In this document: positions 1-64,000 of the stretch, in pieces
How positions within the stretch are numbered: position 1 is the first letter of the stretch
Layout of the letters: every line of letters begins with the position of its first letter
Source of the DNA: Brucella haematophila
Lineage (GTDB): Bacteria; Pseudomonadota; Alphaproteobacteria; Rhizobiales; Rhizobiaceae
DNA length: 64,000 nt
Assembly (NCBI RefSeq): GCF_005938105.1
Contig: NZ_VCPE01000004.1
Location: 341,159-405,158 of the forward strand
Direction: 5' to 3'
Notes under the pieces: model-generated
The model's database searches: none
What the model was told of the DNA's origin: nothing
Seen by the model: only the letters and a program-made list of their open reading frames with translations
Made by a program: the position numbers and the translations under genes

Positions 1-806
1 CCTTCCTTCGGGATCGAATAGCCGATCTCGACGCCCTGATTGGCCTTTTCGGCGCGATCACGTGCCTGGAAAATGTCACCCGAATAGCCGATGGCCATGC
101 AGATATCGCCATTGGCGAGTGCATTGATATATTCCGACGAGTGGAACTTGCGAATATTCGGGCGGATCTTGAGATAGAGATCCTGCGCCTTCTGCAAGTC
201 GTCCGGCGACGGAGAATTTGGATCAAGGCCGAGATAGTTCAAAGCCGGACGCAGCATTTCGCTGGCAGAATCCAGAAGATAGATGCCGCAATCCTTCAGC
301 TTTGCCGACTTTTCCGGGTCGAACAGCACGTCCCACGAATCGATGGTGTCGGTGCCGAGCGCTTCCTTGATCTTGGCCTTGTTGTAGCCAATGCCCGTCG
401 TACCCCACATATAATTGACCGAGTATTCGTTGACCGGATCGTAGGTTGCGGCGCGGCTCGAAATCTCGTCCCACATATTCTTGAGGTTCGGCAGCTTGTC
501 CTTGTCGAGCTTCAGGAACACGCCAGCGGGAATCTGGCGGCCGAGAAATTCGCCCGACGGAACAACGAGATCGTAGCCGCTGCCACCGGCCAGAAGCTTG
601 GTTTCGAGGATTTCGTTGGAATCATAGACGTCATAGACGACCTTGATGCCGGTTTCCTTGGTGAAATCCTTCAGGATGGAGTCGTCGATATAATCCGACC
701 AGTTGTAGATATTGACCACCCGCTCCTGTGCGCTGGCGGAGAATGTGGCGGCGGCAACAACGCTCGTCACGACGGTGGTGGCCAGAAGGAAGGATTTGAT
801 CCCCAT
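1..806 (-). CDS. potF: Putrescine/polyamine ABC transporter periplasmic binding protein, C-terminus off the left edge
   Basis: Periplasmic solute-binding protein of the PotF/PotD type, which delivers putrescine or spermidine to an ABC permease. The protein starts MGIKSFLLATTVVTSVVAAA with a Sec signal peptide ending near SASA-QE. The mature part opens VNIYNWSDYID, the usual start of polyamine binders, followed by ETGIKVVYDVYDSNE and later NALANGDICMAIGYSGD. About 268 codons are present and the C-terminal quarter lies outside the window. The gamma-glutamylputrescine genes at 7.5-10.7 kb fit putrescine uptake. The choice between putrescine and spermidine cannot be settled without the missing ligand-pocket residues. 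Confidence 0.88.
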   Translation of the reverse strand, partial: MGIKSFLLATTVVTSVVAAATFSASAQERVVNIYNWSDYIDDSILKDFTKETGIKVVYDVYDSNEILETKLLAGGSGYDLVVPSGEFLGRQIPAGVFLKLDKDKLPNLKNMWDEISSRAATYDPVNEYSVNYMWGTTGIGYNKAKIKEALGTDTIDSWDVLFDPEKSAKLKDCGIYLLDSASEMLRPALNYLGLDPNSPSPDDLQKAQDLYLKIRPNIRKFHSSEYINALANGDICMAIGYSGDIFQARDRAEKANQGVEIGYSIPKE

Positions 807-1154
807 TATTTGCTCCATTCTACACGCTCATTTCCGGTGCAGGTACAGGTTGGATATACTATTCCTTGATTGCACTTTTTTAGATTGCACCGGTTTCGTC
901 AACCGCCTGCGTCGATCACGAACATAAAAAATTGCAACCTGAGCGCCGCTGGAGGGGCGATGAGATTTCGGCTGTGTTGAGCCGAAAATGGTGGGGTTTG
1001 AGAACCGGAGCGGAATGTACTTCAAGCAAAGTCCCGAAAAGTTGCAGACTTTTCGGATAAGACTTGCGTAAAAGGAGCATACGTGAGCACCGGAAGCGAA
1101 AAACCACGCCATTTGCAGGCCATCACAACCGAAATATCGCGCCCCCTCGCGCCA
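807..1154. other. Non-coding gap with palindromic intergenic repeat
   Basis: No credible gene is seen here. The stretch contains two perfect hairpins, 967-986 (TTCGGCT arms around 6 nt) and 1035-1055 (CGAAAAGT arms around 5 nt). These lie inside a longer dispersed-repeat-like segment of about 930-1060. The left part must carry the promoter of the potF-like gene. A run of A residues near 926 is the only other feature. Confidence 0.5.
967..1055. repeat. Palindromic repeat element with two hairpins
   Basis: Two perfect stem-loops occur 48 bases apart: TTCGGCT/AGCCGAA at 967-986 and CGAAAAGT/ACTTTTCG at 1035-1055. The second resembles the hairpin core near 10,746-10,772 (CCCGAAAA...TTTTCGGG). 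This suggests a dispersed intergenic repeat rather than a site specific to these genes. Confidence 0.45.
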
Positions 1155-2567
1155 CTATTGGAAATCGAAGGCAGAAAGCCCCGCCACCATCTCGTCCAGT
1201 CCCAACGGGCGGGTCAAAGGCGGTTCGGCGCGGGTGACGCAGCCTTGCCGTTCGCACAGACGACAAGCCGGGCCAATCTCTGTATTGCCTGCCTTTGCGA
1301 TGGCAGCGCCGTAAACGGTCTCTTCCCCCGCCTCCAGCGCGCAGCCAAGCAGGATAGCAGTGCGGCGCGGGCGCTCGTTGAATGCGCCTTGCGGCCCTTC
1401 CAAAGTGCGCGCGACGGTCAGAAATGCGGTGCCGTCCGGCAGTTCCGTTGGTTCGACCAGCACCTGGCCTGCCTGCGCGAAAGCCGCATAGACCGGCAGC
1501 TTCGGGCACTGCCCGCCAAACCGTGTCGGAAAGCCCTCGGCACCTGCGACGCGCAACCGGTTACCGGCATGGTCGATTTCCATCACAAAGAACGGCAGAG
1601 CACTCGCCCCCTGCCGCTGCAAGGTGGTGAGACGGCTCGCCGCCTGCTGGAACGAGACCCCGAACCGCGAGCGCAGCGCATCGACATCATAGCGCATCCG
1701 CACCGCGGCATCACGAAACTGGCGATAGGGCATCATCAACGCCTGCGCGGCATAGCGCGCCAGCTCGAACCGGGCGATACGCTTTGCTTCACCGGACGAT
1801 AGTTTCAGCCCTTCCGTCTCCGCGCCGATCACCACCTGCATGCGGATGAGCGCCGCTTCCATGGCGATCTCCTGCAACTGATCAAAGGGCGATAGACGTT
1901 CCGAAATGAACAGGCGCTGCGAATGGCGATCATAGCGCCTGCGCCAGTTGGGCATGGTCGCGACCGGCAATGTGCGCACCGTGATACCATGCTCGCGCCG
2001 CAGCCATTCCTTCAAGGCTGCCGACAGATCGCCATCCGGTTTCAACAGCGCGAAAAAGCTCTCTGCTTCTTCTTCGATACGCGGATAGTGATTGGGACGT
2101 CGCGCCATCACATCGCGCACTTCATCCAGCGGCAGCCGTGTGGCGGAAAGCTGCGCCGCACTTCCCTCATGCGACAGCAATTGCGACAGATCAGACAGGC
2201 GCTGCTGCTGCTCGCGATAGGCCCGGTAGAGCTTCATGATTCCGACGGCGGCGTTGGGGGCCGCCTCGCCGATTTCGACCAGTTCCTGATCGCCCGGCAA
2301 CTCGCCGGTCAAAAGCGGATCGGAAAACACTTCCTTCAATCCGGTGATCGTCGCGCCACTTTCGGCCTGCAAACTATCGAGGTCGAGCTTGTAAACACTG
2401 GCGAGCCGCAACAACAACTGCACCGTCAAGGGCCGCTGGTTGCGCTCAATCAGATTGAGATAGGACGGCGAAATGCCAAGCGCCTCGGCCATGGCCGTCT
2501 GCGTCAGGGACCGCTCGTTGCGAATGCGCCTGATGCGCGGCCCGGCAAAAATCTTGCGTTCGCTCAA
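1155..2567 (-). CDS. XRE-family regulator with ImmA/IrrE-like and ScfR/RamB-type C-terminal domain
   Basis: A 470-residue regulator. Residues about 10-65 form an XRE helix-turn-helix (RRIRNERSLTQTAMAEALGIS, then PSYLNLIERNQRPLT). A long middle and C-terminal part is typical of the ScfR/RamB family (short-chain fatty-acyl-CoA-responsive or glyoxylate-bypass regulators), including a degenerate ImmA/IrrE-like stretch and a Cys-containing C-terminus (ACRLCERQGCVTRAEPPLTRP). I chose a TTG start at 2567 because GGAGG lies 6 nt upstream. The next upstream ATG, at 2609, would add 14 residues without a good ribosome-binding site. The gene is divergent from aceA, matching the role of RamB and ScfR in controlling isocitrate lyase. 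The effector is not visible in the sequence. Confidence 0.85.
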   Translation of the reverse strand: MSERKIFAGPRIRRIRNERSLTQTAMAEALGISPSYLNLIERNQRPLTVQLLLRLASVYKLDLDSLQAESGATITGLKEVFSDPLLTGELPGDQELVEIGEAAPNAAVGIMKLYRAYREQQQRLSDLSQLLSHEGSAAQLSATRLPLDEVRDVMARRPNHYPRIEEEAESFFALLKPDGDLSAALKEWLRREHGITVRTLPVATMPNWRRRYDRHSQRLFISERLSPFDQLQEIAMEAALIRMQVVIGAETEGLKLSSGEAKRIARFELARYAAQALMMPYRQFRDAAVRMRYDVDALRSRFGVSFQQAASRLTTLQRQGASALPFFVMEIDHAGNRLRVAGAEGFPTRFGGQCPKLPVYAAFAQAGQVLVEPTELPDGTAFLTVARTLEGPQGAFNERPRRTAILLGCALEAGEETVYGAAIAKAGNTEIGPACRLCERQGCVTRAEPPLTRPLGLDEMVAGLSAFDFQ

Positions 2568-2573
2568 CTCTGT

Positions 2574-2579
2574 CCTCCC
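2574..2579 (-). promoter_or_regulatory. Ribosome-binding site that decides a TTG start
   Basis: Read on the minus strand, GGGAGG is followed 6 nt later by TTG at 2567-2565. This strong site supports the non-ATG start of the RamB-like regulator. Confidence 0.6.
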
Positions 2580-2622
2580 AAACCCGCAATGGTGATTTTT
2601 ACAATTCATGACAAAATAGCTG

Positions 2623-2637
2623 CAAAGTCAGACTTTG
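2623..2637. promoter_or_regulatory. Candidate operator between the RamB-like gene and aceA
   Basis: A perfect 7+1+7 palindrome, CAAAGTC-A-GACTTTG, sits about 56 bases upstream of the regulator start and 180 bases upstream of aceA. RamB of corynebacteria binds sites containing AAAGT and GCAAA elements, and the preceding bases here give TGCAAAGT. Control by the adjacent regulator is inferred from position and similarity. Confidence 0.5.
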
Positions 2638-2816
2638 ACAATCTTTACAAATTTACAGAGTGCCTTCGTCAAATATCCGACAGCTTAACTTCAATTCTCT
2701 GGCGCTTTTGGCGCTTTTTCTAGCCACCCATCCAATGCGAATGTAAATTCAGTCACAGAAAGAGCAGCGACTAACCGCTCTTCGTGAACCAGTGATAAGT
2801 GTGAGGAGACACCGAA

Positions 2817-4106
<1,290 letters not shown>

Positions 4107-4137
4107 CAGTCAGTAATCAAACAGGAGGAACAGTTCC

Positions 4138-4374
4138 ATGAATTCGCCAGCACGCGTCAAGGAAAGAGCAGAAGAACAATCGTCGAGCATGTCCACGGAT
4201 CAGCAGACCGTTATCCGTATGCTCGCCAACGATCTGCATCGCCTCAACTACACCGTCATGAAGGCGGTCGAGGCAGGCGTTTCGGTGGAACTGGTCCGCT
4301 CCGCCCGGCATCATGGTGGCGACGGCAACTGGGGTGATCTTCTGATCCCAGTCATCGTCACCCACGACAAATGA
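4138..4374 (+). CDS. Small hypothetical protein with GGDG-IPVIV tail, downstream of aceA
   Basis: A 78-residue protein of unknown function. Residues 20-60 (MLANDLHRLNYTVMKAVEAG) look helical, and the C-terminus is HHGGDGNWGDLLIPVIVTHDK-like. An AGGAGGA ribosome-binding site lies 7 nt before ATG 4138, and the gene follows aceA by 31 nt, so co-transcription is likely. The last 57 bases of the gene are duplicated almost exactly 125 bases downstream. I do not recognise the function. The length and strong ribosome-binding site make it a likely real gene. Confidence 0.75.
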   Translation: MNSPARVKERAEEQSSSMSTDQQTVIRMLANDLHRLNYTVMKAVEAGVSVELVRSARHHGGDGNWGDLLIPVIVTHDK

Positions 4375-4552
4375 TCACGACCCTGACAATTGCCGTCGCC
4401 ACCATGTTCATTCATTTTGTGTGCCTTCGGCAACACGGGAATGGCGACGGCAACTGGGGCGATCTTCTGATCCCGGTTATCGTCACCCACGACAAATGAT
4501 GACGATCCTGACTATCGCCGTCGCCACCATGCTTTTTGATCTTGCCGGTGGC
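4315..4552 (+). repeat. Tandem repeat with alternating inverted arms behind aceA
   Basis: A unit running from GGTGGCGACGGCAA to TTGCCGTCGCCACC (4315-4403) is repeated with few mismatches at about 4442-4528, and a third left arm starts at 4547. Each unit is bounded by inverted arms: 14 bp perfect in the first and 10 bp in the second. The transcript could therefore fold into a large stem around each coding tail. The offsets are 125 and 107 bases. Confidence 0.75.
4404..4499 (+). CDS. Possible 31-aa micropeptide, duplicate of the GGDG-IPVIV tail
   Basis: ATG 4404 opens a 31-codon frame that begins MFIHFVCLRQHGN and ends in the same GDGNWGDLLIPVIVTHDK tail as the 78-aa protein upstream. The start codon lies directly after a GCCGTCGCCACC arm, 29 nt after the upstream stop. 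No clear Shine-Dalgarno is present, so translation is uncertain. Nearly all base changes between the two tail copies are silent, which suggests the frame is, or was, under coding selection. Confidence 0.35.
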   Translation: MFIHFVCLRQHGNGDGNWGDLLIPVIVTHDK

Positions 4553-4597
4553 GACGGCAGAAAGCCTATCCCGGTCATTGTTTTCAAAAGCCACTGA
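4529..4597 (+). CDS. Possible 22-aa micropeptide, degenerate third GGDG-IPVIV tail
   Basis: ATG 4529 opens a 22-codon frame, MLFDLAGGDGRKPIPVIVFK followed by SH and stop. It keeps GGDG and IPVIV but lacks NWGDL. Its ATG sits in the same GCCGTCGCCACCATG context, again exactly 29 nt after the preceding stop. No Shine-Dalgarno is seen. It could be a decayed repeat unit rather than a gene. Confidence 0.25.
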   Translation: MLFDLAGGDGRKPIPVIVFKSH

Positions 4598-4636
4598 CCG
4601 GCCAGACCACCAATGCCTTTCTCACCTTCACTCCGT

Positions 4637-4668
4637 CCCCGGCTGCCCCTCCAGCCGGGGATTTTTTT
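4637..4668 (+). terminator. Intrinsic terminator of the aceA transcript
   Basis: CCCCGGCTG (4637-4645) pairs perfectly with CAGCCGGGG (4652-4660) around a 6-nt loop, followed by seven T residues. It closes the aceA-small ORF unit. Confidence 0.85.
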
Positions 4669-4823
4669 ATCAGTTCGACGCACTGCGTGCCGGTTTCATA
4701 AATTTCTGTATTTTGCAAAAATTTCATAATTGTGAGTATAAATTTAATTCAACATTGGATATCGAAGTATATATTAATCCATGTTTTTAATAAAAATGTA
4801 AAACGTTTGAAACGGAGAAGACA

Positions 4824-5006
4824 ATGAGGAACTATTTGCTCTTTCTGTATATTATATCAAGCGCAATAATTATTTCCGCAAATCATTCAATGGCTCAGGA
4901 AACTTCTACAACGGTGTATAAAGACCAAGCGACACGCGGCCTCGTCGACGACATCGAGTGCTTTTATAAGAAGGGATTCTTCGACCCCGAGTGCTGGAAA
5001 TCATAA
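4824..5006 (+). CDS. Small exported peptide with two C-terminal cysteines (1)
   Basis: A 60-residue peptide with a hydrophobic Sec signal (LLFLYIISSAIIISA) and a probable cleavage site near SMA-QE. The mature part of about 36 residues ends IECFYKKGFFDPECWKS, with Cys46 and Cys57 able to form one disulfide loop. GGAGA lies before ATG 4824. The surrounding DNA is much richer in A+T than the flanks. No family is recognised. Two further short signal-peptide genes with the same Cys-loop-Cys ending follow at 5,089 and 5,622. Confidence 0.6.
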   Translation: MRNYLLFLYIISSAIIISANHSMAQETSTTVYKDQATRGLVDDIECFYKKGFFDPECWKS

Positions 5007-5021
5007 CCATCGACTACCGGA

Positions 5022-5045
5022 AAAGCCCCTTAGATGGGGTTTTTC
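5022..5045 (+). terminator. Probable terminator after the first small exported peptide
   Basis: AAAAGCCCC, a six-base loop and GGGGTTTTT form a short stem followed by T residues, 16 nt after the stop codon of the 60-aa peptide gene. Confidence 0.55.
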
Positions 5046-5088
5046 TGTTTCATCGGCGTAGAGACCTTCTAAACACAAGGATAGTCAC

Positions 5089-5280
5089 ATGAATTTCCTC
5101 CTCATATTTATCGCTACAGTGCTTATCCCTCTGATATTCGGCTCAGAATATTCTGTTGTTCAAAACGCCAATGCAGGCGCTCTCAGAGATCAACGAATAT
5201 CAGCCTCAGACACTATCGATTTGAAACTTCCAATCTGCGTCATTGATCGGGAACTATGCGCTCCACGCATTTTGCCGTGA
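5089..5280 (+). CDS. Small exported peptide with two C-terminal cysteines (2)
   Basis: A 63-residue peptide with a strongly hydrophobic N-terminus (MNFLLIFIATVLIPLIFG) and a likely signal-peptidase site near ANA-GA. The mature part of about 34 residues ends LPICVIDRELCAPRILP, with Cys50 and Cys57. AAGGA precedes ATG 5089. The sequence is not clearly homologous to its neighbour at 4,824, but the architecture is the same. Function is unknown. Exported bacteriocin-like, signalling or envelope peptides are possible, but none is supported directly. Confidence 0.5.
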   Translation: MNFLLIFIATVLIPLIFGSEYSVVQNANAGALRDQRISASDTIDLKLPICVIDRELCAPRILP

Positions 5281-5621
5281 TGATGAAGCAAGACAGAACC
5301 AAATCAGTCACTCGCCCTCCCGCCATGTGCAAGCCTCCGACTGCGGGCGGCGCTTGTATTTCCCACGACAACCCTCCCGCAGATGTTCTTCACTGGATTC
5401 ACTGCTTGTGCTGTACGACGCTGAAATCCGCGCCCAGCCGGCTTCTGATTGCCAGCATATTCTTCTGGAAAGACACACCAATTTTAATAGATTCTCATGA
5501 ATGTAAAATATCTTACAAAAAAATAATTCGATATTGGGCTATATAGATCGAATATTATCGTGCTTATCTGTAAATGCATCGATGCATATTTACTTTTAAA
5601 ATTAATATTAGGATTTATATT
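5281..5621. other. AT-rich gap with no convincing gene
   Basis: The left half (5281-5500) is GC-richer and can be read as short Cys-containing frames, none with a good start or family resemblance. The right half is strongly A+T-rich and probably holds the promoter of the peptide gene at 5,622. Confidence 0.4.
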
Positions 5622-5795
5622 ATGAAGAAGTATTTAGTATATACCACTCTTGCACTTGCTACCATGGCTGCTTCTGCTGGTCAGTCTTATGCAAATCCCA
5701 TTCACGATGTTCAAAGCCAGCTATCTGCGAACGGCCCGGACAATAGCTTTATTTGCATCGTAACGCCTTTCGGCAAGTGGTGTCCATTTAAGTAA
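5622..5795 (+). CDS. Small exported peptide with two C-terminal cysteines (3)
   Basis: A 57-residue peptide. Its signal peptide MKKYLVYTTLALATMAASAG is followed by a likely cleavage after SYA, leaving about 33 residues ending FICIVTPFGKWCPFK (Cys45 and Cys54). I chose ATG 5622 over the in-frame ATG at 5574 because TTAGGA lies 8 nt upstream and the protein then begins with a normal signal peptide. It is the third member of a row of short exported Cys-loop peptides. Function unknown. Confidence 0.6.
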   Translation: MKKYLVYTTLALATMAASAGQSYANPIHDVQSQLSANGPDNSFICIVTPFGKWCPFK

Positions 5796-5808
5796 GAACC
5801 CAATGATG

Positions 5809-5834
5809 GAAGCTTGGGCATCAGCCCAAGCTTC
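5809..5834. terminator. Bidirectional hairpin between small peptide gene and bestrophin-like gene
   Basis: GAAGCTTGGGC (5809-5819) and GCCCAAGCTTC (5824-5834) form an 11-bp perfect stem with a 4-nt loop, immediately after both convergent stop codons. There is no long T-tract, so it may be a weak terminator or an mRNA 3' stabiliser. Confidence 0.55.
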
Positions 5835-6758
5835 TCACATCAGCAGATAATCGACAGGCTGCGGGAGGTCCGGCAAATTGGCCTCCCCCAGGGCTTCCCG
5901 CAGGTTGATTTCGATCGTATCGGCAATTGCCTCTATCGGCAGATCGTTTGGCAGAACACCGAAAGGCTCTTCCAGTTCATCGCCCAGCGCATCAAGGCCG
6001 AAGAATGTATAGGCCACCAGCGTCGTCGCAAAAGGCGTGCCCCAGCCCAGCATGTCGGCAAAGCCGAACGGGATGAAGAAACAGAACAGATATGCCGTTC
6101 GGTGCAAAAGCAGCGTATAGCCGAAGGGCACAGGGGTGAACCGCAACCGCTCGCACGCCGCCTGTATCTCTGCCAGCGCGCTGACGGAGTTGTCGAGCGT
6201 CTGGAAATCAATCGGCTGGATATCGCCTTTCGCCCGCAGATCGGCCAGCACGCCGCCAAGCTTGCGCAGGATGAAATCGGGTCCGTTGCGGCTTGCGGCC
6301 ATGGCGGCATGTTCATCCGCCGACAGCCATTTATCCCGCTTTACGGCGCTATTGCCCGGACGAAGATGGACAACCATCGCCTGAGAAAAACCTATGCCAT
6401 AATGCAGCAACCGGGCGCGCGCGCCTTCTGCGCCGGGCACCACATCCAGAAACATCGTCTGACGCGCGAGATTGCGTGTCGTATAGACCAGCTTGCCCCA
6501 GATTTTGCGCGCTTCCCACCAGCGGTCGTAGCAGGCATTGTTGCGAAAACCGAGAAAGATCGACAGCGCAATGCCCAGCAAGGCGAAGGGTGTACCATTG
6601 TTGAATGCGGGCACCCAACCCGGAAAGACATGATGCCCGGCGACCACAAGCATCGACAGCAAAAACACTGCGCATATCTGCGGCAGTATGCGCAGCACAA
6701 TGGAGCCTTTGACGATGAAGAAGAGCTGCCACAAGGGCGGGCGCGGGCGAACAATCAT
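5835..6758 (-). CDS. Bestrophin-family (UPF0187/YneE-like) inner membrane channel
   Basis: A 307-residue membrane protein of the bestrophin family, which form pentameric anion or cation channels. Visible landmarks are an N-terminal hydrophobic pair of helices (IVLRILPQICAVFLLSMLVV), the family motif FALLGIALSIFLGFRNNACY followed by DRWWEARKIWG, and a C-terminal hydrophobic stretch (LLLHRTAYLFCFFIPFGFAD). Length and order match bacterial bestrophins. The gene stands alone, convergent with the small peptide gene and closed by a hairpin. Ion selectivity is not predictable here. Confidence 0.9.
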   Translation of the reverse strand: MIVRPRPPLWQLFFIVKGSIVLRILPQICAVFLLSMLVVAGHHVFPGWVPAFNNGTPFALLGIALSIFLGFRNNACYDRWWEARKIWGKLVYTTRNLARQTMFLDVVPGAEGARARLLHYGIGFSQAMVVHLRPGNSAVKRDKWLSADEHAAMAASRNGPDFILRKLGGVLADLRAKGDIQPIDFQTLDNSVSALAEIQAACERLRFTPVPFGYTLLLHRTAYLFCFFIPFGFADMLGWGTPFATTLVAYTFFGLDALGDELEEPFGVLPNDLPIEAIADTIEINLREALGEANLPDLPQPVDYLLM

Positions 6759-6940
6759 AGTATTTCAGTCCAGAAGCAAAGCGAGCCGCAAATAAAGCGG
6801 GAATAAACAGCCTATACACCCTTCTGCCAGCCAATAGCGAGCAGGAAGACCATCACGATCCTGTATTTTCTGCCCGTAGAATGCTGCACTGATCCCGATC
6901 ATCTTGTGTATTCAACACAACCATGATCACGCAGGATAAA

Positions 6941-7360
6941 ATGTCGGTTCAGTCTTTCATTGATAGTATCGCTTCGCAGACCGGCATCGACTCTGCGGTC
7001 GCCGAACGCGTTGCAGGGATCATGTTTTCCGTCGTTCAACACGAAAGACCGGATCTGGCGACACGCCTTTTCGACAAAATTCCAGGCGCGGAAGAACTGG
7101 CCAACGCCAATGACGTCATGGCCAAAAATGCGGAAGGCGGCTTGTTCAGCTGGATCGCCAATGCTGCCGGCAATCTAGCGGGTGAAAGAATCGGCGCCTT
7201 GCTGAAAGGCCTCGCCGCACTGAAGGCGAGCGGCCTGACAATGGAACAGATCAAGCAGGTCGGCTTGCAGGCGCTCAGTCACCTTCGTGAACTGGACACC
7301 CTGCTCGCAGATGAGCTTAAGGCGCATTTTCGCAGTTTGAAGGCACGGTTCGGCCTTTGA
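6941..7360 (+). CDS. DUF2780-like hypothetical protein
   Basis: A soluble protein of 139 residues. The N-terminal part (VQSFIDSIASQTGIDSAVAE, then RVAGIMFSVVQHERPDLATRLFDKIPGAEEL) resembles DUF2780/VcgC-like proteins, with an oligomerising helical repeat and the IPGAEEL motif. The rest is helical and Gly/Ala-rich. An in-frame ATG at 6923 would add six residues; I prefer ATG 6941 because AGGA lies 5 nt before it. Function unknown. Confidence 0.65.
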   Translation: MSVQSFIDSIASQTGIDSAVAERVAGIMFSVVQHERPDLATRLFDKIPGAEELANANDVMAKNAEGGLFSWIANAAGNLAGERIGALLKGLAALKASGLTMEQIKQVGLQALSHLRELDTLLADELKAHFRSLKARFGL

Positions 7361-7484
7361 AAGCAGCACTACACCGCCCAAACTGCGACAGTTTTTGGGC
7401 TCCCAAAAAAGCCTGCTGGCCCCATTTGTCAACCACAGCCGACGCAGCTATCATGCACATATCGAAATCATTTTCTGGTGATGG

Positions 7485-8915
7485 ATGTCTGCTGATACGA
7501 CGGAAAAGAAGGTTACGCGTGCGCCGCGTCGCCGTACGCCTGCCTATGTCAAATCCCTGCGTGGGGTGAAGAACTGGAAGCAGGCAACCGAATGGCTAGC
7601 CTGGCGGGATATCGAAGACATCGAATGCATCACCCCCGATCAAGCGGGGGTTGCGCGCGGCAAAATGATGCCGTCCAAAAAATTCACGTCCAACACATCG
7701 CTGGCACTGCCATCCGCTGTCTTCATGACGACGATTTCCGGCGACTATCCGGAAGACGGCTACGGCTTCCATTATCCGGAAGACGATGGCGATCTGAGAC
7801 TTTTGCCCGACCTTTCCACTCTGTCGGCTGTTCCTTGGGAAAGCGACCCGACGGCGCAGGTGATCTGCGATCTGGTCTATCAGGACGGACGCGCTGTTGA
7901 ATTCACGCCGCGCAATGTGCTGCGCAATGTCGTTGCTGCTTACAACAAGCGTGGCCTGAAGCCGGTCGTAGCGCCGGAAATCGAATTCTATCTGGTGCGC
8001 AAGAACCCCGACCCGGATTATCCGCTGACCCCGCCGGTTGGCCGTTCGGGCCGCGCCATCGGCGGCGGACAGGGCTATTCGATTGCGGGCGTCAACGAGT
8101 TCGATGAACTCATCGATGACATCTACCATTTCTCCGAAGGTCAGGGTCTGGAGATCGACACGCTGATCCACGAAGAAGGCGCCGGTCAGCTGGAAATCAA
8201 CCTGCGCCATGGCGATCCTGTCGAATTGGCCGATCAGGTTTTCCTGTTCAAGCGCACGATCCGCGAGGCGGCGCTCAAACATGACATGTATGCCACCTTC
8301 ATGGCCAAGCCCATTCAGGGCCAGCCGGGTTCGGCGATGCATATCCACCAGTCGATCATCGACAAGAAGACGGGCCGCAACATTTTCACCAATGAGGATG
8401 GCAGCGAGAGCGAGGCCTTCCGCCACTTCATCGGCGGCATGCAGCGCCATGTGCCGAATGCTCTGGTAATGTTTGCGCCCTATGTGAATTCCTATCGTCG
8501 CCTGACGCCGGATGCCTCCGCGCCCGTCAACGTCAAATGGGGCTACGACAACCGCACCACCGCCTTCCGCGTGCCACGCTCCGACCCCAATGCGCGCCGC
8601 GTGGAAAACCGCATCCCCTCCTCCGACGCCAATCCCTATCTGGCGCTGGCGGCTTCGCTTGCCTGCGGTCTGATCGGCCTCGTCAACAAGATTGACGCGG
8701 AACAGCCCGCCACCACCAGCGTCAACACCAAGGAAGTCGAACTGCCGCGCGGCCTGATCGATGCCGTGGAATTGTTCGAAAGGGACGACGAACTGCGCAA
8801 CCTGATCGGCAGTTCCTTCGTCACGACCTATGCCGCCATCAAGCGCGCCGAGTTCGAAACCTTCATGGAAGTCATCAGCCCGTGGGAACGCGAGTTCCTG
8901 TTGCTCAATGTGTAG
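7485..8915 (+). CDS. puuA: Gamma-glutamylputrescine synthetase (glutamine synthetase family)
   Basis: A glutamine-synthetase-fold ligase of 476 residues that joins glutamate to putrescine using ATP, the first step of the Puu putrescine pathway. It has the beta-grasp N-terminal domain (AWRDIEDIECITPDQAGVARG) and catalytic-domain motifs EIEFYLVR, GAGQLEINLRHGDP, MAKPIQGQPGSAMHIHQS and NRIPSSDANPYLALAA. It lacks the adenylylation-site tail of GlnA. A gamma-glutamylputrescine oxidase-like gene follows, and a polyamine-binding protein lies at the window start. Related GS-like enzymes act on other amines, so the exact substrate is an inference. Confidence 0.85.
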   Translation: MSADTTEKKVTRAPRRRTPAYVKSLRGVKNWKQATEWLAWRDIEDIECITPDQAGVARGKMMPSKKFTSNTSLALPSAVFMTTISGDYPEDGYGFHYPEDDGDLRLLPDLSTLSAVPWESDPTAQVICDLVYQDGRAVEFTPRNVLRNVVAAYNKRGLKPVVAPEIEFYLVRKNPDPDYPLTPPVGRSGRAIGGGQGYSIAGVNEFDELIDDIYHFSEGQGLEIDTLIHEEGAGQLEINLRHGDPVELADQVFLFKRTIREAALKHDMYATFMAKPIQGQPGSAMHIHQSIIDKKTGRNIFTNEDGSESEAFRHFIGGMQRHVPNALVMFAPYVNSYRRLTPDASAPVNVKWGYDNRTTAFRVPRSDPNARRVENRIPSSDANPYLALAASLACGLIGLVNKIDAEQPATTSVNTKEVELPRGLIDAVELFERDDELRNLIGSSFVTTYAAIKRAEFETFMEVISPWEREFLLLNV

Positions 8916-8918
8916 GTT

Positions 8919-8945
8919 AGGGGAGTAGGGCAGTAGGGGAGTAGG
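8919..8945 (+). repeat. GGGGAGTAGG short repeat array, left of the four-helix-bundle gene
   Basis: Three imperfect GGGAGTAGG-type units begin just after the puuA stop. A matching array in inverted orientation lies at 9,331-9,365, so the small gene between is bracketed by inverted minisatellite-like arrays. Confidence 0.7.
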
Positions 8946-8965
8946 AAATATGCGGGGGCATATAT

Positions 8966-9328
8966 ATGACAATCAATTCGTATCGCGATATTCTTGCATG
9001 GCAGCAAGCAATGGAGCTGGTAACGGCAGTCTATAAATCTACGGAGATATGGCCGAAAGAAGAGATCTATGGACTGACAAGTCAGGTGCGTCGCGCTGCA
9101 GTATCAGTTCCGGCGAATATAGCGGAAGGTTACGGGCGGGATACACGTGGCGCCTATCAGCAGTTTTTGCGTATCGCGCAAGGTTCGTTGAAAGAAGTGG
9201 AAACCCACATACTGATTGCTGAAAGATTGGGCTTTATCAAACAGGATACTATCGACCCGATAATGGCGAAGAGTGAGAGTGTCGGAAAACTGCTTAGACT
9301 TCTCATTCGCAAGCTATCGGACGGCTAA
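8966..9328 (+). CDS. Four-helix bundle protein (S23/IVS-type, TIGR02436-like)
   Basis: A protein of 120 residues of the four-helix-bundle family first seen in 23S rRNA intervening sequences. Recognisable motifs are DILAWQQAMELVTAVYKSTE, YGLTSQVRRAAVSVPANIAEG, YGRDTRGAYQQFLRIAQGSL and ETHILIAERLGFI. Such genes occur as mobile-looking singletons of unknown function. This one sits between puuA and puuB, on the same strand, bracketed by inverted GGGAGTAGG arrays, which suggests insertion into an existing operon. Confidence 0.9.
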   Translation: MTINSYRDILAWQQAMELVTAVYKSTEIWPKEEIYGLTSQVRRAAVSVPANIAEGYGRDTRGAYQQFLRIAQGSLKEVETHILIAERLGFIKQDTIDPIMAKSESVGKLLRLLIRKLSDG

Positions 9329-9330
9329 CA

Positions 9331-9365
9331 TACTCCCCTACTCCCTTATTCCCTTACTCCCTTAA
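9331..9365 (-). repeat. Inverted GGGAGTAGG array, right of the four-helix-bundle gene
   Basis: Read on the minus strand this is four imperfect GGGAGTAAGG or GGGAATAAGG units, complementary to the array at 8,919-8,945. It begins 3 nt after the stop of the four-helix-bundle gene. Confidence 0.7.
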
Positions 9366-9382
9366 AGCACGCGGAATCGCCG

Positions 9383-10669
9383 ATGCCCTACCAGTCCCCA
9401 ATCTCCCCCGGCCTTTCATGGTACGAAGCGAGTGTGCCGGAGCGGCCTGAATATCCAGAGCTTGACGGTTCGCGGCAGGCCGATGTCGTCATCATCGGCG
9501 GCGGCTATACGGGACTATCCGCAGCCTACCATCTGGCGAAACAGGGCGCGGATGTGGTTCTGATCGAGGCCGAGCGCTTCGGCGACGGCGCATCGGGGCG
9601 CAATGGCGGCCAGTTCGGCACCGGCCAGCGCACATGGGCGGAAGACCTCGAAGCCGAATATGGCTATGAGCGCGCCAAGGCCCTGTTCGACGTTGCTGAA
9701 GAGGCGAAAGCCTATCTGCTGGCCTTCGCGAGCGAGCACCAGATCGACATGGACTATGTGCCCGGGCAAATCTCCGTCGTGCACAAGCCGCGCTATCTCA
9801 AGCAATATGAGCGCCACGCGGAGCTGATGCAGAGCCGCTTCAACTATCCGCATTTGCGTTTTATCGGGCGCGATGAAACGGCGGCCTTGCTGGGGTCCAG
9901 CCGCTATCATGGCGGCGTCTACGATGCCGGAACCGGCCACATACACCCGCTGAAGCTGCTCATCGGCACCGCCAAGGCGGCAAAAGCGGCGGGCGCGAAG
10001 CTCTATGAGAATACCAAGGCAACCGGGATCAACACGGCCAGCGGGCGCGTGGAAGTCGCGACGACACGCGGCACGATTGTCGCGAAAAACGCCTTCATCG
10101 CCGTCAATGCCTATGGTGGCACGCTGGAGCCGATCAGCGCATCGCATGTCATGCCGATCCGCTCTTTTATCGGCGCGACGGTGCCGCTTGGCGATGACAG
10201 CCCGGTCATACCGGGTGGCGAGTCGATCGACGATTCCCGCTTTGTGGTCCGCTATTTCCGCCGCTCAAAAGATGGACGGCTGTTGTTTGGCGGTCGCGAA
10301 GCCTATACGGCAGATAATCCGCGTGAGATCAGCACGCATATCCGTCGCCAGATCGCGGAAATCTATCCCGCGCTTGGCAATGTCGAGATTACCCATGCCT
10401 GGGGCGGTTCGGTCGGCATAACCATGCCGCGCCAGCCTTTTGTCCGTGAAGTGATGCCGGGCGTCATTTCGGCAGGCGGTTTTTCCGGCCATGGCGTGAT
10501 GCTGGCGAATTTCATGGGTAAGCTTTATGCGGACAGCATTTCCGGCAAGCGCGAGAAGCTCAAACTGTTTGAAGAACTGCGCATTCCATCTTTCCCCGGC
10601 GGGCGTACATTCCGCGCGCCGCTCCTCTTCCTCGCGCTGTCATGGTACGCGCTGATGGATCGCGTATAG
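9383..10669 (+). CDS. puuB: FAD-dependent oxidoreductase, gamma-glutamylputrescine oxidase-like
   Basis: A DAO-family flavoprotein of 428 residues, predicted to oxidise gamma-glutamylputrescine to the aldehyde, releasing ammonia and H2O2. The FAD dinucleotide-binding motif is DVVIIGGGYTGLSAAYHLAK at about residue 34, followed by the family signature GDGASGRNGGQFGTGQR. The C-terminal AWGGSVGITMPRQPFV and SAGGFSGHGVMLANFMGK parts close the FAD site. It follows puuA, with the four-helix-bundle gene between. Other amine or amino-acid oxidase substrates are possible. Confidence 0.85.
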   Translation: MPYQSPISPGLSWYEASVPERPEYPELDGSRQADVVIIGGGYTGLSAAYHLAKQGADVVLIEAERFGDGASGRNGGQFGTGQRTWAEDLEAEYGYERAKALFDVAEEAKAYLLAFASEHQIDMDYVPGQISVVHKPRYLKQYERHAELMQSRFNYPHLRFIGRDETAALLGSSRYHGGVYDAGTGHIHPLKLLIGTAKAAKAAGAKLYENTKATGINTASGRVEVATTRGTIVAKNAFIAVNAYGGTLEPISASHVMPIRSFIGATVPLGDDSPVIPGGESIDDSRFVVRYFRRSKDGRLLFGGREAYTADNPREISTHIRRQIAEIYPALGNVEITHAWGGSVGITMPRQPFVREVMPGVISAGGFSGHGVMLANFMGKLYADSISGKREKLKLFEELRIPSFPGGRTFRAPLLFLALSWYALMDRV

Positions 10670-10674
10670 ATGGA

Positions 10675-10703
10675 GGCGAGGCGCCAATAGGCGCCTCGCC
10701 TTT
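10675..10703 (+). terminator. Terminator of the puu operon
   Basis: GGCGAGGCGCC (10675-10685) pairs perfectly with GGCGCCTCGCC (10690-10700) around AATA, followed by TTT. It begins 6 nt after the puuB stop. Confidence 0.75.
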
Positions 10704-10739
10704 CTTCGACCTGCATTCTTGCAGGCCGCTCCCCTAAGA

Positions 10740-10782
10740 GCACATCCCGAAAAGTGTAAAACGGTTTTCGGGAAAGATGTGC
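10740..10782. repeat. Palindromic intergenic repeat with nested hairpin
   Basis: An outer GCACATC/GATGTGC pair encloses CCCGAAAA (10746-10753) and TTTTCGGG (10765-10772). It lies just downstream of the Hint-domain gene and resembles the element near 1,035-1,055. It could also act as a terminator for the minus-strand gene. Confidence 0.6.
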
Positions 10783-10793
10783 GTTAAAGCGCT

Positions 10794-11615
10794 CTAAGCC
10801 GCGCGCTCCCCGGCCCTCAAAGCCAGACGCTGATAGGTTTCTTCCACCACATCACGCATCGGCAACATGCCGCTGAGACACAACAATGCGCGCATATGTT
10901 CGCGTCCGCCCTCATAGCCCATGATCGGCGCGAAGGGCTGCATCACGATGTTTGGCTCGTCTGCGTAGAGCTGCTGATACTCGGCAAAATTCATGAAGCT
11001 CTTATAGCTGTCGCCACGCAGCAGATAGGTTTCAACCGCAGCCCCTTCGGCGAATATCGCTTCATGGCTGTCGAGCATAACATTGTAGTAATCGATGGAT
11101 TGATCCATCGCCACGCGGTTAATGGAACGTCCGTTGACGAGATCCTTGGCGCGGATCAAAACGCCGTCGATGAAAAGCGCATGATTGGGCGAAAGATAAA
11201 GATCGCGACGCGGTGTCATGCGATCCAGCGCGTGGCTGGCGATGCGGATCGGCATCACGTCTTCGCCCCATTCTGCGCCGCCCTTTCTGTAGCGTTGCCA
11301 GCCGACCCATTTGACCGGCACGACCTTGCAATCAGCGGTCACGACAAGGTCGCCAACGGCGAGGTTTTCCACGGCAACCGGTCCGCTCATGGTTTCAACC
11401 AGCGTCCCTTTCAGCAGGCAGTTGGTGCCGCCGCCATCACCGCCACTGCCTCCATCCTCCCACCATTTGGCCCCCAAGGCACGGGCTGGCGTCGTGAGAG
11501 ATGACGCCAGAGCGCCAATCGCGGCCGCCCTTGCGGCGGCAGCTCCCGCCACGCCCAAAAAATGGCGTCGCGCTCGGTTGCGTGGTGAATGCCTGTTTTG
11601 TTGTTCTGTCGACAT
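10794..11615 (-). CDS. Tat-exported Hint-domain protein
   Basis: A protein of 273 residues. The N-terminus has a twin-arginine signal (RARRHFLGVAGAAAARAAAI). After a Gly-rich linker (DGGSGGDGGGT) comes a Hint (hedgehog/intein) domain starting at NCLLKGTLVETMSGPVAVEN, with the block-B-like region DRMTPRRDLYLSPNHALFIDG. The first Hint residue is Cys and the SPNHALFI histidine is present, as in Hint_2 domains that perform self-cleavage or thioester chemistry. The C-terminal 70 residues may be the released or attached part. There is no obvious partner gene nearby. Activity is inferred from motif conservation. Confidence 0.8.
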   Translation of the reverse strand: MSTEQQNRHSPRNRARRHFLGVAGAAAARAAAIGALASSLTTPARALGAKWWEDGGSGGDGGGTNCLLKGTLVETMSGPVAVENLAVGDLVVTADCKVVPVKWVGWQRYRKGGAEWGEDVMPIRIASHALDRMTPRRDLYLSPNHALFIDGVLIRAKDLVNGRSINRVAMDQSIDYYNVMLDSHEAIFAEGAAVETYLLRGDSYKSFMNFAEYQQLYADEPNIVMQPFAPIMGYEGGREHMRALLCLSGMLPMRDVVEETYQRLALRAGERAA

Positions 11616-12047
11616 AAATCCCTCCGCTCCATCTGTCTGTTACGACGCATCGCCCGCATGCAGCGCCGCGCGCTTTTGCCGGAAATACGGTTGGACATCG
11701 GCCTGAAAACCAGTGTGGAGTTTTGCAAAGCACGATGCACAGATTGAAAACCCGAAACGACGCTTGCCATTGCGTGGAAATTCGTCGTTTCGATCGCTTT
11801 GCCCCAAGACTACGGTTCTGATCTTAGCTGATCATTCTCCGCTGAATATTCCGGCAAAACGGACGAAATCCTCGGTAAACAGGCGTAGAGCCTACCTCCA
11901 AAGGGGAAGATTTTCGGCGTTTTCTCGTGTGCCACAAAGCTTCGCGAACTGATCGAGATTAAGCGCCGCCGCTTGCCGCCTGCGATTCTGCCGCTTGTCG
12001 CGATGCTAAAAATAGTATACCCCCCTATTTTATTAGGAGGCGGCAAC
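11616..12047. other. Gap between Hint-domain gene and dmeF
   Basis: No credible gene is seen. The stretch has a 10-bp inverted repeat (CGAAACGACG at 11753-11762 and CGTCGTTTCG at 11783-11792), divergent promoter space, and the metal-responsive site at 12,013-12,033 just before dmeF. Confidence 0.5.
12013..12033 (+). promoter_or_regulatory. Candidate DmeR operator before dmeF
   Basis: TAGTATACCCCCCTATTTTAT carries the central C-tract flanked by A/T that RcnR/CsoR-family repressors recognise. It lies 15 nt upstream of the dmeF start and immediately before the AGGAGG ribosome-binding site, so bound repressor would block transcription. Confidence 0.65.
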
Positions 12048-13037
12048 ATGAGCACGCATCATCCGCACGGCGATCATTTTCATTCACATGAGCACCCTCA
12101 CCCTCATTCGCACGGGCGCCAGCTTGAAGCGCGGCACGAGCATGTGTTTCTGGGTGATAACCACCAGCGCAACGAGCGGCGCACGTGGATCGTGATCGCC
12201 ATTACCGCCACGATGATGGTGATCGAGATTGTTGCGGGAAACCTTTACGGATCCATGGCGCTGGTTGCCGATGGCTGGCACATGTCCACCCATGCGGCGG
12301 CGATGCTCATTGCAGCGCTGGCCTATCTCTATGCCCGCAAGCATGCCAACAATCCACGTTTCACCTTCGGCACCGGCAAGCTCGGCGATCTGGCAGGCTT
12401 TGCCAGCGCCATCGTTCTGGCCCTGATCGCACTGCTCATCGGCTGGGAGAGCTTCCAACGCTTCAGTGCTCCGGTGAGCATCGATTTCCATGAAGCCATT
12501 CTGGTCGCCTGCGTCGGTCTCGCGGTCAATCTCGTCTGCGCATGGTTGCTGAAGGACGATCACGCGCATCACCACCACGGACATGAACACGCGCATGACC
12601 ATGAAAAGGGTCACGACCAGAACCTGCGCGCCGCTTATGTCCACGTGCTGGCCGACGCGCTGACCTCGGTACTGGCAATTGCCGCACTTCTTCTCGGCAG
12701 CCTTTACGGCTGGCTATGGCTCGACCCGGCCATGGGCATTGTCGGCGCATTGGTGATTGCGCGCTGGTCCTGGGGCCTCGTTCGCGATGCGGGCGCGACG
12801 CTTCTCGATTATATTCCAGAAGGCGAGGATCTGCCCGAAGAGATCAGTGAAATCATTGCGAAGGAAGGCGGCGAGATTGCCGACCTGCATGTCTGGCAGC
12901 TTGGGCCGGGACATCACGGCGCCATCGTTTCGATTGTTACGGCAAGCCCGAAGGCGCCGTCCTATTACCGCAAGAAGCTTGCAGCGATCCACGATTTGTC
13001 GCATGTGACGGTGGAGGTGGAAGCCCGCCCCGCCTGA
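12048..13037 (+). CDS. dmeF: Cation diffusion facilitator, Ni/Co exporter DmeF
   Basis: An inner-membrane CDF exporter of 329 residues, predicted to expel Co2+ and Ni2+. The N-terminus is His-rich (HHPHGDHFHSHEHPHPHSHG) and a second His loop (HAHHHHGHEHAHDHEKGHD) lies between TM helices 4 and 5. The HxxxD-type metal sites appear as ALVADGWHMSTHA and AAYVHVLADALTS. AGGAGG precedes ATG 12048. The gene pairs with a downstream RcnR/CsoR-type sensor. The His content and the partner favour Co/Ni over Zn, but selectivity is inferred. Confidence 0.93.
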   Translation: MSTHHPHGDHFHSHEHPHPHSHGRQLEARHEHVFLGDNHQRNERRTWIVIAITATMMVIEIVAGNLYGSMALVADGWHMSTHAAAMLIAALAYLYARKHANNPRFTFGTGKLGDLAGFASAIVLALIALLIGWESFQRFSAPVSIDFHEAILVACVGLAVNLVCAWLLKDDHAHHHHGHEHAHDHEKGHDQNLRAAYVHVLADALTSVLAIAALLLGSLYGWLWLDPAMGIVGALVIARWSWGLVRDAGATLLDYIPEGEDLPEEISEIIAKEGGEIADLHVWQLGPGHHGAIVSIVTASPKAPSYYRKKLAAIHDLSHVTVEVEARPA

Positions 13038-13061
13038 CCGATCGACCATGCAGGAGCAGCC

Positions 13062-13337
13062 ATGACCCATACCATTCGCGAGAAGCAGAAGCTTATCAAC
13101 CGCGTGCGCCGCATTCGCGGGCAGCTTGAGGGTGTGGAGCGGATGCTTGAAGAGGAAAAGGGCTGTTCCGAAGTCATGCAGGTGATTGCTGGCGTGCGCG
13201 GCGCGGTGAACGGGCTGATGGCAGAGGTGATCGAGGATCACATCCTGATGCATGTCGCCGATGGCGACCTGCCGCAGAAGGATCGCGACGAAGGCGCTGG
13301 CGAGCTTGTGGATGTGGTTCGCGCCTATCTGAAGTGA
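13062..13337 (+). CDS. dmeR: CsoR/RcnR-family Ni/Co-responsive repressor DmeR
   Basis: An all-helical repressor of 91 residues in the RcnR/FrmR/CsoR family, lying 24 nt after dmeF. The four metal ligands of E. coli RcnR are all present at the same numbers: His3, Cys35, His60 and His64. This matches Ni/Co sensing rather than Cu(I) or formaldehyde sensing. It should release the C-tract operator upstream of dmeF when metal binds, so the operon is probably self-regulated. Confidence 0.92.
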   Translation: MTHTIREKQKLINRVRRIRGQLEGVERMLEEEKGCSEVMQVIAGVRGAVNGLMAEVIEDHILMHVADGDLPQKDRDEGAGELVDVVRAYLK

Positions 13338-13344
13338 GTTAGGC

Positions 13345-13803
13345 CTAAAGCGGCATTGCCGAGGTCTGCTTGACGGTCTGGCTGGGCACATCCGTCTTGA
13401 GGTTCTGCACACCCTTGATGCGGCTTAGATATTCCGACTGAAACCGCCGATATTCCTCAATATCTGCCGCGACCACACGGATCATCGCGTCGTAATCGCC
13501 CAGCATGAAATAGCATTCGAGCACCTGCGGCAGCTTCAAGATCTCGCGCGCAAATTCCTGAAGTGTCTCCTCGTCCTGCCTGTCCAGCCTGATGCGGGTG
13601 AAGAACGTCAGCCCCTTGCCGATCTTGGCCGGGTTGAGCACCGCGACATAGCGGTCGATCACGCCCGCCTCTTCCAGAAGCTTCACCCGCCTGAGACAGG
13701 GCGACGGCGACAGACCGACCTCGCGCGCCAGATCATTGTTGGCGATGCGCCCGTCGCGTTGCAGCACGCGCAGAATCCGCTTGTCGATCTCGTCCAGTTT
13801 CAT
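13345..13803 (-). CDS. Lrp/AsnC-family transcriptional regulator
   Basis: An Lrp-type protein of 152 residues with an N-terminal winged helix-turn-helix (DEIDKRILRVLQRDGRIANN, DLAREVGLSPSPCLRRVKLL) and a C-terminal RAM ligand domain (VLECYFMLGDYDAMIRV). It is divergent from azlCD, a branched-chain amino-acid exporter, so it is the likely leucine- or amino-acid-sensing regulator of that operon. This link rests on gene order. Confidence 0.9.
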   Translation of the reverse strand: MKLDEIDKRILRVLQRDGRIANNDLAREVGLSPSPCLRRVKLLEEAGVIDRYVAVLNPAKIGKGLTFFTRIRLDRQDEETLQEFAREILKLPQVLECYFMLGDYDAMIRVVAADIEEYRRFQSEYLSRIKGVQNLKTDVPSQTVKQTSAMPL

Positions 13804-13931
13804 TGGCCACCAATTCCATTTATGCCCATATTATTGGCATTAACTGCCAAATAGTGCTGCAATTGACCAATCTTTGCAACCCGATTGCTCAAGACATTGG
13901 CTATATTGCCGTTCGCTCTCAGGCAAAGATG

Positions 13932-14030
13932 CTCAAGCATTTCCAGCAAAAATGCGAAGCGGTTTTGCGTTGGATAATGCGTGAAAAAATGGACAGAGCG
14001 GTTTCGTAAAAACGGGAACCGCTCTGGAGT
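13932..14030. repeat. Interspersed palindromic repeat, short form
   Basis: Starts AAGCATTTCCAGCAAAAATG, contains GGATAATGCGTGAAAAAATG and ends ACGGGAACCGCTCTGGAG. It matches, in the same orientation, the element at 39,559-39,664, and inverted, the ends of those at 17,816 and 38,922. It occupies the leader between the Lrp gene and azlC. Confidence 0.8.
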
Positions 14031-14072
14031 AACAGACAAGGGGCAGCCGCGAGGCCCGCCAACGGGAATTTT

Positions 14073-14813
14073 ATGGATATTTCGCAGGCTTATGTGCCTC
14101 AACAAAGCAAATCCGGGCGCCGATCTGAATTCTGGCGGGGTGCCGCCGCCGGACTGCCGGTTTTGCTTGGCATTATTCCCTATGCTCTGGTTCTGGGCGC
14201 GCAGGCCGCACAGAAGGGTCTCAGCGTCGTTGAAGTACCCTTGATGACCGGCCTGAATTTCGCGGGCGGCTCGGAATTTGCAGCCATCCAGCTCTGGACC
14301 TCGCCGCCGCACGTCCTGCTCATTGCCGCGATCACACTTCTGGTCAACAGCCGCCATCTTTTGATGGGTGCTGCCCTTGCGCCCTTCATCCGCCATCTGC
14401 CGAAGCGCAAGGCTTTCGCCAGCCTGTTTCTGATGTGCGATGAAAGCTGGGCGCTTGGCCTTGCCGATGCGAAGCGCCGTCAGGCAAAGGGCGTCAATCC
14501 GGCGCTGAGCCTCAAATTCTATGCAGGCGTCGCCATCCCGTTCTACATCGCGTGGGTGGTGTTCACGACGCTCGGCGCGGCCTTCGGCCCGATGATGGGC
14601 GATTTGCGCCCCTATGGTTTCGACATGGCGTTTCCGGCAGTGTTTCTGGTGCTGCTGGCGGGCATGTGGAAGGGTTTTGCCGCAGCGCGTCCGTGGCTGG
14701 TCAGCCTTGTCGTCGCCGCTATCACCTATCTCACCATTCCCGGCGCATGGTATGTCGCCGCCGGCGCATTGTCCGGCCTCGTAGCCGCCTATCTTCTGGC
14801 AGGTGAAGAATGA
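14073..14813 (+). CDS. azlC: Branched-chain amino-acid exporter large subunit AzlC
   Basis: A polytopic inner-membrane protein of 246 residues, the large subunit of the AzlCD (YgaZH-type) exporter for valine, leucine and related amino acids. The family start WRGAAAGLPVLLGIIPYALVLG, the motif MTGLNFAGGSEFAAIQLW and the conserved RHLLMGAALAPFIRHLP are present. The stop overlaps the azlD start (ATGA), so the two are translationally coupled. Confidence 0.92.
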   Translation: MDISQAYVPQQSKSGRRSEFWRGAAAGLPVLLGIIPYALVLGAQAAQKGLSVVEVPLMTGLNFAGGSEFAAIQLWTSPPHVLLIAAITLLVNSRHLLMGAALAPFIRHLPKRKAFASLFLMCDESWALGLADAKRRQAKGVNPALSLKFYAGVAIPFYIAWVVFTTLGAAFGPMMGDLRPYGFDMAFPAVFLVLLAGMWKGFAAARPWLVSLVVAAITYLTIPGAWYVAAGALSGLVAAYLLAGEE

Positions 14814-15109
14814 TCGACCCATTAGCCGTTCTCACCATCGTTTTGATGGCCAGCGTCACCTATCTCACCCGCATCGGCGGCTATGTGCTGCTGCGCAATC
14901 GCACGCTCAGCAAACGCGCCACCGCCGTGATGGAAGCCGCGCCCGGCTGTGTGCTGATATCGGTCATCGCGCCGGATTTTGTCTCCGACAAACCCGCTGA
15001 TCTTCTGGCGCTGGCGATCACCATTCTTGCCGCCACGCGCTTTTCCATGCTGCCGACCGTGATAATCGGCATCAGCGCTGCCGGTCTTTGCCGCTACCTG
15101 ATCGGGTAG
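14810..15109 (+). CDS. azlD: Branched-chain amino-acid exporter small subunit AzlD
   Basis: A small membrane protein of 99 residues with three to four predicted helices, starting at the ATGA overlap with azlC. The motif TYLTRIGGYVLLRNRTLSKR and the conserved proline-containing end typical of AzlD are visible. It functions with AzlC in amino-acid export. Confidence 0.9.
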   Translation: MIDPLAVLTIVLMASVTYLTRIGGYVLLRNRTLSKRATAVMEAAPGCVLISVIAPDFVSDKPADLLALAITILAATRFSMLPTVIIGISAAGLCRYLIG

Positions 15110-15121
15110 CGACAACGCAAC

Positions 15122-15985
15122 TCAGTGCAGGTGCTGCAACTTGTCGGGATTGCGGACGACATAGATCGCCGCAATCTTTCCATCTTCGATATCGAGCGCC
15201 GTGGTCTGGATCTGACCATCCGATTCAAGCGAGATAAAGCCCGGCAGACCATTGATGAAGGTGGTGCGCAAGAGCTTGGAACCATTGGCTCTGAAATAGC
15301 CGGCAAGCTTCTCGTGAATTTCCATGACATCGGTAAAGCCGAAAATCGGCTTCGGGAAAGCCGGACGTTTTCCGCCGCCATCCGCATGCATGTGCACATC
15401 GGCGGCCAGCATAGTGCCAAGCGCGTTCATATCGCCGCTGCGTGAAGCCGTGAAGAAAGCCTGCGCCAGTTCAAGACCACGCTGCTTGTCGACCTGAAAA
15501 CGCGGGCGTTCTTCGCGCACATGTTTGCGTGCACGGGCCGCGAGCTGTCGGCAGGCCGCTGCATCGCGCTGGATTGTTTTCGAGATTTCATCGAAGTCGA
15601 GGCCGAAGACATCGTGCAACAGGAAAGCCGCCCGCTCCAACGGTGAAAGCCGCTCCAATGCCAGCATCAGCGGCAAGGTAACATCGTCGTCTTCCTCTTC
15701 CTCCTCGATCACCGGGTCTGGAATCCACGGGCCGAGATAGGTTTCGCGCTGCCGCTGGCCGGATTTAAGCCGGTCGAGACAAAGCCGCGTGACCGTGCGC
15801 CGCAGAAAGGCTTCCGGTTCGCGCACCTCGCTGCGGTCGGCGTTCATCCAGCGGATGAACGCCTCCTGCACCATATCTTCCGCATCGGCCACCGAGCCGA
15901 GCATGCGATAGGCGACGCGGATCAGTTTCGGACGCAGCGGATCGAAAATCTCCGCCGCGTCGTCATGAGCCTGCTCGCCCACCAT
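15122..15985 (-). CDS. ECF41-type RNA polymerase sigma factor
   Basis: An ECF sigma factor of 287 residues. Sigma region 2 (IRVAYRMLGSVADAEDMVQE) and region 4 (LSPLERAAFLLHDVFGLDFD) are followed by the SnoaL-like C-terminal extension that defines ECF41. Its three hallmark motifs are visible in order: WIPDP in the linker, DGGGK, and NPDKL near the end. The extension controls activity in place of an anti-sigma factor. The start overlaps the stop of the AhpD-like gene by one base, so the two are coupled. The upstream ECF41 promoter suggests autoregulation. Confidence 0.95.
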   Translation of the reverse strand: MVGEQAHDDAAEIFDPLRPKLIRVAYRMLGSVADAEDMVQEAFIRWMNADRSEVREPEAFLRRTVTRLCLDRLKSGQRQRETYLGPWIPDPVIEEEEEDDDVTLPLMLALERLSPLERAAFLLHDVFGLDFDEISKTIQRDAAACRQLAARARKHVREERPRFQVDKQRGLELAQAFFTASRSGDMNALGTMLAADVHMHADGGGKRPAFPKPIFGFTDVMEIHEKLAGYFRANGSKLLRTTFINGLPGFISLESDGQIQTTALDIEDGKIAAIYVVRNPDKLQHLH

Positions 15986-16470
15986 CAGGCGACCGCCTCG
16001 GCGGCGGGCTTCTGGGCGGTGGCTTTTGCAGCCGCCGGATCGAACCAGAGACCAAAGCCAACGGCCATACGGTTCCAGCCATTGATAATGTTGATCATCA
16101 GCGTGAGATTCACCTGTTCCCCCTCCGTAAACTGCGCCTGCAAGGCCTTGCGCGCCTCGGCAAGATCATGGCCCTGCGAGAGGCGTGTCAGCGCCTCCAC
16201 CCAGCCAAGCGCAGCGCGCTCGCGTTCAGAATAGCATGGCGCTTCCTGCCAGGCCGAGAGCAAATAAATCCGCTGTTCGGTTTCCCCCAGCGAACGGGCC
16301 TCAATCGTATGCATGTTGATGCAGTTTGCGCAGGCATTGATCTGCGACGAGCGGATTTTGACCAGTTCGATCAGGCTTCCTTCCAGACTGGAAGCGACGG
16401 CCTGCGAGGTGTTCATCCAGGACTTCATCAGGGCAGGAGCAACATTGAATGGGTTCAGCGTAGCAGTCAT
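15985..16470 (-). CDS. Carboxymuconolactone decarboxylase/AhpD-like protein, ECF41 partner
   Basis: An alkylhydroperoxidase-like CMD-domain protein of 161 residues. The redox motif CANCINMH (Cys47, Cys50, His54) matches AhpD-like peroxidase-reducing sites. CMD, oxidoreductase or epimerase genes are the usual partners and targets of ECF41 sigma factors, and this gene is immediately upstream of one. ATG 16470 has AAGGAAC before it. A longer reading to 16,668 is rejected because the promoter lies inside it. Confidence 0.9.
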   Translation of the reverse strand: MTATLNPFNVAPALMKSWMNTSQAVASSLEGSLIELVKIRSSQINACANCINMHTIEARSLGETEQRIYLLSAWQEAPCYSERERAALGWVEALTRLSQGHDLAEARKALQAQFTEGEQVNLTLMINIINGWNRMAVGFGLWFDPAAAKATAQKPAAEAVA

Positions 16471-16513
16471 GGTCTCGTTCCTTTCGGGTTTAATTTGGTG
16501 GTTCGAAAGACAT

Positions 16514-16540
16514 GACGAGCGAGCAACGCTGAATGTGACA
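16514..16540 (-). promoter_or_regulatory. ECF41 promoter
   Basis: On the minus strand, TGTCACA (16540-16534), a 16-nt spacer and CGTC (16517-16514) give an exact match to the known ECF41 -35/-10 consensus. The predicted start of transcription lies about 35-40 nt before the CMD-gene ATG. Confidence 0.88.
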
Positions 16541-16570
16541 TGCGGGCAAAAAAATCTTTGCCGATGGCTG

Positions 16571-17455
16571 TTATTTTCCAAGCTCTCCCATGATCCATGC
16601 CCGAAAAGCCCGGATTTTCGGCACATTACGTCGGGATTCCGGATGGACCAGCCAATAGGAGCGGCCATCGTCGCAGAGGAGATCGAAGGGCTGGATCAGC
16701 AGGCCCGCAGCAACTTCAGCCGTGTGAAAGGCAGGTGTGAGGATGCCCATGCCAAGGCCTGCCGTGGCTGCACGCCCTTCCAGATGCTGCGCACCCAGCC
16801 GGTTCTGCGTGTTGCCGCGCAGTTGCGGATCGGGAACGCCAGCGGCTTCAAACCACAGCCGCCACCACGGATCGCTCGCATCGATGGCTGGCAGGCGCAG
16901 CAGGTCGGCGGGCTCGCGCACCCCGCCAATGCTCGCTGCAAGTTTCGGGCTCAGCATGGGCGTGAATTGCGCCTTGATCAGCTCATGACTGACCAGTCCC
17001 GGCCAGTTGCCAGTGCCGGTGCGAATGGCCAGATCGACCTCGCTTTGGGTGAAATCGATCAGCCGGTCATTGGTATCGAGCCGCACCGCCAGAAGCGGGT
17101 GCTCCATCTGGAAAGAGCCAAGGCGCTGAACCAGCCAGTTGGCTGCGAAAGTGGCGACCGAGCTGATTGTGAGAACACCTTCCGCATCCTCCCGCAAGGT
17201 GGCGAAAGCCGTGCGCATCGTTTCAAAAGCTTCGGTGATGGACGGCGCCAGTTGTTCGCCAAGCTCGGTCAGCTTCACTTGTCGCGGCATGCGCAGAAAC
17301 AGGGGCGCTCCAACCCGCTCCTCCAGCATCTTGATCTGATAGCTGACGGCGGCCTGCGTCATGCCAAGCTCTTCGGCGGCCTTGGTAAAACTCGCATGGC
17401 GGGATGCGGATTCAAACACGCGAATGGCGGATAAAGGGGGAAGCGATGACACCAT
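16571..17455 (-). CDS. LysR-family regulator, GcvA-like
   Basis: A LysR-type regulator of 294 residues with N-terminal helix-turn-helix (LPPLSAIRVFESASRHASFT, KAAEELGMTQAAVSYQIKML) of the GcvA subgroup, then a periplasmic-binding-protein-like effector domain (WLVQRLGSFQMEHPLLAVRL; GLGMGILTPAF). It reads towards the sigma-factor pair and is divergent from the DUF1127 gene. The target is unknown. Confidence 0.9.
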   Translation of the reverse strand: MVSSLPPLSAIRVFESASRHASFTKAAEELGMTQAAVSYQIKMLEERVGAPLFLRMPRQVKLTELGEQLAPSITEAFETMRTAFATLREDAEGVLTISSVATFAANWLVQRLGSFQMEHPLLAVRLDTNDRLIDFTQSEVDLAIRTGTGNWPGLVSHELIKAQFTPMLSPKLAASIGGVREPADLLRLPAIDASDPWWRLWFEAAGVPDPQLRGNTQNRLGAQHLEGRAATAGLGMGILTPAFHTAEVAAGLLIQPFDLLCDDGRSYWLVHPESRRNVPKIRAFRAWIMGELGK

Positions 17456-17582
17456 GATACATAAGTTCTCCTTATGTATGATAATCGACGTTCAATTGGA
17501 AAACAACAGCTTTTCCGGCCATATCTATAGGCAGAATTTAACTGAGCTGTCTCCCACCGCTCACAAAAGCAAAGCCGGAACC

Positions 17583-17819
17583 ATGCAAAACATCGAGATA
17601 AATGCACCAGCCCTTGCAGGGGTCTGCACTGCGTCTGGCCCTTCCGATAAAGCCGCCACTGGCTGGTATCGCCTGTTCATGCGCCTGTTTCAGCGCAAAC
17701 CAGCGCCCTATGTCGTCAGCGAACACTCGCCCGATTATCTGCTGCGCGACCTTGGCCTCATGGAAGGGCGCACGTCCCGTCTCCCGCGCGGCGGACACAG
17801 GCTGCCTGACTGGCGCTAG
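17583..17819 (+). CDS. DUF1127 small protein
   Basis: A protein of 78 residues whose C-terminal half carries the DUF1127 (YjiS-like) signature SPDYLLRDLGLMEGR followed by an Arg-rich end. Small DUF1127 proteins in alphaproteobacteria have been linked to RNA turnover and phosphate or carbon metabolism, but this one has a longer N-terminus and its role is unknown. ATG 17583 lies after GCCGGAACC, a weak ribosome-binding site. Its stop codon overlaps the first bases of a palindromic repeat. Confidence 0.75.
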   Translation: MQNIEINAPALAGVCTASGPSDKAATGWYRLFMRLFQRKPAPYVVSEHSPDYLLRDLGLMEGRTSRLPRGGHRLPDWR

Positions 17820-17966
17820 AGCGGTTCCGGTTAAAACGGAATCGTGGAACCGCTCTATCCATTTGTTTTTACGCATTGTCCTACGTATCGAAGCGGGATC
17901 AGAAATCAGTCCAGTGGACTGATTTCCCCGCGTAGACGCTTCGCACTTTTGCTGGAAATGCTTTAG
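17816..17966. repeat. Interspersed palindromic repeat, long form
   Basis: Runs from CTAGAGCGGTTCCGG to GCTGGAAATGCTTTAG. Relative to the short form it carries an extra block of about 45 bp holding a perfect palindrome (GAAATCAGTCCA / TGGACTGATTTC). It overlaps the stop codon of the DUF1127 gene. Confidence 0.85.
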
Positions 17967-17967
17967 T

Positions 17968-18633
17968 TCACGCGCTGATAACCGCAAAGCCGCGGGCCTT
18001 CAGGCCGCGACGGTCTTCATGCAAACTGTTGACGAGACGGTCGCGGCTGCCGCCCAGATGGGCGCTCAACAGCCTTGCCGCCTCGTCCGCATCGCCATTG
18101 CGAACCGCATCAAGGATCGCGTGATGTTCGCGCCAGGCCCGGGCAAGTGCTGCTTCATCGCGCACTTCCAGCCAGCGCGCCCGCGACAGGCGCTGCATTG
18201 CATCGCGCACGCCTCGGCCTAGAAACTCATTACCTGATAGGCGCGCCAGTTCGATATGAAAATCCATGCCGGCCCGATGCCATTCCTCCCGCGAGGTATC
18301 GGCATCGCAACTGTCCAGCATGGCGCCAATCGGCTCGACGCCGCTGCGATCATCAAGCGTCGCAGTCAGCCGGATCGCCGCCACTTCCAGCGCCTCGCGA
18401 TAGACGCCGATTTGTTCAATTTCGTTGAGATTGATCGGCGAAACGGTCCAGCCGCGCCCTTCACGACAAACAAGCCCTTCCGCTTCCAGCCGTAACAGCG
18501 CTGCGCGGATCGGCGTGCGGGAAGCGGCGAACTGCGCCTCTACCCAACGCTCCGTCAGGCGCTCGCCCGGCCCAAGTTCAAGCCCCAGGATCATGTCGCG
18601 AAGCTGCTCTTCCACTTGCCTCATCTGTGACAT
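17968..18633 (-). CDS. GntR-family regulator with FCD domain
   Basis: A regulator of 221 residues with a GntR winged helix-turn-helix (GPGERLTERWVEAQFAASRT, PIRAALLRLEAEGLV) and a C-terminal FCD all-helical effector domain with its metal-binding histidines (FHIELARLSGNEF, EHHAILDAV). It is divergent from an MFS gene with a 32-bp palindrome between them, so it probably controls that transporter and itself. The ligand is unknown, most likely a small carboxylate given the FCD class. Confidence 0.9.
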   Translation of the reverse strand: MSQMRQVEEQLRDMILGLELGPGERLTERWVEAQFAASRTPIRAALLRLEAEGLVCREGRGWTVSPINLNEIEQIGVYREALEVAAIRLTATLDDRSGVEPIGAMLDSCDADTSREEWHRAGMDFHIELARLSGNEFLGRGVRDAMQRLSRARWLEVRDEAALARAWREHHAILDAVRNGDADEAARLLSAHLGGSRDRLVNSLHEDRRGLKARGFAVISA

Positions 18634-18716
18634 TGCCGACCGGTCTCCTTATTCACCACGCCGTGAATGCCTTCTCTTGACGGGAGTTGACAAGGCGAAG
18701 CAACAGGCGCATGCAT

Positions 18717-18748
18717 GTATTCCGTTTTGGTATCCCAAAATGGAATAC
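18717..18748. promoter_or_regulatory. 32-bp palindromic operator between gntR and MFS gene
   Basis: GTATTCCGTTTTGG (18717-18730), TATC, CCAAAATGGAATAC (18735-18748): 13 of 14 arm positions are complementary. It lies 84 bases before the regulator start and 61 bases before the MFS start. Confidence 0.75.
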
Positions 18749-18808
18749 AAGACAATCCCAATCCCGCATCGTCCATTCACACATCAAGATGCAATCGCAG
18801 GACATGAC

Positions 18809-20092
18809 ATGAGTACGACCCAAGCTGCCGCCAGGGACGCCGTCGCTTTAGACGGCTCCGCTGGCCCTATGGCTGGCCCGAAACAGGCTGAGGAAAACCA
18901 CGAGCGCTACTGGAAACAAAACCTGCTCATTTGCCTCCTCGGTTCGTTCACCACACTGATCGCCATGTCGCTCCTGCTGCCTTTCCTGCCGCTTTATGTG
19001 GAACAGCTTGGCGTGTCCGATCATGCGGCCATCGTGCAGTGGTCCGGCATCGCCTATGGCGCCACCTTTCTCGCAGCCGCCTTCGTCGCGCCGCTCTGGG
19101 GCAAGCTTGGCGACCGCTATGGCCGCAAGTTGATGCTGATCCGCGCCAGTCTCGGCATGGCCATCGCCATGTCGCTGATCGGCATGGTAACGAGCGTCTG
19201 GCAGCTGGTCGCACTGCGCCTGTTCGTCGGCATTGCGGGCGGCTACTCCTCCGGCTCAATGATCCTCGTCGCGACACAGACCCCGAAAGACAAGACCGGC
19301 TGGGCGCTGGGCGCGCTTTCGGCGGGCATCATGGCGGGCAATCTGGCCGGGCCGCTGCTCGGCGGCGCATTGCCGCCGTTGATCGGCATTCGCGCCACTT
19401 TCTGGCTGGCGGGTGGCGTGATTTTCCTGACCTTCCTCGCCACGACCTTCCTGATCCGCGAAGAGCGCAAGCCGCCGAAGCCGACCAAGGAGCAGAAGGC
19501 GGAATCCATCTGGGCGGCCATCCCCGACAGAAAGCCGGTTCTGGCCATGCTGGTGACGGGCATGCTGCTGCTGTTCGCCAATATGTCGATCGAGCCGATC
19601 ATCACGGTCTATGTCATGCAGCTGATGGACGACCAGACCAAGGTCACGCTGATTTCCGGCGTTGTGATGGCTGCGGCTGCACTGGGCAGCATCCTGTCCT
19701 CGTCGCGCCTCGGACGGCTGGCCGACCGCGTCGGGCACAGATATGTCATCATCGGTGCGCTGGCGGTTTCCGCGCTGCTGCTGATCCCGCAGGCTTTCGT
19801 CACGCAAGCCTGGCAACTGATCGGCCTGCGCTTCCTGATGGGGCTGGCGCTGGGCGGCCTCCTGCCCTGCATCACCAGCGTCATCCGGCACAATGTGCCT
19901 GACCGTGTGGCAGGTGGCATCCTCGGCTATTCGGTCTCGGCGCAATATGTCGGACAGGTCGCAGGCCCGGTGGCAGGCGGCTTTGTCGGCGGCCATTTCG
20001 GCATGCGCGCCGTGTTTCTCGGCACCTGCCTGATGATGGCATTCGGTGCGCTTTATAACTGGATAGTGCTGCGCCGCGCTTCACAGAACTGA
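18809..20092 (+). CDS. Major facilitator superfamily transporter
   Basis: An MFS protein of 427 residues with 12 predicted helices. The motif-A loop GKLGDRYGRKLMLIRASLG lies between helices 2 and 3, with the repeat SRLGRLADRVGHRYVIIGAL in the second half. It resembles drug-efflux members (TetA/MdtG-like). ATG 18809 is chosen because the longer frame to 18,425 would cover the palindromic operator and part of the divergent gntR gene. Substrate unknown. Confidence 0.9.
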   Translation: MSTTQAAARDAVALDGSAGPMAGPKQAEENHERYWKQNLLICLLGSFTTLIAMSLLLPFLPLYVEQLGVSDHAAIVQWSGIAYGATFLAAAFVAPLWGKLGDRYGRKLMLIRASLGMAIAMSLIGMVTSVWQLVALRLFVGIAGGYSSGSMILVATQTPKDKTGWALGALSAGIMAGNLAGPLLGGALPPLIGIRATFWLAGGVIFLTFLATTFLIREERKPPKPTKEQKAESIWAAIPDRKPVLAMLVTGMLLLFANMSIEPIITVYVMQLMDDQTKVTLISGVVMAAAALGSILSSSRLGRLADRVGHRYVIIGALAVSALLLIPQAFVTQAWQLIGLRFLMGLALGGLLPCITSVIRHNVPDRVAGGILGYSVSAQYVGQVAGPVAGGFVGGHFGMRAVFLGTCLMMAFGALYNWIVLRRASQN

Positions 20093-20150
20093 CGTAACCA
20101 AGGGATACTGGCTGTCACTCTATCACCTCCATGATTCTCTGAGACATTGA

Positions 20151-20801
20151 ATGACAGACCATATCTTCGCGCCCTTCGAAGCGCTTGCCGCCGAGCTTCT
20201 GCCACATGCATTGGAACATGGTGAGGACGGATCGCACGATCTGTCCCACCTTGCCCGCGTCTGGAAAAATGCCTCGGCCATTCAGAGCGCGGAAGGCGGC
20301 GACGCCGAAATTCTCTGCGCGGCGGCAATTTTGCATGATTGCGTGAGTGTGGAGAAAAATTCACCCGACCGGCACAAGGCCTCGCGCCTTGCTGCCGACA
20401 AGGCTTCCGCACTGCTGCGCGGCCTCGGCTGGGACGAAGAGCGCATTGCCCGCGTCGCCCATGCGGTTGAAGCGCACAGTTTTTCCGCCAATATCGAGCC
20501 CGTGACCATCGAGGCGCAGACCTTGCAGGATGCCGACAGGCTCGATGCAATTGGCGTGATCGGCGCAGCACGTTGCTTCTATATAGCAGGTCGCATGGGA
20601 AGCGCCCTTTATGACTGGCGCGACCCACGCGCTGAAGATCGTGCGCTTGACGATAAAACCTATGCGCTCGACCACTTCCGCACCAAGCTGTTCAAGCTTG
20701 CTTCCGGGTTCAGAACGGAAACCGGAAGGCGCATGGCCGCCGAACGCCACAAGCGGCTGGAAGCCATTTATGATGACTTCCTCGCCGAAGCAGGCACCTA
20801 A
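20151..20801 (+). CDS. HD-domain phosphohydrolase (YedJ-like)
   Basis: An HD-superfamily metal-dependent phosphohydrolase of 216 residues. The metal ligands are visible as SHDLSHLARVW (His), AAAILHDC (HD pair) and LQDADRLDAIG (Asp). It lies 58 nt after the MFS gene on the same strand but shows no functional link. The physiological substrate is unknown; nucleotide hydrolysis is the family's usual activity. Confidence 0.85.
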   Translation: MTDHIFAPFEALAAELLPHALEHGEDGSHDLSHLARVWKNASAIQSAEGGDAEILCAAAILHDCVSVEKNSPDRHKASRLAADKASALLRGLGWDEERIARVAHAVEAHSFSANIEPVTIEAQTLQDADRLDAIGVIGAARCFYIAGRMGSALYDWRDPRAEDRALDDKTYALDHFRTKLFKLASGFRTETGRRMAAERHKRLEAIYDDFLAEAGT

Positions 20802-21547
20802 ATAGAGTAGCCGCCGTCAACGCTGAGCGCCGTCCCCGTCACCATCGAGGCGGCGTCGGATGCGAGCCAAAGGGCGGCTTCGGCCACATCTTCCGGCGTC
20901 GAAAACCGATCAAGCGGGATGGTTGCTTTCAGAGCTTCGCGCGCTTCCGGCGTATCGTCTTCCAGAAACAGCTTCAGCGCTTCGCTGTCGCTTTCCGCCG
21001 GGCAGATGCAATTGACGCGAATGTTCTTTTCGGCCAGCTCCAGCGCCATCGCCTTGGTCGCGCTGATAATCCAGCCCTTGGATGCGCTATACCAGACCAG
21101 CCCCTTGCGCGGACGCAGCGCGGTGGCCGAAGCGGTGTTGATGATGACGCCGCCGCCCTGATGCTCCATGATCGGCACGACGATCTGCGTCGAATAATAG
21201 AGCGCCTTCATATTGACCGCATTGATGAGGTCGAAATTGTGCTCGTCCACCTCGGTCAGCGGCATGTTGCGATGGGTGAAACCGGCATTGTTGACCATGA
21301 TATCGATGCGCCCGAAAGCCTCGAAGGCTGCACGCGCCACGCGCTCGACATCATCCTTGCGCGACACATCCGCCTGAACCGACAGCGCATTCTTGCCGAG
21401 ATGCGCCAGTTCGTCTTCCACGCGCTTCACATTGACGTCAGCCAGCACGACTTTCGCGCCTTCGGCTGCAAATCGGTGCGCCATGCCTGAACCGAAACCC
21501 GATCCGGCACCGGTGATGATTGCGACCTTATCCTGCAGCCTCTTCAT
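20798..21547 (-). CDS. Short-chain dehydrogenase/reductase
   Basis: A classical SDR of 249 residues with the NAD(P) motif ITGAGSGFGSGMA near residue 11, NNAG at the core (MVNNAGFTH), the catalytic Ser-Tyr-Lys set (TASATALRP, then WYSASKG) and the C-terminal VTGTALSVDGGYSI. AAAGGAG lies 8 nt before ATG 21547. The first Gly-rich motif ends in ADVNVKR, suggesting NAD(H) preference. It overlaps the HD gene end by 4 bases, tail to tail. Substrate unknown. Confidence 0.9.
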   Translation of the reverse strand: MKRLQDKVAIITGAGSGFGSGMAHRFAAEGAKVVLADVNVKRVEDELAHLGKNALSVQADVSRKDDVERVARAAFEAFGRIDIMVNNAGFTHRNMPLTEVDEHNFDLINAVNMKALYYSTQIVVPIMEHQGGGVIINTASATALRPRKGLVWYSASKGWIISATKAMALELAEKNIRVNCICPAESDSEALKLFLEDDTPEAREALKATIPLDRFSTPEDVAEAALWLASDAASMVTGTALSVDGGYSI

Positions 21548-21805
21548 GTCATTCTCCTTTGACAAAGTCGTTTCAGACTTTGTGTGCAAATCACTTGAAA
21601 CACGATTGTTATTGAAATCCATGCCCGGACCAAGGGAGAATGTCTACAGCATCGCCACAGCTCGAAGCGGTTTCAAATTGAAATCAGCAGTGCGTAAACA
21701 TAAATTTAAAATTCCATTTAGCAATAAATAGTTATGGAAATTTTGCGGTACCGAAATATTGACTTTAATATACTGTTATATTTCCAATCATAAAGGATAA
21801 ATATT

Positions 21806-22030
21806 ATGAAGTATGTTTTATTATTTTCTATACCAATTCTAGCGACACCTGCCTTCGCTCGCGGAGGGCCAATTCATATAATATGCCCCCAGCGTCCATA
21901 TCAGGCCGTTTATGTATGTGCCGACATAGCGAAAGCAGCCTGCGCCGCAAAGAAGACAGAAGCCGAAAAGAAGCAATGCATAACAGACACGTATGTTCAA
22001 TGCCGAGGCGACTGCGAATATCGTCAATAA
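21806..22030 (+). CDS. Small exported six-cysteine protein
   Basis: A protein of 74 residues with signal peptide MKYVLLFSIPILATPAFA and a mature part of about 56 residues carrying six cysteines (27, 38, 46, 58, 66, 70), enough for three disulfides. AAAGGA lies upstream of ATG 21806. It sits in an A+T-rich pocket like the three smaller peptides at 4.8-5.8 kb. The helical CxxxxxxxC spacing is unlike defensins. No family is recognised. Confidence 0.6.
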   Translation: MKYVLLFSIPILATPAFARGGPIHIICPQRPYQAVYVCADIAKAACAAKKTEAEKKQCITDTYVQCRGDCEYRQ

Positions 22031-22602
22031 CTGTTTTCTATCGAATAACTTTGAATATATTTGTAAATATACGAAGCCGATATTAATTTCGGCTTCGTAT
22101 TTGACATAAAATTTTCTGAACATTCACTAGGCTGGGCGGTATTTAACAAGAAAAGCATTCGGACAGTCTTAATTCGACTTTTTCGCGTATTACTGTCTTT
22201 GAAGAAGGCCCATGTTTGCTGGAATTTTGCCCCAGCATCAAAACAGATACCCGCGATGTATTCCTTCAGCACCCATCACATTATTGAGATCGCCTCCAAT
22301 CGTGATTTATCAATATCGGGCAACACAGCCATTGAATTTAAATCGATTAAATTATAAACAGGGTCCGCGCATATGGCACCCTTGTCATAGTAAGCTGTGA
22401 TCGTTTGGTGGATCCAAGGCTTCCGTCATCTGAATGAACTTCGCGTTCAATGACACAAAGCCTGGAAACCCGACGAGAGTTTATTAAGTCTCTGGTGTCC
22501 TTTCGCTTCTGGAATTCGTCACGTAGGCTGCTTCCCAAGCCATATGAATTTCAGAATCGAAGCATCAGACTGATTTGCGCGAACGAAAGAAGAGAGCGAC
22601 AG
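22031..22602. other. Long AT-rich gap upstream of zwf
   Basis: The left 350 bases are A+T-rich with a terminator-like hairpin at 22,069-22,100. The part from about 22,390 to 22,600 is GC-richer and readable in frame with zwf, but lacks similarity to G6PDH. It is probably leader or promoter sequence. No gene is supported. Confidence 0.45.
22069..22100 (+). terminator. Hairpin after the six-cysteine peptide gene
   Basis: ATACGAAGCCGA (22069-22080) pairs perfectly with TCGGCTTCGTAT (22089-22100) around an 8-nt loop, 38 nt after the stop. Only TT follows, so termination is plausible but not canonical. Confidence 0.55.
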
Positions 22603-24078
22603 ATGACCAGCCAGACTATTCCGGTAGAGCCTTTCGACTGCATCGTTTTTGGCGGCTCGGGCGACCTAGCCGAACGCAAACTGATCCCGGCATTGTATCA
22701 GCGGCAGCGTGCAGGCCAGCTCTCCGACCCGACGCGGATTATCGGCGCGTCACGCAGCGCCATGACCGATGACGAGTATCGCAAGTTTGCGCGCGATGCC
22801 ATTCATGAGCACGTCAAGCCTGCCGAAGTCGACGAAAAGCAGGTCGAAGAATTTCTGAAGCGTGTCAGCTATGTTGCGGTCGACGCCAAGTCCGAAGAGG
22901 GCTGGGATGCGCTCAAGACGCTGATTGGCAAGAAGCCGGAAAAGATTCGTGCCTTTTACCTTGCAGTCAGCCCGACCCTGTTCGGCGACATTGCCACGCG
23001 CCTCAAGAGCCATGGCCTCATCACCCGCGACACCCGCATCATCGTTGAAAAGCCAATTGGCCGCGATCTGGATTCGGCAATGGCGCTCAACGACACGCTG
23101 GGCAGCGTGTTCCGCGAAGACCAGATTTTCCGTATCGACCACTATCTGGGCAAGGAAACAGTGCAGAACCTGATGGCGCTGCGCTTTGCCAATGCGCTTT
23201 ATGAGCCGCTTTGGAACTCCGCCCATATCGACCATGTCCAGATCACGGTTGCCGAAGCTGTCGGCCTTGAAGGTCGCGCCGGTTATTACAACACGGCAGG
23301 CGCACTGCGTGACATGGTGCAGAACCATATTCTCCAGCTGCTCTGCCTTGTGGCCATGGAACCGCCATCGTCGATTGAAGCGGATGCCGTGCATGACGAA
23401 AAGGTCAAGGTGCTGCGCTCGCTGAAGCCCATCACCAATGCCAATGTCGAGGATGTGACGGTTCGCGGCCAGTATCGCGCGGGCGCATCTGCCGGTGGTC
23501 CGGTTCGCGGTTATCTCGAAGACCTCGAAAGCGACACCAGCAACACGGAAACCTTCGTGGCGCTGAAAGCCGAAATCGCCAACTGGCGCTGGGCAGGCGT
23601 GCCGTTCTACCTGCGCACAGGCAAGCGTCTGGCGACCCGCGTTTCGGAAATCGTCGTGACCTTCAAGCCGATCCCGCATTCGATCTTCGGTGAAAGTGCT
23701 GGCAAGGTCATCGCCAACCAGCTCGTCATCCGACTGCAGCCCGATGAGGGCGTCAAGCAGTGGCTGATGATCAAGGATCCGGGCCCGGGCGGCATGCGCC
23801 TGCGTCATGTTCCGCTCGACATGAGCTTTGCCGAATCCTTCAGCGAACGCAATCCGGATGCCTATGAGCGGCTGATCATGGACGTTGTTCGCGGCAATCA
23901 GACCCTGTTCATGCGTCGCGACGAAGTCGAGGCCGCATGGCGCTGGGTCGATCCGATCCTCCAGGGATGGGAGTTGAACAGTCAGCCGGTCCAGGGTTAC
24001 ACCGCAGGGACGTGGGGGCCATCGTCGTCCATCGCATTGATTGAACGCGACGGTCGCACTTGGCACGAAACGTTGTAA
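22603..24078 (+). CDS. zwf: Glucose-6-phosphate 1-dehydrogenase
   Basis: Oxidises glucose-6-phosphate to 6-phosphogluconolactone with NAD(P)+, the entry to the Entner-Doudoroff route. The protein of 491 residues has the Rossmann motif VFGGSGDLAERKLIPALY at about residue 14 and the active-site signature RIDHYLGKETVQN near 175. ATG 22603 starts the recognised family N-terminus; the upstream in-frame extension shows no similarity. It is followed at 19 nt by pgl and then edd. Confidence 0.95.
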   Translation: MTSQTIPVEPFDCIVFGGSGDLAERKLIPALYQRQRAGQLSDPTRIIGASRSAMTDDEYRKFARDAIHEHVKPAEVDEKQVEEFLKRVSYVAVDAKSEEGWDALKTLIGKKPEKIRAFYLAVSPTLFGDIATRLKSHGLITRDTRIIVEKPIGRDLDSAMALNDTLGSVFREDQIFRIDHYLGKETVQNLMALRFANALYEPLWNSAHIDHVQITVAEAVGLEGRAGYYNTAGALRDMVQNHILQLLCLVAMEPPSSIEADAVHDEKVKVLRSLKPITNANVEDVTVRGQYRAGASAGGPVRGYLEDLESDTSNTETFVALKAEIANWRWAGVPFYLRTGKRLATRVSEIVVTFKPIPHSIFGESAGKVIANQLVIRLQPDEGVKQWLMIKDPGPGGMRLRHVPLDMSFAESFSERNPDAYERLIMDVVRGNQTLFMRRDEVEAAWRWVDPILQGWELNSQPVQGYTAGTWGPSSSIALIERDGRTWHETL

Positions 24079-24097
24079 GGACCCTGAAAGGAACGGC

Positions 24098-24796
24098 ATG
24101 AACATCGAACGTCACGACTTCACCAGCGGAACGGAACTGGCGCAATCGCTTTCTGAGGCGATTGCAATCAAGCTGGCAGCCGCAATCGCTGAGCGGGGAC
24201 AGGCCACACTGGCCGTCTCCGGCGGCACCACGCCGCTGAAACTGTTCGAGGTGCTGTCGCGCAAGATGATCGACTGGAACCTCGTCACGATTACCCTCGT
24301 TGACGAGCGTTTCGTGGCAACAGACAGCGATCGTTCCAACGAAAAGCTGGTACGGGACCATCTTTTGCGCGATCATGCAGGCGTGGCCCGTTTCATCGGC
24401 CTCTATAATCCGGCGGCGACGGCTGAAACGGCGGCGCTTGCTGCCGCCAGCCGCATCGACGCATTGCGCCGTCCTTTCGACGTGGTGGTGCTTGGCATGG
24501 GTAATGACGGTCATACCGCATCATTCTTCCCGAATGCCGACCGGCTCGATCAGGCGATCGATCCGGCAACGCGGGCGCTTGTCCTGCCGATCCATGCCGA
24601 AGGTGCGGGCGAAAAGCGCCTGACGCTGACTTTGCCGCTCATCGCCGAGGCCGACATGCTCGTGCTTCACATCGAAGGCGCGGCCAAGCAGGCGACGCTA
24701 GAAAAGGCGCTGTCCGGCGACGACGAACTTGAAATGCCGGTACGGGCCGTCTTCCACCATGCCCGCACCCCCATCCAGCTTTACTGGACCAGTTAA
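24098..24796 (+). CDS. pgl: 6-phosphogluconolactonase
   Basis: Hydrolyses 6-phosphoglucono-lactone to 6-phosphogluconate. The protein of 232 residues is of the DevB/SOL family: [16 protein letters not shown] near residue 37, ITLVDERFV, and [16 protein letters not shown] with the catalytic histidine. AAAGGAA lies 7 nt before ATG 24098. It is the middle gene of zwf-pgl-edd. Confidence 0.93.
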
Positions 24797-24831
24797 ATTC
24801 CATTCAGGCCAGATTGGCACAGGTGATACCC

Positions 24832-26655
24832 ATGCCCATGCAGTCCGCTCACAAACGCATTCAGGAAATCACCGAGCGCATCCGTGAACGCTCCAAACCA
24901 ACCCGCGAGGCCTATATTGGCCGCGTGCGCGAGGCAGCGTTGAAAAAGCCGAACCGCACGGTTCTGGCCTGCGCCAATCTCGCCCATGGTTTTGCGGCCT
25001 GCGGGCCGCATGACAAAGCGGCGCTGACTGGCGACGAAGTGCTGAATCTGGGCATCATCACCGCTTATAACGACATGCTCTCGGCGCATCAGCCGTTCGA
25101 GACTTTTCCGCAGCTCATTAAACAGGCTGCCCGCGATGCGGGCGGCGTTGCGCAGGTGGCAGGCGGCGTACCGGCGATGTGCGATGGCGTCACTCAGGGT
25201 TTCGCCGGGATGGAACTGTCGCTGTTCTCGCGTGAAGTCATTGCCATGGCCGCTGCTGTCGGCCTGTCGCATGACATGTTCGATGCCGCGGTTTATCTCG
25301 GCGTCTGCGACAAGATCGTGCCGGGCCTGATCATCGGCGCACTGACCTTCGGTCATCTACCTGCGATCTTCGTGCCTGCGGGTCCGATGACCAGCGGCTT
25401 GCCGAATGACGAGAAGGCAAAGACCCGCCAGCTTTATGCGGAAGGCAAGGTCGGGCGCGAGGAACTGCTGATCTCGGAATCCAAGTCCTATCACGGTCCC
25501 GGCACCTGCACGTTCTACGGCACCGCCAATTCCAACCAGATGCTGATGGAAATCATGGGCCTGCATTTGCCGGGCGCATCCTTCATCAATCCGGGCACGC
25601 CGCTGCGCGATGCGCTGACGCGCGAAGCCGCCAAGCGCGCGCTGGCGATCACGGCCTGCGGTAATGAATATACGCCTGTCGGCGAAATGCTGGACGAACG
25701 TTCTTTCGTCAACGGCATCATCGGCCTCAATGCCACTGGTGGTTCGACGAACCATACGATCCATCTGATCGCCATGGCTGCGGCGGCTGGCATCAAGCTG
25801 ACCTGGCACGATATTTCCGAGATTTCGGACGTGGTGCCGCTGCTGGCCCGCGTCTATCCGAACGGTCTTGCCGATGTGAACCATTTCCACGCTGCTGGCG
25901 GCATGGGCTTCCTCATCCGCGAGCTTCTCGACGGCGGCATTCTTCATGAAGATGTGCGCACCGTCTGGGGCGAAGGACTGCGCCCTTACGCCATCGAGCC
26001 AAAGCTTGGCGCTGACGGCACCGTCATACGCGAGCCGGTTCCCGAAAAGAGCGGCGACGACAAGGTGCTGGCGAAAATTCATTCGCCATTCCAGCCGAGC
26101 GGCGGCCTCAAGGTGCTGACCGGCAATATTGGCAATGCGATCATCAAGGTTTCCGCCGTGAAGCCGGAGCGTCAGGTGATTGAAGCGCCTGCAAAGGTGT
26201 TCAACGATCAGGCCGAATTGCAGGCTGCCTTCAAGGCAGGCGACCTGACCGGCGATTTCGTTGCGGTGGTTCGCTATCAGGGCCCGAAAGCCAATGGCAT
26301 GCCGGAACTGCACAAGCTGATGACCGTTCTCGGCATCCTGCAGGATCGCGGTCAGCGCGTGGCCCTCGTCACCGATGGTCGTTTGTCCGGCGCTTCGGGC
26401 AAGGTTCCTTCCGCAATCCATGTCACGCCGGAAGCACTCGATGGCGGCGCCATCGGAAAAATCCGCAATGGCGATGTTATCCGCCTGGATGCCGTCAATG
26501 GTACGCTGGAAGTTTTGATCAATCACGCGACACTCGACGCCCGACTTCAAGAGCGTCCCGATCTTTCCGCCAACGAACATGGCATGGGTCGCGAATTGTT
26601 CCGCGCCTTCCGGCAGATTGCCGGGCGGGCGGATGAGGGCGCTTCGGTCTTCTAG
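24832..26655 (+). CDS. edd: Phosphogluconate dehydratase
   Basis: An IlvD/Edd-family iron-sulfur dehydratase of about 607 residues that converts 6-phosphogluconate to KDPG. Cluster cysteines appear in [13 protein letters not shown] and [13 protein letters not shown], with the third in [19 protein letters not shown] or nearby. [22 protein letters not shown] closes the active site. The start is either ATG 24832 (AGGTGA upstream) or ATG 24838. No eda gene is in the window. The stop codon lies inside the arm of a 149-bp palindromic element. Confidence 0.93.
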
Positions 26656-26801
26656 CACTACAGTTGCATTCTTCGCCATGCCGGGCTGCAACGCGCAATT
26701 TCCTGCGCGCCGGTGCTCACGTACCCAAAAGTACGCTCCGCTCCGGTGCTCGAAAATCACTCGTTTCGCCACGGCCTGACGAATTTGCAACTGTAGTGCT
26801 A
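26653..26801. repeat. 149-bp element with 16-bp perfect terminal inverted repeats
   Basis: TAGCACTACAGTTGCA (26653-26668) is the exact reverse complement of TGCAACTGTAGTGCTA (26786-26801). The interior is GC-rich, with GGTGCTC repeated near 26,717 and 26,747 and a palindromic GTACCCAAAAGTAC. It has the shape of a small non-autonomous (MITE- or REP-like) element. Its left arm supplies the edd stop codon. Confidence 0.8.
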
Positions 26802-26823
26802 AGAGGCGACGCCAACAAAATAA

Positions 26824-26851
26824 GGCAAAGCGGGTTTTGCACCGCTTTGCC
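26824..26851. terminator. Hairpin downstream of edd/folD
   Basis: GGCAAAGCGG (26824-26833) and CCGCTTTGCC (26842-26851) form a perfect 10-bp stem between the convergent edd and folD genes. Confidence 0.55.
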
Positions 26852-26876
26852 TCTCAAATCGCACCAAATGGCGTAA

Positions 26877-26897
26877 AGAGGCGCGAAAAACGCCTCT
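26877..26897 (-). terminator. Terminator of folD
   Basis: AGAGGCG/CGCCTCT stem with a seven-base loop, directly after the folD stop when read on the minus strand. Together with the hairpin at 26,824-26,851 it separates the convergent transcripts. Confidence 0.55.
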
Positions 26898-26905
26898 CAA
26901 TTGTG

Positions 26906-27805
26906 TCAGAAAACGGGCTTTTTTACGCCCGCACTGCGGCAAGCCGCCGTCAGCGTATTTGCCATCAGCATGGCGATGGTCATCGGGCCCACGCCGCCCG
27001 GAACCGGCGTGATTGCGCCCGCAACCTTCTCCGCATCCGCAAAATCGACATCGCCGACGAGGCGGGTTTTACCCTCGCCCTTTTCCGGTGCCGGAATGCG
27101 GTTGATGCCGACATCGATAACCGTCGCGCCGGGCTTGACCCAATCGCCCTTGACCATCTGCGGACGGCCAACTGCTGCGACCAGAATATCCGCCGTGCGT
27201 GCAATCGCCGGCAGGTCCTTGGTGCGGCTATGGGCAACCGTGACCGTTGCATTGGCCGCGAGCAGCAGATTGAACATCGGCTTGCCGACAATGTTGGAAC
27301 GCCCGATCACCACGGCATTGAGACCGGAAAGATCGCGGCCATGAACACGCTCGATCATGATCATCGCACCGGCTGGCGTGCAGGGCACGAAGGCCGTATC
27401 GACCTCGCCAGTGCCCAGCTTGCCGACATTGATGAAGTGGAAGCCGTCCACGTCCTTGTCCGGTGAAATCGTCTGAATGACGCGGCCTGAATCGATATGC
27501 TTCGGCAGCGGCAGCTGCACCAGAATGCCGTGAATGGCCGGATCGTTGTTGAGGCTCTCGATCAGGTCGAGAAGCTCCTGCTCCGAAGCCGTGTCCGGCA
27601 GATCATGCTGAACGGAATGGAAGCCGCATTCCTTGGCCTTGCGGCCTTTGGAGGCGACATAGACCTGGCTCGCCGGGTCTTCACCCACGATCACCACGGC
27701 AATACCGGGAACGACGCCGGTCGCTGCAACGAGCTTTTCGGTTTCGGTCTTCACCGTGGAAACCACATCCTCGGCGAGCTTCTTGCCATCGATCAACTGG
27801 GCCAT
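26906..27805 (-). CDS. folD: Methylenetetrahydrofolate dehydrogenase/cyclohydrolase
   Basis: A bifunctional enzyme of 299 residues that interconverts 5,10-methylene- and 10-formyl-tetrahydrofolate. The motifs [14 protein letters not shown] (catalytic Lys), [42 protein letters not shown] (NADP site) and [16 protein letters not shown] are all in place. I start at ATG 27805, where the family N-terminus [11 protein letters not shown] begins. Confidence 0.96.
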
Positions 27806-27987
27806 AGCGAGCGCTTCTTTCTGTTCGAAATATTGGCTTTGCGAGATAAACGGGCTGCAATGTCTGGGAGATACATCACATCCGTCGGGCATACATGCCA
27901 ATAAGCGTCATGGCGCGCGATGACAATTGGCGAAAGCGCGACAAAGTGAAAATCGGGACAGGATTTTCAGAAGTTTCAGGAATGATG

Positions 27988-29769
27988 TCAGAACCGCGTG
28001 CCACGGTTCGCGCGTACATCGTCGATGGTGCGCTGCAACTCGTCCGCTTCTCCGACCGTATCAGCCCGATTGTTCTCGACTTCCCAGCGCGCGTTCGCTT
28101 CGCGAATGACGGCGGCAAGCCGCGTTTCGCCATAGGTTTCGAGCACATCTTCGGCTTCTGGTTCGTCCGGCGCCTGCCCTTCTCTCGACGGTTCCACCCT
28201 GCTTCCAAACAGGCACGAGAACAGACCGAGCCAGAGTCCGCCGAGCAATCCGGCCAGAAGTGAATTCTGCAACGACAGACCGTGCTGACTGGATGACAAA
28301 TTCGCCGGTGCGACGAGGCGCACCGTGGCTCCCGTCGCCGACAAGGTGCTCATATCACCTTGCGCCGCACGCATTTGCGCATCTTCATAAAGCGCCTGCC
28401 GTGCCGCCAGATCGCGCTCCATCGCCTGAAGGCGATTGCGGTCTTCATCCGTCGCGGGCGCTGCATTCAGCCCCCTCATTGCAGAAGCCGCCTTCTGTTC
28501 GTTTTCGACAGCTTTTCGCAGATCGGCCTGAATCAGACTACGCTGATTGGCGATTTCCGTATCGATTTCAGCAGCAAGGGTTTTGGCCGCATCGCTTTGA
28601 CCGGCCGCGCGATATTGATCGACGAGCGTACCCAGCACACCTGACCGCATGTCTTCCGGCAAACCATCCTGTAACAGGCTTTCCGCCGTCATATTGCTCA
28701 AGCGACCAGCCTCGGCACCGATCCGCGCCGTTTCTGCCTTGGCGTCGGCAAATGCACTCTCAAGCGCCGCACGATCACCGTCGCCGAAATTCCGGCTGGC
28801 GCGGAATGCTTCAACCGCCGCCTTGGCGGAAGCTGCATCCGCTTCCAGCGCCTGCAAACGTTCAGGCAAACCAACATCCGGCCCGCCCGTGCTTCCTGTC
28901 AGCTGATCGCGGAAAGCCTGCGCAACGGCATTAGCAACAGCCGTTGCCGTTTGCTGTGTTGCGGCCTTGGCTTCAACCGTGACGATGCCGCTATCGAGCG
29001 CCTGCGAAAATTCCAGATGCGGGCGAAGCAATGCCGCGCCCGTTTGCCCGGAAGGCGTCGCGGGGGCAGCCTCGCCTTCCGCTGTGGTGAAACGATCAAG
29101 CGCGTGGCGTAGCTGGTCAAGAAGTGGTGGAGGCCCGAAATCCTCCGGCGACTGGATACGCGCCAGCTGGGCAGCGCGATTCAGCACCGCCTCGGATGCT
29201 ATCTCGCTGCGACGTTCGGAAGGAAACACCTGCAAGGATGTAGACACGCTATAATGCTGCGGATTAAGGGCCGCATAGCCAAGTCCCAGCAACCCGCCCA
29301 ATAGGGTGAAGCCCAGAATGCGGCCCCAACGCAGACGCCAGCGCCCGCGAGGCTTGGCAGGCTGCGCCATAGCGGCTGGAGCAACAACAGCAGACACCGC
29401 GTGTTCCGTTTCGGCCTGCCTTTGCACGTCCGGCGCAGGCACTGCCGTTTGCGGTGCTGTTTCCGGCTCAAGCCGGGACTGCAATTCGGCGCGTATGGCG
29501 CTCATGCGCTGGCGCATATCGGCAGCAGGATCGTGAGCCATCGAAGGTGCAGCCGGTTCGCCGTCCAGCATTTCCTGCTTGCGGCGTAGAAGCTCATCGC
29601 GACGCCTGCGATGCTCACGCTCGGCCAGCAATTCTTCGGCAAGCTCGGCGGTGGTCCTGGTCGGGCTGACATCGGGCGCGACACCCTGAGACCGGGCCAG
29701 AAACTCGGGAGCATAAGCTAATAAGGGGCGCACAACAGCAGTTTGTCCCTTGTTGTTTTGCTCAACCAT
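27988..29769 (-). CDS. Wzz/GumC-like chain-length determinant protein
   Basis: About 593 residues. A cytoplasmic, charged N-terminal region (LAEELLAEREHRRRRDELLRR) is followed by a TM helix near residue 165 (ILGFTLLGGLLGLGYAA), a Wzz-like periplasmic part beginning NPQHYSVSTSLQVFP, a long coiled-coil segment, and a second TM near 500 (NSLLAGLLGGLWLGLFSCLF). This is the polysaccharide co-polymerase or GumC-like layout, but no tyrosine kinase domain or polysaccharide genes are adjacent. An alternative start at 29,799 adds ten residues. Neither start has a strong ribosome-binding site. Confidence 0.75.
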   Translation of the reverse strand: MVEQNNKGQTAVVRPLLAYAPEFLARSQGVAPDVSPTRTTAELAEELLAEREHRRRRDELLRRKQEMLDGEPAAPSMAHDPAADMRQRMSAIRAELQSRLEPETAPQTAVPAPDVQRQAETEHAVSAVVAPAAMAQPAKPRGRWRLRWGRILGFTLLGGLLGLGYAALNPQHYSVSTSLQVFPSERRSEIASEAVLNRAAQLARIQSPEDFGPPPLLDQLRHALDRFTTAEGEAAPATPSGQTGAALLRPHLEFSQALDSGIVTVEAKAATQQTATAVANAVAQAFRDQLTGSTGGPDVGLPERLQALEADAASAKAAVEAFRASRNFGDGDRAALESAFADAKAETARIGAEAGRLSNMTAESLLQDGLPEDMRSGVLGTLVDQYRAAGQSDAAKTLAAEIDTEIANQRSLIQADLRKAVENEQKAASAMRGLNAAPATDEDRNRLQAMERDLAARQALYEDAQMRAAQGDMSTLSATGATVRLVAPANLSSSQHGLSLQNSLLAGLLGGLWLGLFSCLFGSRVEPSREGQAPDEPEAEDVLETYGETRLAAVIREANARWEVENNRADTVGEADELQRTIDDVRANRGTRF

Positions 29770-29946
29770 CGCTTTTTCCCGATGCCTATCCAAGCCCATC
29801 TACCGGTCCGAATGCCCGGACCATCCGCCCATGATCATGCCATAGCACAGACCACGAGAATTATGGCATCCACCATGGCAAACAAACCGTTAAAATTGTA
29901 ATTTTCCATAGTGATTCATACCGATGCGCGACTGGAGGAAGCCAAG

Positions 29947-30552
29947 ATGCCAACCAAAATGGAACATCCGGTCGATATGGGACGCCTCGAAGGCATTATT
30001 CAGTTCATTCAGGCAGCAGAACGCCTGAAAAGCACATTGCGTTCCGGCCATACCGCCGAAGGCCGTCCGGAAAGTACCGCCGAACACAGCTGGCGGCTGT
30101 GTCTTCTGGTTACATTATTCGACAAGGAGCTTGGCGATTGCGACCGCCTGCGTCTTCTCAAAATGTGCCTTGTGCATGATTTGGGCGAGGCGATTTCCGG
30201 CGATGTCCCGGCCATTCACCAAAGCGCCGACGATGGCCGCGCCGAGCGTGAAAAGGCCGATCTCATAAAACTATGCGCGCCGCTTCCCGACGATCTGCGT
30301 GCGGAAATTCTTGACCTGTGGGCCGATTATAATCGCGGCACCTCCCCCGAAGCGATCTTCGCCAAGGGTTTCGACAAGATCGAAACCATGCTCCAGCATA
30401 ATATCGGGCTAAACCCGCCCGATTTCGATTATGCATTCAATCTCGGCTATGGCCTCAAGCAGACCGAGCGCCACCCGCTATTGCGCCAGTTTCGCACCCT
30501 TGTGGATGCGCAAACAGCGCGCAATGCCGACCGCCAGAAGCGATCAGTTTAG
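29947..30552 (+). CDS. HD-domain nucleotidase (YfbR/HDDC2-like)
   Basis: An HD-family phosphohydrolase of 201 residues resembling 5'-deoxynucleotidases. The metal-binding residues appear in STAEHSWRLC, MCLVHDLGEAISGD (the HD pair) and KGFDKIETMLQHN. GGAGGAAG lies about 8 nt before ATG 29947, which decides the start over the in-frame codon at 29,911. It converges on the membrane-protein gene at 30,544 with a 9-bp overlap. Confidence 0.85.
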   Translation: MPTKMEHPVDMGRLEGIIQFIQAAERLKSTLRSGHTAEGRPESTAEHSWRLCLLVTLFDKELGDCDRLRLLKMCLVHDLGEAISGDVPAIHQSADDGRAEREKADLIKLCAPLPDDLRAEILDLWADYNRGTSPEAIFAKGFDKIETMLQHNIGLNPPDFDYAFNLGYGLKQTERHPLLRQFRTLVDAQTARNADRQKRSV

Positions 30553-31146
30553 CGTCGCGAAGTGTCGCAGCGTGAAGACAATCTGGTAGAGCAAGGCGAG
30601 TGTAGCAAAGACCGCATGATAACGCCGGTTGTCCCAGAACATGGCGATGACGCTGAACACGATGAAACAGACCGTCTGGATCGGATATTCGATGCCATAG
30701 AGATGATAATGATCGACGCCTTTCAACAAGGTGTCGAGGACGTCCACGACATGGATCAGCGCCAGAATACCGAAGAACCACTTGCGCCGTGACAGGAAAT
30801 AATCACGATAGCCGGTATATTCCTCCATGCTGTCGGGAAAGAGCAGCGTGCATTGCAGGAAATAAAGCCCGGCATAGAAAATAACGAAAAGATATTTTTC
30901 GAATGTCCATTGAGGAATAATTCTGAGGCCAAACTCGAACCACCAGAAATGCACCACCGACAGCAGCACGAAGGCCACCCAGGCCATATGCACCGGATAG
31001 ATTCTCTGCTTGCCGGGATGCTGGATGAAACGCGCAACGCCGGTGAGAAGGCGCGAAACGCACAAGCCCAGAATCATGCCAATGATGATGCGGACGTGGC
31101 CGAATGCTTCTGCTGGCGGAATACCAGTAGTCAAAGACGGATCCAT
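30544..31146 (-). CDS. Hypothetical multi-pass membrane protein
   Basis: A protein of 200 residues with about six hydrophobic segments: near 20-38 (IIIGMILGLCVSRLLTGV), 52-70, 84-102, 124-142, 153-170 and 178-196. A conserved-looking HFWWFEF stretch lies after the second helix. No transporter or enzyme signature is seen. The gene is isolated, with its end overlapping the convergent HD gene. Confidence 0.7.
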   Translation of the reverse strand: MDPSLTTGIPPAEAFGHVRIIIGMILGLCVSRLLTGVARFIQHPGKQRIYPVHMAWVAFVLLSVVHFWWFEFGLRIIPQWTFEKYLFVIFYAGLYFLQCTLLFPDSMEEYTGYRDYFLSRRKWFFGILALIHVVDVLDTLLKGVDHYHLYGIEYPIQTVCFIVFSVIAMFWDNRRYHAVFATLALLYQIVFTLRHFATLN

Positions 31147-31411
31147 TGGCCCCTCATTCCAACCGCGCGGATAAACTTAAAAATCCGCAATTTCCATGCA
31201 ATTTCCTCAAGACATACTGAGCGATATTTTATGAGGCTTCAATAATTCACGGGCAAGAAAGCTATAGTTTCCGCAGTTTTATGTTTTGTCTGCTCGTATC
31301 GATCAAATATGGCACAGCCGCCTTGCGGATCGCGAAGGCAGAGGTTTATACCGTCTGCAAACAACCCGGGCGCTCCGGCGCCGAAACATTCAGACAGGCG
31401 GAACAATCACT

Positions 31412-32227
31412 ATGCAGGATACGGTCATTCTCGTCGGTTGCGGCAATATGGGCTTCGCCATGCTCAAAGGCTGGCTCGACAACGGCATTTTGAAAGCTGG
31501 CGACGTTCATGTCGTCGAGCCGACGGATGCGCTGCGCGAGCGCGCTGCGGGCGCTGGCGTTCATGCCTATTCCAGCGCGGAAGCGCTGCCTGCCGACCTC
31601 AAGCCGCGCATGATACTGGTTGCCGTCAAGCCGCAGGTCATGAACGCTGTTCTGCCTGCCTATAAGCGCTTTGCGCCTGCCGCCACCTTTGTCAGTGTTG
31701 CAGCCGGCATCCCGGTTGCGCTGTTCGAGACGCATCTGGGCCACGATGCAGCCATCCTCCGCTGCATGCCCAATACGCCTGCCGCCATTGGCAAGGGCAT
31801 GATGGTGACCTTCAAGAACGCCAATGTGACCGCCGATAATGAAGCTTTCGTCGCACGCCTGCTCGCCACTTCGGGCAAAGTTACAAGCGTCGATGACGAA
31901 GCGCTGATGGATGCCGTCACGGCGGTTTCGGGCTCCGGCCCGGCCTATGTGTTCCACTTCATCGAAGCACTGACCGATGCTGGCGTCACCGCTGGTCTGC
32001 CCCGTGAAACGGCAGGGCTTCTCGCCATGCAGACCGTGATGGGTGCGGGCGCGCTTGCCGATGCCAGCACCGACACGCCGTCGAAACTGCGCGAGCAGGT
32101 GACGAGCCCGAACGGCACCACGGCTGCTGCGCTGGAAGTGCTGATGGGCGGCGACCGCCTCAAGACGCTTGTTGCCGAGGCCGTTGAAGCAGCGCGCAAG
32201 CGTTCCGAGGAACTCGGCAAGGCCTAA
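31412..32227 (+). CDS. proC: Pyrroline-5-carboxylate reductase
   Basis: Reduces pyrroline-5-carboxylate to proline with NAD(P)H, the last step of proline synthesis. The protein of 271 residues begins VILVGCGNMGFAMLKGWL (Rossmann motif), and the family signature is AVSGSGPAYVFHFIEALTDA near 172-191. ATG 31412 matches the family N-terminus. The stop overlaps by four bases the end of the convergent peptide-transporter ATPase gene. Confidence 0.95.
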   Translation: MQDTVILVGCGNMGFAMLKGWLDNGILKAGDVHVVEPTDALRERAAGAGVHAYSSAEALPADLKPRMILVAVKPQVMNAVLPAYKRFAPAATFVSVAAGIPVALFETHLGHDAAILRCMPNTPAAIGKGMMVTFKNANVTADNEAFVARLLATSGKVTSVDDEALMDAVTAVSGSGPAYVFHFIEALTDAGVTAGLPRETAGLLAMQTVMGAGALADASTDTPSKLREQVTSPNGTTAAALEVLMGGDRLKTLVAEAVEAARKRSEELGKA

Positions 32228-32967
32228 TTAGCAAGTCTCGGCACCGCTTCGATCAGCGCTCTGGTAACGGGCGCTTGCGGTGTCAGGATCAGCTCCTGCG
32301 TCGGGCGGTTTTCAACAACCCGCCCGCGTTCCATCACCGCAATGCGATCCGCCATAAGTGCTGCAACCGCAAGATCATGGGTGATGAAGAGATAGGCCGT
32401 CTGTTCGGCCCTTTGTATCTCCCGCAACAGATCGAGAATTGCGCCGCGCACCGTCACATCGAGCGCCGAAACTGCTTCATCCAGCACAATCAGTGAAGGG
32501 GATGTCGCAAGCGCGCGGGCAATTGCCACGCGCTGTCGCTGGCCGCCGGAAATTTCGTGCACCCCACGCCGCGCAAGCGCCGGATCAAGCCCGACCTTTT
32601 CCAGCAGATCTGCGATATCGCGTTTGATGCCGTGAATGCGCAGCGGTTCATGCAGAAGATCGCTGACACTGGTGCGGGGATTGAAAGCGGATAGCGGGTC
32701 CTGAAACACCATCTGCATGCGCGCACGGCGCCTGCGCAGTACAGCACCTTGCAATGCCAGCCAATCCTCGCCTTCGAAACGGATCGCCCCGCTTTCCAGC
32801 GGGTGCAGGCGCAGCAAAGCACGCGCAAGCGTGGACTTGCCGCTGCCCGACGGGCCGACCAGCGCCAGCGTTTCACCTTTGGCGATCTCAAGGCCGACAT
32901 GGTCGAGCGCCAACGCATCGCCATAACGCGCCACCAGCCTGTCAGCCTGCAACAAAGCCTCAGCCAT
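32224..32967 (-). CDS. Peptide ABC transporter ATP-binding protein (DppF-like)
   Basis: An ABC ATPase of 247 residues: Walker A GPSGSGKSTL near residue 38, signature ISGGQRQRVAIARAL, Walker B LIVLDEAVSALD and the switch His (FITHDL). It is the last gene of a five-gene oligopeptide-type transporter operon and overlaps the upstream ATPase gene by 8 bases. The gene is slightly short for DppF (usually about 320), lacking the C-terminal oligopeptide-transporter extension, as in some nickel- or peptide-type systems. Confidence 0.9.
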   Translation of the reverse strand: MAEALLQADRLVARYGDALALDHVGLEIAKGETLALVGPSGSGKSTLARALLRLHPLESGAIRFEGEDWLALQGAVLRRRRARMQMVFQDPLSAFNPRTSVSDLLHEPLRIHGIKRDIADLLEKVGLDPALARRGVHEISGGQRQRVAIARALATSPSLIVLDEAVSALDVTVRGAILDLLREIQRAEQTAYLFITHDLAVAALMADRIAVMERGRVVENRPTQELILTPQAPVTRALIEAVPRLAN

Positions 32968-33718
32968 GGGGTGTCAACTCCAGTGCAGGCACAGCCGCAA
33001 TCAGCGCGCGCGTATAGTCCGTCTGCGGTGCGTCGATGATCACCCGCGTTTCGCCGCTTTCCACAAGCCCACCCCGGCGAAAAACTGCGATACGATCCGC
33101 AAGCCCGGATGCGAGTGCAATATCATGCGTGATGAAGATCAGGGTCATGCCGTCTTCGCGCACCAGTTTGCGCAGCAGCGCCACGATTTCCTTTTGAACG
33201 ATGGTGTCGAGCGCGCTTGTCGGCTCGTCGGCGATCAGCACACGGGGATTGGCAGCAATGGCCAGCGCTATGGCGATACGCTGCTTTTGCCCGCCGGAAA
33301 ACTGATGCGGATAGCGGTGAAAACTCTGTTCCGCATCGGGGATATGCACGCGCTCAAGCAGGGCGAGCGAGCGCACCTTGGCGGCTTGTCTATCCAGTTT
33401 GTCGTGTGCGCGAATGGTTTCTACCAATTGCGCGCCGATACTCATCAGCGGGTCGAAGCTCGACGCCGGGTCCTGAAAGACAAAGCCGATATCGCGTCCG
33501 GGCTTCATCGGCCCCTCGGCCCAGTCAATGCGCCCCGATACCCGCGCATTGACAGGCAGAAGCCCGGCAAGCGCCAGCGCCAGCGTGCTTTTACCGGAGC
33601 CGCTCTCACCGATAATGGCAAGCGTTTTGCCCGCTTCTACATCAAGCTGGACTTTGCCCAGCGCCGTTTCGCGCCCATAGGTGACAGAGAGATTTTCCAG
33701 CTTCACAAGCAGGCTCAT
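32960..33718 (-). CDS. Peptide ABC transporter ATP-binding protein (DppD-like)
   Basis: An ABC ATPase of 252 residues with Walker A GESGSGKSTLALALAG, signature FSGGQKQRIAIALAIA, Walker B VLIADEPTSALD and FITHDIALA. The start ATG 33718 overlaps the permease stop (ATGA). It pairs with the second ATPase as the heterodimeric motor of a peptide-type importer. Confidence 0.92.
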   Translation of the reverse strand: MSLLVKLENLSVTYGRETALGKVQLDVEAGKTLAIIGESGSGKSTLALALAGLLPVNARVSGRIDWAEGPMKPGRDIGFVFQDPASSFDPLMSIGAQLVETIRAHDKLDRQAAKVRSLALLERVHIPDAEQSFHRYPHQFSGGQKQRIAIALAIAANPRVLIADEPTSALDTIVQKEIVALLRKLVREDGMTLIFITHDIALASGLADRIAVFRRGGLVESGETRVIIDAPQTDYTRALIAAVPALELTPHG

Positions 33719-34545
33719 GATTGCACCTCGCGCCGTGTAGCGGCGGCCGTCACACCCTCGCCCGCCAGATAGACGCCAACGACGGTCAATGCCAATGCCA
33801 GTCCCGGCACAATCGAAAGCCACGGCGCGGAGCGCAGCACCGTCCGGCCTTCCGCAATCATGCCGCCCCATGTGACCCGGTTCGGATCACCCAGCCCCAG
33901 AAAGGACAGCGCCGCCTCGATCAATATGGCCGAAGCGACGATCACCGGCACCAGCGCCAGAACCGGCGGCAAGGCATTGGGCAAGATCTGACGAAAGGCG
34001 ATCTCCAGCGGATGCATACCGATGGTGCGAGCCGACGCCACATAATCGCGTTCGCGGATCGATAGCACCTGCCCGCGTGTCAGCCTTGCTGCCTGCGTCC
34101 AGCTTGAAAGCACGATTGCCGCCACCAGAACCGGCAATGACGGCCCGGCAAGACTGACCAGCGCCAGCGCCAGGAGAAAGCCCGGCACGGTCTGAAAGGC
34201 CTCGGTGATCCGCATCAGGATTTCATCGACAATCCCGCCTGCAAAGCCTGCCAGCACACCGACCGCGCTGCCGACAAGGATGGAGGCCAAAGCCGCCGCA
34301 AGCCCGACAATCAGCGAGGTGCGCCCGCCATGGAAAAGCTCGGCCAGCACATCGCGCCCGAGCCGGTCTGTACCGAGCGGAAAGGCGCTATTTTCGAATG
34401 GCGCCAGCAAGGGGGAAGCAACGATCCGCAGCGGATCACCGGGGAAGAGGAGCGGCGCCAGCAGCGCGGCTGCGACGAGGATCGTCAGGATGATCGAACC
34501 CGCCAGACCTTCGCCGGTTTTGAGGCTGCGCAGAAAAACCTTCAT
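33715..34545 (-). CDS. Peptide ABC transporter permease (DppC-like)
   Basis: A BPD-type permease of 276 residues with an N-terminal TM helix, the DppC-family start (LLAPLLFPGDP...GTDRLGRDVLAELFHG) and the EAA loop RERDYVASARTIGMHPLEIA. It is coupled by ATGA overlaps to the genes on both sides. Confidence 0.92.
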   Translation of the reverse strand: MKVFLRSLKTGEGLAGSIILTILVAAALLAPLLFPGDPLRIVASPLLAPFENSAFPLGTDRLGRDVLAELFHGGRTSLIVGLAAALASILVGSAVGVLAGFAGGIVDEILMRITEAFQTVPGFLLALALVSLAGPSLPVLVAAIVLSSWTQAARLTRGQVLSIRERDYVASARTIGMHPLEIAFRQILPNALPPVLALVPVIVASAILIEAALSFLGLGDPNRVTWGGMIAEGRTVLRSAPWLSIVPGLALALTVVGVYLAGEGVTAAATRREVQS

Positions 34546-35552
34546 GCCCGGGCCTTTCCTGCCGTCCGCTGGGCAATGCGCGGGTCGAGCCAGACATAGA
34601 GAAGGTCGACAACAAAATTGACCACGATCACCATGATCGCACTTGTGAGAATGACGCCCAGAAGCAAGGGCGTATCGCGGCTTGCAACGGCTTCCTGCGC
34701 CAATCGCCCGAGGCCGGGAACCGCAAAGACGCTTTCAATCACCACGCTGCCGCCCAACATGCTGGCCGCCTGCAATCCGAGCAGGGTGACCAGCGGTAAC
34801 AGCGCATTGCGCGCCACATGGCGCAACACGATGCGCGGTCGTGAAATGCCGCGTGCGCGCAAAGCCCGCACGAAATCCATCCGCCATATGTCAGCCATCG
34901 CAGCGCGCATGACACGCAGATAGAGCGCCAGATAAATCAGCGCCAGCGACACAACCGGCAGCACCAGATGACGCATTACATCGCCTGCTCGCGCCAAACC
35001 CTGCTTGCCCGATGCAATCGTTTCGATGCCGCTCGATGGCAACCAGCGCAGTCGGATCGAAAACAGGATGACCAACACCAGCGCCAGCCAGAAACCCGGA
35101 ATGGCATAGAGCACGAGAGAAGTGATCGACAGAAACCGATCCCGGAAACTGCCGGGTCTTGCGCCTGCGACAAGCCCAAGCAAAGTGCCGACAGCGAAGG
35201 ACAGTGCCGTCGCCGCGCCCATGAGCAGAAGCGTATTGGGCAACCGCTCCAGAATGACGCCGAGAATAGGCCTGTTGAAACTGACCGACCAGCCGAGATT
35301 GCCCTGCAAAAGAGAGGCGAGATAGGCGACAAGCCGATGCCAGACCGACTGATCCAGTCCCCAGCGGGCGCGCATATCAGCTATCTGCGTTGCATCACCG
35401 CCAAAACTGACGGCATAGGCGTCAACCGCATCGCCGGGGGCAAGTTCCAACATCAGAAAGCAACCGACGACAACAATCAGCAGCACAAGAATGCTGCCGA
35501 TCAAACGTTTCCGGAGAAGGGTTAGAATCTGCGCCACGCCGCGACGATACAA
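34542..35552 (-). CDS. Peptide ABC transporter permease (DppB-like)
   Basis: A permease of 336 residues with the DppB layout: first TM helix (IGSILVLLIVVVGCFLMLEL), the long periplasmic loop with WGLDQSVWHR, and the EAA loop VRALRARGISRPRIVLRHVA. The start is a TTG at 35552 or a GTG at 35537. Neither shows a strong ribosome-binding site, so translation may be coupled to the binding-protein gene ending 24 nt upstream. Confidence 0.9.
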   Translation of the reverse strand: MYRRGVAQILTLLRKRLIGSILVLLIVVVGCFLMLELAPGDAVDAYAVSFGGDATQIADMRARWGLDQSVWHRLVAYLASLLQGNLGWSVSFNRPILGVILERLPNTLLLMGAATALSFAVGTLLGLVAGARPGSFRDRFLSITSLVLYAIPGFWLALVLVILFSIRLRWLPSSGIETIASGKQGLARAGDVMRHLVLPVVSLALIYLALYLRVMRAAMADIWRMDFVRALRARGISRPRIVLRHVARNALLPLVTLLGLQAASMLGGSVVIESVFAVPGLGRLAQEAVASRDTPLLLGVILTSAIMVIVVNFVVDLLYVWLDPRIAQRTAGKARA

Positions 35553-35576
35553 TCAACGCGATGTTTCGTCACCGTT

Positions 35577-37193
35577 CTATCGCGGTTCAACCCAGGTATC
35601 GGCCCAGTTGGAAACAGCCCAGCGCGGATTGTTGGAAACATTCTTCACCCGCTCATTGGCAACCGTGATGAAACCCCATTCGGCAACATTGATAAGCGGC
35701 AGGTCCGCTTCCACTTTCTGCTGGAACTGATGGTAAAGCGCCGTGCGTTTCGCCTCATCAATCTCGCGTGCTGCGGCGGCAATCAGGGTATCCAGTTCTG
35801 CATTGGCATAGCCGCCCTGATTGGAGAATGGCACACCCGCTGGAATGCCGCTTTCAACCAGAATAGTCGTGGAGATAGCCGGATCGCCACGATAGACGGT
35901 TGGCGCAATAGCGAGGTCGAAGTCGTGGTCGGTATAGACCGCCTTCTGATGCGCCGCCGCGTCGTTGTTGACGATGCGCGCATCAATGCCAATCGCGGCC
36001 AGAGCCTGGCGCAGATAATCACCGAACTGTCTGGTCTCGTTGAAATAGGGCGCAGGCAGCAGCTTCAGCGCGAAGCGCATTCCGCCATCGCCCCGCTTGT
36101 AGCCCGCCTCGTCCAGCAGCGCATTCGCCTTGGCCACATCGAACGGATAGGACGGCACATCATCCGTATAAAACTGACTATCATAGCGTGGCACAGGACC
36201 GGTCGATGTCTTGGCATAGCCAAGGAATATGGTCTTCACCACAAAGTCGCGGTCGATCGCATGGGCAATCGCCTGACGAACCTTCAGATCCGCCAGTTCC
36301 TTGCGGCGATGATTGATTTCCACCACGAGCTGATAGGTCAGGGCCTCATAGCCCTTGGAAACGACCGTCAGCCCCGGCACTTTCGAAATACGGTCAAGGT
36401 CGGCCAGCGGCACGGCGGAGAACGCAGCCAGATCAATCTCTTCGGCCTCCAGCGCGCCGGCTGCGGCAGCCCGGTCGGGCAGAACACGATAGACGATCTC
36501 GTCGAGATAGGGCTCGCCCCCGCCCCAATAGGCATCATTCCGGACCAGCCGGTAATATTCGCCGGTCTTGTGCTCCGCATATTTGAACGGTCCCGTACCG
36601 ATTAGCTTTTCATTGGCCGGATTGGCCGCAATATCGGTTCCCGCGAAAACATGTTTCGGCAGAACAGCAGTCAGCGCTGGAAGAGCGTTGCGTATGAGCT
36701 GGAACGGTGTCGGCTCCGAGAAATGAAAGATGGCGGTATGATCATCCGGCGTTTCCACCTTTTCCAGCGCCTTGAACACGACGCGGCCAAGATTTTGCAA
36801 TGGCTTCCAGACCTCAAGCGCGGAAAAGGCCACATCTGCCGCCGTAAACGGCGTGCCGTCATGCCATTTGACGCCTTCACGCAGGCGGAATGTTACCGTC
36901 AGCCCGTCAGCCGAGCCTTCCCAGCCGGTGGCCAGACGTGGGCTCAAGCCGTTTTCGCCGTCGAATGAAGCTTCGGCCAGAGGTTCTACAATCTTGCTTG
37001 CAACGAAAAACACGCCATTGGAAGCGACGATAGCCGGATTGAGATTGCGCGGTTCGGAATCCGCAGCCACCACAAGCCGCCCGCCCTTTTGCTCATCACC
37101 AGTTGCCCGCGCCCATTTTGGCCATGCGGTTGACGCGGCCAAAAAAGTCGAGCCGACCAGAAAAGTTCTTCGCGACGTGGTGAATTGAGACAT
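35577..37193 (-). CDS. Peptide ABC transporter substrate-binding protein (SBP family 5)
   Basis: A periplasmic binding protein of 538 residues, first gene of the operon. It has a Tat-type signal (TSRRTFLVGSTFLAASTAW), then the family 5 core: EPRNLNPAIVAS, FRLREGVKWHDGTPFTAADV and the GTGPFKYAEHKTGEYYRLVR segment. Family 5 proteins bind peptides, nickel or other solutes. The operon resembles Dpp/Opp but lacks a peptidase partner, so the ligand is open. Confidence 0.92.
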   Translation of the reverse strand: MSQFTTSRRTFLVGSTFLAASTAWPKWARATGDEQKGGRLVVAADSEPRNLNPAIVASNGVFFVASKIVEPLAEASFDGENGLSPRLATGWEGSADGLTVTFRLREGVKWHDGTPFTAADVAFSALEVWKPLQNLGRVVFKALEKVETPDDHTAIFHFSEPTPFQLIRNALPALTAVLPKHVFAGTDIAANPANEKLIGTGPFKYAEHKTGEYYRLVRNDAYWGGGEPYLDEIVYRVLPDRAAAAGALEAEEIDLAAFSAVPLADLDRISKVPGLTVVSKGYEALTYQLVVEINHRRKELADLKVRQAIAHAIDRDFVVKTIFLGYAKTSTGPVPRYDSQFYTDDVPSYPFDVAKANALLDEAGYKRGDGGMRFALKLLPAPYFNETRQFGDYLRQALAAIGIDARIVNNDAAAHQKAVYTDHDFDLAIAPTVYRGDPAISTTILVESGIPAGVPFSNQGGYANAELDTLIAAAAREIDEAKRTALYHQFQQKVEADLPLINVAEWGFITVANERVKNVSNNPRWAVSNWADTWVEPR

Positions 37194-37622
37194 GACCCCT
37201 CCGGCCCCGCATTTTTCTTACCGTCAGCATATTTCTATCGCAGCCGTCCGCAAATGACAGGGTCAAAACCTGTCACCACGACAATAAATATTGAAAATCA
37301 TTTCCTTTTTTGAATATTTTTACCAATAGATCAATACAGTATAATCCAATTATATGCCCGCTGATTGTTCAGTATTTCGCAGAATATTGCTGAATTAATT
37401 TTTCACATAATGCCTATCTTAAGAAATTCTCCTCTTGCCAAACAGGCGCCTTTGCATAGATCATGGTTAATTATGTGTTGTCGCATTTCGTGAGGAGCGA
37501 GCACGATCAGCACATGACGACAGGAGAATACCCCTGCTCCTGTTTCACCCACTTGCAGGCCCGATAGAAATCCGGCTGCGAGTTTTTTGAAGCTGAACCA
37601 CATTGGAAGAGAGGAAACAGAA
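37194..37622. other. AT-rich intergenic region, no gene supported
   Basis: Holds the promoter region of the peptide transporter on the left and that of the small gene at 37,623 on the right. A+T-rich from about 37,280 to 37,420. A T6 run at 37,583 after a weak GC stem could be a short-RNA terminator, but the stem is imperfect and I do not call it. Confidence 0.4.
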
Positions 37623-37967
37623 ATGTCTAGTTTGCTGCCCCCGCTTCATGACGGTCACGCACCGATCTATCTTCATCACGCATTTCAGGATGCAGTTGAC
37701 GCTTATGAAGATTGGACTTTGGAATCGGCCGAGCCGGTTGTTCAGGTCAATGGCAAGATTACGCGTATCAGCGTTGTCTTTCGCCGCCTGTGGAACTGCA
37801 CCGACATGGTGCCGCGCCACACGCTGGAAGCATTGAAGGATATCGTTCCGTCGACACTGGTGCATGCGGAACGCTGGAAAGAAAACGCAACTTTTTCGGA
37901 AGCCGCCCATGTCATGCGCGCGGCTTTGGAACGGCGTAAGGCACGACGGCTCCCTGTCGTGTGCTGA
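37623..37967 (+). CDS. Hypothetical soluble protein, 114 aa
   Basis: Not recognised. It starts MSSLLPPLHDGHAPIYLHHA and has an all-alpha/beta mix with a cationic C-terminus (RRKARRLPVVC). ATG 37623 has AGAGGAAA 5 nt upstream, and a textbook terminator follows 19 nt after the stop, so it is probably a monocistronic real gene. No signal peptide, TM helix or known catalytic motif is visible. Confidence 0.65.
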   Translation: MSSLLPPLHDGHAPIYLHHAFQDAVDAYEDWTLESAEPVVQVNGKITRISVVFRRLWNCTDMVPRHTLEALKDIVPSTLVHAERWKENATFSEAAHVMRAALERRKARRLPVVC

Positions 37968-37985
37968 TATTTTGAAAACAGCCGA

Positions 37986-38015
37986 GCGGGCGGGTTCATA
38001 CCCGCCCGCTTTTTT
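37986..38015 (+). terminator. Intrinsic terminator of the 114-aa gene
   Basis: GCGGGCGGGT (37986-37995) and ACCCGCCCGC (38000-38009) with TCAT loop, followed by six T residues. Confidence 0.88.
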
Positions 38016-38125
38016 GTGCACGAAAGGTCGAACGCGGAAAGTATGATCTTTTTCAGCCGGAACGATCCCTTTATGAGCAATCAATAAGCCTCCCAAGCCC
38101 CATACAAATCATCTCAGGAGTTCCG

Positions 38126-38905
38126 ATGCGTAAGCTGCTTACCGCCGCCCTCATTCTCGCTTTCTGCACAGCCGGATCGGCGATGGCAAAAACCATACGC
38201 GTCGGCGTCACACCCGGCCCGCACGCCCAGATCATGGAAAAGGTCAAGGAAGTGGCCGCCGCCAAGGGTCTGGAAATCGATATTCAGGAATTTTCCGATT
38301 ACGTCATTCCGAACATGGCGCTGGCCGATGGCGCGATAGAAGCCAATTCATTCCAGCATCAGCCCTATCTCGACAATCAGGTTGCCGACCGCAAGTTCGA
38401 CATTGTGAGCGTGGCGCAGTCCGTCAACTTCCCGATGGGCATGTATTCTAAGAAGCTGAAGGATATCTCCGAGCTTGCCGATGGCGCGACGGTTGCGATC
38501 CCCAATGATCCGACCAATGGCGCTCGCGCCCTGCTGGTTCTGGCCGATAACGGCCTGATCAAGATCGATCCGGCCAAGGGTCTGCGCGCCAGCGTCATTG
38601 ATGTGACCGAAAACCCGAAGAACCTCAAATTCGTCGAGCTTGATGCAGCACAATTGCCGCGCTCGCTGGAAGATGTTGAGGCCGCCGTCATCAACACCAA
38701 TTACGCCATGGAAGCTGGCCTTAACCCGGCCAAGGATCCGCTGATCCGCGAAGGTGAAAAGGCGCCCTATTTCAACATCATCGCCGTGCGCACCGCAGAC
38801 AAGGACGCCGACTGGGTCAAGGAACTGGTCAGCGCCTATCACAGTCCCGAAGTGAAGGCCTTCATCGAAGATACCTTCAAGGGCTCGGTTCAGCCGTCCT
38901 GGTAA
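38126..38905 (+). CDS. metQ: Methionine-type ABC transporter binding protein
   Basis: A NlpA/MetQ-family periplasmic protein of 259 residues that binds methionine or related amino acids. The signal peptide ends SAMA-KTIR with no lipobox cysteine, so it is soluble rather than lipid-anchored. Core motifs are RVGVTPGPHAQIMEKVK, FSDYVIPNMALADGAIEANSFQHQ and TNYAMEAGLNPAKD. No metN or metI is in the window, so it must work with a transporter elsewhere or is an extra binding protein. A palindromic repeat follows its stop. Confidence 0.9.
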   Translation: MRKLLTAALILAFCTAGSAMAKTIRVGVTPGPHAQIMEKVKEVAAAKGLEIDIQEFSDYVIPNMALADGAIEANSFQHQPYLDNQVADRKFDIVSVAQSVNFPMGMYSKKLKDISELADGATVAIPNDPTNGARALLVLADNGLIKIDPAKGLRASVIDVTENPKNLKFVELDAAQLPRSLEDVEAAVINTNYAMEAGLNPAKDPLIREGEKAPYFNIIAVRTADKDADWVKELVSAYHSPEVKAFIEDTFKGSVQPSW

Positions 38906-38921
38906 GCGGCTTCGCCCGACG

Positions 38922-39063
38922 CTAGAGCGGCTCCGATTAAAACGGAATCGCTCTATCTATTTGTTTTTACGCATTATCCTACGCATCGAAGCAGGATAAG
39001 AAATCAGTCCAGTGAACTGATTTCCCTGCGTAGACGCTACGCACTTTTGCTGGAAGTGCTCTA
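38922..39063. repeat. Interspersed palindromic repeat, long form
   Basis: CTAGAGCGGCTCCG...GCTGGAAGTGCTCTA. Same orientation and same extra palindromic block as the copy at 17,816-17,966. With the inverted short copy at 39,559-39,664 it brackets the TerB-like gene. Confidence 0.85.
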
Positions 39064-39072
39064 TCGCAAAAG

Positions 39073-39107
39073 AAAACGCCGGCCCGAGAGTATCGGACCG
39101 GCGTTTT
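39073..39107. terminator. Bidirectional terminator next to the TerB-like gene
   Basis: AAAACGCCGG (39073-39082) pairs with CCGGCGTTTT (39098-39107), with further CCGA/TCGG pairing inside. A and T runs on both sides allow termination in either direction; the TerB-like gene ends 22 nt away. Confidence 0.8.
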
Positions 39108-39128
39108 GCATTGGTTGACTGAATAGAT

Positions 39129-39539
39129 TCAGAGCTTGCGGAACCGCACGCGTGCGCTGCGCTCGATAGCGGCAACGGTCAGTTCGTCCAGCGTCCAGCG
39201 GTCGCGCAGCATCTGGAGAAACTCCAGTTCTTCCTGCTCGACATGCAGATCGGCGGCGGCGACTTCAACCGCCAGCGCATAAGCCGTATCGTAGAGCTTT
39301 TCCGGCAGCGCGTCATGGGCAAGGTCGAGGATCTTTTCCAGACCGTCTTCATCGGCCAGCAGTGCGTAGCATTCATTGGCAAGGCGCGGCAGCTCGGCCG
39401 TATCGAACCCACGGAACACCGGAAGGCGCGTCACCACATTACCGATGGACTCCAGTTCGGCATCGGACATCGTCGTATCGGCAGCCGACGTTGTGATCAT
39501 GATGTAGACGAGCGCATCCTGCGGCGAGATTTTCTTCAT
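39129..39539 (-). CDS. TerB-like tellurite-resistance family protein
   Basis: A helical TerB-domain protein of 136 residues. Acidic pairs at about 15-45 (SAADTTMSDAELESIGNVV) and 98-115 (AADLHVEQEELEFLQMLRD) match the duplicated metal-binding half-sites of TerB. GAGGAG lies 7 nt before ATG 39539. It is a stand-alone gene, so tellurite resistance itself is unlikely; envelope- or stress-linked roles are proposed for the family. Confidence 0.85.
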   Translation of the reverse strand: MKKISPQDALVYIMITTSAADTTMSDAELESIGNVVTRLPVFRGFDTAELPRLANECYALLADEDGLEKILDLAHDALPEKLYDTAYALAVEVAAADLHVEQEELEFLQMLRDRWTLDELTVAAIERSARVRFRKL

Positions 39540-39558
39540 CGGGTACTCCTCAGCAACA

Positions 39559-39664
39559 CTAGAGCATTTCCAGCAAAAGTGCGTAGCGGCTTTGCGTAGG
39601 ATAATGCGTAAAAACAAACAGATAGAGCGGCTCTGCGATTCCGTTCCAACCGAAACCGCTCCAG
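39559..39664. repeat. Interspersed palindromic repeat, short form, inverted to the copy at 38,922
   Basis: CTAGAGCATTTCCAGCAAAA...CCGAAACCGCTCCA. It is the reverse complement of the 38,922 copy minus the central palindromic block of about 45 bp. Confidence 0.85.
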
Positions 39665-39844
39665 GATCGGAATCAGCGTTTCCGGTTACAATTTGCGGGA
39701 AAGTTAGGAAGCCTCCTGCGGTTACGCAAGGAAATTCCGCACCAGCCGTTGACGACACGGGGTTGGCGCGCCATAGAGCATAAGCACGGATTTGTGCACC
39801 GTTTTTCAAAAATCACGCCCTTCACAGGATATCAGGATAAAACC
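39665..39844. other. Leader region of lysK
   Basis: 180 bases between the repeat and lysK. Together with the repeat it makes a gap of just over 300 bases without a gene. I see no T-box-like or other known riboswitch fold. Confidence 0.35.
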
Positions 39845-41497
39845 ATGACCTCGCATCGTCTGCCCGAAATCACGCTGACCCCGGAACTGACCGCGGCGGC
39901 TGCAGACGTGAAAGCATGGCCCTTTGAAGAGGCAAAGAAAATCCTCAAGCGCTATGCCAAGACCGGCCTGCCGGACACGGTGATCTTCGAAACCGGCTAT
40001 GGCCCGTCAGGCCTGCCGCATATCGGCACCTTCGGCGAAGTGGCCCGCACCTCGATGGTGCGCCATGCCTTCCGTGTTCTGACGGAAGACAAGGTGAAGA
40101 CGCGCCTGATCTGCTTCTCCGACGATCTCGACGGCATGCGCAAGATTCCGGACAATGTGCCGGACAAGGCCGCTCTCGAGCCTTATCTGCAAATGCCGCT
40201 TTCGTCGGTGCCGAACCCGTTCGGTGGTGAATACAAGAGCTTTGCCGAGCATAACAATGCCATGCTCTGCCGCTTCCTCGACACCTTCGGCTTCGACTAT
40301 GAATTCGCAAGCGCAACGGAATATTACAAGTCCGGCAAGTTCGATGCCGTGCTGCTCAAGGCCGTCGAGCGCTATGACGATATCATGAAGGTCATGCTGC
40401 CGACGCTCGGCGAAGAGCGTCAGGCGACCTACAGCCCGTTCCTGCCGATTTCACCCAAGTCAGGCCGCGTGCTCTACGTGCCGATGAAGAAGGTCGACGC
40501 CAAGGCTGGCACGATCACTTTCGACGATGACGGCGTTGAAACCACCCTTCCCGTCACGGGTGGCAATGTGAAGCTGCAGTGGAAGCCGGATTTCGGCATG
40601 CGCTGGGCAGCGCTCGGCGTCGACTTCGAAATGTTCGGCAAGGACCACCAGACTAATTCGGAAATCTACGACCGTATCTGCGTTATCCTAGGCGGACGCG
40701 CGCCGGAACATTTCGTCTACGAACTGTTCCTCGACCAGCTCGGCCAGAAGATTTCCAAGTCCAAGGGCAACGGCATCTCGATCGATGAATGGCTTTCCTA
40801 TGCGCCGACCGAAAGCCTTGCGCTGTACAATTATCAGAAGCCGAAGACGGCAAAGCGTCTTTATTTCGATGTCATCCCGAAGGCGGTGGACGAATATTTC
40901 ACCTATCTTTCGGCCTATGACCGTCAGGAATGGAAAGACCGCCTGAACAATCCGGTCTGGCATATCCATTACGGCAATCCGCCAAAGGTCAACCTGCCGG
41001 TTACCTTTGCCCTGATGCTCAATCTCGTCAGCGCGTCGAATGCAGAAAGCCCGTCGGTTCTGTGGGGCTTCATCTCGCGCCACGCACCGGGTGTCACGCC
41101 GGAAAACAATCCGGAGCTGGACGCGCTTGTCGGTTACGCGATCCGTTACTTCAACGATTTCGTCAAGCCGACCAAGCAGTTCCGCGCACCGGACGATGTG
41201 GAGCGCGCTGCACTGGAAGCGCTGGATGCGAAGCTTGGAACCCTGCCTGCCGGAACCGATGGCAATGACATCCAGAACGCCATTCTGGACGTTGCCCGCG
41301 CCATCGAACGCTATCAGGATCACACCAAGAAAAGCCCGGAAGGCGGCCCCGGCGTGTCGGTTTCCTTCTTCCAGATGCTCTATGAAGTGCTGATCGGTCA
41401 GGAACGCGGTCCCCGCTTCGGCTCTTTCGTCGCGCTTTACGGTATCGACGAAACTCGCGCCCTGATCAAAAAGGCGCTGGCAGGCGAACTGGCCTGA
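39845..41497 (+). CDS. lysK: Lysyl-tRNA synthetase, class I
   Basis: Charges tRNA-Lys with lysine. The protein of 550 residues is the archaeal/alphaproteobacterial class I enzyme, not class II LysS. The HIGH-type motif is [15 protein letters not shown] near residue 56, and the KMSKS-type motif is QKISKSKGN near 300. The C-terminal anticodon-binding region includes the conserved [13 protein letters not shown] part. ATG 39845 starts the family N-terminus. A strong terminator follows 18 nt after the stop. Confidence 0.96.
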
Positions 41498-41514
41498 TCC
41501 GACATCCCAATGAG

Positions 41515-41551
41515 AAGCCCCGCAGCCACCACCCGGCGCGGGGCTTTTTTT
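41515..41551 (+). terminator. Intrinsic terminator of lysK
   Basis: AAGCCCCGC (41515-41523) pairs with GCGGGGCTT (41538-41546) and seven T residues end the structure at 41545-41551. Confidence 0.88.
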
Positions 41552-41594
41552 GTGCCTGAAATCACCGCCGTGGTTTGCACCGATTGACTCTGCT

Positions 41595-41630
41595 CCTCAC
41601 AGTAGGTAGTACGGTCTACCTACTGTGAGG
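41595..41630. promoter_or_regulatory. 36-bp perfect palindrome before tetR, probable self-operator
   Basis: CCTCACAGTAGGTAG (41595-41609), TACGGT, CTACCTACTGTGAGG (41616-41630): 15 of 15 arm bases pair. The right arm ends in GTGAGG, the ribosome-binding site of the tetR gene, and a TTGACT at 41,584 could be its -35 box. A bound TetR dimer would block the promoter. Confidence 0.85.
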
Positions 41631-41639
41631 AAATCCGAG

Positions 41640-42239
41640 ATGACGACCGTTCAAACTCCATTTCCGGCTTCGACGGAAAGCGCGCGCGAAAAGCTGCTCA
41701 ACGCCGCTGCAGTCCTTTTCTACAATCATGGGATTGGCGGAACGGGTATCGACGCGATCGTTGAAAAGGCAGGCGTTGCCAAGAAGAGCCTCTATAACAA
41801 TTTTGCGTCCAAAGCCGATCTCGTGAACCAGTATCTCGAAGTGCGGCATGCCGAATGGCTGGGCCTTTACGATGTGCGCCTGCAACAGGCGGTCACGCCA
41901 CAGGAGAAGGTTCTCGCGATTTTCGACGCCTATCAGGATCACGCCGAATTTGCCTATGAGCACGGGTTTCGCGGGTGCGGTTTGTTGAATGCCGCAGCCG
42001 AACTAACCGTCGGCGATATCGGGCGTCAGGCCGTAAAAAATCACAAGCGTGAAGTTGAAGCCTTGCTGGCGGGCCATTTGGCAGAACTGCTGCCGGAAGC
42101 GCCCGAGCGGGCGGCGGCACTGGCCCGGACATTATCCTTTCTGCTGGAAGGAGCGATGTCACGTGCCGGACTTGAGGGAAACAGCACCTGTATTCAGGAA
42201 GCGCGGGCAATGGCATCGGACATGCTGGGGACATTATGA
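41640..42239 (+). CDS. TetR-family transcriptional regulator
   Basis: A regulator of 199 residues with an N-terminal TetR helix-turn-helix (AREKLLNAAAVLFYNHGIGG, TGIDAIVEKAGVAKKSLYNN) and a C-terminal ligand domain with Cys in FRGCGLLNAAAEL. Its stop overlaps the DMT transporter start (ATGA), so the two are translationally coupled and probably co-regulated through the palindrome upstream. Confidence 0.92.
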   Translation: MTTVQTPFPASTESAREKLLNAAAVLFYNHGIGGTGIDAIVEKAGVAKKSLYNNFASKADLVNQYLEVRHAEWLGLYDVRLQQAVTPQEKVLAIFDAYQDHAEFAYEHGFRGCGLLNAAAELTVGDIGRQAVKNHKREVEALLAGHLAELLPEAPERAAALARTLSFLLEGAMSRAGLEGNSTCIQEARAMASDMLGTL

Positions 42240-43174
42240 GCACTTCATCCCGCAATTATGCGATTGGCGTCGCCGCCATTCTGTTTTCCTCCGCAGTCTG
42301 GGGCACGACCGGCACAGCGGCCACCTTTGCCCCGGAAGTGGGTGCTGCCGCTATCGGCGCGGCCGCCATGGGTGTGGGCGGACTGATGCAGGCGGTCCTT
42401 GCCGGGCGCGGCATCATGCGCGCATTGCCGCAGCTGGCCCAGCACCGGCGCAATCTCGCCCTGGGCGGACTGGCCGTCGCCATTTATCCGCTCGCTTTCT
42501 ACGCCTCGATGCGCATGGCTGGCGTGACCATCGGAACCGTGGTGACGCTCGGTTCCGCACCACTGCTTTCTGCGCTGATCGAATATGTGTTCGACGGGTC
42601 CCGACTGTCCCGGCAATGGTTGTGGGGGGCCATGATCGGGCTGCTTGGCATGATCCTCATATCAGTCGCCGAGGGATCGGCCCATAGCGGCATTCAAACC
42701 GGAAGCTCCGTGCTGATTGGTATCGGGCTGGGACTGGTCGGCGGTTTGACCTATGCGCTCTATTCATGGACCGCACGCGGACTGATCCTGAGCGGCATAC
42801 ATTCATCCGTCGCGATGGGTGCGACCTTTGGCATTGGCGGTCTGTTGCTGATGCCGGTCCTGCTGATGACCGGCGCGCCCTTCCTCGCCTCCTGGAACAA
42901 TGCCGCAGTCGGCATCTACATGGCGCTGGTGCCGATGTTCCTCGGCTATGTCTGCTTCGGCATCGGCCTTGCGCGTATTCCGGCGAGCATGGCCACGACG
43001 ATCACGCTGGTCGAGCCGGTTATCGCCGCGCTGCTGGCCGTGATCATTGTCGGGGAACGCCTCCCAGCCATGGGCTGGCTGGGCGTTGCACTGGTCATCG
43101 CCTGCCTGATTGTCATCACCGTTCCGCTGAAACCAGCCTCACGCACAATCCCGAAGGCAACAGCCGAAGCCTAG
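42236..43174 (+). CDS. DMT-family (EamA) exporter
   Basis: An inner-membrane transporter of 312 residues with ten predicted TM helices in two EamA halves. The first half starts IGVAAILFSSAVWGTTGTAA and the second has the family end ITLVEPVIAALLAVIIVGE. It is coupled to an upstream tetR gene, the layout of an inducible exporter of a metabolite or drug. Substrate unknown. Confidence 0.9.
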   Translation: MSTSSRNYAIGVAAILFSSAVWGTTGTAATFAPEVGAAAIGAAAMGVGGLMQAVLAGRGIMRALPQLAQHRRNLALGGLAVAIYPLAFYASMRMAGVTIGTVVTLGSAPLLSALIEYVFDGSRLSRQWLWGAMIGLLGMILISVAEGSAHSGIQTGSSVLIGIGLGLVGGLTYALYSWTARGLILSGIHSSVAMGATFGIGGLLLMPVLLMTGAPFLASWNNAAVGIYMALVPMFLGYVCFGIGLARIPASMATTITLVEPVIAALLAVIIVGERLPAMGWLGVALVIACLIVITVPLKPASRTIPKATAEA

Positions 43175-44133
43175 TTTGCCGGTGCAGGTGTTGGCGCCGC
43201 CGGCGCTGGCGGGAATTCACCCTGCTGCGGAGAAGGTGAGGACGGTTGCGGCTCCGTTTCTGGCGCGAGCGGCGACGGATTGTTCAAACCATTGCCCGGG
43301 TCAGGCTCGAGGCTCTGCAAAGAAGCATCGGGCTTGTCTCCGAAAATGCCAAGACGTGCATCTTCCGCCTTGCGGCCCGCATCGGCATAAGCACCGTCTG
43401 GCGCGGCCTTTGCCCAGCCATTCGTCACCAGCCATTCGGCGGCATCGTCATTGCCCAGCTTGCAAGCAGTGGCGATAGCAGCGCCGCTGTCGTTCTGCGG
43501 CAGTCGGCACATGATGGCACGCGAACGCAGCCATTGCCGGAAAGCCGTCCGCGCCTGCATGCCGCAAGGCCAGCTTTCCCCTGCTGCCGTCTGGCAAGTC
43601 TGCTCGACCGGCACGACCTCGATGCCCTGCAAATCAATCAGGCGACCCTGGCTTTCCAGCCGTCCCGCAGCCACAGCGACGGGGCGTTGCAGAAGCTGCA
43701 TATCCTCGTTCTCGCCAACCTGCGTGAGTGGCTGAGTGCTGGTCTCCGTCGGCGCGACGGGTTCCGGCGGCTTTGGCGAGGCGGCCAATCCCAGATCGCT
43801 GAGCGGCGGCCGCGGCGCTTCACGTTGAAGCCCGTTTGCCTCATCGCTGGAATTGCCGGATGGCGCATTTTGTTGATCACCCGCAGGCGGGGTCTGTGTC
43901 TTCGCGTCGGCGTTGCTATCCGGTTCGTTATAATCGAACTGTTCGACAACAATGCCGTTGCCGGAACCGCCATTCGGCTTCGCCGCATCGCCATCACTGG
44001 TGATCACCTGCACCGGCCCATCGAGCGCGCCGTAAAAAGGGGCAATGAAAGCTGCGGCCAGCAGCGCGCCGGTCAATCCGGCGAGACTGCCATAAACGAA
44101 GCGCGAATGGCTTCTTGTCTGCGACTGCGCCAT
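43171..44133 (-). CDS. Membrane-anchored thermonuclease-like (SNase-fold) protein
   Basis: 320 residues. One N-terminal TM helix (VYGSLAGLTGALLAAAFIAPF), a long Pro/Ser/Asn-rich linker (about 40-150), an SNase-like domain at about 150-255 (DLQGIEVVPVEQTCQTAAGE, then RTAFRQWLRSRAIMCRL and LVTNGWAKA), and a Pro-rich tail. The usual catalytic Arg/Glu pair of staphylococcal nuclease is not clearly retained, so it may be an inactive or structural variant. I prefer ATG 44133 because it overlaps the upstream stop (TAATG); 44,166 would add eleven residues. Confidence 0.75.
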   Translation of the reverse strand: MAQSQTRSHSRFVYGSLAGLTGALLAAAFIAPFYGALDGPVQVITSDGDAAKPNGGSGNGIVVEQFDYNEPDSNADAKTQTPPAGDQQNAPSGNSSDEANGLQREAPRPPLSDLGLAASPKPPEPVAPTETSTQPLTQVGENEDMQLLQRPVAVAAGRLESQGRLIDLQGIEVVPVEQTCQTAAGESWPCGMQARTAFRQWLRSRAIMCRLPQNDSGAAIATACKLGNDDAAEWLVTNGWAKAAPDGAYADAGRKAEDARLGIFGDKPDASLQSLEPDPGNGLNNPSPLAPETEPQPSSPSPQQGEFPPAPAAPTPAPAN

Positions 44134-44789
44134 TACTGGCTGGCCCATAGAATTCTGGCGATCCATTCCACATCCTTGGTTTCAAAGCTGCGGTTTGAAT
44201 GCTCTGGATTGAGCGAATGCAATTCGATTGTACGTGGTGTCTGGCGATAAAGGATTTTGGCCATGACTTCTCCGTCCTTGGTTCGCACCACCACGCGGTC
44301 GCCGCGACGCACCGGCGCATTGGGCGCGACGATCAACGTATCGCCGTCACGGTAAAGGGGCAACATGCTGTCGCCCGAAACTTCCAGCGCATACACACCT
44401 TCGCTGGTGCCCACAGGAAATTCCACAATGTCCCAGCCCTGCCCTGCGGGAAAACCGGCATCGTCGAAATAGCCGCCTGTACCAGCCTCCGCCATGCCAA
44501 GAAGCGGGATCGGCTGCGGATCCTGCAAATACTCGCCGAAACCCTGGTTCGCAGTACCGCTGCCACCCATCAGGCGCGTGAGTTCTTCAAAGCTCGCGCC
44601 AGTGGCTTCCATCACCTTGGCGAGCGACTCCGTCGAGGGCCAGCGCGCGCGGCCATCGGCAGCGTAACGCTTCGATTTGTTGAAGGTCGTGGGGTCAAGA
44701 CCGGCGCGGCGCGCTAGCCCCGACGCGCTCAGGGAATGACGCTCGGCCAACGCGTCTATCGCCGCCCAGATGCTGTCGTGAGAAAACAT
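44133..44789 (-). CDS. S24-family (LexA/CI-like) repressor
   Basis: 218 residues. N-terminal helix-turn-helix (LSASGLARRAGLDPTTFNKS) and a C-terminal S24 self-cleaving peptidase domain with catalytic Ser141 (SGDSMLPLY) and Lys178 (DGEVMAKIL). An Ala102-Gly103 bond in AEAGTGG is a plausible autocleavage site. It resembles phage repressors but no phage genes are nearby. It overlaps and is probably co-translated with the nuclease-like membrane gene. A Sos-like or envelope-stress role is conjecture. Confidence 0.88.
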   Translation of the reverse strand: MFSHDSIWAAIDALAERHSLSASGLARRAGLDPTTFNKSKRYAADGRARWPSTESLAKVMEATGASFEELTRLMGGSGTANQGFGEYLQDPQPIPLLGMAEAGTGGYFDDAGFPAGQGWDIVEFPVGTSEGVYALEVSGDSMLPLYRDGDTLIVAPNAPVRRGDRVVVRTKDGEVMAKILYRQTPRTIELHSLNPEHSNRSFETKDVEWIARILWASQ

Positions 44790-44985
44790 GGTATGATCCG
44801 CCAATTTCAGGCAGGTCTCTTCCCACGACGAACTCGAAACCATGGGGGACGCGCCGCTTAGGATTTTAAACCTATAACTTGTGCCGACTTTTGCCAGAAC
44901 CTACCGAAAATTGGGGTTTTGCGCAAGATGCACGAATTGACAGGGAAAATTTTCTTAATTAGCTGTCGCCGAAAAGTGGGGGCAA

Positions 44986-45017
44986 TAAAAAAGCGCGGTG
45001 TTTTCACACCGCGCTTT
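44986..45017 (-). terminator. Intrinsic terminator of the fadB-like gene
   Basis: Read on the minus strand, AAAGCGCGGTGT and ACACCGCGCTTT form a 12-bp stem around a 4-nt loop and are followed by a T-rich tract, 23 nt after the stop of the FadB-type gene. Confidence 0.85.
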
Positions 45018-45039
45018 CCAGATTTTCGAAGCCTATGGA

Positions 45040-47256
45040 TCAAGCCGCTTTTTTGGTTTCGCCCTTGTAGGGGTTGAACCGCTGGTAGAAGCTTTCGCCG
45101 TTCTCGGCCATGTCGAGAAGCAGCTTCGGGGCCTTGAATTGCTGGCCGTATTTCTTCTGCAACTCCTTGGCAAGCTTGACGAATTTCTTCGCGCCCATGC
45201 CATCAATATAGGACAGCGTGCCGCCCGTATAAGGTGCAAAACCGAAAGCCAGGATCGAGCCGACATCCGCCTCGCGCGGATCGGTGACAATGCCTTCTTC
45301 CATCACGCGGGCAGCTTCGAGAGCGATGGTGACGAGGAAGCGTTCCTTCAGCTCCTTCACATCGATCTTGTCGGGGTCCTGCTGCGGATAGAGATCCTTG
45401 AGACCAGCCCAGAGATGCTTCTTGGCAGGCTTGGCCGGGTATTCGTAGAATCCCTTGCCATTCTTGCGGCCCTTGCGGTCGAACTCGTTGACGAGCCTGT
45501 CCACCAGTTCAACATGGCGCGGATCGACAGCCTTCTCGCCAAGATCGGCAAGCGTTGCCTTGAGGATCTTCTGCGAGAGATCGATGGCGGTTTCGTCATT
45601 GAGCGCCAGCGGACCAACGGGCATACCGGCCATACGGGCGGCATTTTCGATCATCGCAGCCGGAACGCCTTCGACCAGCATGTTGTAGGCTTCCGACATA
45701 TAGCGCAGCACGCAACGATTGACGTAGAAGCCGCGCGTGTCGTTAACAACAATCGGCGTCTTCTTGATCGCGCGGACATAATCGAGCGCGACGGCCAAAG
45801 CCTTGTCGGAGGTCTTCTTGCCGAGAATGACTTCCACCAGCATCATCTTATCAACAGGCGAGAAGAAGTGGATGCCGATGAAGTTTTTCGGACGCTTCGA
45901 GACCTTGGCAAGACCACTGATCGGCAGGGTCGAGGTGTTCGATGCGAAAATCGCCGAAGACTTCAGCACTTCCTCGGCCTTCTCGGTCGCAACGCGCTTG
46001 ACGTCGCGGTCTTCGAACACGGCTTCGATCACCAGATCGGCGCCGTCGAGTTCAGCATAGTCAGGCGTTGCAGTGATGAGCGACAGGAGCTTTTCCTTGT
46101 CGGCCTCGGTGGCACGGCCCTTCTGCATTTCCTTGGTCACGAGATCAGCCGTATGGGCCTTGCCCTTGTCGGCGGCTTCCTGATCGCGGTCGATCAGCAC
46201 CACCGGAATGCCCGCCTTGGCGGTGACATAGGCAATGCCTGCACCCATGAAACCAGCGCCGATGACGCCGATTTTCTTGAGCTTGGTCGGCTTTTCATCC
46301 GCCGGGCGGCGTGCGCCCTTGTTCAGTTCCTGCAACGACACGAACAGCGAACGGATCATCATGCCCGCTTCGGTCGTCTGGAGGATTTCGGTGAAATAGC
46401 GCTGCTCGATTTTGAGGCCGGTATCGAATGGCACCAGCAGGCCCTCGTACACCGACTTCAGAATAGCCAGCGCCGCCGGGTAATTGCCGGATGTTTCGCG
46501 GCGCAGAATGGCGGTCGCAGCAGGCCAGAGATTGGCGCCTGCGGCGGAATAGATCGCGCCGCCCGGCAGCTTGAAGCCCTTCTCATCCCAAGGCTGAACC
46601 GGCTTGAGGCCGCCCTTGATGAGCTTCTTGGCGGTTTCAACCAGCTTCTTTGCCGGTGCGACTTCCGTGACGAGACCCATCGCCTTGGCGCGCTGCGCCG
46701 TCAGGCTGGAGCCGGTCGTCATCATCTGGAGTGCATCCTGCTGGTTGGCAAGACGCGGAACGCGCTGCGTACCACCAGCGCCCGGGAACAGGCCGACCTT
46801 CACTTCCGGCAGCGCCAGCTTCACACCCGGCGCATCCGACACAACACGCGCATGGCAGGAAAGCGACATTTCAAACGCACCGCCCATGCAGGTGCCGTTG
46901 ATGGCTGAAACCCACGGCTTGCCGCTGGTTTCCAGCTTGCGGAACAGACCACTCATCTTGCCGACATTGTCGAAGAGAGACTGGACAGCGCCCTGTGGGT
47001 CCTTGGCCTTCTGCTTCTGGAACTCCTTGAACATGCCTTCCAGCATGGTCAGGTCGGCACCGCCGGAGAAGCTTTCCTTACCGGACGTGATGACCACGCC
47101 CTTGATCTTGTCGTCCGCGACCACCGCGTCGATGATGGCGTTCAGTTCCTGCATCACCTCGACGGTGAACACATTCATCGACTTTTCAGGCATGTCCCAG
47201 GTAACGAGGGCAATGCCGTCGGCGTCGGTCTCAACTTTGAAATTCGTGTAAGCCAT
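45040..47256 (-). CDS. FadB/FadJ-type enoyl-CoA hydratase/3-hydroxyacyl-CoA dehydrogenase
   Basis: A multifunctional beta-oxidation enzyme of 738 residues. The N-terminal crotonase domain (about 1-200; SGKESFSGGADLTML, NGTCMGGAFEMSLSC, GLFPGAGGTQRVPRL) hydrates enoyl-CoA. The NAD domain starts IGVIGAGFMGAGIAYVTAKA near 335 and the HAD C-terminal repeats follow (IHFFSPVDKMMLVEVI; VNDTRGFYVNRCVLRY). GGGAGG precedes ATG 47256. It is the last gene after the acyl-CoA dehydrogenase and thiolase. Confidence 0.94.
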   Translation of the reverse strand: MAYTNFKVETDADGIALVTWDMPEKSMNVFTVEVMQELNAIIDAVVADDKIKGVVITSGKESFSGGADLTMLEGMFKEFQKQKAKDPQGAVQSLFDNVGKMSGLFRKLETSGKPWVSAINGTCMGGAFEMSLSCHARVVSDAPGVKLALPEVKVGLFPGAGGTQRVPRLANQQDALQMMTTGSSLTAQRAKAMGLVTEVAPAKKLVETAKKLIKGGLKPVQPWDEKGFKLPGGAIYSAAGANLWPAATAILRRETSGNYPAALAILKSVYEGLLVPFDTGLKIEQRYFTEILQTTEAGMMIRSLFVSLQELNKGARRPADEKPTKLKKIGVIGAGFMGAGIAYVTAKAGIPVVLIDRDQEAADKGKAHTADLVTKEMQKGRATEADKEKLLSLITATPDYAELDGADLVIEAVFEDRDVKRVATEKAEEVLKSSAIFASNTSTLPISGLAKVSKRPKNFIGIHFFSPVDKMMLVEVILGKKTSDKALAVALDYVRAIKKTPIVVNDTRGFYVNRCVLRYMSEAYNMLVEGVPAAMIENAARMAGMPVGPLALNDETAIDLSQKILKATLADLGEKAVDPRHVELVDRLVNEFDRKGRKNGKGFYEYPAKPAKKHLWAGLKDLYPQQDPDKIDVKELKERFLVTIALEAARVMEEGIVTDPREADVGSILAFGFAPYTGGTLSYIDGMGAKKFVKLAKELQKKYGQQFKAPKLLLDMAENGESFYQRFNPYKGETKKAA

Positions 47257-47276
47257 TCGTAAAAACCTCCCTCGCT

Positions 47277-48485
47277 TTATACGCGCTCGATGATCGTCGC
47301 CGTGCCCATACCGGCACCGATGCACAAGGTCACCAGCGCGGTGTTGAGATCGCGGCGTTCCAGCTCATCCAGCACCGTACCGAGGATCATCGCGCCGGTT
47401 GCGCCAAGCGGATGGCCCATAGCAATCGCGCCGCCATTGACGTTGATCTTGTCGTGCGGAATATCGAAGGCCTGCATGTAGCGCAGGACCACAGCGGCGA
47501 AAGCTTCGTTGAGTTCGAACAGGTCGATGTCCGAAATCTTCAGCTTGGCCTGCTTGAGCAGCTTTTCCGTTACATCGACCGGGCCGGTCAGCATCAGCGC
47601 CGGGTCGGAGCCGATATTGGCGAAAGCGCGGATGCGGGCACGCGGCTTGATGTCGAATGCCTTGCCTGCCTTCCTGGAGCCAACCAGAACGCCCGCCGCA
47701 CCGTCGACGATGCCCGACGAATTACCGGCATGGTGGACGTGATTGACCGTTTCGATTTCCGGATGCGCCTGAATGCCAACGGCGTTGAAACCGCCCATTT
47801 CGCCCGGCATAACGAAGGACGGGTTCAACTGTCCAAGCGCCTGCATGTCGGTCGTCGGGCGCATATGTTCATCATGGTCGAGAATGGTCAGGCCATTCTG
47901 ATCCTTGATCGAAATGACCGAATTCTTGAAATAACCCTTTTCCCACGACTTGGCGGCGCGCTTCTGGCTTTCGACAGCATAGGCATCGACATCGTCGCGG
48001 CTGAAACCGTATTTCGTGGCAATCAGATCGGCAGAAACGCCCTGCGGCATGAAATAGCCGGGGAAGCCGACCGATGGGTCCATGTACCAGGCGCCGCCCG
48101 ACATGCCCATGCCGACGCGGGACATGCTTTCAACGCCGCCAGCAACCACCAGTTCGTCCGCGCCGAAAGCAACTTTCGCGGCAGCGAGGTTGATCGCATC
48201 GAGACCAGAAGCACAGAAGCGCGAAATCTGGATGCCCGGAGCCTTGAAGTCGTAACCGGCTTCAAAAGCGGCAGAGCGCGGAATGACAGCGCCAGCTTCG
48301 CCGACCGGATCGACACAGCCGAAAATAATGTCATCGACCTTTGCGGTATCGATGCCGTTGCGGTCGCGCAGGGATTCCAGAACCTTCGCGCCCAGACGCA
48401 CGGCAGGCACTTCATGCAGGCTACCGTCTTTCTTGCCGCGCCCGCGCGGCGTCCGCACGTGATCGTAAATATAAGCCTCAGCCAT
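47277..48485 (-). CDS. fadA: Acetyl-CoA acyltransferase (thiolase)
   Basis: A thiolase of 402 residues that cleaves 3-ketoacyl-CoA. The nucleophilic Cys is in [16 protein letters not shown] near residue 90, the catalytic His in [18 protein letters not shown], and the second Cys in [24 protein letters not shown] lies 7 nt before ATG 48485. It is co-oriented between the acyl-CoA dehydrogenase and FadB-type genes, 20 nt before the latter. Confidence 0.94.
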
Positions 48486-48499
48486 TTTTTCTCCTTCCC

Positions 48500-48520
48500 G
48501 CCGGGTCCGAAGAACCCGGC
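48500..48520 (-). promoter_or_regulatory. Small hairpin in the fadA leader
   Basis: GCCGGGT/ACCCGGC with a 7-nt loop lies between the acyl-CoA dehydrogenase stop and the thiolase ribosome-binding site. It may tune mRNA stability or translation; no T-run follows it. Confidence 0.4.
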
Positions 48521-48546
48521 CTAACCTTTAAAATGTCAGCAGAAAA

Positions 48547-50340
48547 TCAGAACGCGTCCGCAGGCAGCGCCATCATGCTATCCGCACCCGACTGGATGCG
48601 CGCGAGATGGGCGGCACTTTCCGGCATAATACGCTCGAAATAGTACCGTGCAGTGACGAGTTTCGCTTCAAGATAAGCCTTGTTGCCTTCGCCTGCCGCC
48701 AGCTTTTCTTCTGCGACCTTGGCCATGCGGCCCCACATCAGCCCCAGCGCAACCAGGCCGAACAGATGCATGTAGTCATTGGACGCAGCACCGGCATTGT
48801 CGGGCTTCGCCATGGCATTCTGCATCAGCCACATGGTGGCGGCCTGAAGATCGTTGAGACCTTTCTTCAGATGCTTGGTGAAGAAGGACAGCTTTTCATT
48901 GTCGCGATTGGCTTCGCAGAATTCGCCCACTTCCTTGAAGAAGGTCGTAACAGCACGGCCGCCATTCAGCGCCAGCTTGCGGCCGACCAGATCGAGCGCC
49001 TGAATACCGTTGGCGCCTTCATAGATCATGGCGATACGCGCATCGCGCACATACTGGCTCATGCCGTGTTCTTCGATATAGCCGTGGCCACCGAAGACCT
49101 GCTGAGCCATGACGGCATGTTCAAAACCCTTGTCGGTCAGAACGCCTTTCAGAACCGGCGTGAGCAGACCGACCAGATCGTCGGCGGCCTGACGCTCGGC
49201 CTCGTCACCGGAGCGGTGCGCAATGTCGGAGTTCAGCGCCGTCCAGAGGATGAACGCACGGCCTGCTTCGTTGAAAGCGCGGATCGTCATCAGGTTCCGA
49301 CGGATATCCGGATGCACAATAATCGGATCGGCCTTCTTTTCCGGCTCTTTCGCGCCGGAAAGGGCGCGGCCCTGAATGCGCTCGCGGGCATAGATCGCTG
49401 CATTCTGATAGGCGGTTTCGGCGATTGAAAGCCCCTGCAAGGCAACGCCCAGACGCGCCTCATTCATCATGGTGAACATGGCGCGCAGACCCTTATGCGC
49501 CTCACCGATCAGGAAGCCGGTCGCCTCGTCGTAATTCATGACGCAGGTGGAATTGCCGTGAATGCCCATCTTTTCTTCAATAGAACCACAGGAAACGCCG
49601 TTGCGTGTGCCCGGATTGCCATTCTCATCCAGAATGAACTTCGGCACGATGAAGAGCGAAATGCCCTTCACGCCTTCCGGTGCACCGTCGATACGGGCGA
49701 GCACCAGATGGATGATGTTGTCCGACATGTCGTGTTCGCCAGCCGAGATGAAAATCTTCTGGCCGGAAATCTTGTAGGAGCCGTCGCCCTGCGGCGCAGC
49801 ACTGGTGCGCAGAAGGCCCAAATCCGTGCCGCAATGCGGCTCGGTCAGGTTCATCGTGCCGGTCCAGGTGCCTTCCACCATCTTCGGCAGATAGGTATCC
49901 TTCTGCTCATCCGTGCCGTGCGCGAGGATTGCGGCAATCGCGCCCTGCGTCAGGCCGGGATACATGGTGAGCGCCATATTGGCGGACGACATATATTCGC
50001 CAACTGCGGTGTGTAGCAGATAAGGCAGGCCCTGGCCGCCATATTGCTCCGGCACGGCGAGGCCGAGCCAGCCGCCTTCGCGGTAGAGATCGAAGGCTTC
50101 CTTGAAACCCTTCGGCGTGGAGACACTGCCATCGGAGGCGCGCTTGCAGCCTTCGCGGTCGCCGCTGTGATTGACCGGAAACAGGGTGCCCTCAGCGAGC
50201 TTCGCACCTTCCGACAGGATCGCCTCGACCACGTCGGGCGACGCGTCGGCAAAGCCCGGCAGATTGTTGTAACGCTGATAGTTCAGAACGTCGTTGAGTA
50301 CGAAATTCGTATCTTCAACGGGCGCGCGATAGCTCGGCAT
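48547..50340 (-). CDS. Acyl-CoA dehydrogenase
   Basis: A flavoprotein of 597 residues that makes the first double bond in beta-oxidation. The N-terminal DUF-like extension ([17 protein letters not shown]) and C-terminal extra domain place it with the large DmdC/AcdA-type dehydrogenases rather than short-chain ones. The FAD-site motifs [13 protein letters not shown] and [20 protein letters not shown] are present, the latter containing the catalytic Glu region. GGAGG lies 6 nt before ATG 50340. It heads the acyl-CoA dehydrogenase-thiolase-FadB operon. Confidence 0.93.
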
Positions 50341-50845
50341 CAAAATCCTCCAAATTCATCACCTGAGCCAGCCCCGCGATAGACGGATACCGGCTCCAAA
50401 CCGCGTTTCACACCTGCTGCCTGCTTTATTAGAAAAACATCGTGACAGCCGATATGTTGCAACAAAAAAGGACGTTCTCACTCGAAAACCTGCCATTTTT
50501 GCAGCATTCTGGCCAGCCTCAACCCAATCTCAGGTCGAGCCGGACCAGTTCGGACTCAAAACTAGCGCAGTTTGACGTTTCCGTAAACGTCAAAATTTCG
50601 CGAGCAGATGCGTTGCGTGAGAAGGCAGTTTTGCGGGGGCCAAGATGGCCACGTGAATAGAGACCGCAGCAGTATGGCAGAAGCCTTTCGTCAAACCAAA
50701 AACTCGCCCGCAACAAGCAAGACCATACAAGCGATCGCTAATGTAAAATTGCCACCGCTCTTTTGCCGTTTCGCGAAGTAATAATTACTTCAATAATAAG
50801 CTGCCTTCATAAAAAGGCGCATTTTAAAAAATTGGGAGAAGTACA
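50341..50845. other. Promoter gap between beta-oxidation operon and peptide/oxygenase pair
   Basis: No gene is supported over the first 430 bases. The right end is A+T-rich and contains the 17-bp palindrome at 50,775-50,791. Promoters for both divergent transcripts must lie here. Confidence 0.5.
50775..50791. promoter_or_regulatory. Palindromic candidate operator before the peptide gene
   Basis: GAAGTAA-TAA-TTACTTC, with perfect 7-bp arms around three bases, 55 bases upstream of the peptide start. No regulator gene is adjacent, so the binding protein is unknown. Confidence 0.5.
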
Positions 50846-50974
50846 ATGCATACTAAAAGCAATCCTGCGATCAAGTCCGCGGTCGCATTTGAAGATGTGT
50901 TAAAGGGTCTTTCTGCAACACTCACGGCACCAGACAATACTGAAGACTGCCCAGGATTTACAAAGAGAAAATAA
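50846..50974 (+). CDS. 42-aa putative precursor peptide
   Basis: A short gene too small for ordinary prediction, encoding MHTKSNPAIKSAVAFEDVLK, then GLSATLTAPDNTEDCPGFTK and RK. GGGAGAA lies 5 nt before ATG 50846, a strong ribosome-binding site. Residues 9-28 look like an amphipathic leader helix. The Cys-containing acidic end PDNTEDCPGFTKRK has Asn, Asp, Pro and Lys/Arg side chains that 2-oxoglutarate oxygenases can hydroxylate. A terminator-like hairpin and an oxygenase gene follow. The precursor role is an inference from this layout. Confidence 0.6.
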   Translation: MHTKSNPAIKSAVAFEDVLKGLSATLTAPDNTEDCPGFTKRK

Positions 50975-51016
50975 TTAAAACTCTGCTTAAGCTCATTAAT
51001 CAATGCTGGATGGAGA

Positions 51017-51044
51017 TTAGGGGGTAATTCACCCCCTAATTTTT
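51017..51044 (+). terminator. Terminator/attenuator between peptide and oxygenase genes
   Basis: TTAGGGGGT (51017-51025), AATTC loop, ACCCCCTAA (51031-51039), then TTTTT: a textbook intrinsic terminator inside the two-gene unit, 42 nt after the peptide stop and 22 nt before the oxygenase start. It would give more peptide mRNA than enzyme mRNA. Confidence 0.85.
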
Positions 51045-51065
51045 CAATTGGAAAGGATGACTTTC

Positions 51066-52052
51066 ATGACGAAACATTTTGAAACACCGGTTATCTTTTC
51101 GCTCGATCCAGAGGCGGCAATTGATTTCTGCGATCAGTATTTGACGAAGAACGGCATCATGCTCTCGCTTGCAGATTTGCGCGACAAAGAGCTGACGGCG
51201 GACCTGGCAAGTCAGGCAGCATACGTTTTTGCCGATTTGCTCACAGACCTGCAATTTCAGTTGGATAGCCTCGAAATCGGGATCGTCGCGGTCGATATTC
51301 CATCCATCTTTGAAGATGCCACATTAGACGCCACTGCTGGAGCCTTGTTAGGTATCGCGCTGATTCAGGCGCTTATGCCGACCCTTTATGATGGGAAAAA
51401 CCAGACACCATTTTCTGTCTTTACGACATCGACAGATAGCCGCCAAAGGCTGGAGCGCGTCGGCTTGCAGGATCTGGTTCCGTTGGGCCGACTGGAGTTT
51501 CACTCCGACAGTTCTATCACCGGAAAGACCGTGTCCGTTCCCGACTATATAGCGCTTTATAACATCGCCATTAACTTTGAAGAGCGCGGCTGTTTCCACT
51601 GGGTGCCGACATGTAAAATCGACGGCATTGCCGAGCTTGTGAACAAGGTTGGCTTATCGAAAGAATATTATTTCAAGCTCAACCCCGCCGTCTACGAAGA
51701 TGGGCAGAATGATGTGATGGTCATAGAGCATCGCGTCAAAGCGGCCATTTTCAGCAGCGCCCAGAATGGTTCTACCACGACCTATATGAGCGGAAGTTTC
51801 GACGGGACCGTCGGTGAAGAACACACAGAATCCCGCGATCTTTTCACCGATATCGTAGACGCCATATCAGCAAACAAATTTCGTTATTCCATCCCGCAGG
51901 AAAGCCGCAGGCTGCTTATAATGAATAACGCAAACGGCTTTCATGCCCGCGATGGTTTTGAAAAGCCCTTGCCCGACGTTTCCGTCAACCGGGTTTACCT
52001 TCGCTGCACATCGGTGGCTGGCAAGGTGGTCGGCGAAGTTTTGGATGAGTGA
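51066..52052 (+). CDS. Clavaminate-synthase-like Fe(II)/2-oxoglutarate oxygenase
   Basis: A protein of 328 residues, about the length of clavaminate synthase (324). Metal ligands of the facial triad are visible: LEFHSD gives His146 and Asp148, and GFHARDGF gives distal His293. Sixteen and twenty residues later comes NRVYLR (Arg309, Arg313), the place where VioC-type enzymes have their RWLxR 2-oxoglutarate-binding arginines. Between the first two, PDYIALYNIA matches the family's PDYxxL segment. GAAAGGA lies 8 nt before ATG 51066. VioC, AsnO and clavaminate synthase act on free amino acids, so a peptide substrate here is an inference from the adjacent 42-aa gene. Confidence 0.78.
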   Translation: MTKHFETPVIFSLDPEAAIDFCDQYLTKNGIMLSLADLRDKELTADLASQAAYVFADLLTDLQFQLDSLEIGIVAVDIPSIFEDATLDATAGALLGIALIQALMPTLYDGKNQTPFSVFTTSTDSRQRLERVGLQDLVPLGRLEFHSDSSITGKTVSVPDYIALYNIAINFEERGCFHWVPTCKIDGIAELVNKVGLSKEYYFKLNPAVYEDGQNDVMVIEHRVKAAIFSSAQNGSTTTYMSGSFDGTVGEEHTESRDLFTDIVDAISANKFRYSIPQESRRLLIMNNANGFHARDGFEKPLPDVSVNRVYLRCTSVAGKVVGEVLDE

Positions 52053-52094
52053 TGCAGCCAAGCTCTCAACCAGCCAAGGCTGACCAGTGCCCAC

Positions 52095-53018
52095 TCAGTG
52101 GCTCAGCAGCGTCTGCATTCGGTCCTGATGGTGCAAGCCCACTTCCCGGACAATCTCGGCAATCTGCTTGAGTTGGGACGACAGCGGATTGCTTTTGCGC
52201 CAGACCAGACCAATCGTTCGCGACGGACGCGGCTCGGCAAGGCGGAACATGCAGACATTCGCCGCGAGCGTTTCCGTATAAACAGCCATCTCCGGCACGA
52301 GCGTGATGCCTATACCTGCGCCCACCATCTGGACAAGCGTAGACAGCGAGCTGCCTTCCATCAGTTCGCGCGGTGGCGCATCCGCAATATTGCAGAAAGA
52401 CAGGGCCTGATCGCGGAAACAATGCCCTTCTTCCAGAAGAAGCAACCGCATTTCATGCAGTTTTTCGGCGCTTGGAACCGGCTTGCCCGCATCTTCCAGC
52501 GGGCGCATCAGCACAAATTCCTCCTCAAAGAGCGGCACTTCCTGCAAGGAAGGCTCGGAAATCGGCAAAGCGACGATCGCCGCATCCAGCCGCGCTTCCA
52601 ACAGGTCTTCGATCAGCTTCTGGGTGATTGCCTCACGCGGGCGGGGCTCCAGCCCCGGATAACGCTGGGTCAGCGTCTTGATCACTTCCGGCAGAAGATA
52701 AGGCGCAACCGTCGGGATCACGCCGAGACGCAGACGACCGGTGAACGGGCCATGCGCCGCACGCGCCAGCTCTTCCAGCTCGTCAACCGAGCGCAAAATG
52801 CCGCGCACCCTTTCCGCGAATTCCTCACCGAGCCCGGTCAGGCGGATTTGCCTGCCGCCACGCTCCACCAGCGGCGCGCCGATCAGGTCTTCCAGCTCCT
52901 TGATCTGCAAGGACAATGCGGGTTGAGAGATGGAACATGCCGCCGCTGCACGCCCAAAATGGCTCAATCGCGCCAGCGAGTCGAAGTAGCGGAGGTGTTT
53001 CATCGAGAGGCCAATCAT
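52095..53018 (-). CDS. oxyR: Hydrogen peroxide sensor OxyR
   Basis: A LysR-type regulator of 307 residues. The helix-turn-helix is SHFGRAAAACSISQPALSLQ. The redox cysteines lie in EEGHCFRDQALSFC (Cys200 and Cys209), matching the GHCLRDQ...C segment of E. coli OxyR, so it should sense peroxide through a disulfide. It is divergent from katG, its expected target. An in-frame ATG at 53003 is an alternative start. Confidence 0.95.
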   Translation of the reverse strand: MIGLSMKHLRYFDSLARLSHFGRAAAACSISQPALSLQIKELEDLIGAPLVERGGRQIRLTGLGEEFAERVRGILRSVDELEELARAAHGPFTGRLRLGVIPTVAPYLLPEVIKTLTQRYPGLEPRPREAITQKLIEDLLEARLDAAIVALPISEPSLQEVPLFEEEFVLMRPLEDAGKPVPSAEKLHEMRLLLLEEGHCFRDQALSFCNIADAPPRELMEGSSLSTLVQMVGAGIGITLVPEMAVYTETLAANVCMFRLAEPRPSRTIGLVWRKSNPLSSQLKQIAEIVREVGLHHQDRMQTLLSH

Positions 53019-53027
53019 AAGCTCAGC

Positions 53028-55377
<2,350 letters not shown>

Positions 55378-55391
55378 ACACTGATCCGACG

Positions 55392-55427
55392 AAAAAGCCT
55401 CCCCCGAATGTTCGGGGGAGGCTTTTT
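55392..55427 (+). terminator. Intrinsic terminator of katG
   Basis: AAAAAGCCTCCCCCGAA and TTCGGGGGAGGCTTTTT form a 17-bp near-perfect stem with a tiny loop and a T-run, starting 15 nt after the stop. The A-rich left flank also allows termination of the convergent sugar-binding gene. Confidence 0.92.
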
Positions 55428-55468
55428 TTATGCGCCTCGCTGAAATGGCTTCAGCGAGGCATGTTTCC

Positions 55469-56716
55469 TTACTTCGCCACGTCGATGGCAGCGCTCAACT
55501 CTTCAACCGCCTGATCCGCCGTCAGCTGACCGTTGAACTGGCGGGTGATGACATCGAACATCGCATTCTTGATCGCGGTCGGCTGTGCGTGCGATTGCGA
55601 GAAGGAGCCGAGCAGCGATCCGCTCTTGTCGGCGGCGGCCAGATCCTTGATCGCCTTTTGTCCGCATTCGTCGAATGCCGTGGTCGGCACATCGGTACGC
55701 GCCGGTGCCGAGCCTTTCACCACATTGAAGGCCGACTGGAAATTGACGTCTTCCACAGCGGTTGCGAGTGCAAGCTGCGCCTTGCGCTTGTCCTCACCCA
55801 CTTCAAAGACAGCAAACTGATCGGCATTGAACGCCACGGAACCTTCCGTTCCGGGGAAACGACCGCAAACGAAATCAGCGCCGGGCTTTTTTCCAGCCTT
55901 GGTGAACTCGCCCTTGGCCCAATCGCCCATGAACTGCACGCCCGCCTTGTCATCAATGACCATGGCCGAGGCGAGATTCCAGTCGCGTCCCGAGAAATTG
56001 TCGTCCACATAAGTGCGTAGCTTCGCCATCCGCTCGAATACCTGCTTCATGGTATCGCTCTTCAGGGCTTCCGGATCGAGATCGATCAGCGCCTTCTTGT
56101 AAAAATCCGGCCCGAACGACATCACGACACTGGTGAAGATAAGCGCTTCCTGCCAGGGCTGTCCGCCATGGGCAATCGGCGTGATGCCCTGCGCCTTGAA
56201 CTTGTCCAGCAGCGCGATAAGCTCATCCCAGTTTTGCGGTACTTTTCCGCCAGCCTTGTCGAGCGCGGCCTTGTTGTACCAGGCCCAGTTGGTGGAGTGC
56301 ACATTGACTGGCGCAGCGATCCAGTGGCCGTCATATTTCGAGAAGTGCTGGATTGCGGGCGGGATAACCTTATCCCAGCCTTCCTTGTCGGCTACCTCGT
56401 CCAGATTGCCGAGCACGCCCTGCTGTGCCCAATCCAGAATATCGAAGCCCTGCATCTGCACGGCAGCTGGCGGATTGCCCGCCGTCACACGGGCGCGCAA
56501 GGTCGTCATGGCAGCCTCGCCCGCACCACCTGCAACCGGCATATCGACCCAGCCAATACCTTGTTTCTGAAGGTTTTCCTTCAGGAGATTAAGCGCTGCG
56601 GCTTCGCCGCCCGAAGTCCAGTAATGGAGGACTTCCACGCTTTCCTCGGCCTGCGCAAAACTTGCCCCACCCAAAATGCTGACACCCGCCAGCAGCATTC
56701 CCATCATCAAGCGCAT
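55469..56716 (-). CDS. Orphan carbohydrate ABC transporter binding protein
   Basis: A family 1 sugar-binding protein of 415 residues resembling GtsA/glucose-mannose binders. Signal peptide [20 protein letters not shown] with cleavage near AQA-EE, then [33 protein letters not shown] and [19 protein letters not shown]. The start is ATG 56716, with GGAG 8 nt upstream; an ATG at 56722 is too close to the ribosome-binding site. No permease or ATPase gene is in the window. Confidence 0.88.
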
Positions 56717-56813
56717 TCTCATATCTCCTCGTTAAGAATGATGTAACTTATCATGGACTTGGGCGAACGAAATTCACTATAGCGTTGGCGCGAACATGCT
56801 GTTGGCTACCAGC

Positions 56814-58079
56814 TTACACTTCATCTTTCAGCGTTTCTTTCTGCGTAATGAGGCGCGCCGAATGCTGCCCCGAAATGAAGACCCAGAGCCAGCTGAGCGC
56901 CACCGCCAGACGGCTGCGCGTACCAATGAGAAAATAGATATGGGCAAGCCCCCATATCCACCAGGCGATCCAGCCCTTCAAACGCAATGACCCGAAATCG
57001 ATAACAGCCGCGCTTGGGCCAATGGTGGCAAGGTTGCCAAGATGCTTGTAACGGAAAGGGCCCGGTGCCGCACGATTGGCAAAGCGCGCATTGATCACCT
57101 TCGCCACATATTTGCCCTGCTGCTTGGCGGCAGGCGCAATGCCCGGCACCGGCTTGCCATCAGCGGTTTTGACCAGAGCCGTATCCCCGACGATGAAAAT
57201 TTCGGGATGGTCTTTCACCGTCAGGTCCGGTTCAACTACGGCGCGGCCTGCGCGATCCTGCTCGGCGCCCACCCATTCGGCGGCTTTTGATGCCTGCACA
57301 CCCGCCGCCCAGATAACAGTGCGGCTGGCCACCTGTTCGTCACCGATGGAAATGCCCCTGGCATCGCAGGCCGTGACGGGCGTGCCGGTTCTGACTTCAA
57401 CGCCCATTTTCGTCAGCGATTTCTCCGCATAATCCGAAAGCGACGGTGGAAAAACCGGCAGAATGCGCGGCCCTGCTTCGACGAGAATGATACGTGCTGT
57501 GGACGTATCGATATTACGGAATTCTTTGACCAAGGTGCGGTGAGCCAGTTCCGCAATGATCCCCGCCAGCTCCACGCCGGTCGGCCCCGCACCAATGATG
57601 CTGAATGTCAGCAGCGCCTTGCGAACCTCGGGATCGGTTTCCAGCTCGGCCTGCTCAAAAGCCAGTAGAAGACGACGGCGAATTGTCGTTGCGTCTTCCA
57701 GCGCCTTCAGGCCCGGTGCATAGGGCTCCCACTCGTCGCGTCCGAAATAGGCGTGCCGCGCACCGGTCGCCAGAACAAGCGTGTCATAATCGATGCTCGG
57801 CCCATCCCTGAGATGGACCTTGCGCGCCTGCGTGTCCACGCCGGTCACTTCAGCCAACAGGGTGGAAACCTCTTCGCGATTGCGAAAAACGGAGCGGATT
57901 GGCCAGGCAATTTCCGACGTTGCAAGCACAGTCGTAGCAACCTGATACAACAATGGCTGAAAGAGATGATGATTTCTGCGATCGATGATGGTGATCGATG
58001 TGTCCGGACTTTGCAGATCTTTCGCCAGCTGCAAACCCGCAAAACCGCCGCCGACAATCACTACGTGATGCTGAACCAA
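56814..58079 (-). CDS. NDH-2-like NADH:quinone oxidoreductase/FAD-dependent reductase
   Basis: A two-dinucleotide-binding-domain flavoprotein of 421 residues. FAD motif VVIVGGGFAGLQLAKDL at residue 6, NAD motif FSIIGAGPTGVELAGIIAEL near 155, and the GD motif FIVGDTALV near 290. The C-terminal hydrophobic helices (WIAWWIWGLAHIYFLIG) suggest membrane attachment, as in type II NADH dehydrogenases. The start is a TTG at 58079 with AAAGGA 8 nt upstream. Whether it is a true respiratory NDH-2 is not decided by the sequence. Confidence 0.85.
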   Translation of the reverse strand: MVQHHVVIVGGGFAGLQLAKDLQSPDTSITIIDRRNHHLFQPLLYQVATTVLATSEIAWPIRSVFRNREEVSTLLAEVTGVDTQARKVHLRDGPSIDYDTLVLATGARHAYFGRDEWEPYAPGLKALEDATTIRRRLLLAFEQAELETDPEVRKALLTFSIIGAGPTGVELAGIIAELAHRTLVKEFRNIDTSTARIILVEAGPRILPVFPPSLSDYAEKSLTKMGVEVRTGTPVTACDARGISIGDEQVASRTVIWAAGVQASKAAEWVGAEQDRAGRAVVEPDLTVKDHPEIFIVGDTALVKTADGKPVPGIAPAAKQQGKYVAKVINARFANRAAPGPFRYKHLGNLATIGPSAAVIDFGSLRLKGWIAWWIWGLAHIYFLIGTRSRLAVALSWLWVFISGQHSARLITQKETLKDEV

Positions 58080-58216
58080 TTCGCTTTTCCTTTCGCAGCC
58101 TGCACCCTGTCGAGGACACACCATACACGCGAGAGCTTGATCCGCCTTTCAATAATCAGTGTTAGCGTGGGGGATGTCCGCTCGGTGTAATAAGTAGCGC
58201 TGCGCGGAAAAAAGTC

Positions 58217-58248
58217 AGCCCGCAGCCGATGGTCGGATGCGGGCTTTT
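58217..58248. terminator. Bidirectional hairpin before the NDH-2-like gene
   Basis: AGCCCGCA (58217-58224) and TGCGGGCT (58238-58245) with inner CCGA/CGG pairs. On the minus strand it follows the GNAT gene at 37 nt and is followed by a T-run, so it closes the amino-acid cluster. Confidence 0.7.
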
Positions 58249-58284
58249 GAAACTGAGAATGGCATTCGATAGTGCGGACTGGCC

Positions 58285-58989
58285 TCAGCGCAGAAGATAG
58301 GCTGGTGTTTTGGGGTCGAAGCCAACAATGCGCTGCCCCTCGGCAAAGGCTGCACGCAGCGTCTCGCGAAGCGATAGCCGCGCCGTCATGGCCGCCGCCG
58401 GGTCTGTCGCAAGCAACTGATCGATATCGGCGGGGAATTCCACACGGCGAATATCGGCGGGAAACTCAAGCTTCTGCCCTTGAGAACGCGCTTCAACGCG
58501 TGGATCGTCCAACTGCCAATCGGCCACGATGCGATCCGACGGAAGCCCCGCATTGATGCCGACCATCGGACCATAGTAATCGTTATGATAGGTGGAGGAT
58601 GTGGCGCCAAGGCTTGCAATATTCAAACCGGCATTGACCGCTCGAATGGGATCATAGGTCCAGCGCACAAGCGTCACGCCTCTTGCAAGGCACCAGTCGC
58701 GCTGAAACCACTTCATGCGCGCACCTAGCTTCAGGCCTCGCGCTTCCGGCAGAACCGCCAGACGATGCGAGTGCTGAATACCCGGCGTTGCGGTCGGGAA
58801 ACCGAAGATGAAACCCATCATCTTCTCGCCCTCGAAAGCGCCGGCGACAAGGCCGCCTTCATGCTGGATGGCGAGGAGCAAGTCGGAAGCATCGACAGGA
58901 TCGTCGTCGCCCCAGACAAGCCGCTGCACATTTTCCGAATCCTTCATCTCGGCGAGAGATGCGAGTTCGCGGATGATGATTTCGCTCAT
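58285..58989 (-). CDS. GNAT-family N-acyltransferase
   Basis: A GNAT protein of 234 residues (COG3375-like) with the acyl-CoA site HRLAVLPEARGLKLGARMKW. Its start overlaps the racemase stop (ATGA). GNAT proteins of this type beside N-succinylamino-acid racemases act as N-succinyltransferases in a D-to-L amino-acid route known from Geobacillus. That role here is inferred from the gene order. Confidence 0.85.
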   Translation of the reverse strand: MSEIIIRELASLAEMKDSENVQRLVWGDDDPVDASDLLLAIQHEGGLVAGAFEGEKMMGFIFGFPTATPGIQHSHRLAVLPEARGLKLGARMKWFQRDWCLARGVTLVRWTYDPIRAVNAGLNIASLGATSSTYHNDYYGPMVGINAGLPSDRIVADWQLDDPRVEARSQGQKLEFPADIRRVEFPADIDQLLATDPAAAMTARLSLRETLRAAFAEGQRIVGFDPKTPAYLLR

Positions 58990-60119
58990 GCGGCAAATTC
59001 CTCGCGATGGTTCGTCACCGTTTCGAGGAAGGCGTGGTCGAGGGTCACACCGATACCCGGGCCGTTTTTCGGAACGGCCATGCGACCGTTTTCGGCTTCA
59101 AGCGGTTCGTTGACGATGTCACGCGGGAAATAGCGGCTGGCGGATGACGTATCCCCCGGCTTGGTGAAATTCGCGAGCGTCGACAGGTGGATATTATGCG
59201 CCCGCCCGATGCCGGCTTCCAGCATACCGCCGCACCATACGGGCACATCGAAAGCAGCGCAGACATCATGAATGGCCCGCGAAGCGCTATGGCCGCCGAC
59301 ACGTCCGACCTTGATATTGATCACGCGGCAGGCGCGTGCAACGAGCGCCTTGCGCGCATCCACCGAAGAGCGAATGCTTTCGTCCAGACAGATGGCCGTC
59401 AGCAGTTTTTCCTGCACATGCACATGGTCGGTAATGTCATCGAATGCCAGCGGCTGCTCGATATAATCGAGCGCAAAGGCATCCATCGCTTTGAGAAGCG
59501 GCAGATCGGACAGACGGTAATCCGTGTTGGCATCCACGGTCAGCTTGGCTACCGGGAAGCGGTCGCGCACGGCTTGCAACATCGCAAGATCATGGCCGCG
59601 CTTGATCTTGAGCTTTACGCGCTTGTAACCGGCGTCGAGCGAAGCCGCGACCCGGTCAATGGTGGTTGGAATATCGGCAATACCGAGGCTAACGCCAACA
59701 TCGATGGCATCGCGGACACCGCCAAGCGCAACGCTCAATGGCAGGTTCAGCGCTTTCGCCCAAAGGTCCCAAACGGCCATTTCAACCATGGCCTTGCTCA
59801 TTCTATGCCCGCGCCACGGATCGAGAATGGCAGCGAGATCGGCCGGGCCGTTGAAGCGCTTTCCGACGATCTGCGGCAGCAGCACATCGCGCAGGAACGA
59901 GAGCGAGCCGGAGATGGTTTCTTCCAGATAATCAGGCAAGGGGTCCATCACGCCTTCGGCATAGCCTTCAAGGCCTTCCGCTTTCAAGGTAAGGATCGGT
60001 ATGATTTTTTCAGTCATTGTGCCGGTGGAGATCACGAAAGGCACGAGCAGCGGCAACCGTATGACCCGTATTTCAGCCGCCTCGATCTTTAATCCGGCAA
60101 AAATTGGCGCAGTCTGCAT
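58986..60119 (-). CDS. Enolase-superfamily enzyme, N-succinylamino-acid racemase/o-succinylbenzoate synthase-like
   Basis: A muconate-lactonising-subgroup enolase-superfamily protein of 377 residues. The catalytic KxK is in VKLKIKRGHD. Metal ligands lie in LTVDANTDYR, DYIEQPLAF and CLDESIRSS, and the opposite Lys is in INIKVGRVGGHS. No menaquinone genes are nearby and a GNAT follows, which favours N-acylamino-acid racemase over OSBS activity. GGAG lies 6 nt before ATG 60119. Confidence 0.88.
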   Translation of the reverse strand: MQTAPIFAGLKIEAAEIRVIRLPLLVPFVISTGTMTEKIIPILTLKAEGLEGYAEGVMDPLPDYLEETISGSLSFLRDVLLPQIVGKRFNGPADLAAILDPWRGHRMSKAMVEMAVWDLWAKALNLPLSVALGGVRDAIDVGVSLGIADIPTTIDRVAASLDAGYKRVKLKIKRGHDLAMLQAVRDRFPVAKLTVDANTDYRLSDLPLLKAMDAFALDYIEQPLAFDDITDHVHVQEKLLTAICLDESIRSSVDARKALVARACRVINIKVGRVGGHSASRAIHDVCAAFDVPVWCGGMLEAGIGRAHNIHLSTLANFTKPGDTSSASRYFPRDIVNEPLEAENGRMAVPKNGPGIGVTLDHAFLETVTNHREEFAA

Positions 60120-60257
60120 CGGACACTCCATCCGTAGGTACAAATGATCAATCTGGTCCGGGGAAATTGATGACGATCCGTCGCTTCCCTGCTTCCCCCA
60201 ACCGATCGGATAAATTCCCTGTTCGCTGTCAAAAGTCCAATAGATTCGTCAGCGCAT

Positions 60258-61763
60258 TCACTGTTGCCGATCCGGCACCGCATCCAGCGGGAAAACCGGA
60301 CGTCGCAACCGGGAATAGGTGCGTCTCGACAGATCCGGCGAACTCAGACCGCCTGCATCGGTGACGATGATCTGCGTTGCAATCGGGCCGAAAGCCCCTT
60401 TGAAATGCTGCATCGATTTGACCGCAACAATTGCCTTTTCCTTCGGCTCGATCCCGACAATCCGGAATATGTTCTGATCGAGCATCTGCATCCGTTCGGA
60501 GACGATCATGATATCGATCCCGTCCACGCGCAGGCACACGGATTTTCCCGTCGTTCCGGGCAGGCCCGTAAACATCGGGCCTTCAAAGACAAAGCTGCCC
60601 TCGCTGATCGCCACGACACGCCCCGTCACCGTCAGCGGTCCACCGCCAACCGATGGATCGGACTTGCCGCCAATCGTCACCGTGATGGTCTCGCCAATTG
60701 CCTTGGTTGCAATCTCGGCCACGGCTTCCGGGTCGAGCAACGCGCCGGCGGCAGCGTTGGTCACACCGGCTTCCAGCATTGCCGCAATCAGCGCGGTGCA
60801 ATCGCTATAGGCGCCCGAGCCGGGATTGTCCGAGAAATCGGCAACGACAATCGTGCCCTCGGCGTCGCGCGCCTCTTTCAGCAGCGCGATACACTCATCA
60901 AGCGGCAGCGGCTGCGACCACTGATCCTTATAAGCCCAGATTTCATCGCAGATCTTTTCCGCGACATTGCTGGCGGTTTGCCGCTCCACGCTTTTCGCAT
61001 CGAAGGTCACGATGACACTCGGTCCCGCCGCCCAAACATCGGCATCGGTGAAACCGGCATTGATCGCGACATTGAGGATGCCGGGCTGTTGCATTTCACG
61101 GGCCGCACTTTCGAGCAGGCGGCACATCGGGCCGTTATCCGTCGTGCGACCGTCGTCGCAGCCAAGCAGCATCGGTGGACGCGAGATGGCGAGAGCAGGT
61201 TCGATTTCGCCCTTCATGGCCCGGTCCAGCAAAGTGCAAGCTTCAACCCCGACCTCGTTCATGTCGATATGAGGATAGGTCCTGAATGAAACGGCAATTT
61301 GTGCCAGATCGGCCAGTTCATCGAAAATATTCGCGTGCAGATCAAGCGTGATGGCAATCGGCACATCATATCCGACCACCGAGCGGATTTCGCGCAGGAA
61401 CTGGCTATCGCCATCCTGATCCGTTTCCGTCACCATGGCGCCGTGCAGGGCGACGAAGAGTCCGTCAAACGGTCCGGACTCCTTCAGTCGCTGCAGGCAT
61501 TCACTGGTGATTTCCACACACGCGCTTTCCAGCACCGCGCCATTCGGTTCCGCATGGGCAGCAGTGATATAGACAGGCGTCCAACCCTTTTCATCTGCGA
61601 CCTTTATCGCGCCACCGACTTCCGAACCCGTGCCACGGAAATTGGCCGGAATCTCATCACCCTTGAAATAATGGGACGCCCTGAAATCGCTGATGCTTGT
61701 GCGATTTCGTGTGAAGGTATTACTTTCATTGATGAGTTCGATGATCGCAACACGATAGGACAC
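60258..61763 (-). CDS. M81-family metallopeptidase (MlrC/microcystinase-C-like)
   Basis: A putative zinc peptidase of 501 residues. The DUF1485 N-terminal domain starts VAIIELINESNTFTRNRTSI, with LFVALHGAM and ITLDLHANI carrying likely metal ligands. The MlrC C-terminal domain has VADFSDNPGSGAYSDCT and TGKSVCLRVDG. MlrC degrades linear microcystin fragments containing unusual and D-residues, but most homologues act on other small peptides. Gene order with an N-acylamino-acid racemase and an amino-acid-binding protein suggests peptide or D-amino-acid catabolism. Confidence 0.88.
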   Translation of the reverse strand: MSYRVAIIELINESNTFTRNRTSISDFRASHYFKGDEIPANFRGTGSEVGGAIKVADEKGWTPVYITAAHAEPNGAVLESACVEITSECLQRLKESGPFDGLFVALHGAMVTETDQDGDSQFLREIRSVVGYDVPIAITLDLHANIFDELADLAQIAVSFRTYPHIDMNEVGVEACTLLDRAMKGEIEPALAISRPPMLLGCDDGRTTDNGPMCRLLESAAREMQQPGILNVAINAGFTDADVWAAGPSVIVTFDAKSVERQTASNVAEKICDEIWAYKDQWSQPLPLDECIALLKEARDAEGTIVVADFSDNPGSGAYSDCTALIAAMLEAGVTNAAAGALLDPEAVAEIATKAIGETITVTIGGKSDPSVGGGPLTVTGRVVAISEGSFVFEGPMFTGLPGTTGKSVCLRVDGIDIMIVSERMQMLDQNIFRIVGIEPKEKAIVAVKSMQHFKGAFGPIATQIIVTDAGGLSSPDLSRRTYSRLRRPVFPLDAVPDRQQ

Positions 61764-61915
61764 GGGTCGACCTTTCTATTGTCGGCGAAGACCAGTCTGG
61801 ATTGGTCGAGAATGAAACTGCTGAAGCCGGATCGAACCGTAAAAGCCATGCCCTCAGGCAAGACGGACACCTGATCTGATGTGGTGCTTCAAATCAGGCG
61901 TCCTTTCGGCACGAA

Positions 61916-62710
61916 TTACTTTCCGAAGATTTCGCTGGCGAATTTCGGCTTTTCTCGGATGTCGAAGTCAAAATACTTGGCGCGGATTTTGTCATAGGTG
62001 CCGTCCGCGATAATCTCTGCAAGTGCCTTGTTGACACGCGCGCGCAGCTCTTCGTCATCCTTGCGGAACGCCATGCCAGCGCCTAGTGTGCCATCCAGCA
62101 GGAACTCGTTGCCGACGAACTCACAGCAGCTCGCACCCTTCGAAATCCAGTCGCTGAGCGCGAATTTGGATTCGAGCACGAGGTCGATACGACCGTTCTC
62201 AATATCCAGGAAGGCTTCTTCCAGCGTCGGATAGAGCTTCACCTCATTATCCGGGAAAAAACGCTGCAAAACATCGACCGCGATAGAGCCGGTCTGGGTG
62301 CCGATGACCTTGCCCTTGGCGCTCTCCGGTGTCACATCCTTCAGGCCAAGCTCCTTCAACGCCACAAACCGCATGGTGTTGTAGTAATAAGGATTGGAGA
62401 AGTTGACCTGCTGCATGCGCGATTCAGTGATGGCCATCGACGACGCCATGACATCGAATTTCTTCGCCTGAAGTGCAGGAATGATCCCGCTCCATTCATT
62501 GGCGCTCCAGACGCAATCCGCCTTCAGCTTTTCGCAGATAGCATCGCCAACATCGATATCGAAGCCTTTCAGCTTGCCGTTGGGATCGAGAAAATTAAAC
62601 GGCGCATAAGCGCCTTCGGCTCCCATGCGGATTTCCTCGGCATAGGTCGGGAAAGCACCGAGCACGGCAATAGCCGCTGCAATCATTCCCATTTTGAATT
62701 GCTTATGCAT
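61916..62710 (-). CDS. Polar amino-acid ABC transporter binding protein
   Basis: A family 3 solute-binding protein of 264 residues. Signal peptide MHKQFKMGMIAAAIAVLGAF ends near TYA-EE. Core motifs are RMGAEGAYAPFNFLDPNGKL, GFDIDVGDAICEKLKADC and GTQTGSIAVDVLQ, like His/Lys/Arg/Orn binders. No permease or ATPase is in the window. It heads a minus-strand row with the M81 peptidase, racemase and GNAT genes, divergent from a LysR gene. Confidence 0.9.
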   Translation of the reverse strand: MHKQFKMGMIAAAIAVLGAFPTYAEEIRMGAEGAYAPFNFLDPNGKLKGFDIDVGDAICEKLKADCVWSANEWSGIIPALQAKKFDVMASSMAITESRMQQVNFSNPYYYNTMRFVALKELGLKDVTPESAKGKVIGTQTGSIAVDVLQRFFPDNEVKLYPTLEEAFLDIENGRIDLVLESKFALSDWISKGASCCEFVGNEFLLDGTLGAGMAFRKDDEELRARVNKALAEIIADGTYDKIRAKYFDFDIREKPKFASEIFGK

Positions 62711-62895
62711 GTTCCGATCTCCTGTTATTGGCCCTTTGCTGGCATCGCAGATCACCGACAATCCATGTCTTCGGGATCGTGAACCGGTGAGAAGGCTCCC
62801 CTTGGGCAACTTTTATTGATTGACGATTATGCTTGTGCCTGCGGTCGATCAATGCAAAAGATCTATTCAATGCTATTAGAAAAATTAATGATGTC

Positions 62896-63800
62896 ATGAG
62901 CTCAAGAACGACACGCAGAAGACTTCCAAGCTTGAAAGCCTTGCGGGCCTTTGAGGCCGTGTCGCACTGCCAAAGCTTCACTGCTGCAGCGGAAGAGCTT
63001 GCGGTCAGTCAGGGCGCTGTCAGCCATCAGATCAAGCTTTTGGAACAGGCCTTGGGCTGCCAATTGCTTATTCGAGGGCCGCGCGGTGTGACCGTTACCG
63101 CAGAGGGCGCTCTGTTGACCGAAGTCTGCAGCCGCGCCTTCGATGAAATCGGCGCAGTAACCACCCTGATTGGCCAGGACAATCGAGCACAAATTCTACG
63201 CGTGCGGGCTGGGCCGTTTTTCTCAATGGAAGTGATTGCCAGCCGGATAGCCGGGTTCCTGAAACAGAACCCCGGCATCCAGCTTCATCTCAACAATCTC
63301 GATATCGATTCCATTGCGCAGGACAGGGAAGATGCGCAGATTAAATATTGTCTGCATGCGCCTCCCGGCGCCTATAGTATCGACCTGCTGACGGAAAAGC
63401 TTGTGCCGGTTTGCAGTCCCGCACTCCTGGAAGGCGTGGCAAATCCCGAGGGCCTACTCACCAACCCGGATATCCCTCGCCTACACTACCGCGACATGAG
63501 CGATTGGAAACGATGGATTGGGCAACACGGCCTTGGAGATATAGCCGCAAATTCAAACCTGTATTTGACGACCAGCACACACTACTGGCAGCAGCGCGTT
63601 CCGGACAGGGTATCGGCTTTTCTCATCGGTCGCTTCTCGAGAGCGACGTGCAACGCGGTAGCCTTGGCGTCGTGTCCGAGAAGTACTTCCAGCCAAAGGA
63701 ATCCTACAAGTTCATCTGCAGCCACGAGAGCATTGCCTCTAACACAGCACTGCGGCTCTTTCGCGACTGGCTCATCGCCGAGGTTTCGACGATTAGTTAG
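62896..63800 (+). pseudogene. LysR-family regulator, broken by a frameshift
   Basis: The N-terminal helix-turn-helix and first effector half are intact (LPSLKALRAFEAVSHCQSFT, AAAEELAVSQGAVSHQIKLL). Near 63,564-63,566 (a TTT tract after CTGTA) the frame breaks. The true C-terminus then continues one frame over as FDDQHTLLAAARSGQGIGFS to EVSTIS at 63,800. Adding one T restores a full GcvA-like LysR protein of about 300 residues. The unbroken frame reads on to 63,933 as non-homologous sequence. It is divergent from the amino-acid cluster, whose regulator it probably was. A sequencing error is the main alternative. Confidence 0.75.
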
Positions 63801-63863
63801 GCGCATGGGCTCACCACGGCCTATCGCCGTTTGTTTCGTAGACATTCAGGCGTATAAACGCGG

Positions 63864-63891
63864 AAAGCCCCGCATTTTTTTGCGGGGCTTT
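63864..63891 (-). terminator. Intrinsic terminator of tRNA-fMet
   Basis: AAAGCCCCGCA (63864-63874), T-rich loop, TGCGGGGCTTT (63881-63891). On the minus strand it lies 21 nt after the tRNA 3' end and ends in a T-run. Confidence 0.85.
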
Positions 63892-63911
63892 TTGTTGTAT
63901 TCAGATGGTTT

Positions 63912-63988
<77 letters not shown>

Positions 63989-64000
63989 ATAAACTTTGTG

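What the first reader, a model, noticed from the sequence alone, without database searches (positions are those of the whole stretch)
50846..52052. 42-aa peptide plus clavaminate-synthase-like oxygenase: a candidate two-gene modified-peptide (RiPP-like) system
Seen: a 42-codon gene with a strong ribosome-binding site is followed by an intrinsic terminator and then by an enzyme with His146-x-Asp148, distal His293 and the paired arginines 309/313 of the clavaminate synthase/VioC/AsnO group. Known: that group hydroxylates or cyclises free amino-acid side chains (Arg, Asn, the clavulanate precursor). Inferred: the oxygenase modifies the small peptide, probably at its Asp/Asn/Pro/Lys-rich end. I know of no described peptide system built from just this pair.
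Basis: partly seen in the sequence, partly recalled or inferred. Interest (0 to 1): 0.85.

Follow-up and report, generated by a model that had tools for sequence, protein, structure and literature searches.

The report
Cysteine peptide with its own oxygenase
A tiny gene for a 42-residue peptide sits beside a gene for an iron-dependent oxidising enzyme, and relatives of the enzyme in other bacteria also sit beside such a peptide carrying a cysteine, so the pair looks like an undescribed kind of machine for making modified peptides.

Summary
The 42-aa ORF (50846-50974), a terminator-like hairpin and a TauD-like oxygenase (51066-52052) are all there, in an Ochrobactrum-type genome. The coupling holds beyond the window: all 9 intact enzymes found (the window's and 8 relatives at 27-91% identity, in Ochrobactrum-type and Rhizobiaceae genomes, Paracoccus and Calothrix) have a small ORF directly upstream with a Cys near its end. 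Most relatives carry PEC(T/S/N); the window clade has CPGF-type ends. A stem reached by at most 4 of 100 shuffles lies between the genes at 11 of 11 loci. The peptide is conserved at the amino-acid level (dN<dS in 10 of 10 pairs). Several relatives carry export genes: ABC, MFS, or in Rhizobium lusitanum a C39-peptidase ABC exporter with a Gly-Gly-type precursor. G016 keeps only about 39 residues of the enzyme, and its peptide has lost the Cys.

Best reading: a minimal RiPP-like system in which an Fe(II)/2-oxoglutarate enzyme oxidises a leader-bearing peptide, probably at or near the Cys. No chemistry is shown, and clavaminate-synthase membership was not established. Ten searches of an open-licence library found no description; one alpha-KG Cys-Tyr RiPP cross-linker is in print.

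The parts
50800..50818 (+). short inverted repeat GCTGCCTTCATAAAAAGGC upstream of the peptide gene; possible operator or 5'-UTR hairpin
   Evidence: found by regex in 4 of 5 window-clade upstream slices (the G016 slice was misplaced) and seen in all 5 rows of the alignment
50834..50838 (+). ribosome-binding site (GGGAG) of the peptide gene
   Evidence: sequence; kept in all 5 window-clade rows
50846..50974 (+). 42-aa precursor peptide gene
   Evidence: homologues at the same place in G030, G024, G021, G016; dN<dS in 10 of 10 pairs
50885..50923 (+). conserved leader part AFEDVLKGLSATL (residues 14-26), alignable with KGLSVTLT / NGLSITLT of other precursors
   Evidence: window peptide vs G020, 0 of 2000 shuffles reach the score; vs G868, 0 of 2000
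50948..50950 (+). core Cys35 codon (DCPGF); a Cys is the one residue found in the end part of the precursors of all 9 intact enzymes
   Evidence: read by eye; the MAFFT alignment does not put the window-clade Cys and the PEC Cys in one column; Cys lost in G016
51020..51037 (+). terminator-like hairpin between the genes, read here as a partial terminator that keeps peptide in excess over enzyme
   Evidence: best stem reached by 0-4 of 100 shuffles at 11 of 11 loci; T-rich tail, by eye, at 9 of 11
51050..51056 (+). ribosome-binding site (GGAAAGG) of the oxygenase gene
   Evidence: sequence
51066..52052 (+). 328-aa TauD-like oxygenase, proposed Fe(II)/2-oxoglutarate-dependent
   Evidence: Pfam TauD E 9.4e-4, below the curated cut-off; 8 full-length relatives 27-91% identical
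51501..51509 (+). H146-S147-D148, proposed first two iron ligands
   Evidence: H and D invariant in 9 of 9 aligned enzymes
51942..51944 (+). H293, proposed distal iron ligand, in the invariant block GFHARD
51990..52004 (+). R309 and R313, proposed 2-oxoglutarate-binding arginines
   Evidence: invariant in 9 of 9; the role is recalled from TauD/VioC, not tested

Best explanation
A minimal RiPP-like system. The small gene encodes a precursor with a leader (residues about 1-27, conserved AFEDVLKG(L/I)S) and a short core with a Cys. The second gene encodes a divergent TauD-like oxygenase, which binds the leader and, using Fe(II), O2 and 2-oxoglutarate, oxidises the core, most likely at the Cys or a residue near it (hydroxylation, desaturation or cross-linking). 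The hairpin between the genes lowers read-through so that substrate exceeds catalyst. In several relatives the product is exported by an adjacent ABC, MFS or C39-peptidase ABC transporter, in R. lusitanum probably with cleavage after Gly-Gly. In the window clade no linked exporter is seen and the core differs, so the product either uses unlinked transport and protease or acts inside the cell. Shown: gene coupling, conservation, hairpin, export genes beside relatives, joint decay in G016. Inferred: that the enzyme acts on the peptide, cofactor use, the site, the chemistry, the hairpin's role and the export.
For: 9 of 9 intact enzymes have a Cys-bearing small ORF directly upstream. The 5 damaged loci (G017, two in G019, G016, R. 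lusitanum) also show the peptide or its traces. PEC within a short ATG-started ORF in the 450 nt upstream was seen at 6 of 8 loci tested; Markov-resampled DNA gives it in 1-22 of 4000 per locus (the motif was chosen after seeing it). Peptides of different clades are similar beyond shuffles: window vs G020 0 of 2000, vs G868 0, vs A. vitis 2. dN<dS in 10 of 10 pairs. In 35 genus genomes the window peptide matches below E 1e-3 in 5, all with the enzyme or its remnant. Stem between the genes at 11 of 11 loci. Export genes: ABC gene adjacent to the enzyme in G868 and G020, and, broken, in G017 and G019; MFS genes 32% identical to one another in A. vitis and Paracoccus; M24 peptidase directly downstream in Paracoccus; Gly-Gly-type precursor, radical SAM, HlyD and C39-ABC in R. 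lusitanum. G016: enzyme remnant and a peptide with leader but no Cys.
Against: No chemistry, expression or product data. No linked exporter or peptidase beside the window pair; the best full-length match to the cluster ABC exporter in G000 is 33% (47% over the ATP-binding part of another gene). The window core lacks PEC, and MAFFT does not align its Cys with the PEC Cys. The Calothrix peptide is not significantly similar to others tested (1143 and 147 of 2000 shuffles reach the score) and starts, by eye, like a secretory signal; window vs Paracoccus is weak (65 of 2000). Three genus genomes with the enzyme family (G020, G019, G017) give only weak or no matches to the window peptide (E 0.1, 0.25, none). 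Folding z-scores of the gap are modest at four loci (-1.3 to -1.6). The oxygenase assignment rests on a sub-threshold TauD match and invariant residues; a profile comparison with 28 TauD proteins was no better than shuffles, and the structure prediction failed (pLDDT 32).
Confidence: 0.76

Rival explanations
1. The small ORF is a translated leader peptide that, with the hairpin behind it, controls transcription of the oxygenase (attenuation), and the enzyme works on a free amino acid or other small molecule.
For: The order short ORF, terminator-like hairpin, enzyme gene is what an attenuator looks like, and a stem is there at 11 of 11 loci.
Against: The amino-acid sequence is similar across clades with dN<dS. 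No run of regulatory codons is seen in the window ORF, which has one Cys codon. The R. lusitanum peptide has a Gly-Gly motif beside a C39-peptidase ABC exporter. The Cys is lost where only an enzyme remnant remains.
Confidence: 0.08
2. The oxygenase is only one tailoring step of a larger peptide pathway whose main enzymes lie elsewhere in the genome.
For: R. lusitanum has a radical SAM gene and an unidentified 528-aa gene in the same cluster; characterised alpha-KG enzymes in RiPP pathways are largely hydroxylases (introduction of PMC12636437, read).
Against: No other recognisable modifying enzyme was seen next to the precursor at the 9 intact loci in the flanks looked at; but flanks were short for some loci and many flanking ORFs were not run against family libraries.
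Confidence: 0.15
3. The product is a metal- or redox-handling peptide kept in the cell rather than a secreted compound; in the window it sits beside a LysR-type regulator and a peroxidase gene.
For: Neighbours in the window; no linked exporter there; one Cys and a Lys-rich end.
Against: G868 and G020 carry the pair beside an ABC exporter; in G001 and G029 the stretch fetched next to the regulator gene matches the window only over that gene, so the place looks variable rather than functionally fixed.
Confidence: 0.2

Closest known systems
alpha-KG dioxygenase that cross-links Cys and Tyr in a RiPP (Xia et al., JACS 2025, doi 10.1021/jacs.5c07332; title seen in reference lists; the Cys-Tyr link told in one sentence of the introduction of PMC12636437; paper not held)
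   Same: an alpha-KG iron enzyme acting on a ribosomal peptide, with Cys as one partner
   Different: no Tyr in the core part of 7 precursors (G000, G030, G024, G020, G868, A. vitis, Paracoccus; sequences), so a Cys-Tyr link cannot be the general product here; relation of the enzymes could not be tested
2OG-Fe(II) tailoring oxygenases of graspetides (corallotide CorC; SmaO/SmaX; passages of PMC13097080)
   Same: 2OG enzymes oxidising a precursor peptide
   Different: there a graspetide synthetase is in the cluster; none was seen beside the window pair
MNIO (DUF692) and alpha-KG-HExxH RiPP enzymes (PMC12636437 introduction, PMC13060819 passages)
   Same: non-heme iron enzymes acting on small precursors
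   Different: this enzyme has H-x-D...H...R...R and a weak TauD match instead of an HExxH site
TauD/clavaminate synthase/VioC/AsnO oxygenases
   Same: order of proposed iron and 2-oxoglutarate ligands (recalled)
   Different: Pfam match below cut-off, no PDB sequence match, H-x-D not the H-x-E of the clavaminate group (recalled), a dedicated peptide beside it
Gly-Gly-leader peptides with C39-peptidase ABC exporters (class II bacteriocin/microcin type)
   Same: the R. lusitanum relative has this arrangement
   Different: seen only at that relative, whose oxygenase gene is frame-broken; not seen beside the window pair

Membership tests
RiPP biosynthetic system | ribosomally encoded precursor gene next to a modifying enzyme | tested here: met
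   9 of 9 intact enzymes have the small ORF; peptide with dN<dS; that the enzyme modifies it is not tested
RiPP biosynthetic system | leader conserved more than core, with a recurrent residue in the core | tested here: met
   leader similarity between clades; in the window clade core differences fall on all codon positions, e.g. 5/2/4 for G000-G030 against 1/3/9 in the leader; Cys in every core by eye
RiPP biosynthetic system | enzyme-dependent modification of the peptide | not testable with these tools
   needs co-expression and mass spectrometry
RiPP biosynthetic system | leader removal and export genes | tested here: inconclusive
   beside several relatives; not beside the window pair
TauD (PF02668) oxygenase family | score over Pfam's gathering cut-off | tested here: not met
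   19.6 bits against 27; 4 of 9 members match at E up to 1
TauD (PF02668) oxygenase family | H-x-D...H facial triad and a distal Arg | tested here: met
   invariant in 9 of 9; the motif itself is recalled
Clavaminate synthase/VioC/AsnO group | detectable sequence relation to solved members | tested here: not met
   no PDB sequence at E up to 1 with the single protein; with the 9-row profile only an unrelated designed PX domain at E 0.4; a sequence search can miss distant relatives
Clavaminate synthase/VioC/AsnO group | fold of that group | tested here: inconclusive
   structure prediction failed, pLDDT 32; no fold search made
Transcription attenuation leader peptide | run of regulatory codons in the ORF | tested here: not met
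   no such run, single Cys codon in the window ORF

The most novel reading that the evidence does not exclude
A new RiPP class defined by one stand-alone TauD-like alpha-KG oxygenase and a precursor with a PEC-type core, in which the enzyme oxidises the core Cys or cross-links it. It has spread by plasmids and horizontal transfer among alphaproteobacteria and to a cyanobacterium, and in the Ochrobactrum clade it has become exporter-free with a new core sequence.
Probability: 0.42. Interest if true: 0.8.

Novelty: new variant of a known kind. Interest (0 to 1): 0.64.

Why it matters
Alpha-KG enzymes are described as rare in RiPP pathways and largely confined to hydroxylation (PMC12636437 introduction). 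Here one such enzyme, over the cut-off of no family model searched, travels with its own small peptide in alphaproteobacteria and, less surely, a cyanobacterium. That gives a two-gene system small enough to test directly, a candidate site (Cys), natural core variants (PECTD, DCPGF, DQCFG, RDCDGF) and a natural decay case (G016). It can be used to ask how a stand-alone 2OG enzyme reads a leader and what it does near a cysteine.

Tried and rejected
Profile comparison (hhalign) with TauD proteins: a first run with a wrong option and wrong ORF picks is discarded. The corrected run used 28 of 29 sequences (L062 dropped for a stop; L064 not included) and scored 14.7 against 13.0-18.6 for 10 column-shuffled controls, although it did pair HSD with the TauD HSD and the distal His. 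hmmsearch of the family profile on the same 28 gave best E 0.011, none over the inclusion threshold. Viral contigs, phages, PHROGs, NCBIfam for the window proteins (one search gave only sub-cut-off matches for the related oxygenases and peptides) and Rfam for 50340-52100 gave no relative. The ORFs of L064, a sub-threshold TauD match, were read by eye and set aside without a comparison; its genome G441 had no match to the family.

The gene label vatH on the 40-residue A. vitis peptide is rejected as a likely labelling error: the peptide is far too short for an acetyltransferase.

In the PEC test R. lusitanum came out negative because its ORF starts with GTG and the script asked for ATG; the window is negative because its core is DCPGF. 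Ten library searches showed no description of this pair in the titles and abstracts listed; one search listed 25 of 321 papers. The hit PMC12338566 for 'TfdA' was a daptide gene name (passages).

Full report
OBSERVATION. The 42-aa ORF at 50846-50974 has a GGGAG ribosome-binding site. A G+C-rich hairpin with T-rich sequence follows at 51020-51037, then an oxygenase ORF whose best start is ATG 51066. The pair is lower in G+C than its surroundings (peptide 43.4%, enzyme 50.7%, window 57.5%). It sits between an acyl-CoA dehydrogenase gene and a LysR-type regulator gene followed by a peroxidase gene (the names OxyR and KatG are my reading). No sigma-70-like promoter was found on the + strand there.

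THE ENZYME. Pfam gives only TauD at E 9.4e-4, below its cut-off. NCBIfam, PHROGs and PDB sequences give nothing for it; a 9-row profile against the PDB gives only an unrelated designed domain at E 0.4. H146, D148, H293, R309 and R313 are invariant in the 9 intact enzymes aligned, as is the block GFHARD. A comparison with 28 TauD proteins was no better than shuffled controls, though the HSD and distal His fell in register, and the structure prediction failed. I therefore call it TauD-like; clavaminate-synthase membership is not shown.

DISTRIBUTION (own genome counted each time). Matches: 8 of 60 relatives; 8 of 35 genomes of the genus, remnants included; 4 of 394 of the family; 1 of 397 of the order, 1 of 385 of the class and 1 of 398 of the phylum, in these three only the window's own genome; 1 of 20 of the G868 genus (there the hit is G868 itself). 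These searches use a loose first look and samples, so they are lower bounds. Also 4 of 72,556 plasmid records (the same four with two other queries), 0 of 50,697 phage records, none in viral contigs, and 3 loci in genome contigs with one protein query. The family is rare and scattered: an A. vitis pAt plasmid, a 10.5-kb Paracoccus plasmid, a Calothrix plasmid and an R. lusitanum plasmid.

THE PEPTIDE FAMILY. All 9 intact enzymes (G000, G030, G024, G021, G020, G868, A. vitis, Paracoccus, Calothrix) have a small ORF directly upstream that has a Cys near its end. The window clade has DCPGF, DCPGF, GCPGF and DQCFG; G021 has a second such ORF further upstream with RDCDGF. The others have RPECTD (three), APECTD and SPECSV. 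Five further loci are damaged: G017 lacks enzyme residues about 140-204, which include H146 and D148; G019 has two broken copies; G016 has about 39 residues of the enzyme left; the R. lusitanum enzyme is frame-broken. They still show the peptide or its traces; in one G019 copy the peptide ORF is itself interrupted. By eye only the Cys recurs in all cores; MAFFT does not put the window-clade Cys and the PEC Cys in one column, so their equivalence is my reading. In G016 the leader survives and the Cys is gone (GRMGF).

STATISTICS. dN<dS in 10 of 10 pairs among five window-clade peptides, for the leader part and for the whole (pairs are not independent). Window peptide vs G020: 0 of 2000 shuffles reach the score; vs G868 0; vs A. 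vitis 2; vs Paracoccus 65. Of 14 pairs tested, Calothrix is not significant against A. vitis (1143) or Paracoccus (147), so its inclusion rests on position, PEC and stem; R. lusitanum gives 3 against Paracoccus and 18 against A. vitis. PEC in a short ATG-started ORF was seen at 6 of 8 loci; Markov-resampled DNA gives it in 1-22 of 4000 per locus, the motif having been chosen after it was seen. R. lusitanum was missed because of a GTG start, and the window has no PEC. In 35 genus genomes the window peptide matches below E 1e-3 in 5, all holding the enzyme or its remnant; G020 and G019 match only at E 0.1 and 0.25 and G017 not at all.

THE HAIRPIN. The best stem in the gap is reached by 0-4 of 100 shuffles at 11 of 11 loci tested; whole-gap folding z-scores run from -1.3 to -4.1. 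By eye 9 of 11 have a T-rich tail, R. lusitanum has none and Calothrix a poor one. I read it as a partial terminator that keeps precursor in excess. That is inference.

NEIGHBOURS. An ABC exporter gene is adjacent to the enzyme in G868 and G020, and broken ones in G017 and G019. A. vitis has an MFS gene directly downstream and Paracoccus a divergent MFS gene upstream, 32% identical to one another; Paracoccus also has an M24 peptidase gene directly downstream. In R. lusitanum the precursor has a Gly-Gly motif and the cluster holds radical SAM, HlyD and C39-peptidase ABC genes. In the window clade no orthologue of the cluster exporter is seen: the best full-length match in G000 is 33%, and 47% over the ATP-binding part of another gene. 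The regulator gene beside the pair was matched at DNA level in 7 of 35 genus genomes; in two of them without the pair, G001 and G029, the stretch fetched matches the window only over that gene.

EVOLUTION. A tree of the 9 enzymes puts the four window-clade rows together (100/100), with G020 next (89/92) and G868, A. vitis, Paracoccus and Calothrix outside; the PEC rows lie on one side of a branch. Rooted at the midpoint only, this suggests that PEC is older and that the window clade changed its core and lacks the exporter. Calothrix, Paracoccus and G868 are long branches, so their place is unsure.

MECHANISM AND LIMITS. The best-supported reading is a leader-guided Fe(II)/2-oxoglutarate oxidation of a ribosomal peptide at or near a Cys. 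Coupling is shown; modification is not. The closest published case is an alpha-KG enzyme linking Cys and Tyr (one sentence in the introduction of PMC12636437; the paper itself not held). Seven of the cores here have no Tyr (sequences), so that exact reaction cannot be general. Other alpha-KG RiPP enzymes seen in passages are tailoring hydroxylases of graspetides (PMC13097080) and HExxH enzymes (PMC13060819). Ten searches of an open-licence library listed no description of this pair, but subscription papers are mostly missing from it.

Noticed in passing
L018 (O. teleogrylli) about 5490-5675; ORF 990-1175 of L004: A second leader-similar small ORF (61 aa, RDCDGF) lies upstream of the first precursor: one enzyme, two candidate substrates (0 of 2000 shuffles against the window peptide).
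   Followed up: partly
L041 (G016) 5898-6212: Enzyme reduced to about 39 residues; the peptide keeps leader and the hairpin but has lost the Cys. A natural decay case.
   Followed up: yes
L038 (G017) 7343-8131, minus strand: Enzyme ORF open but with about 65 residues missing, including the H-x-D motif, beside a PEC peptide and a broken ABC exporter gene.
   Followed up: partly
G019 C1 about 10 kb and 2.43 Mb (L040, L039): Two damaged copies of the same cassette at two places of one genome.
   Followed up: no
L076 (R. lusitanum plasmid p_2) 1419-9466: Larger cluster with a Gly-Gly-type precursor (QPECND), frame-broken oxygenase, radical SAM, an unidentified 528-aa protein, HlyD and C39-ABC; possibly a two-enzyme RiPP.
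   Followed up: partly
window 50800-50818: Short inverted repeat upstream of the peptide gene, kept in the window clade; could be an operator.
   Followed up: no
L019 3757-3879: PLSDB labels the A. vitis precursor a vatH resistance gene at 100% identity; probably an artefact of a very short ORF.
   Followed up: partly
L042 (G001) and L043 (G029): The stretch fetched next to the LysR-type regulator gene matches the window only over that gene, which suggests a variable site.
   Followed up: partly
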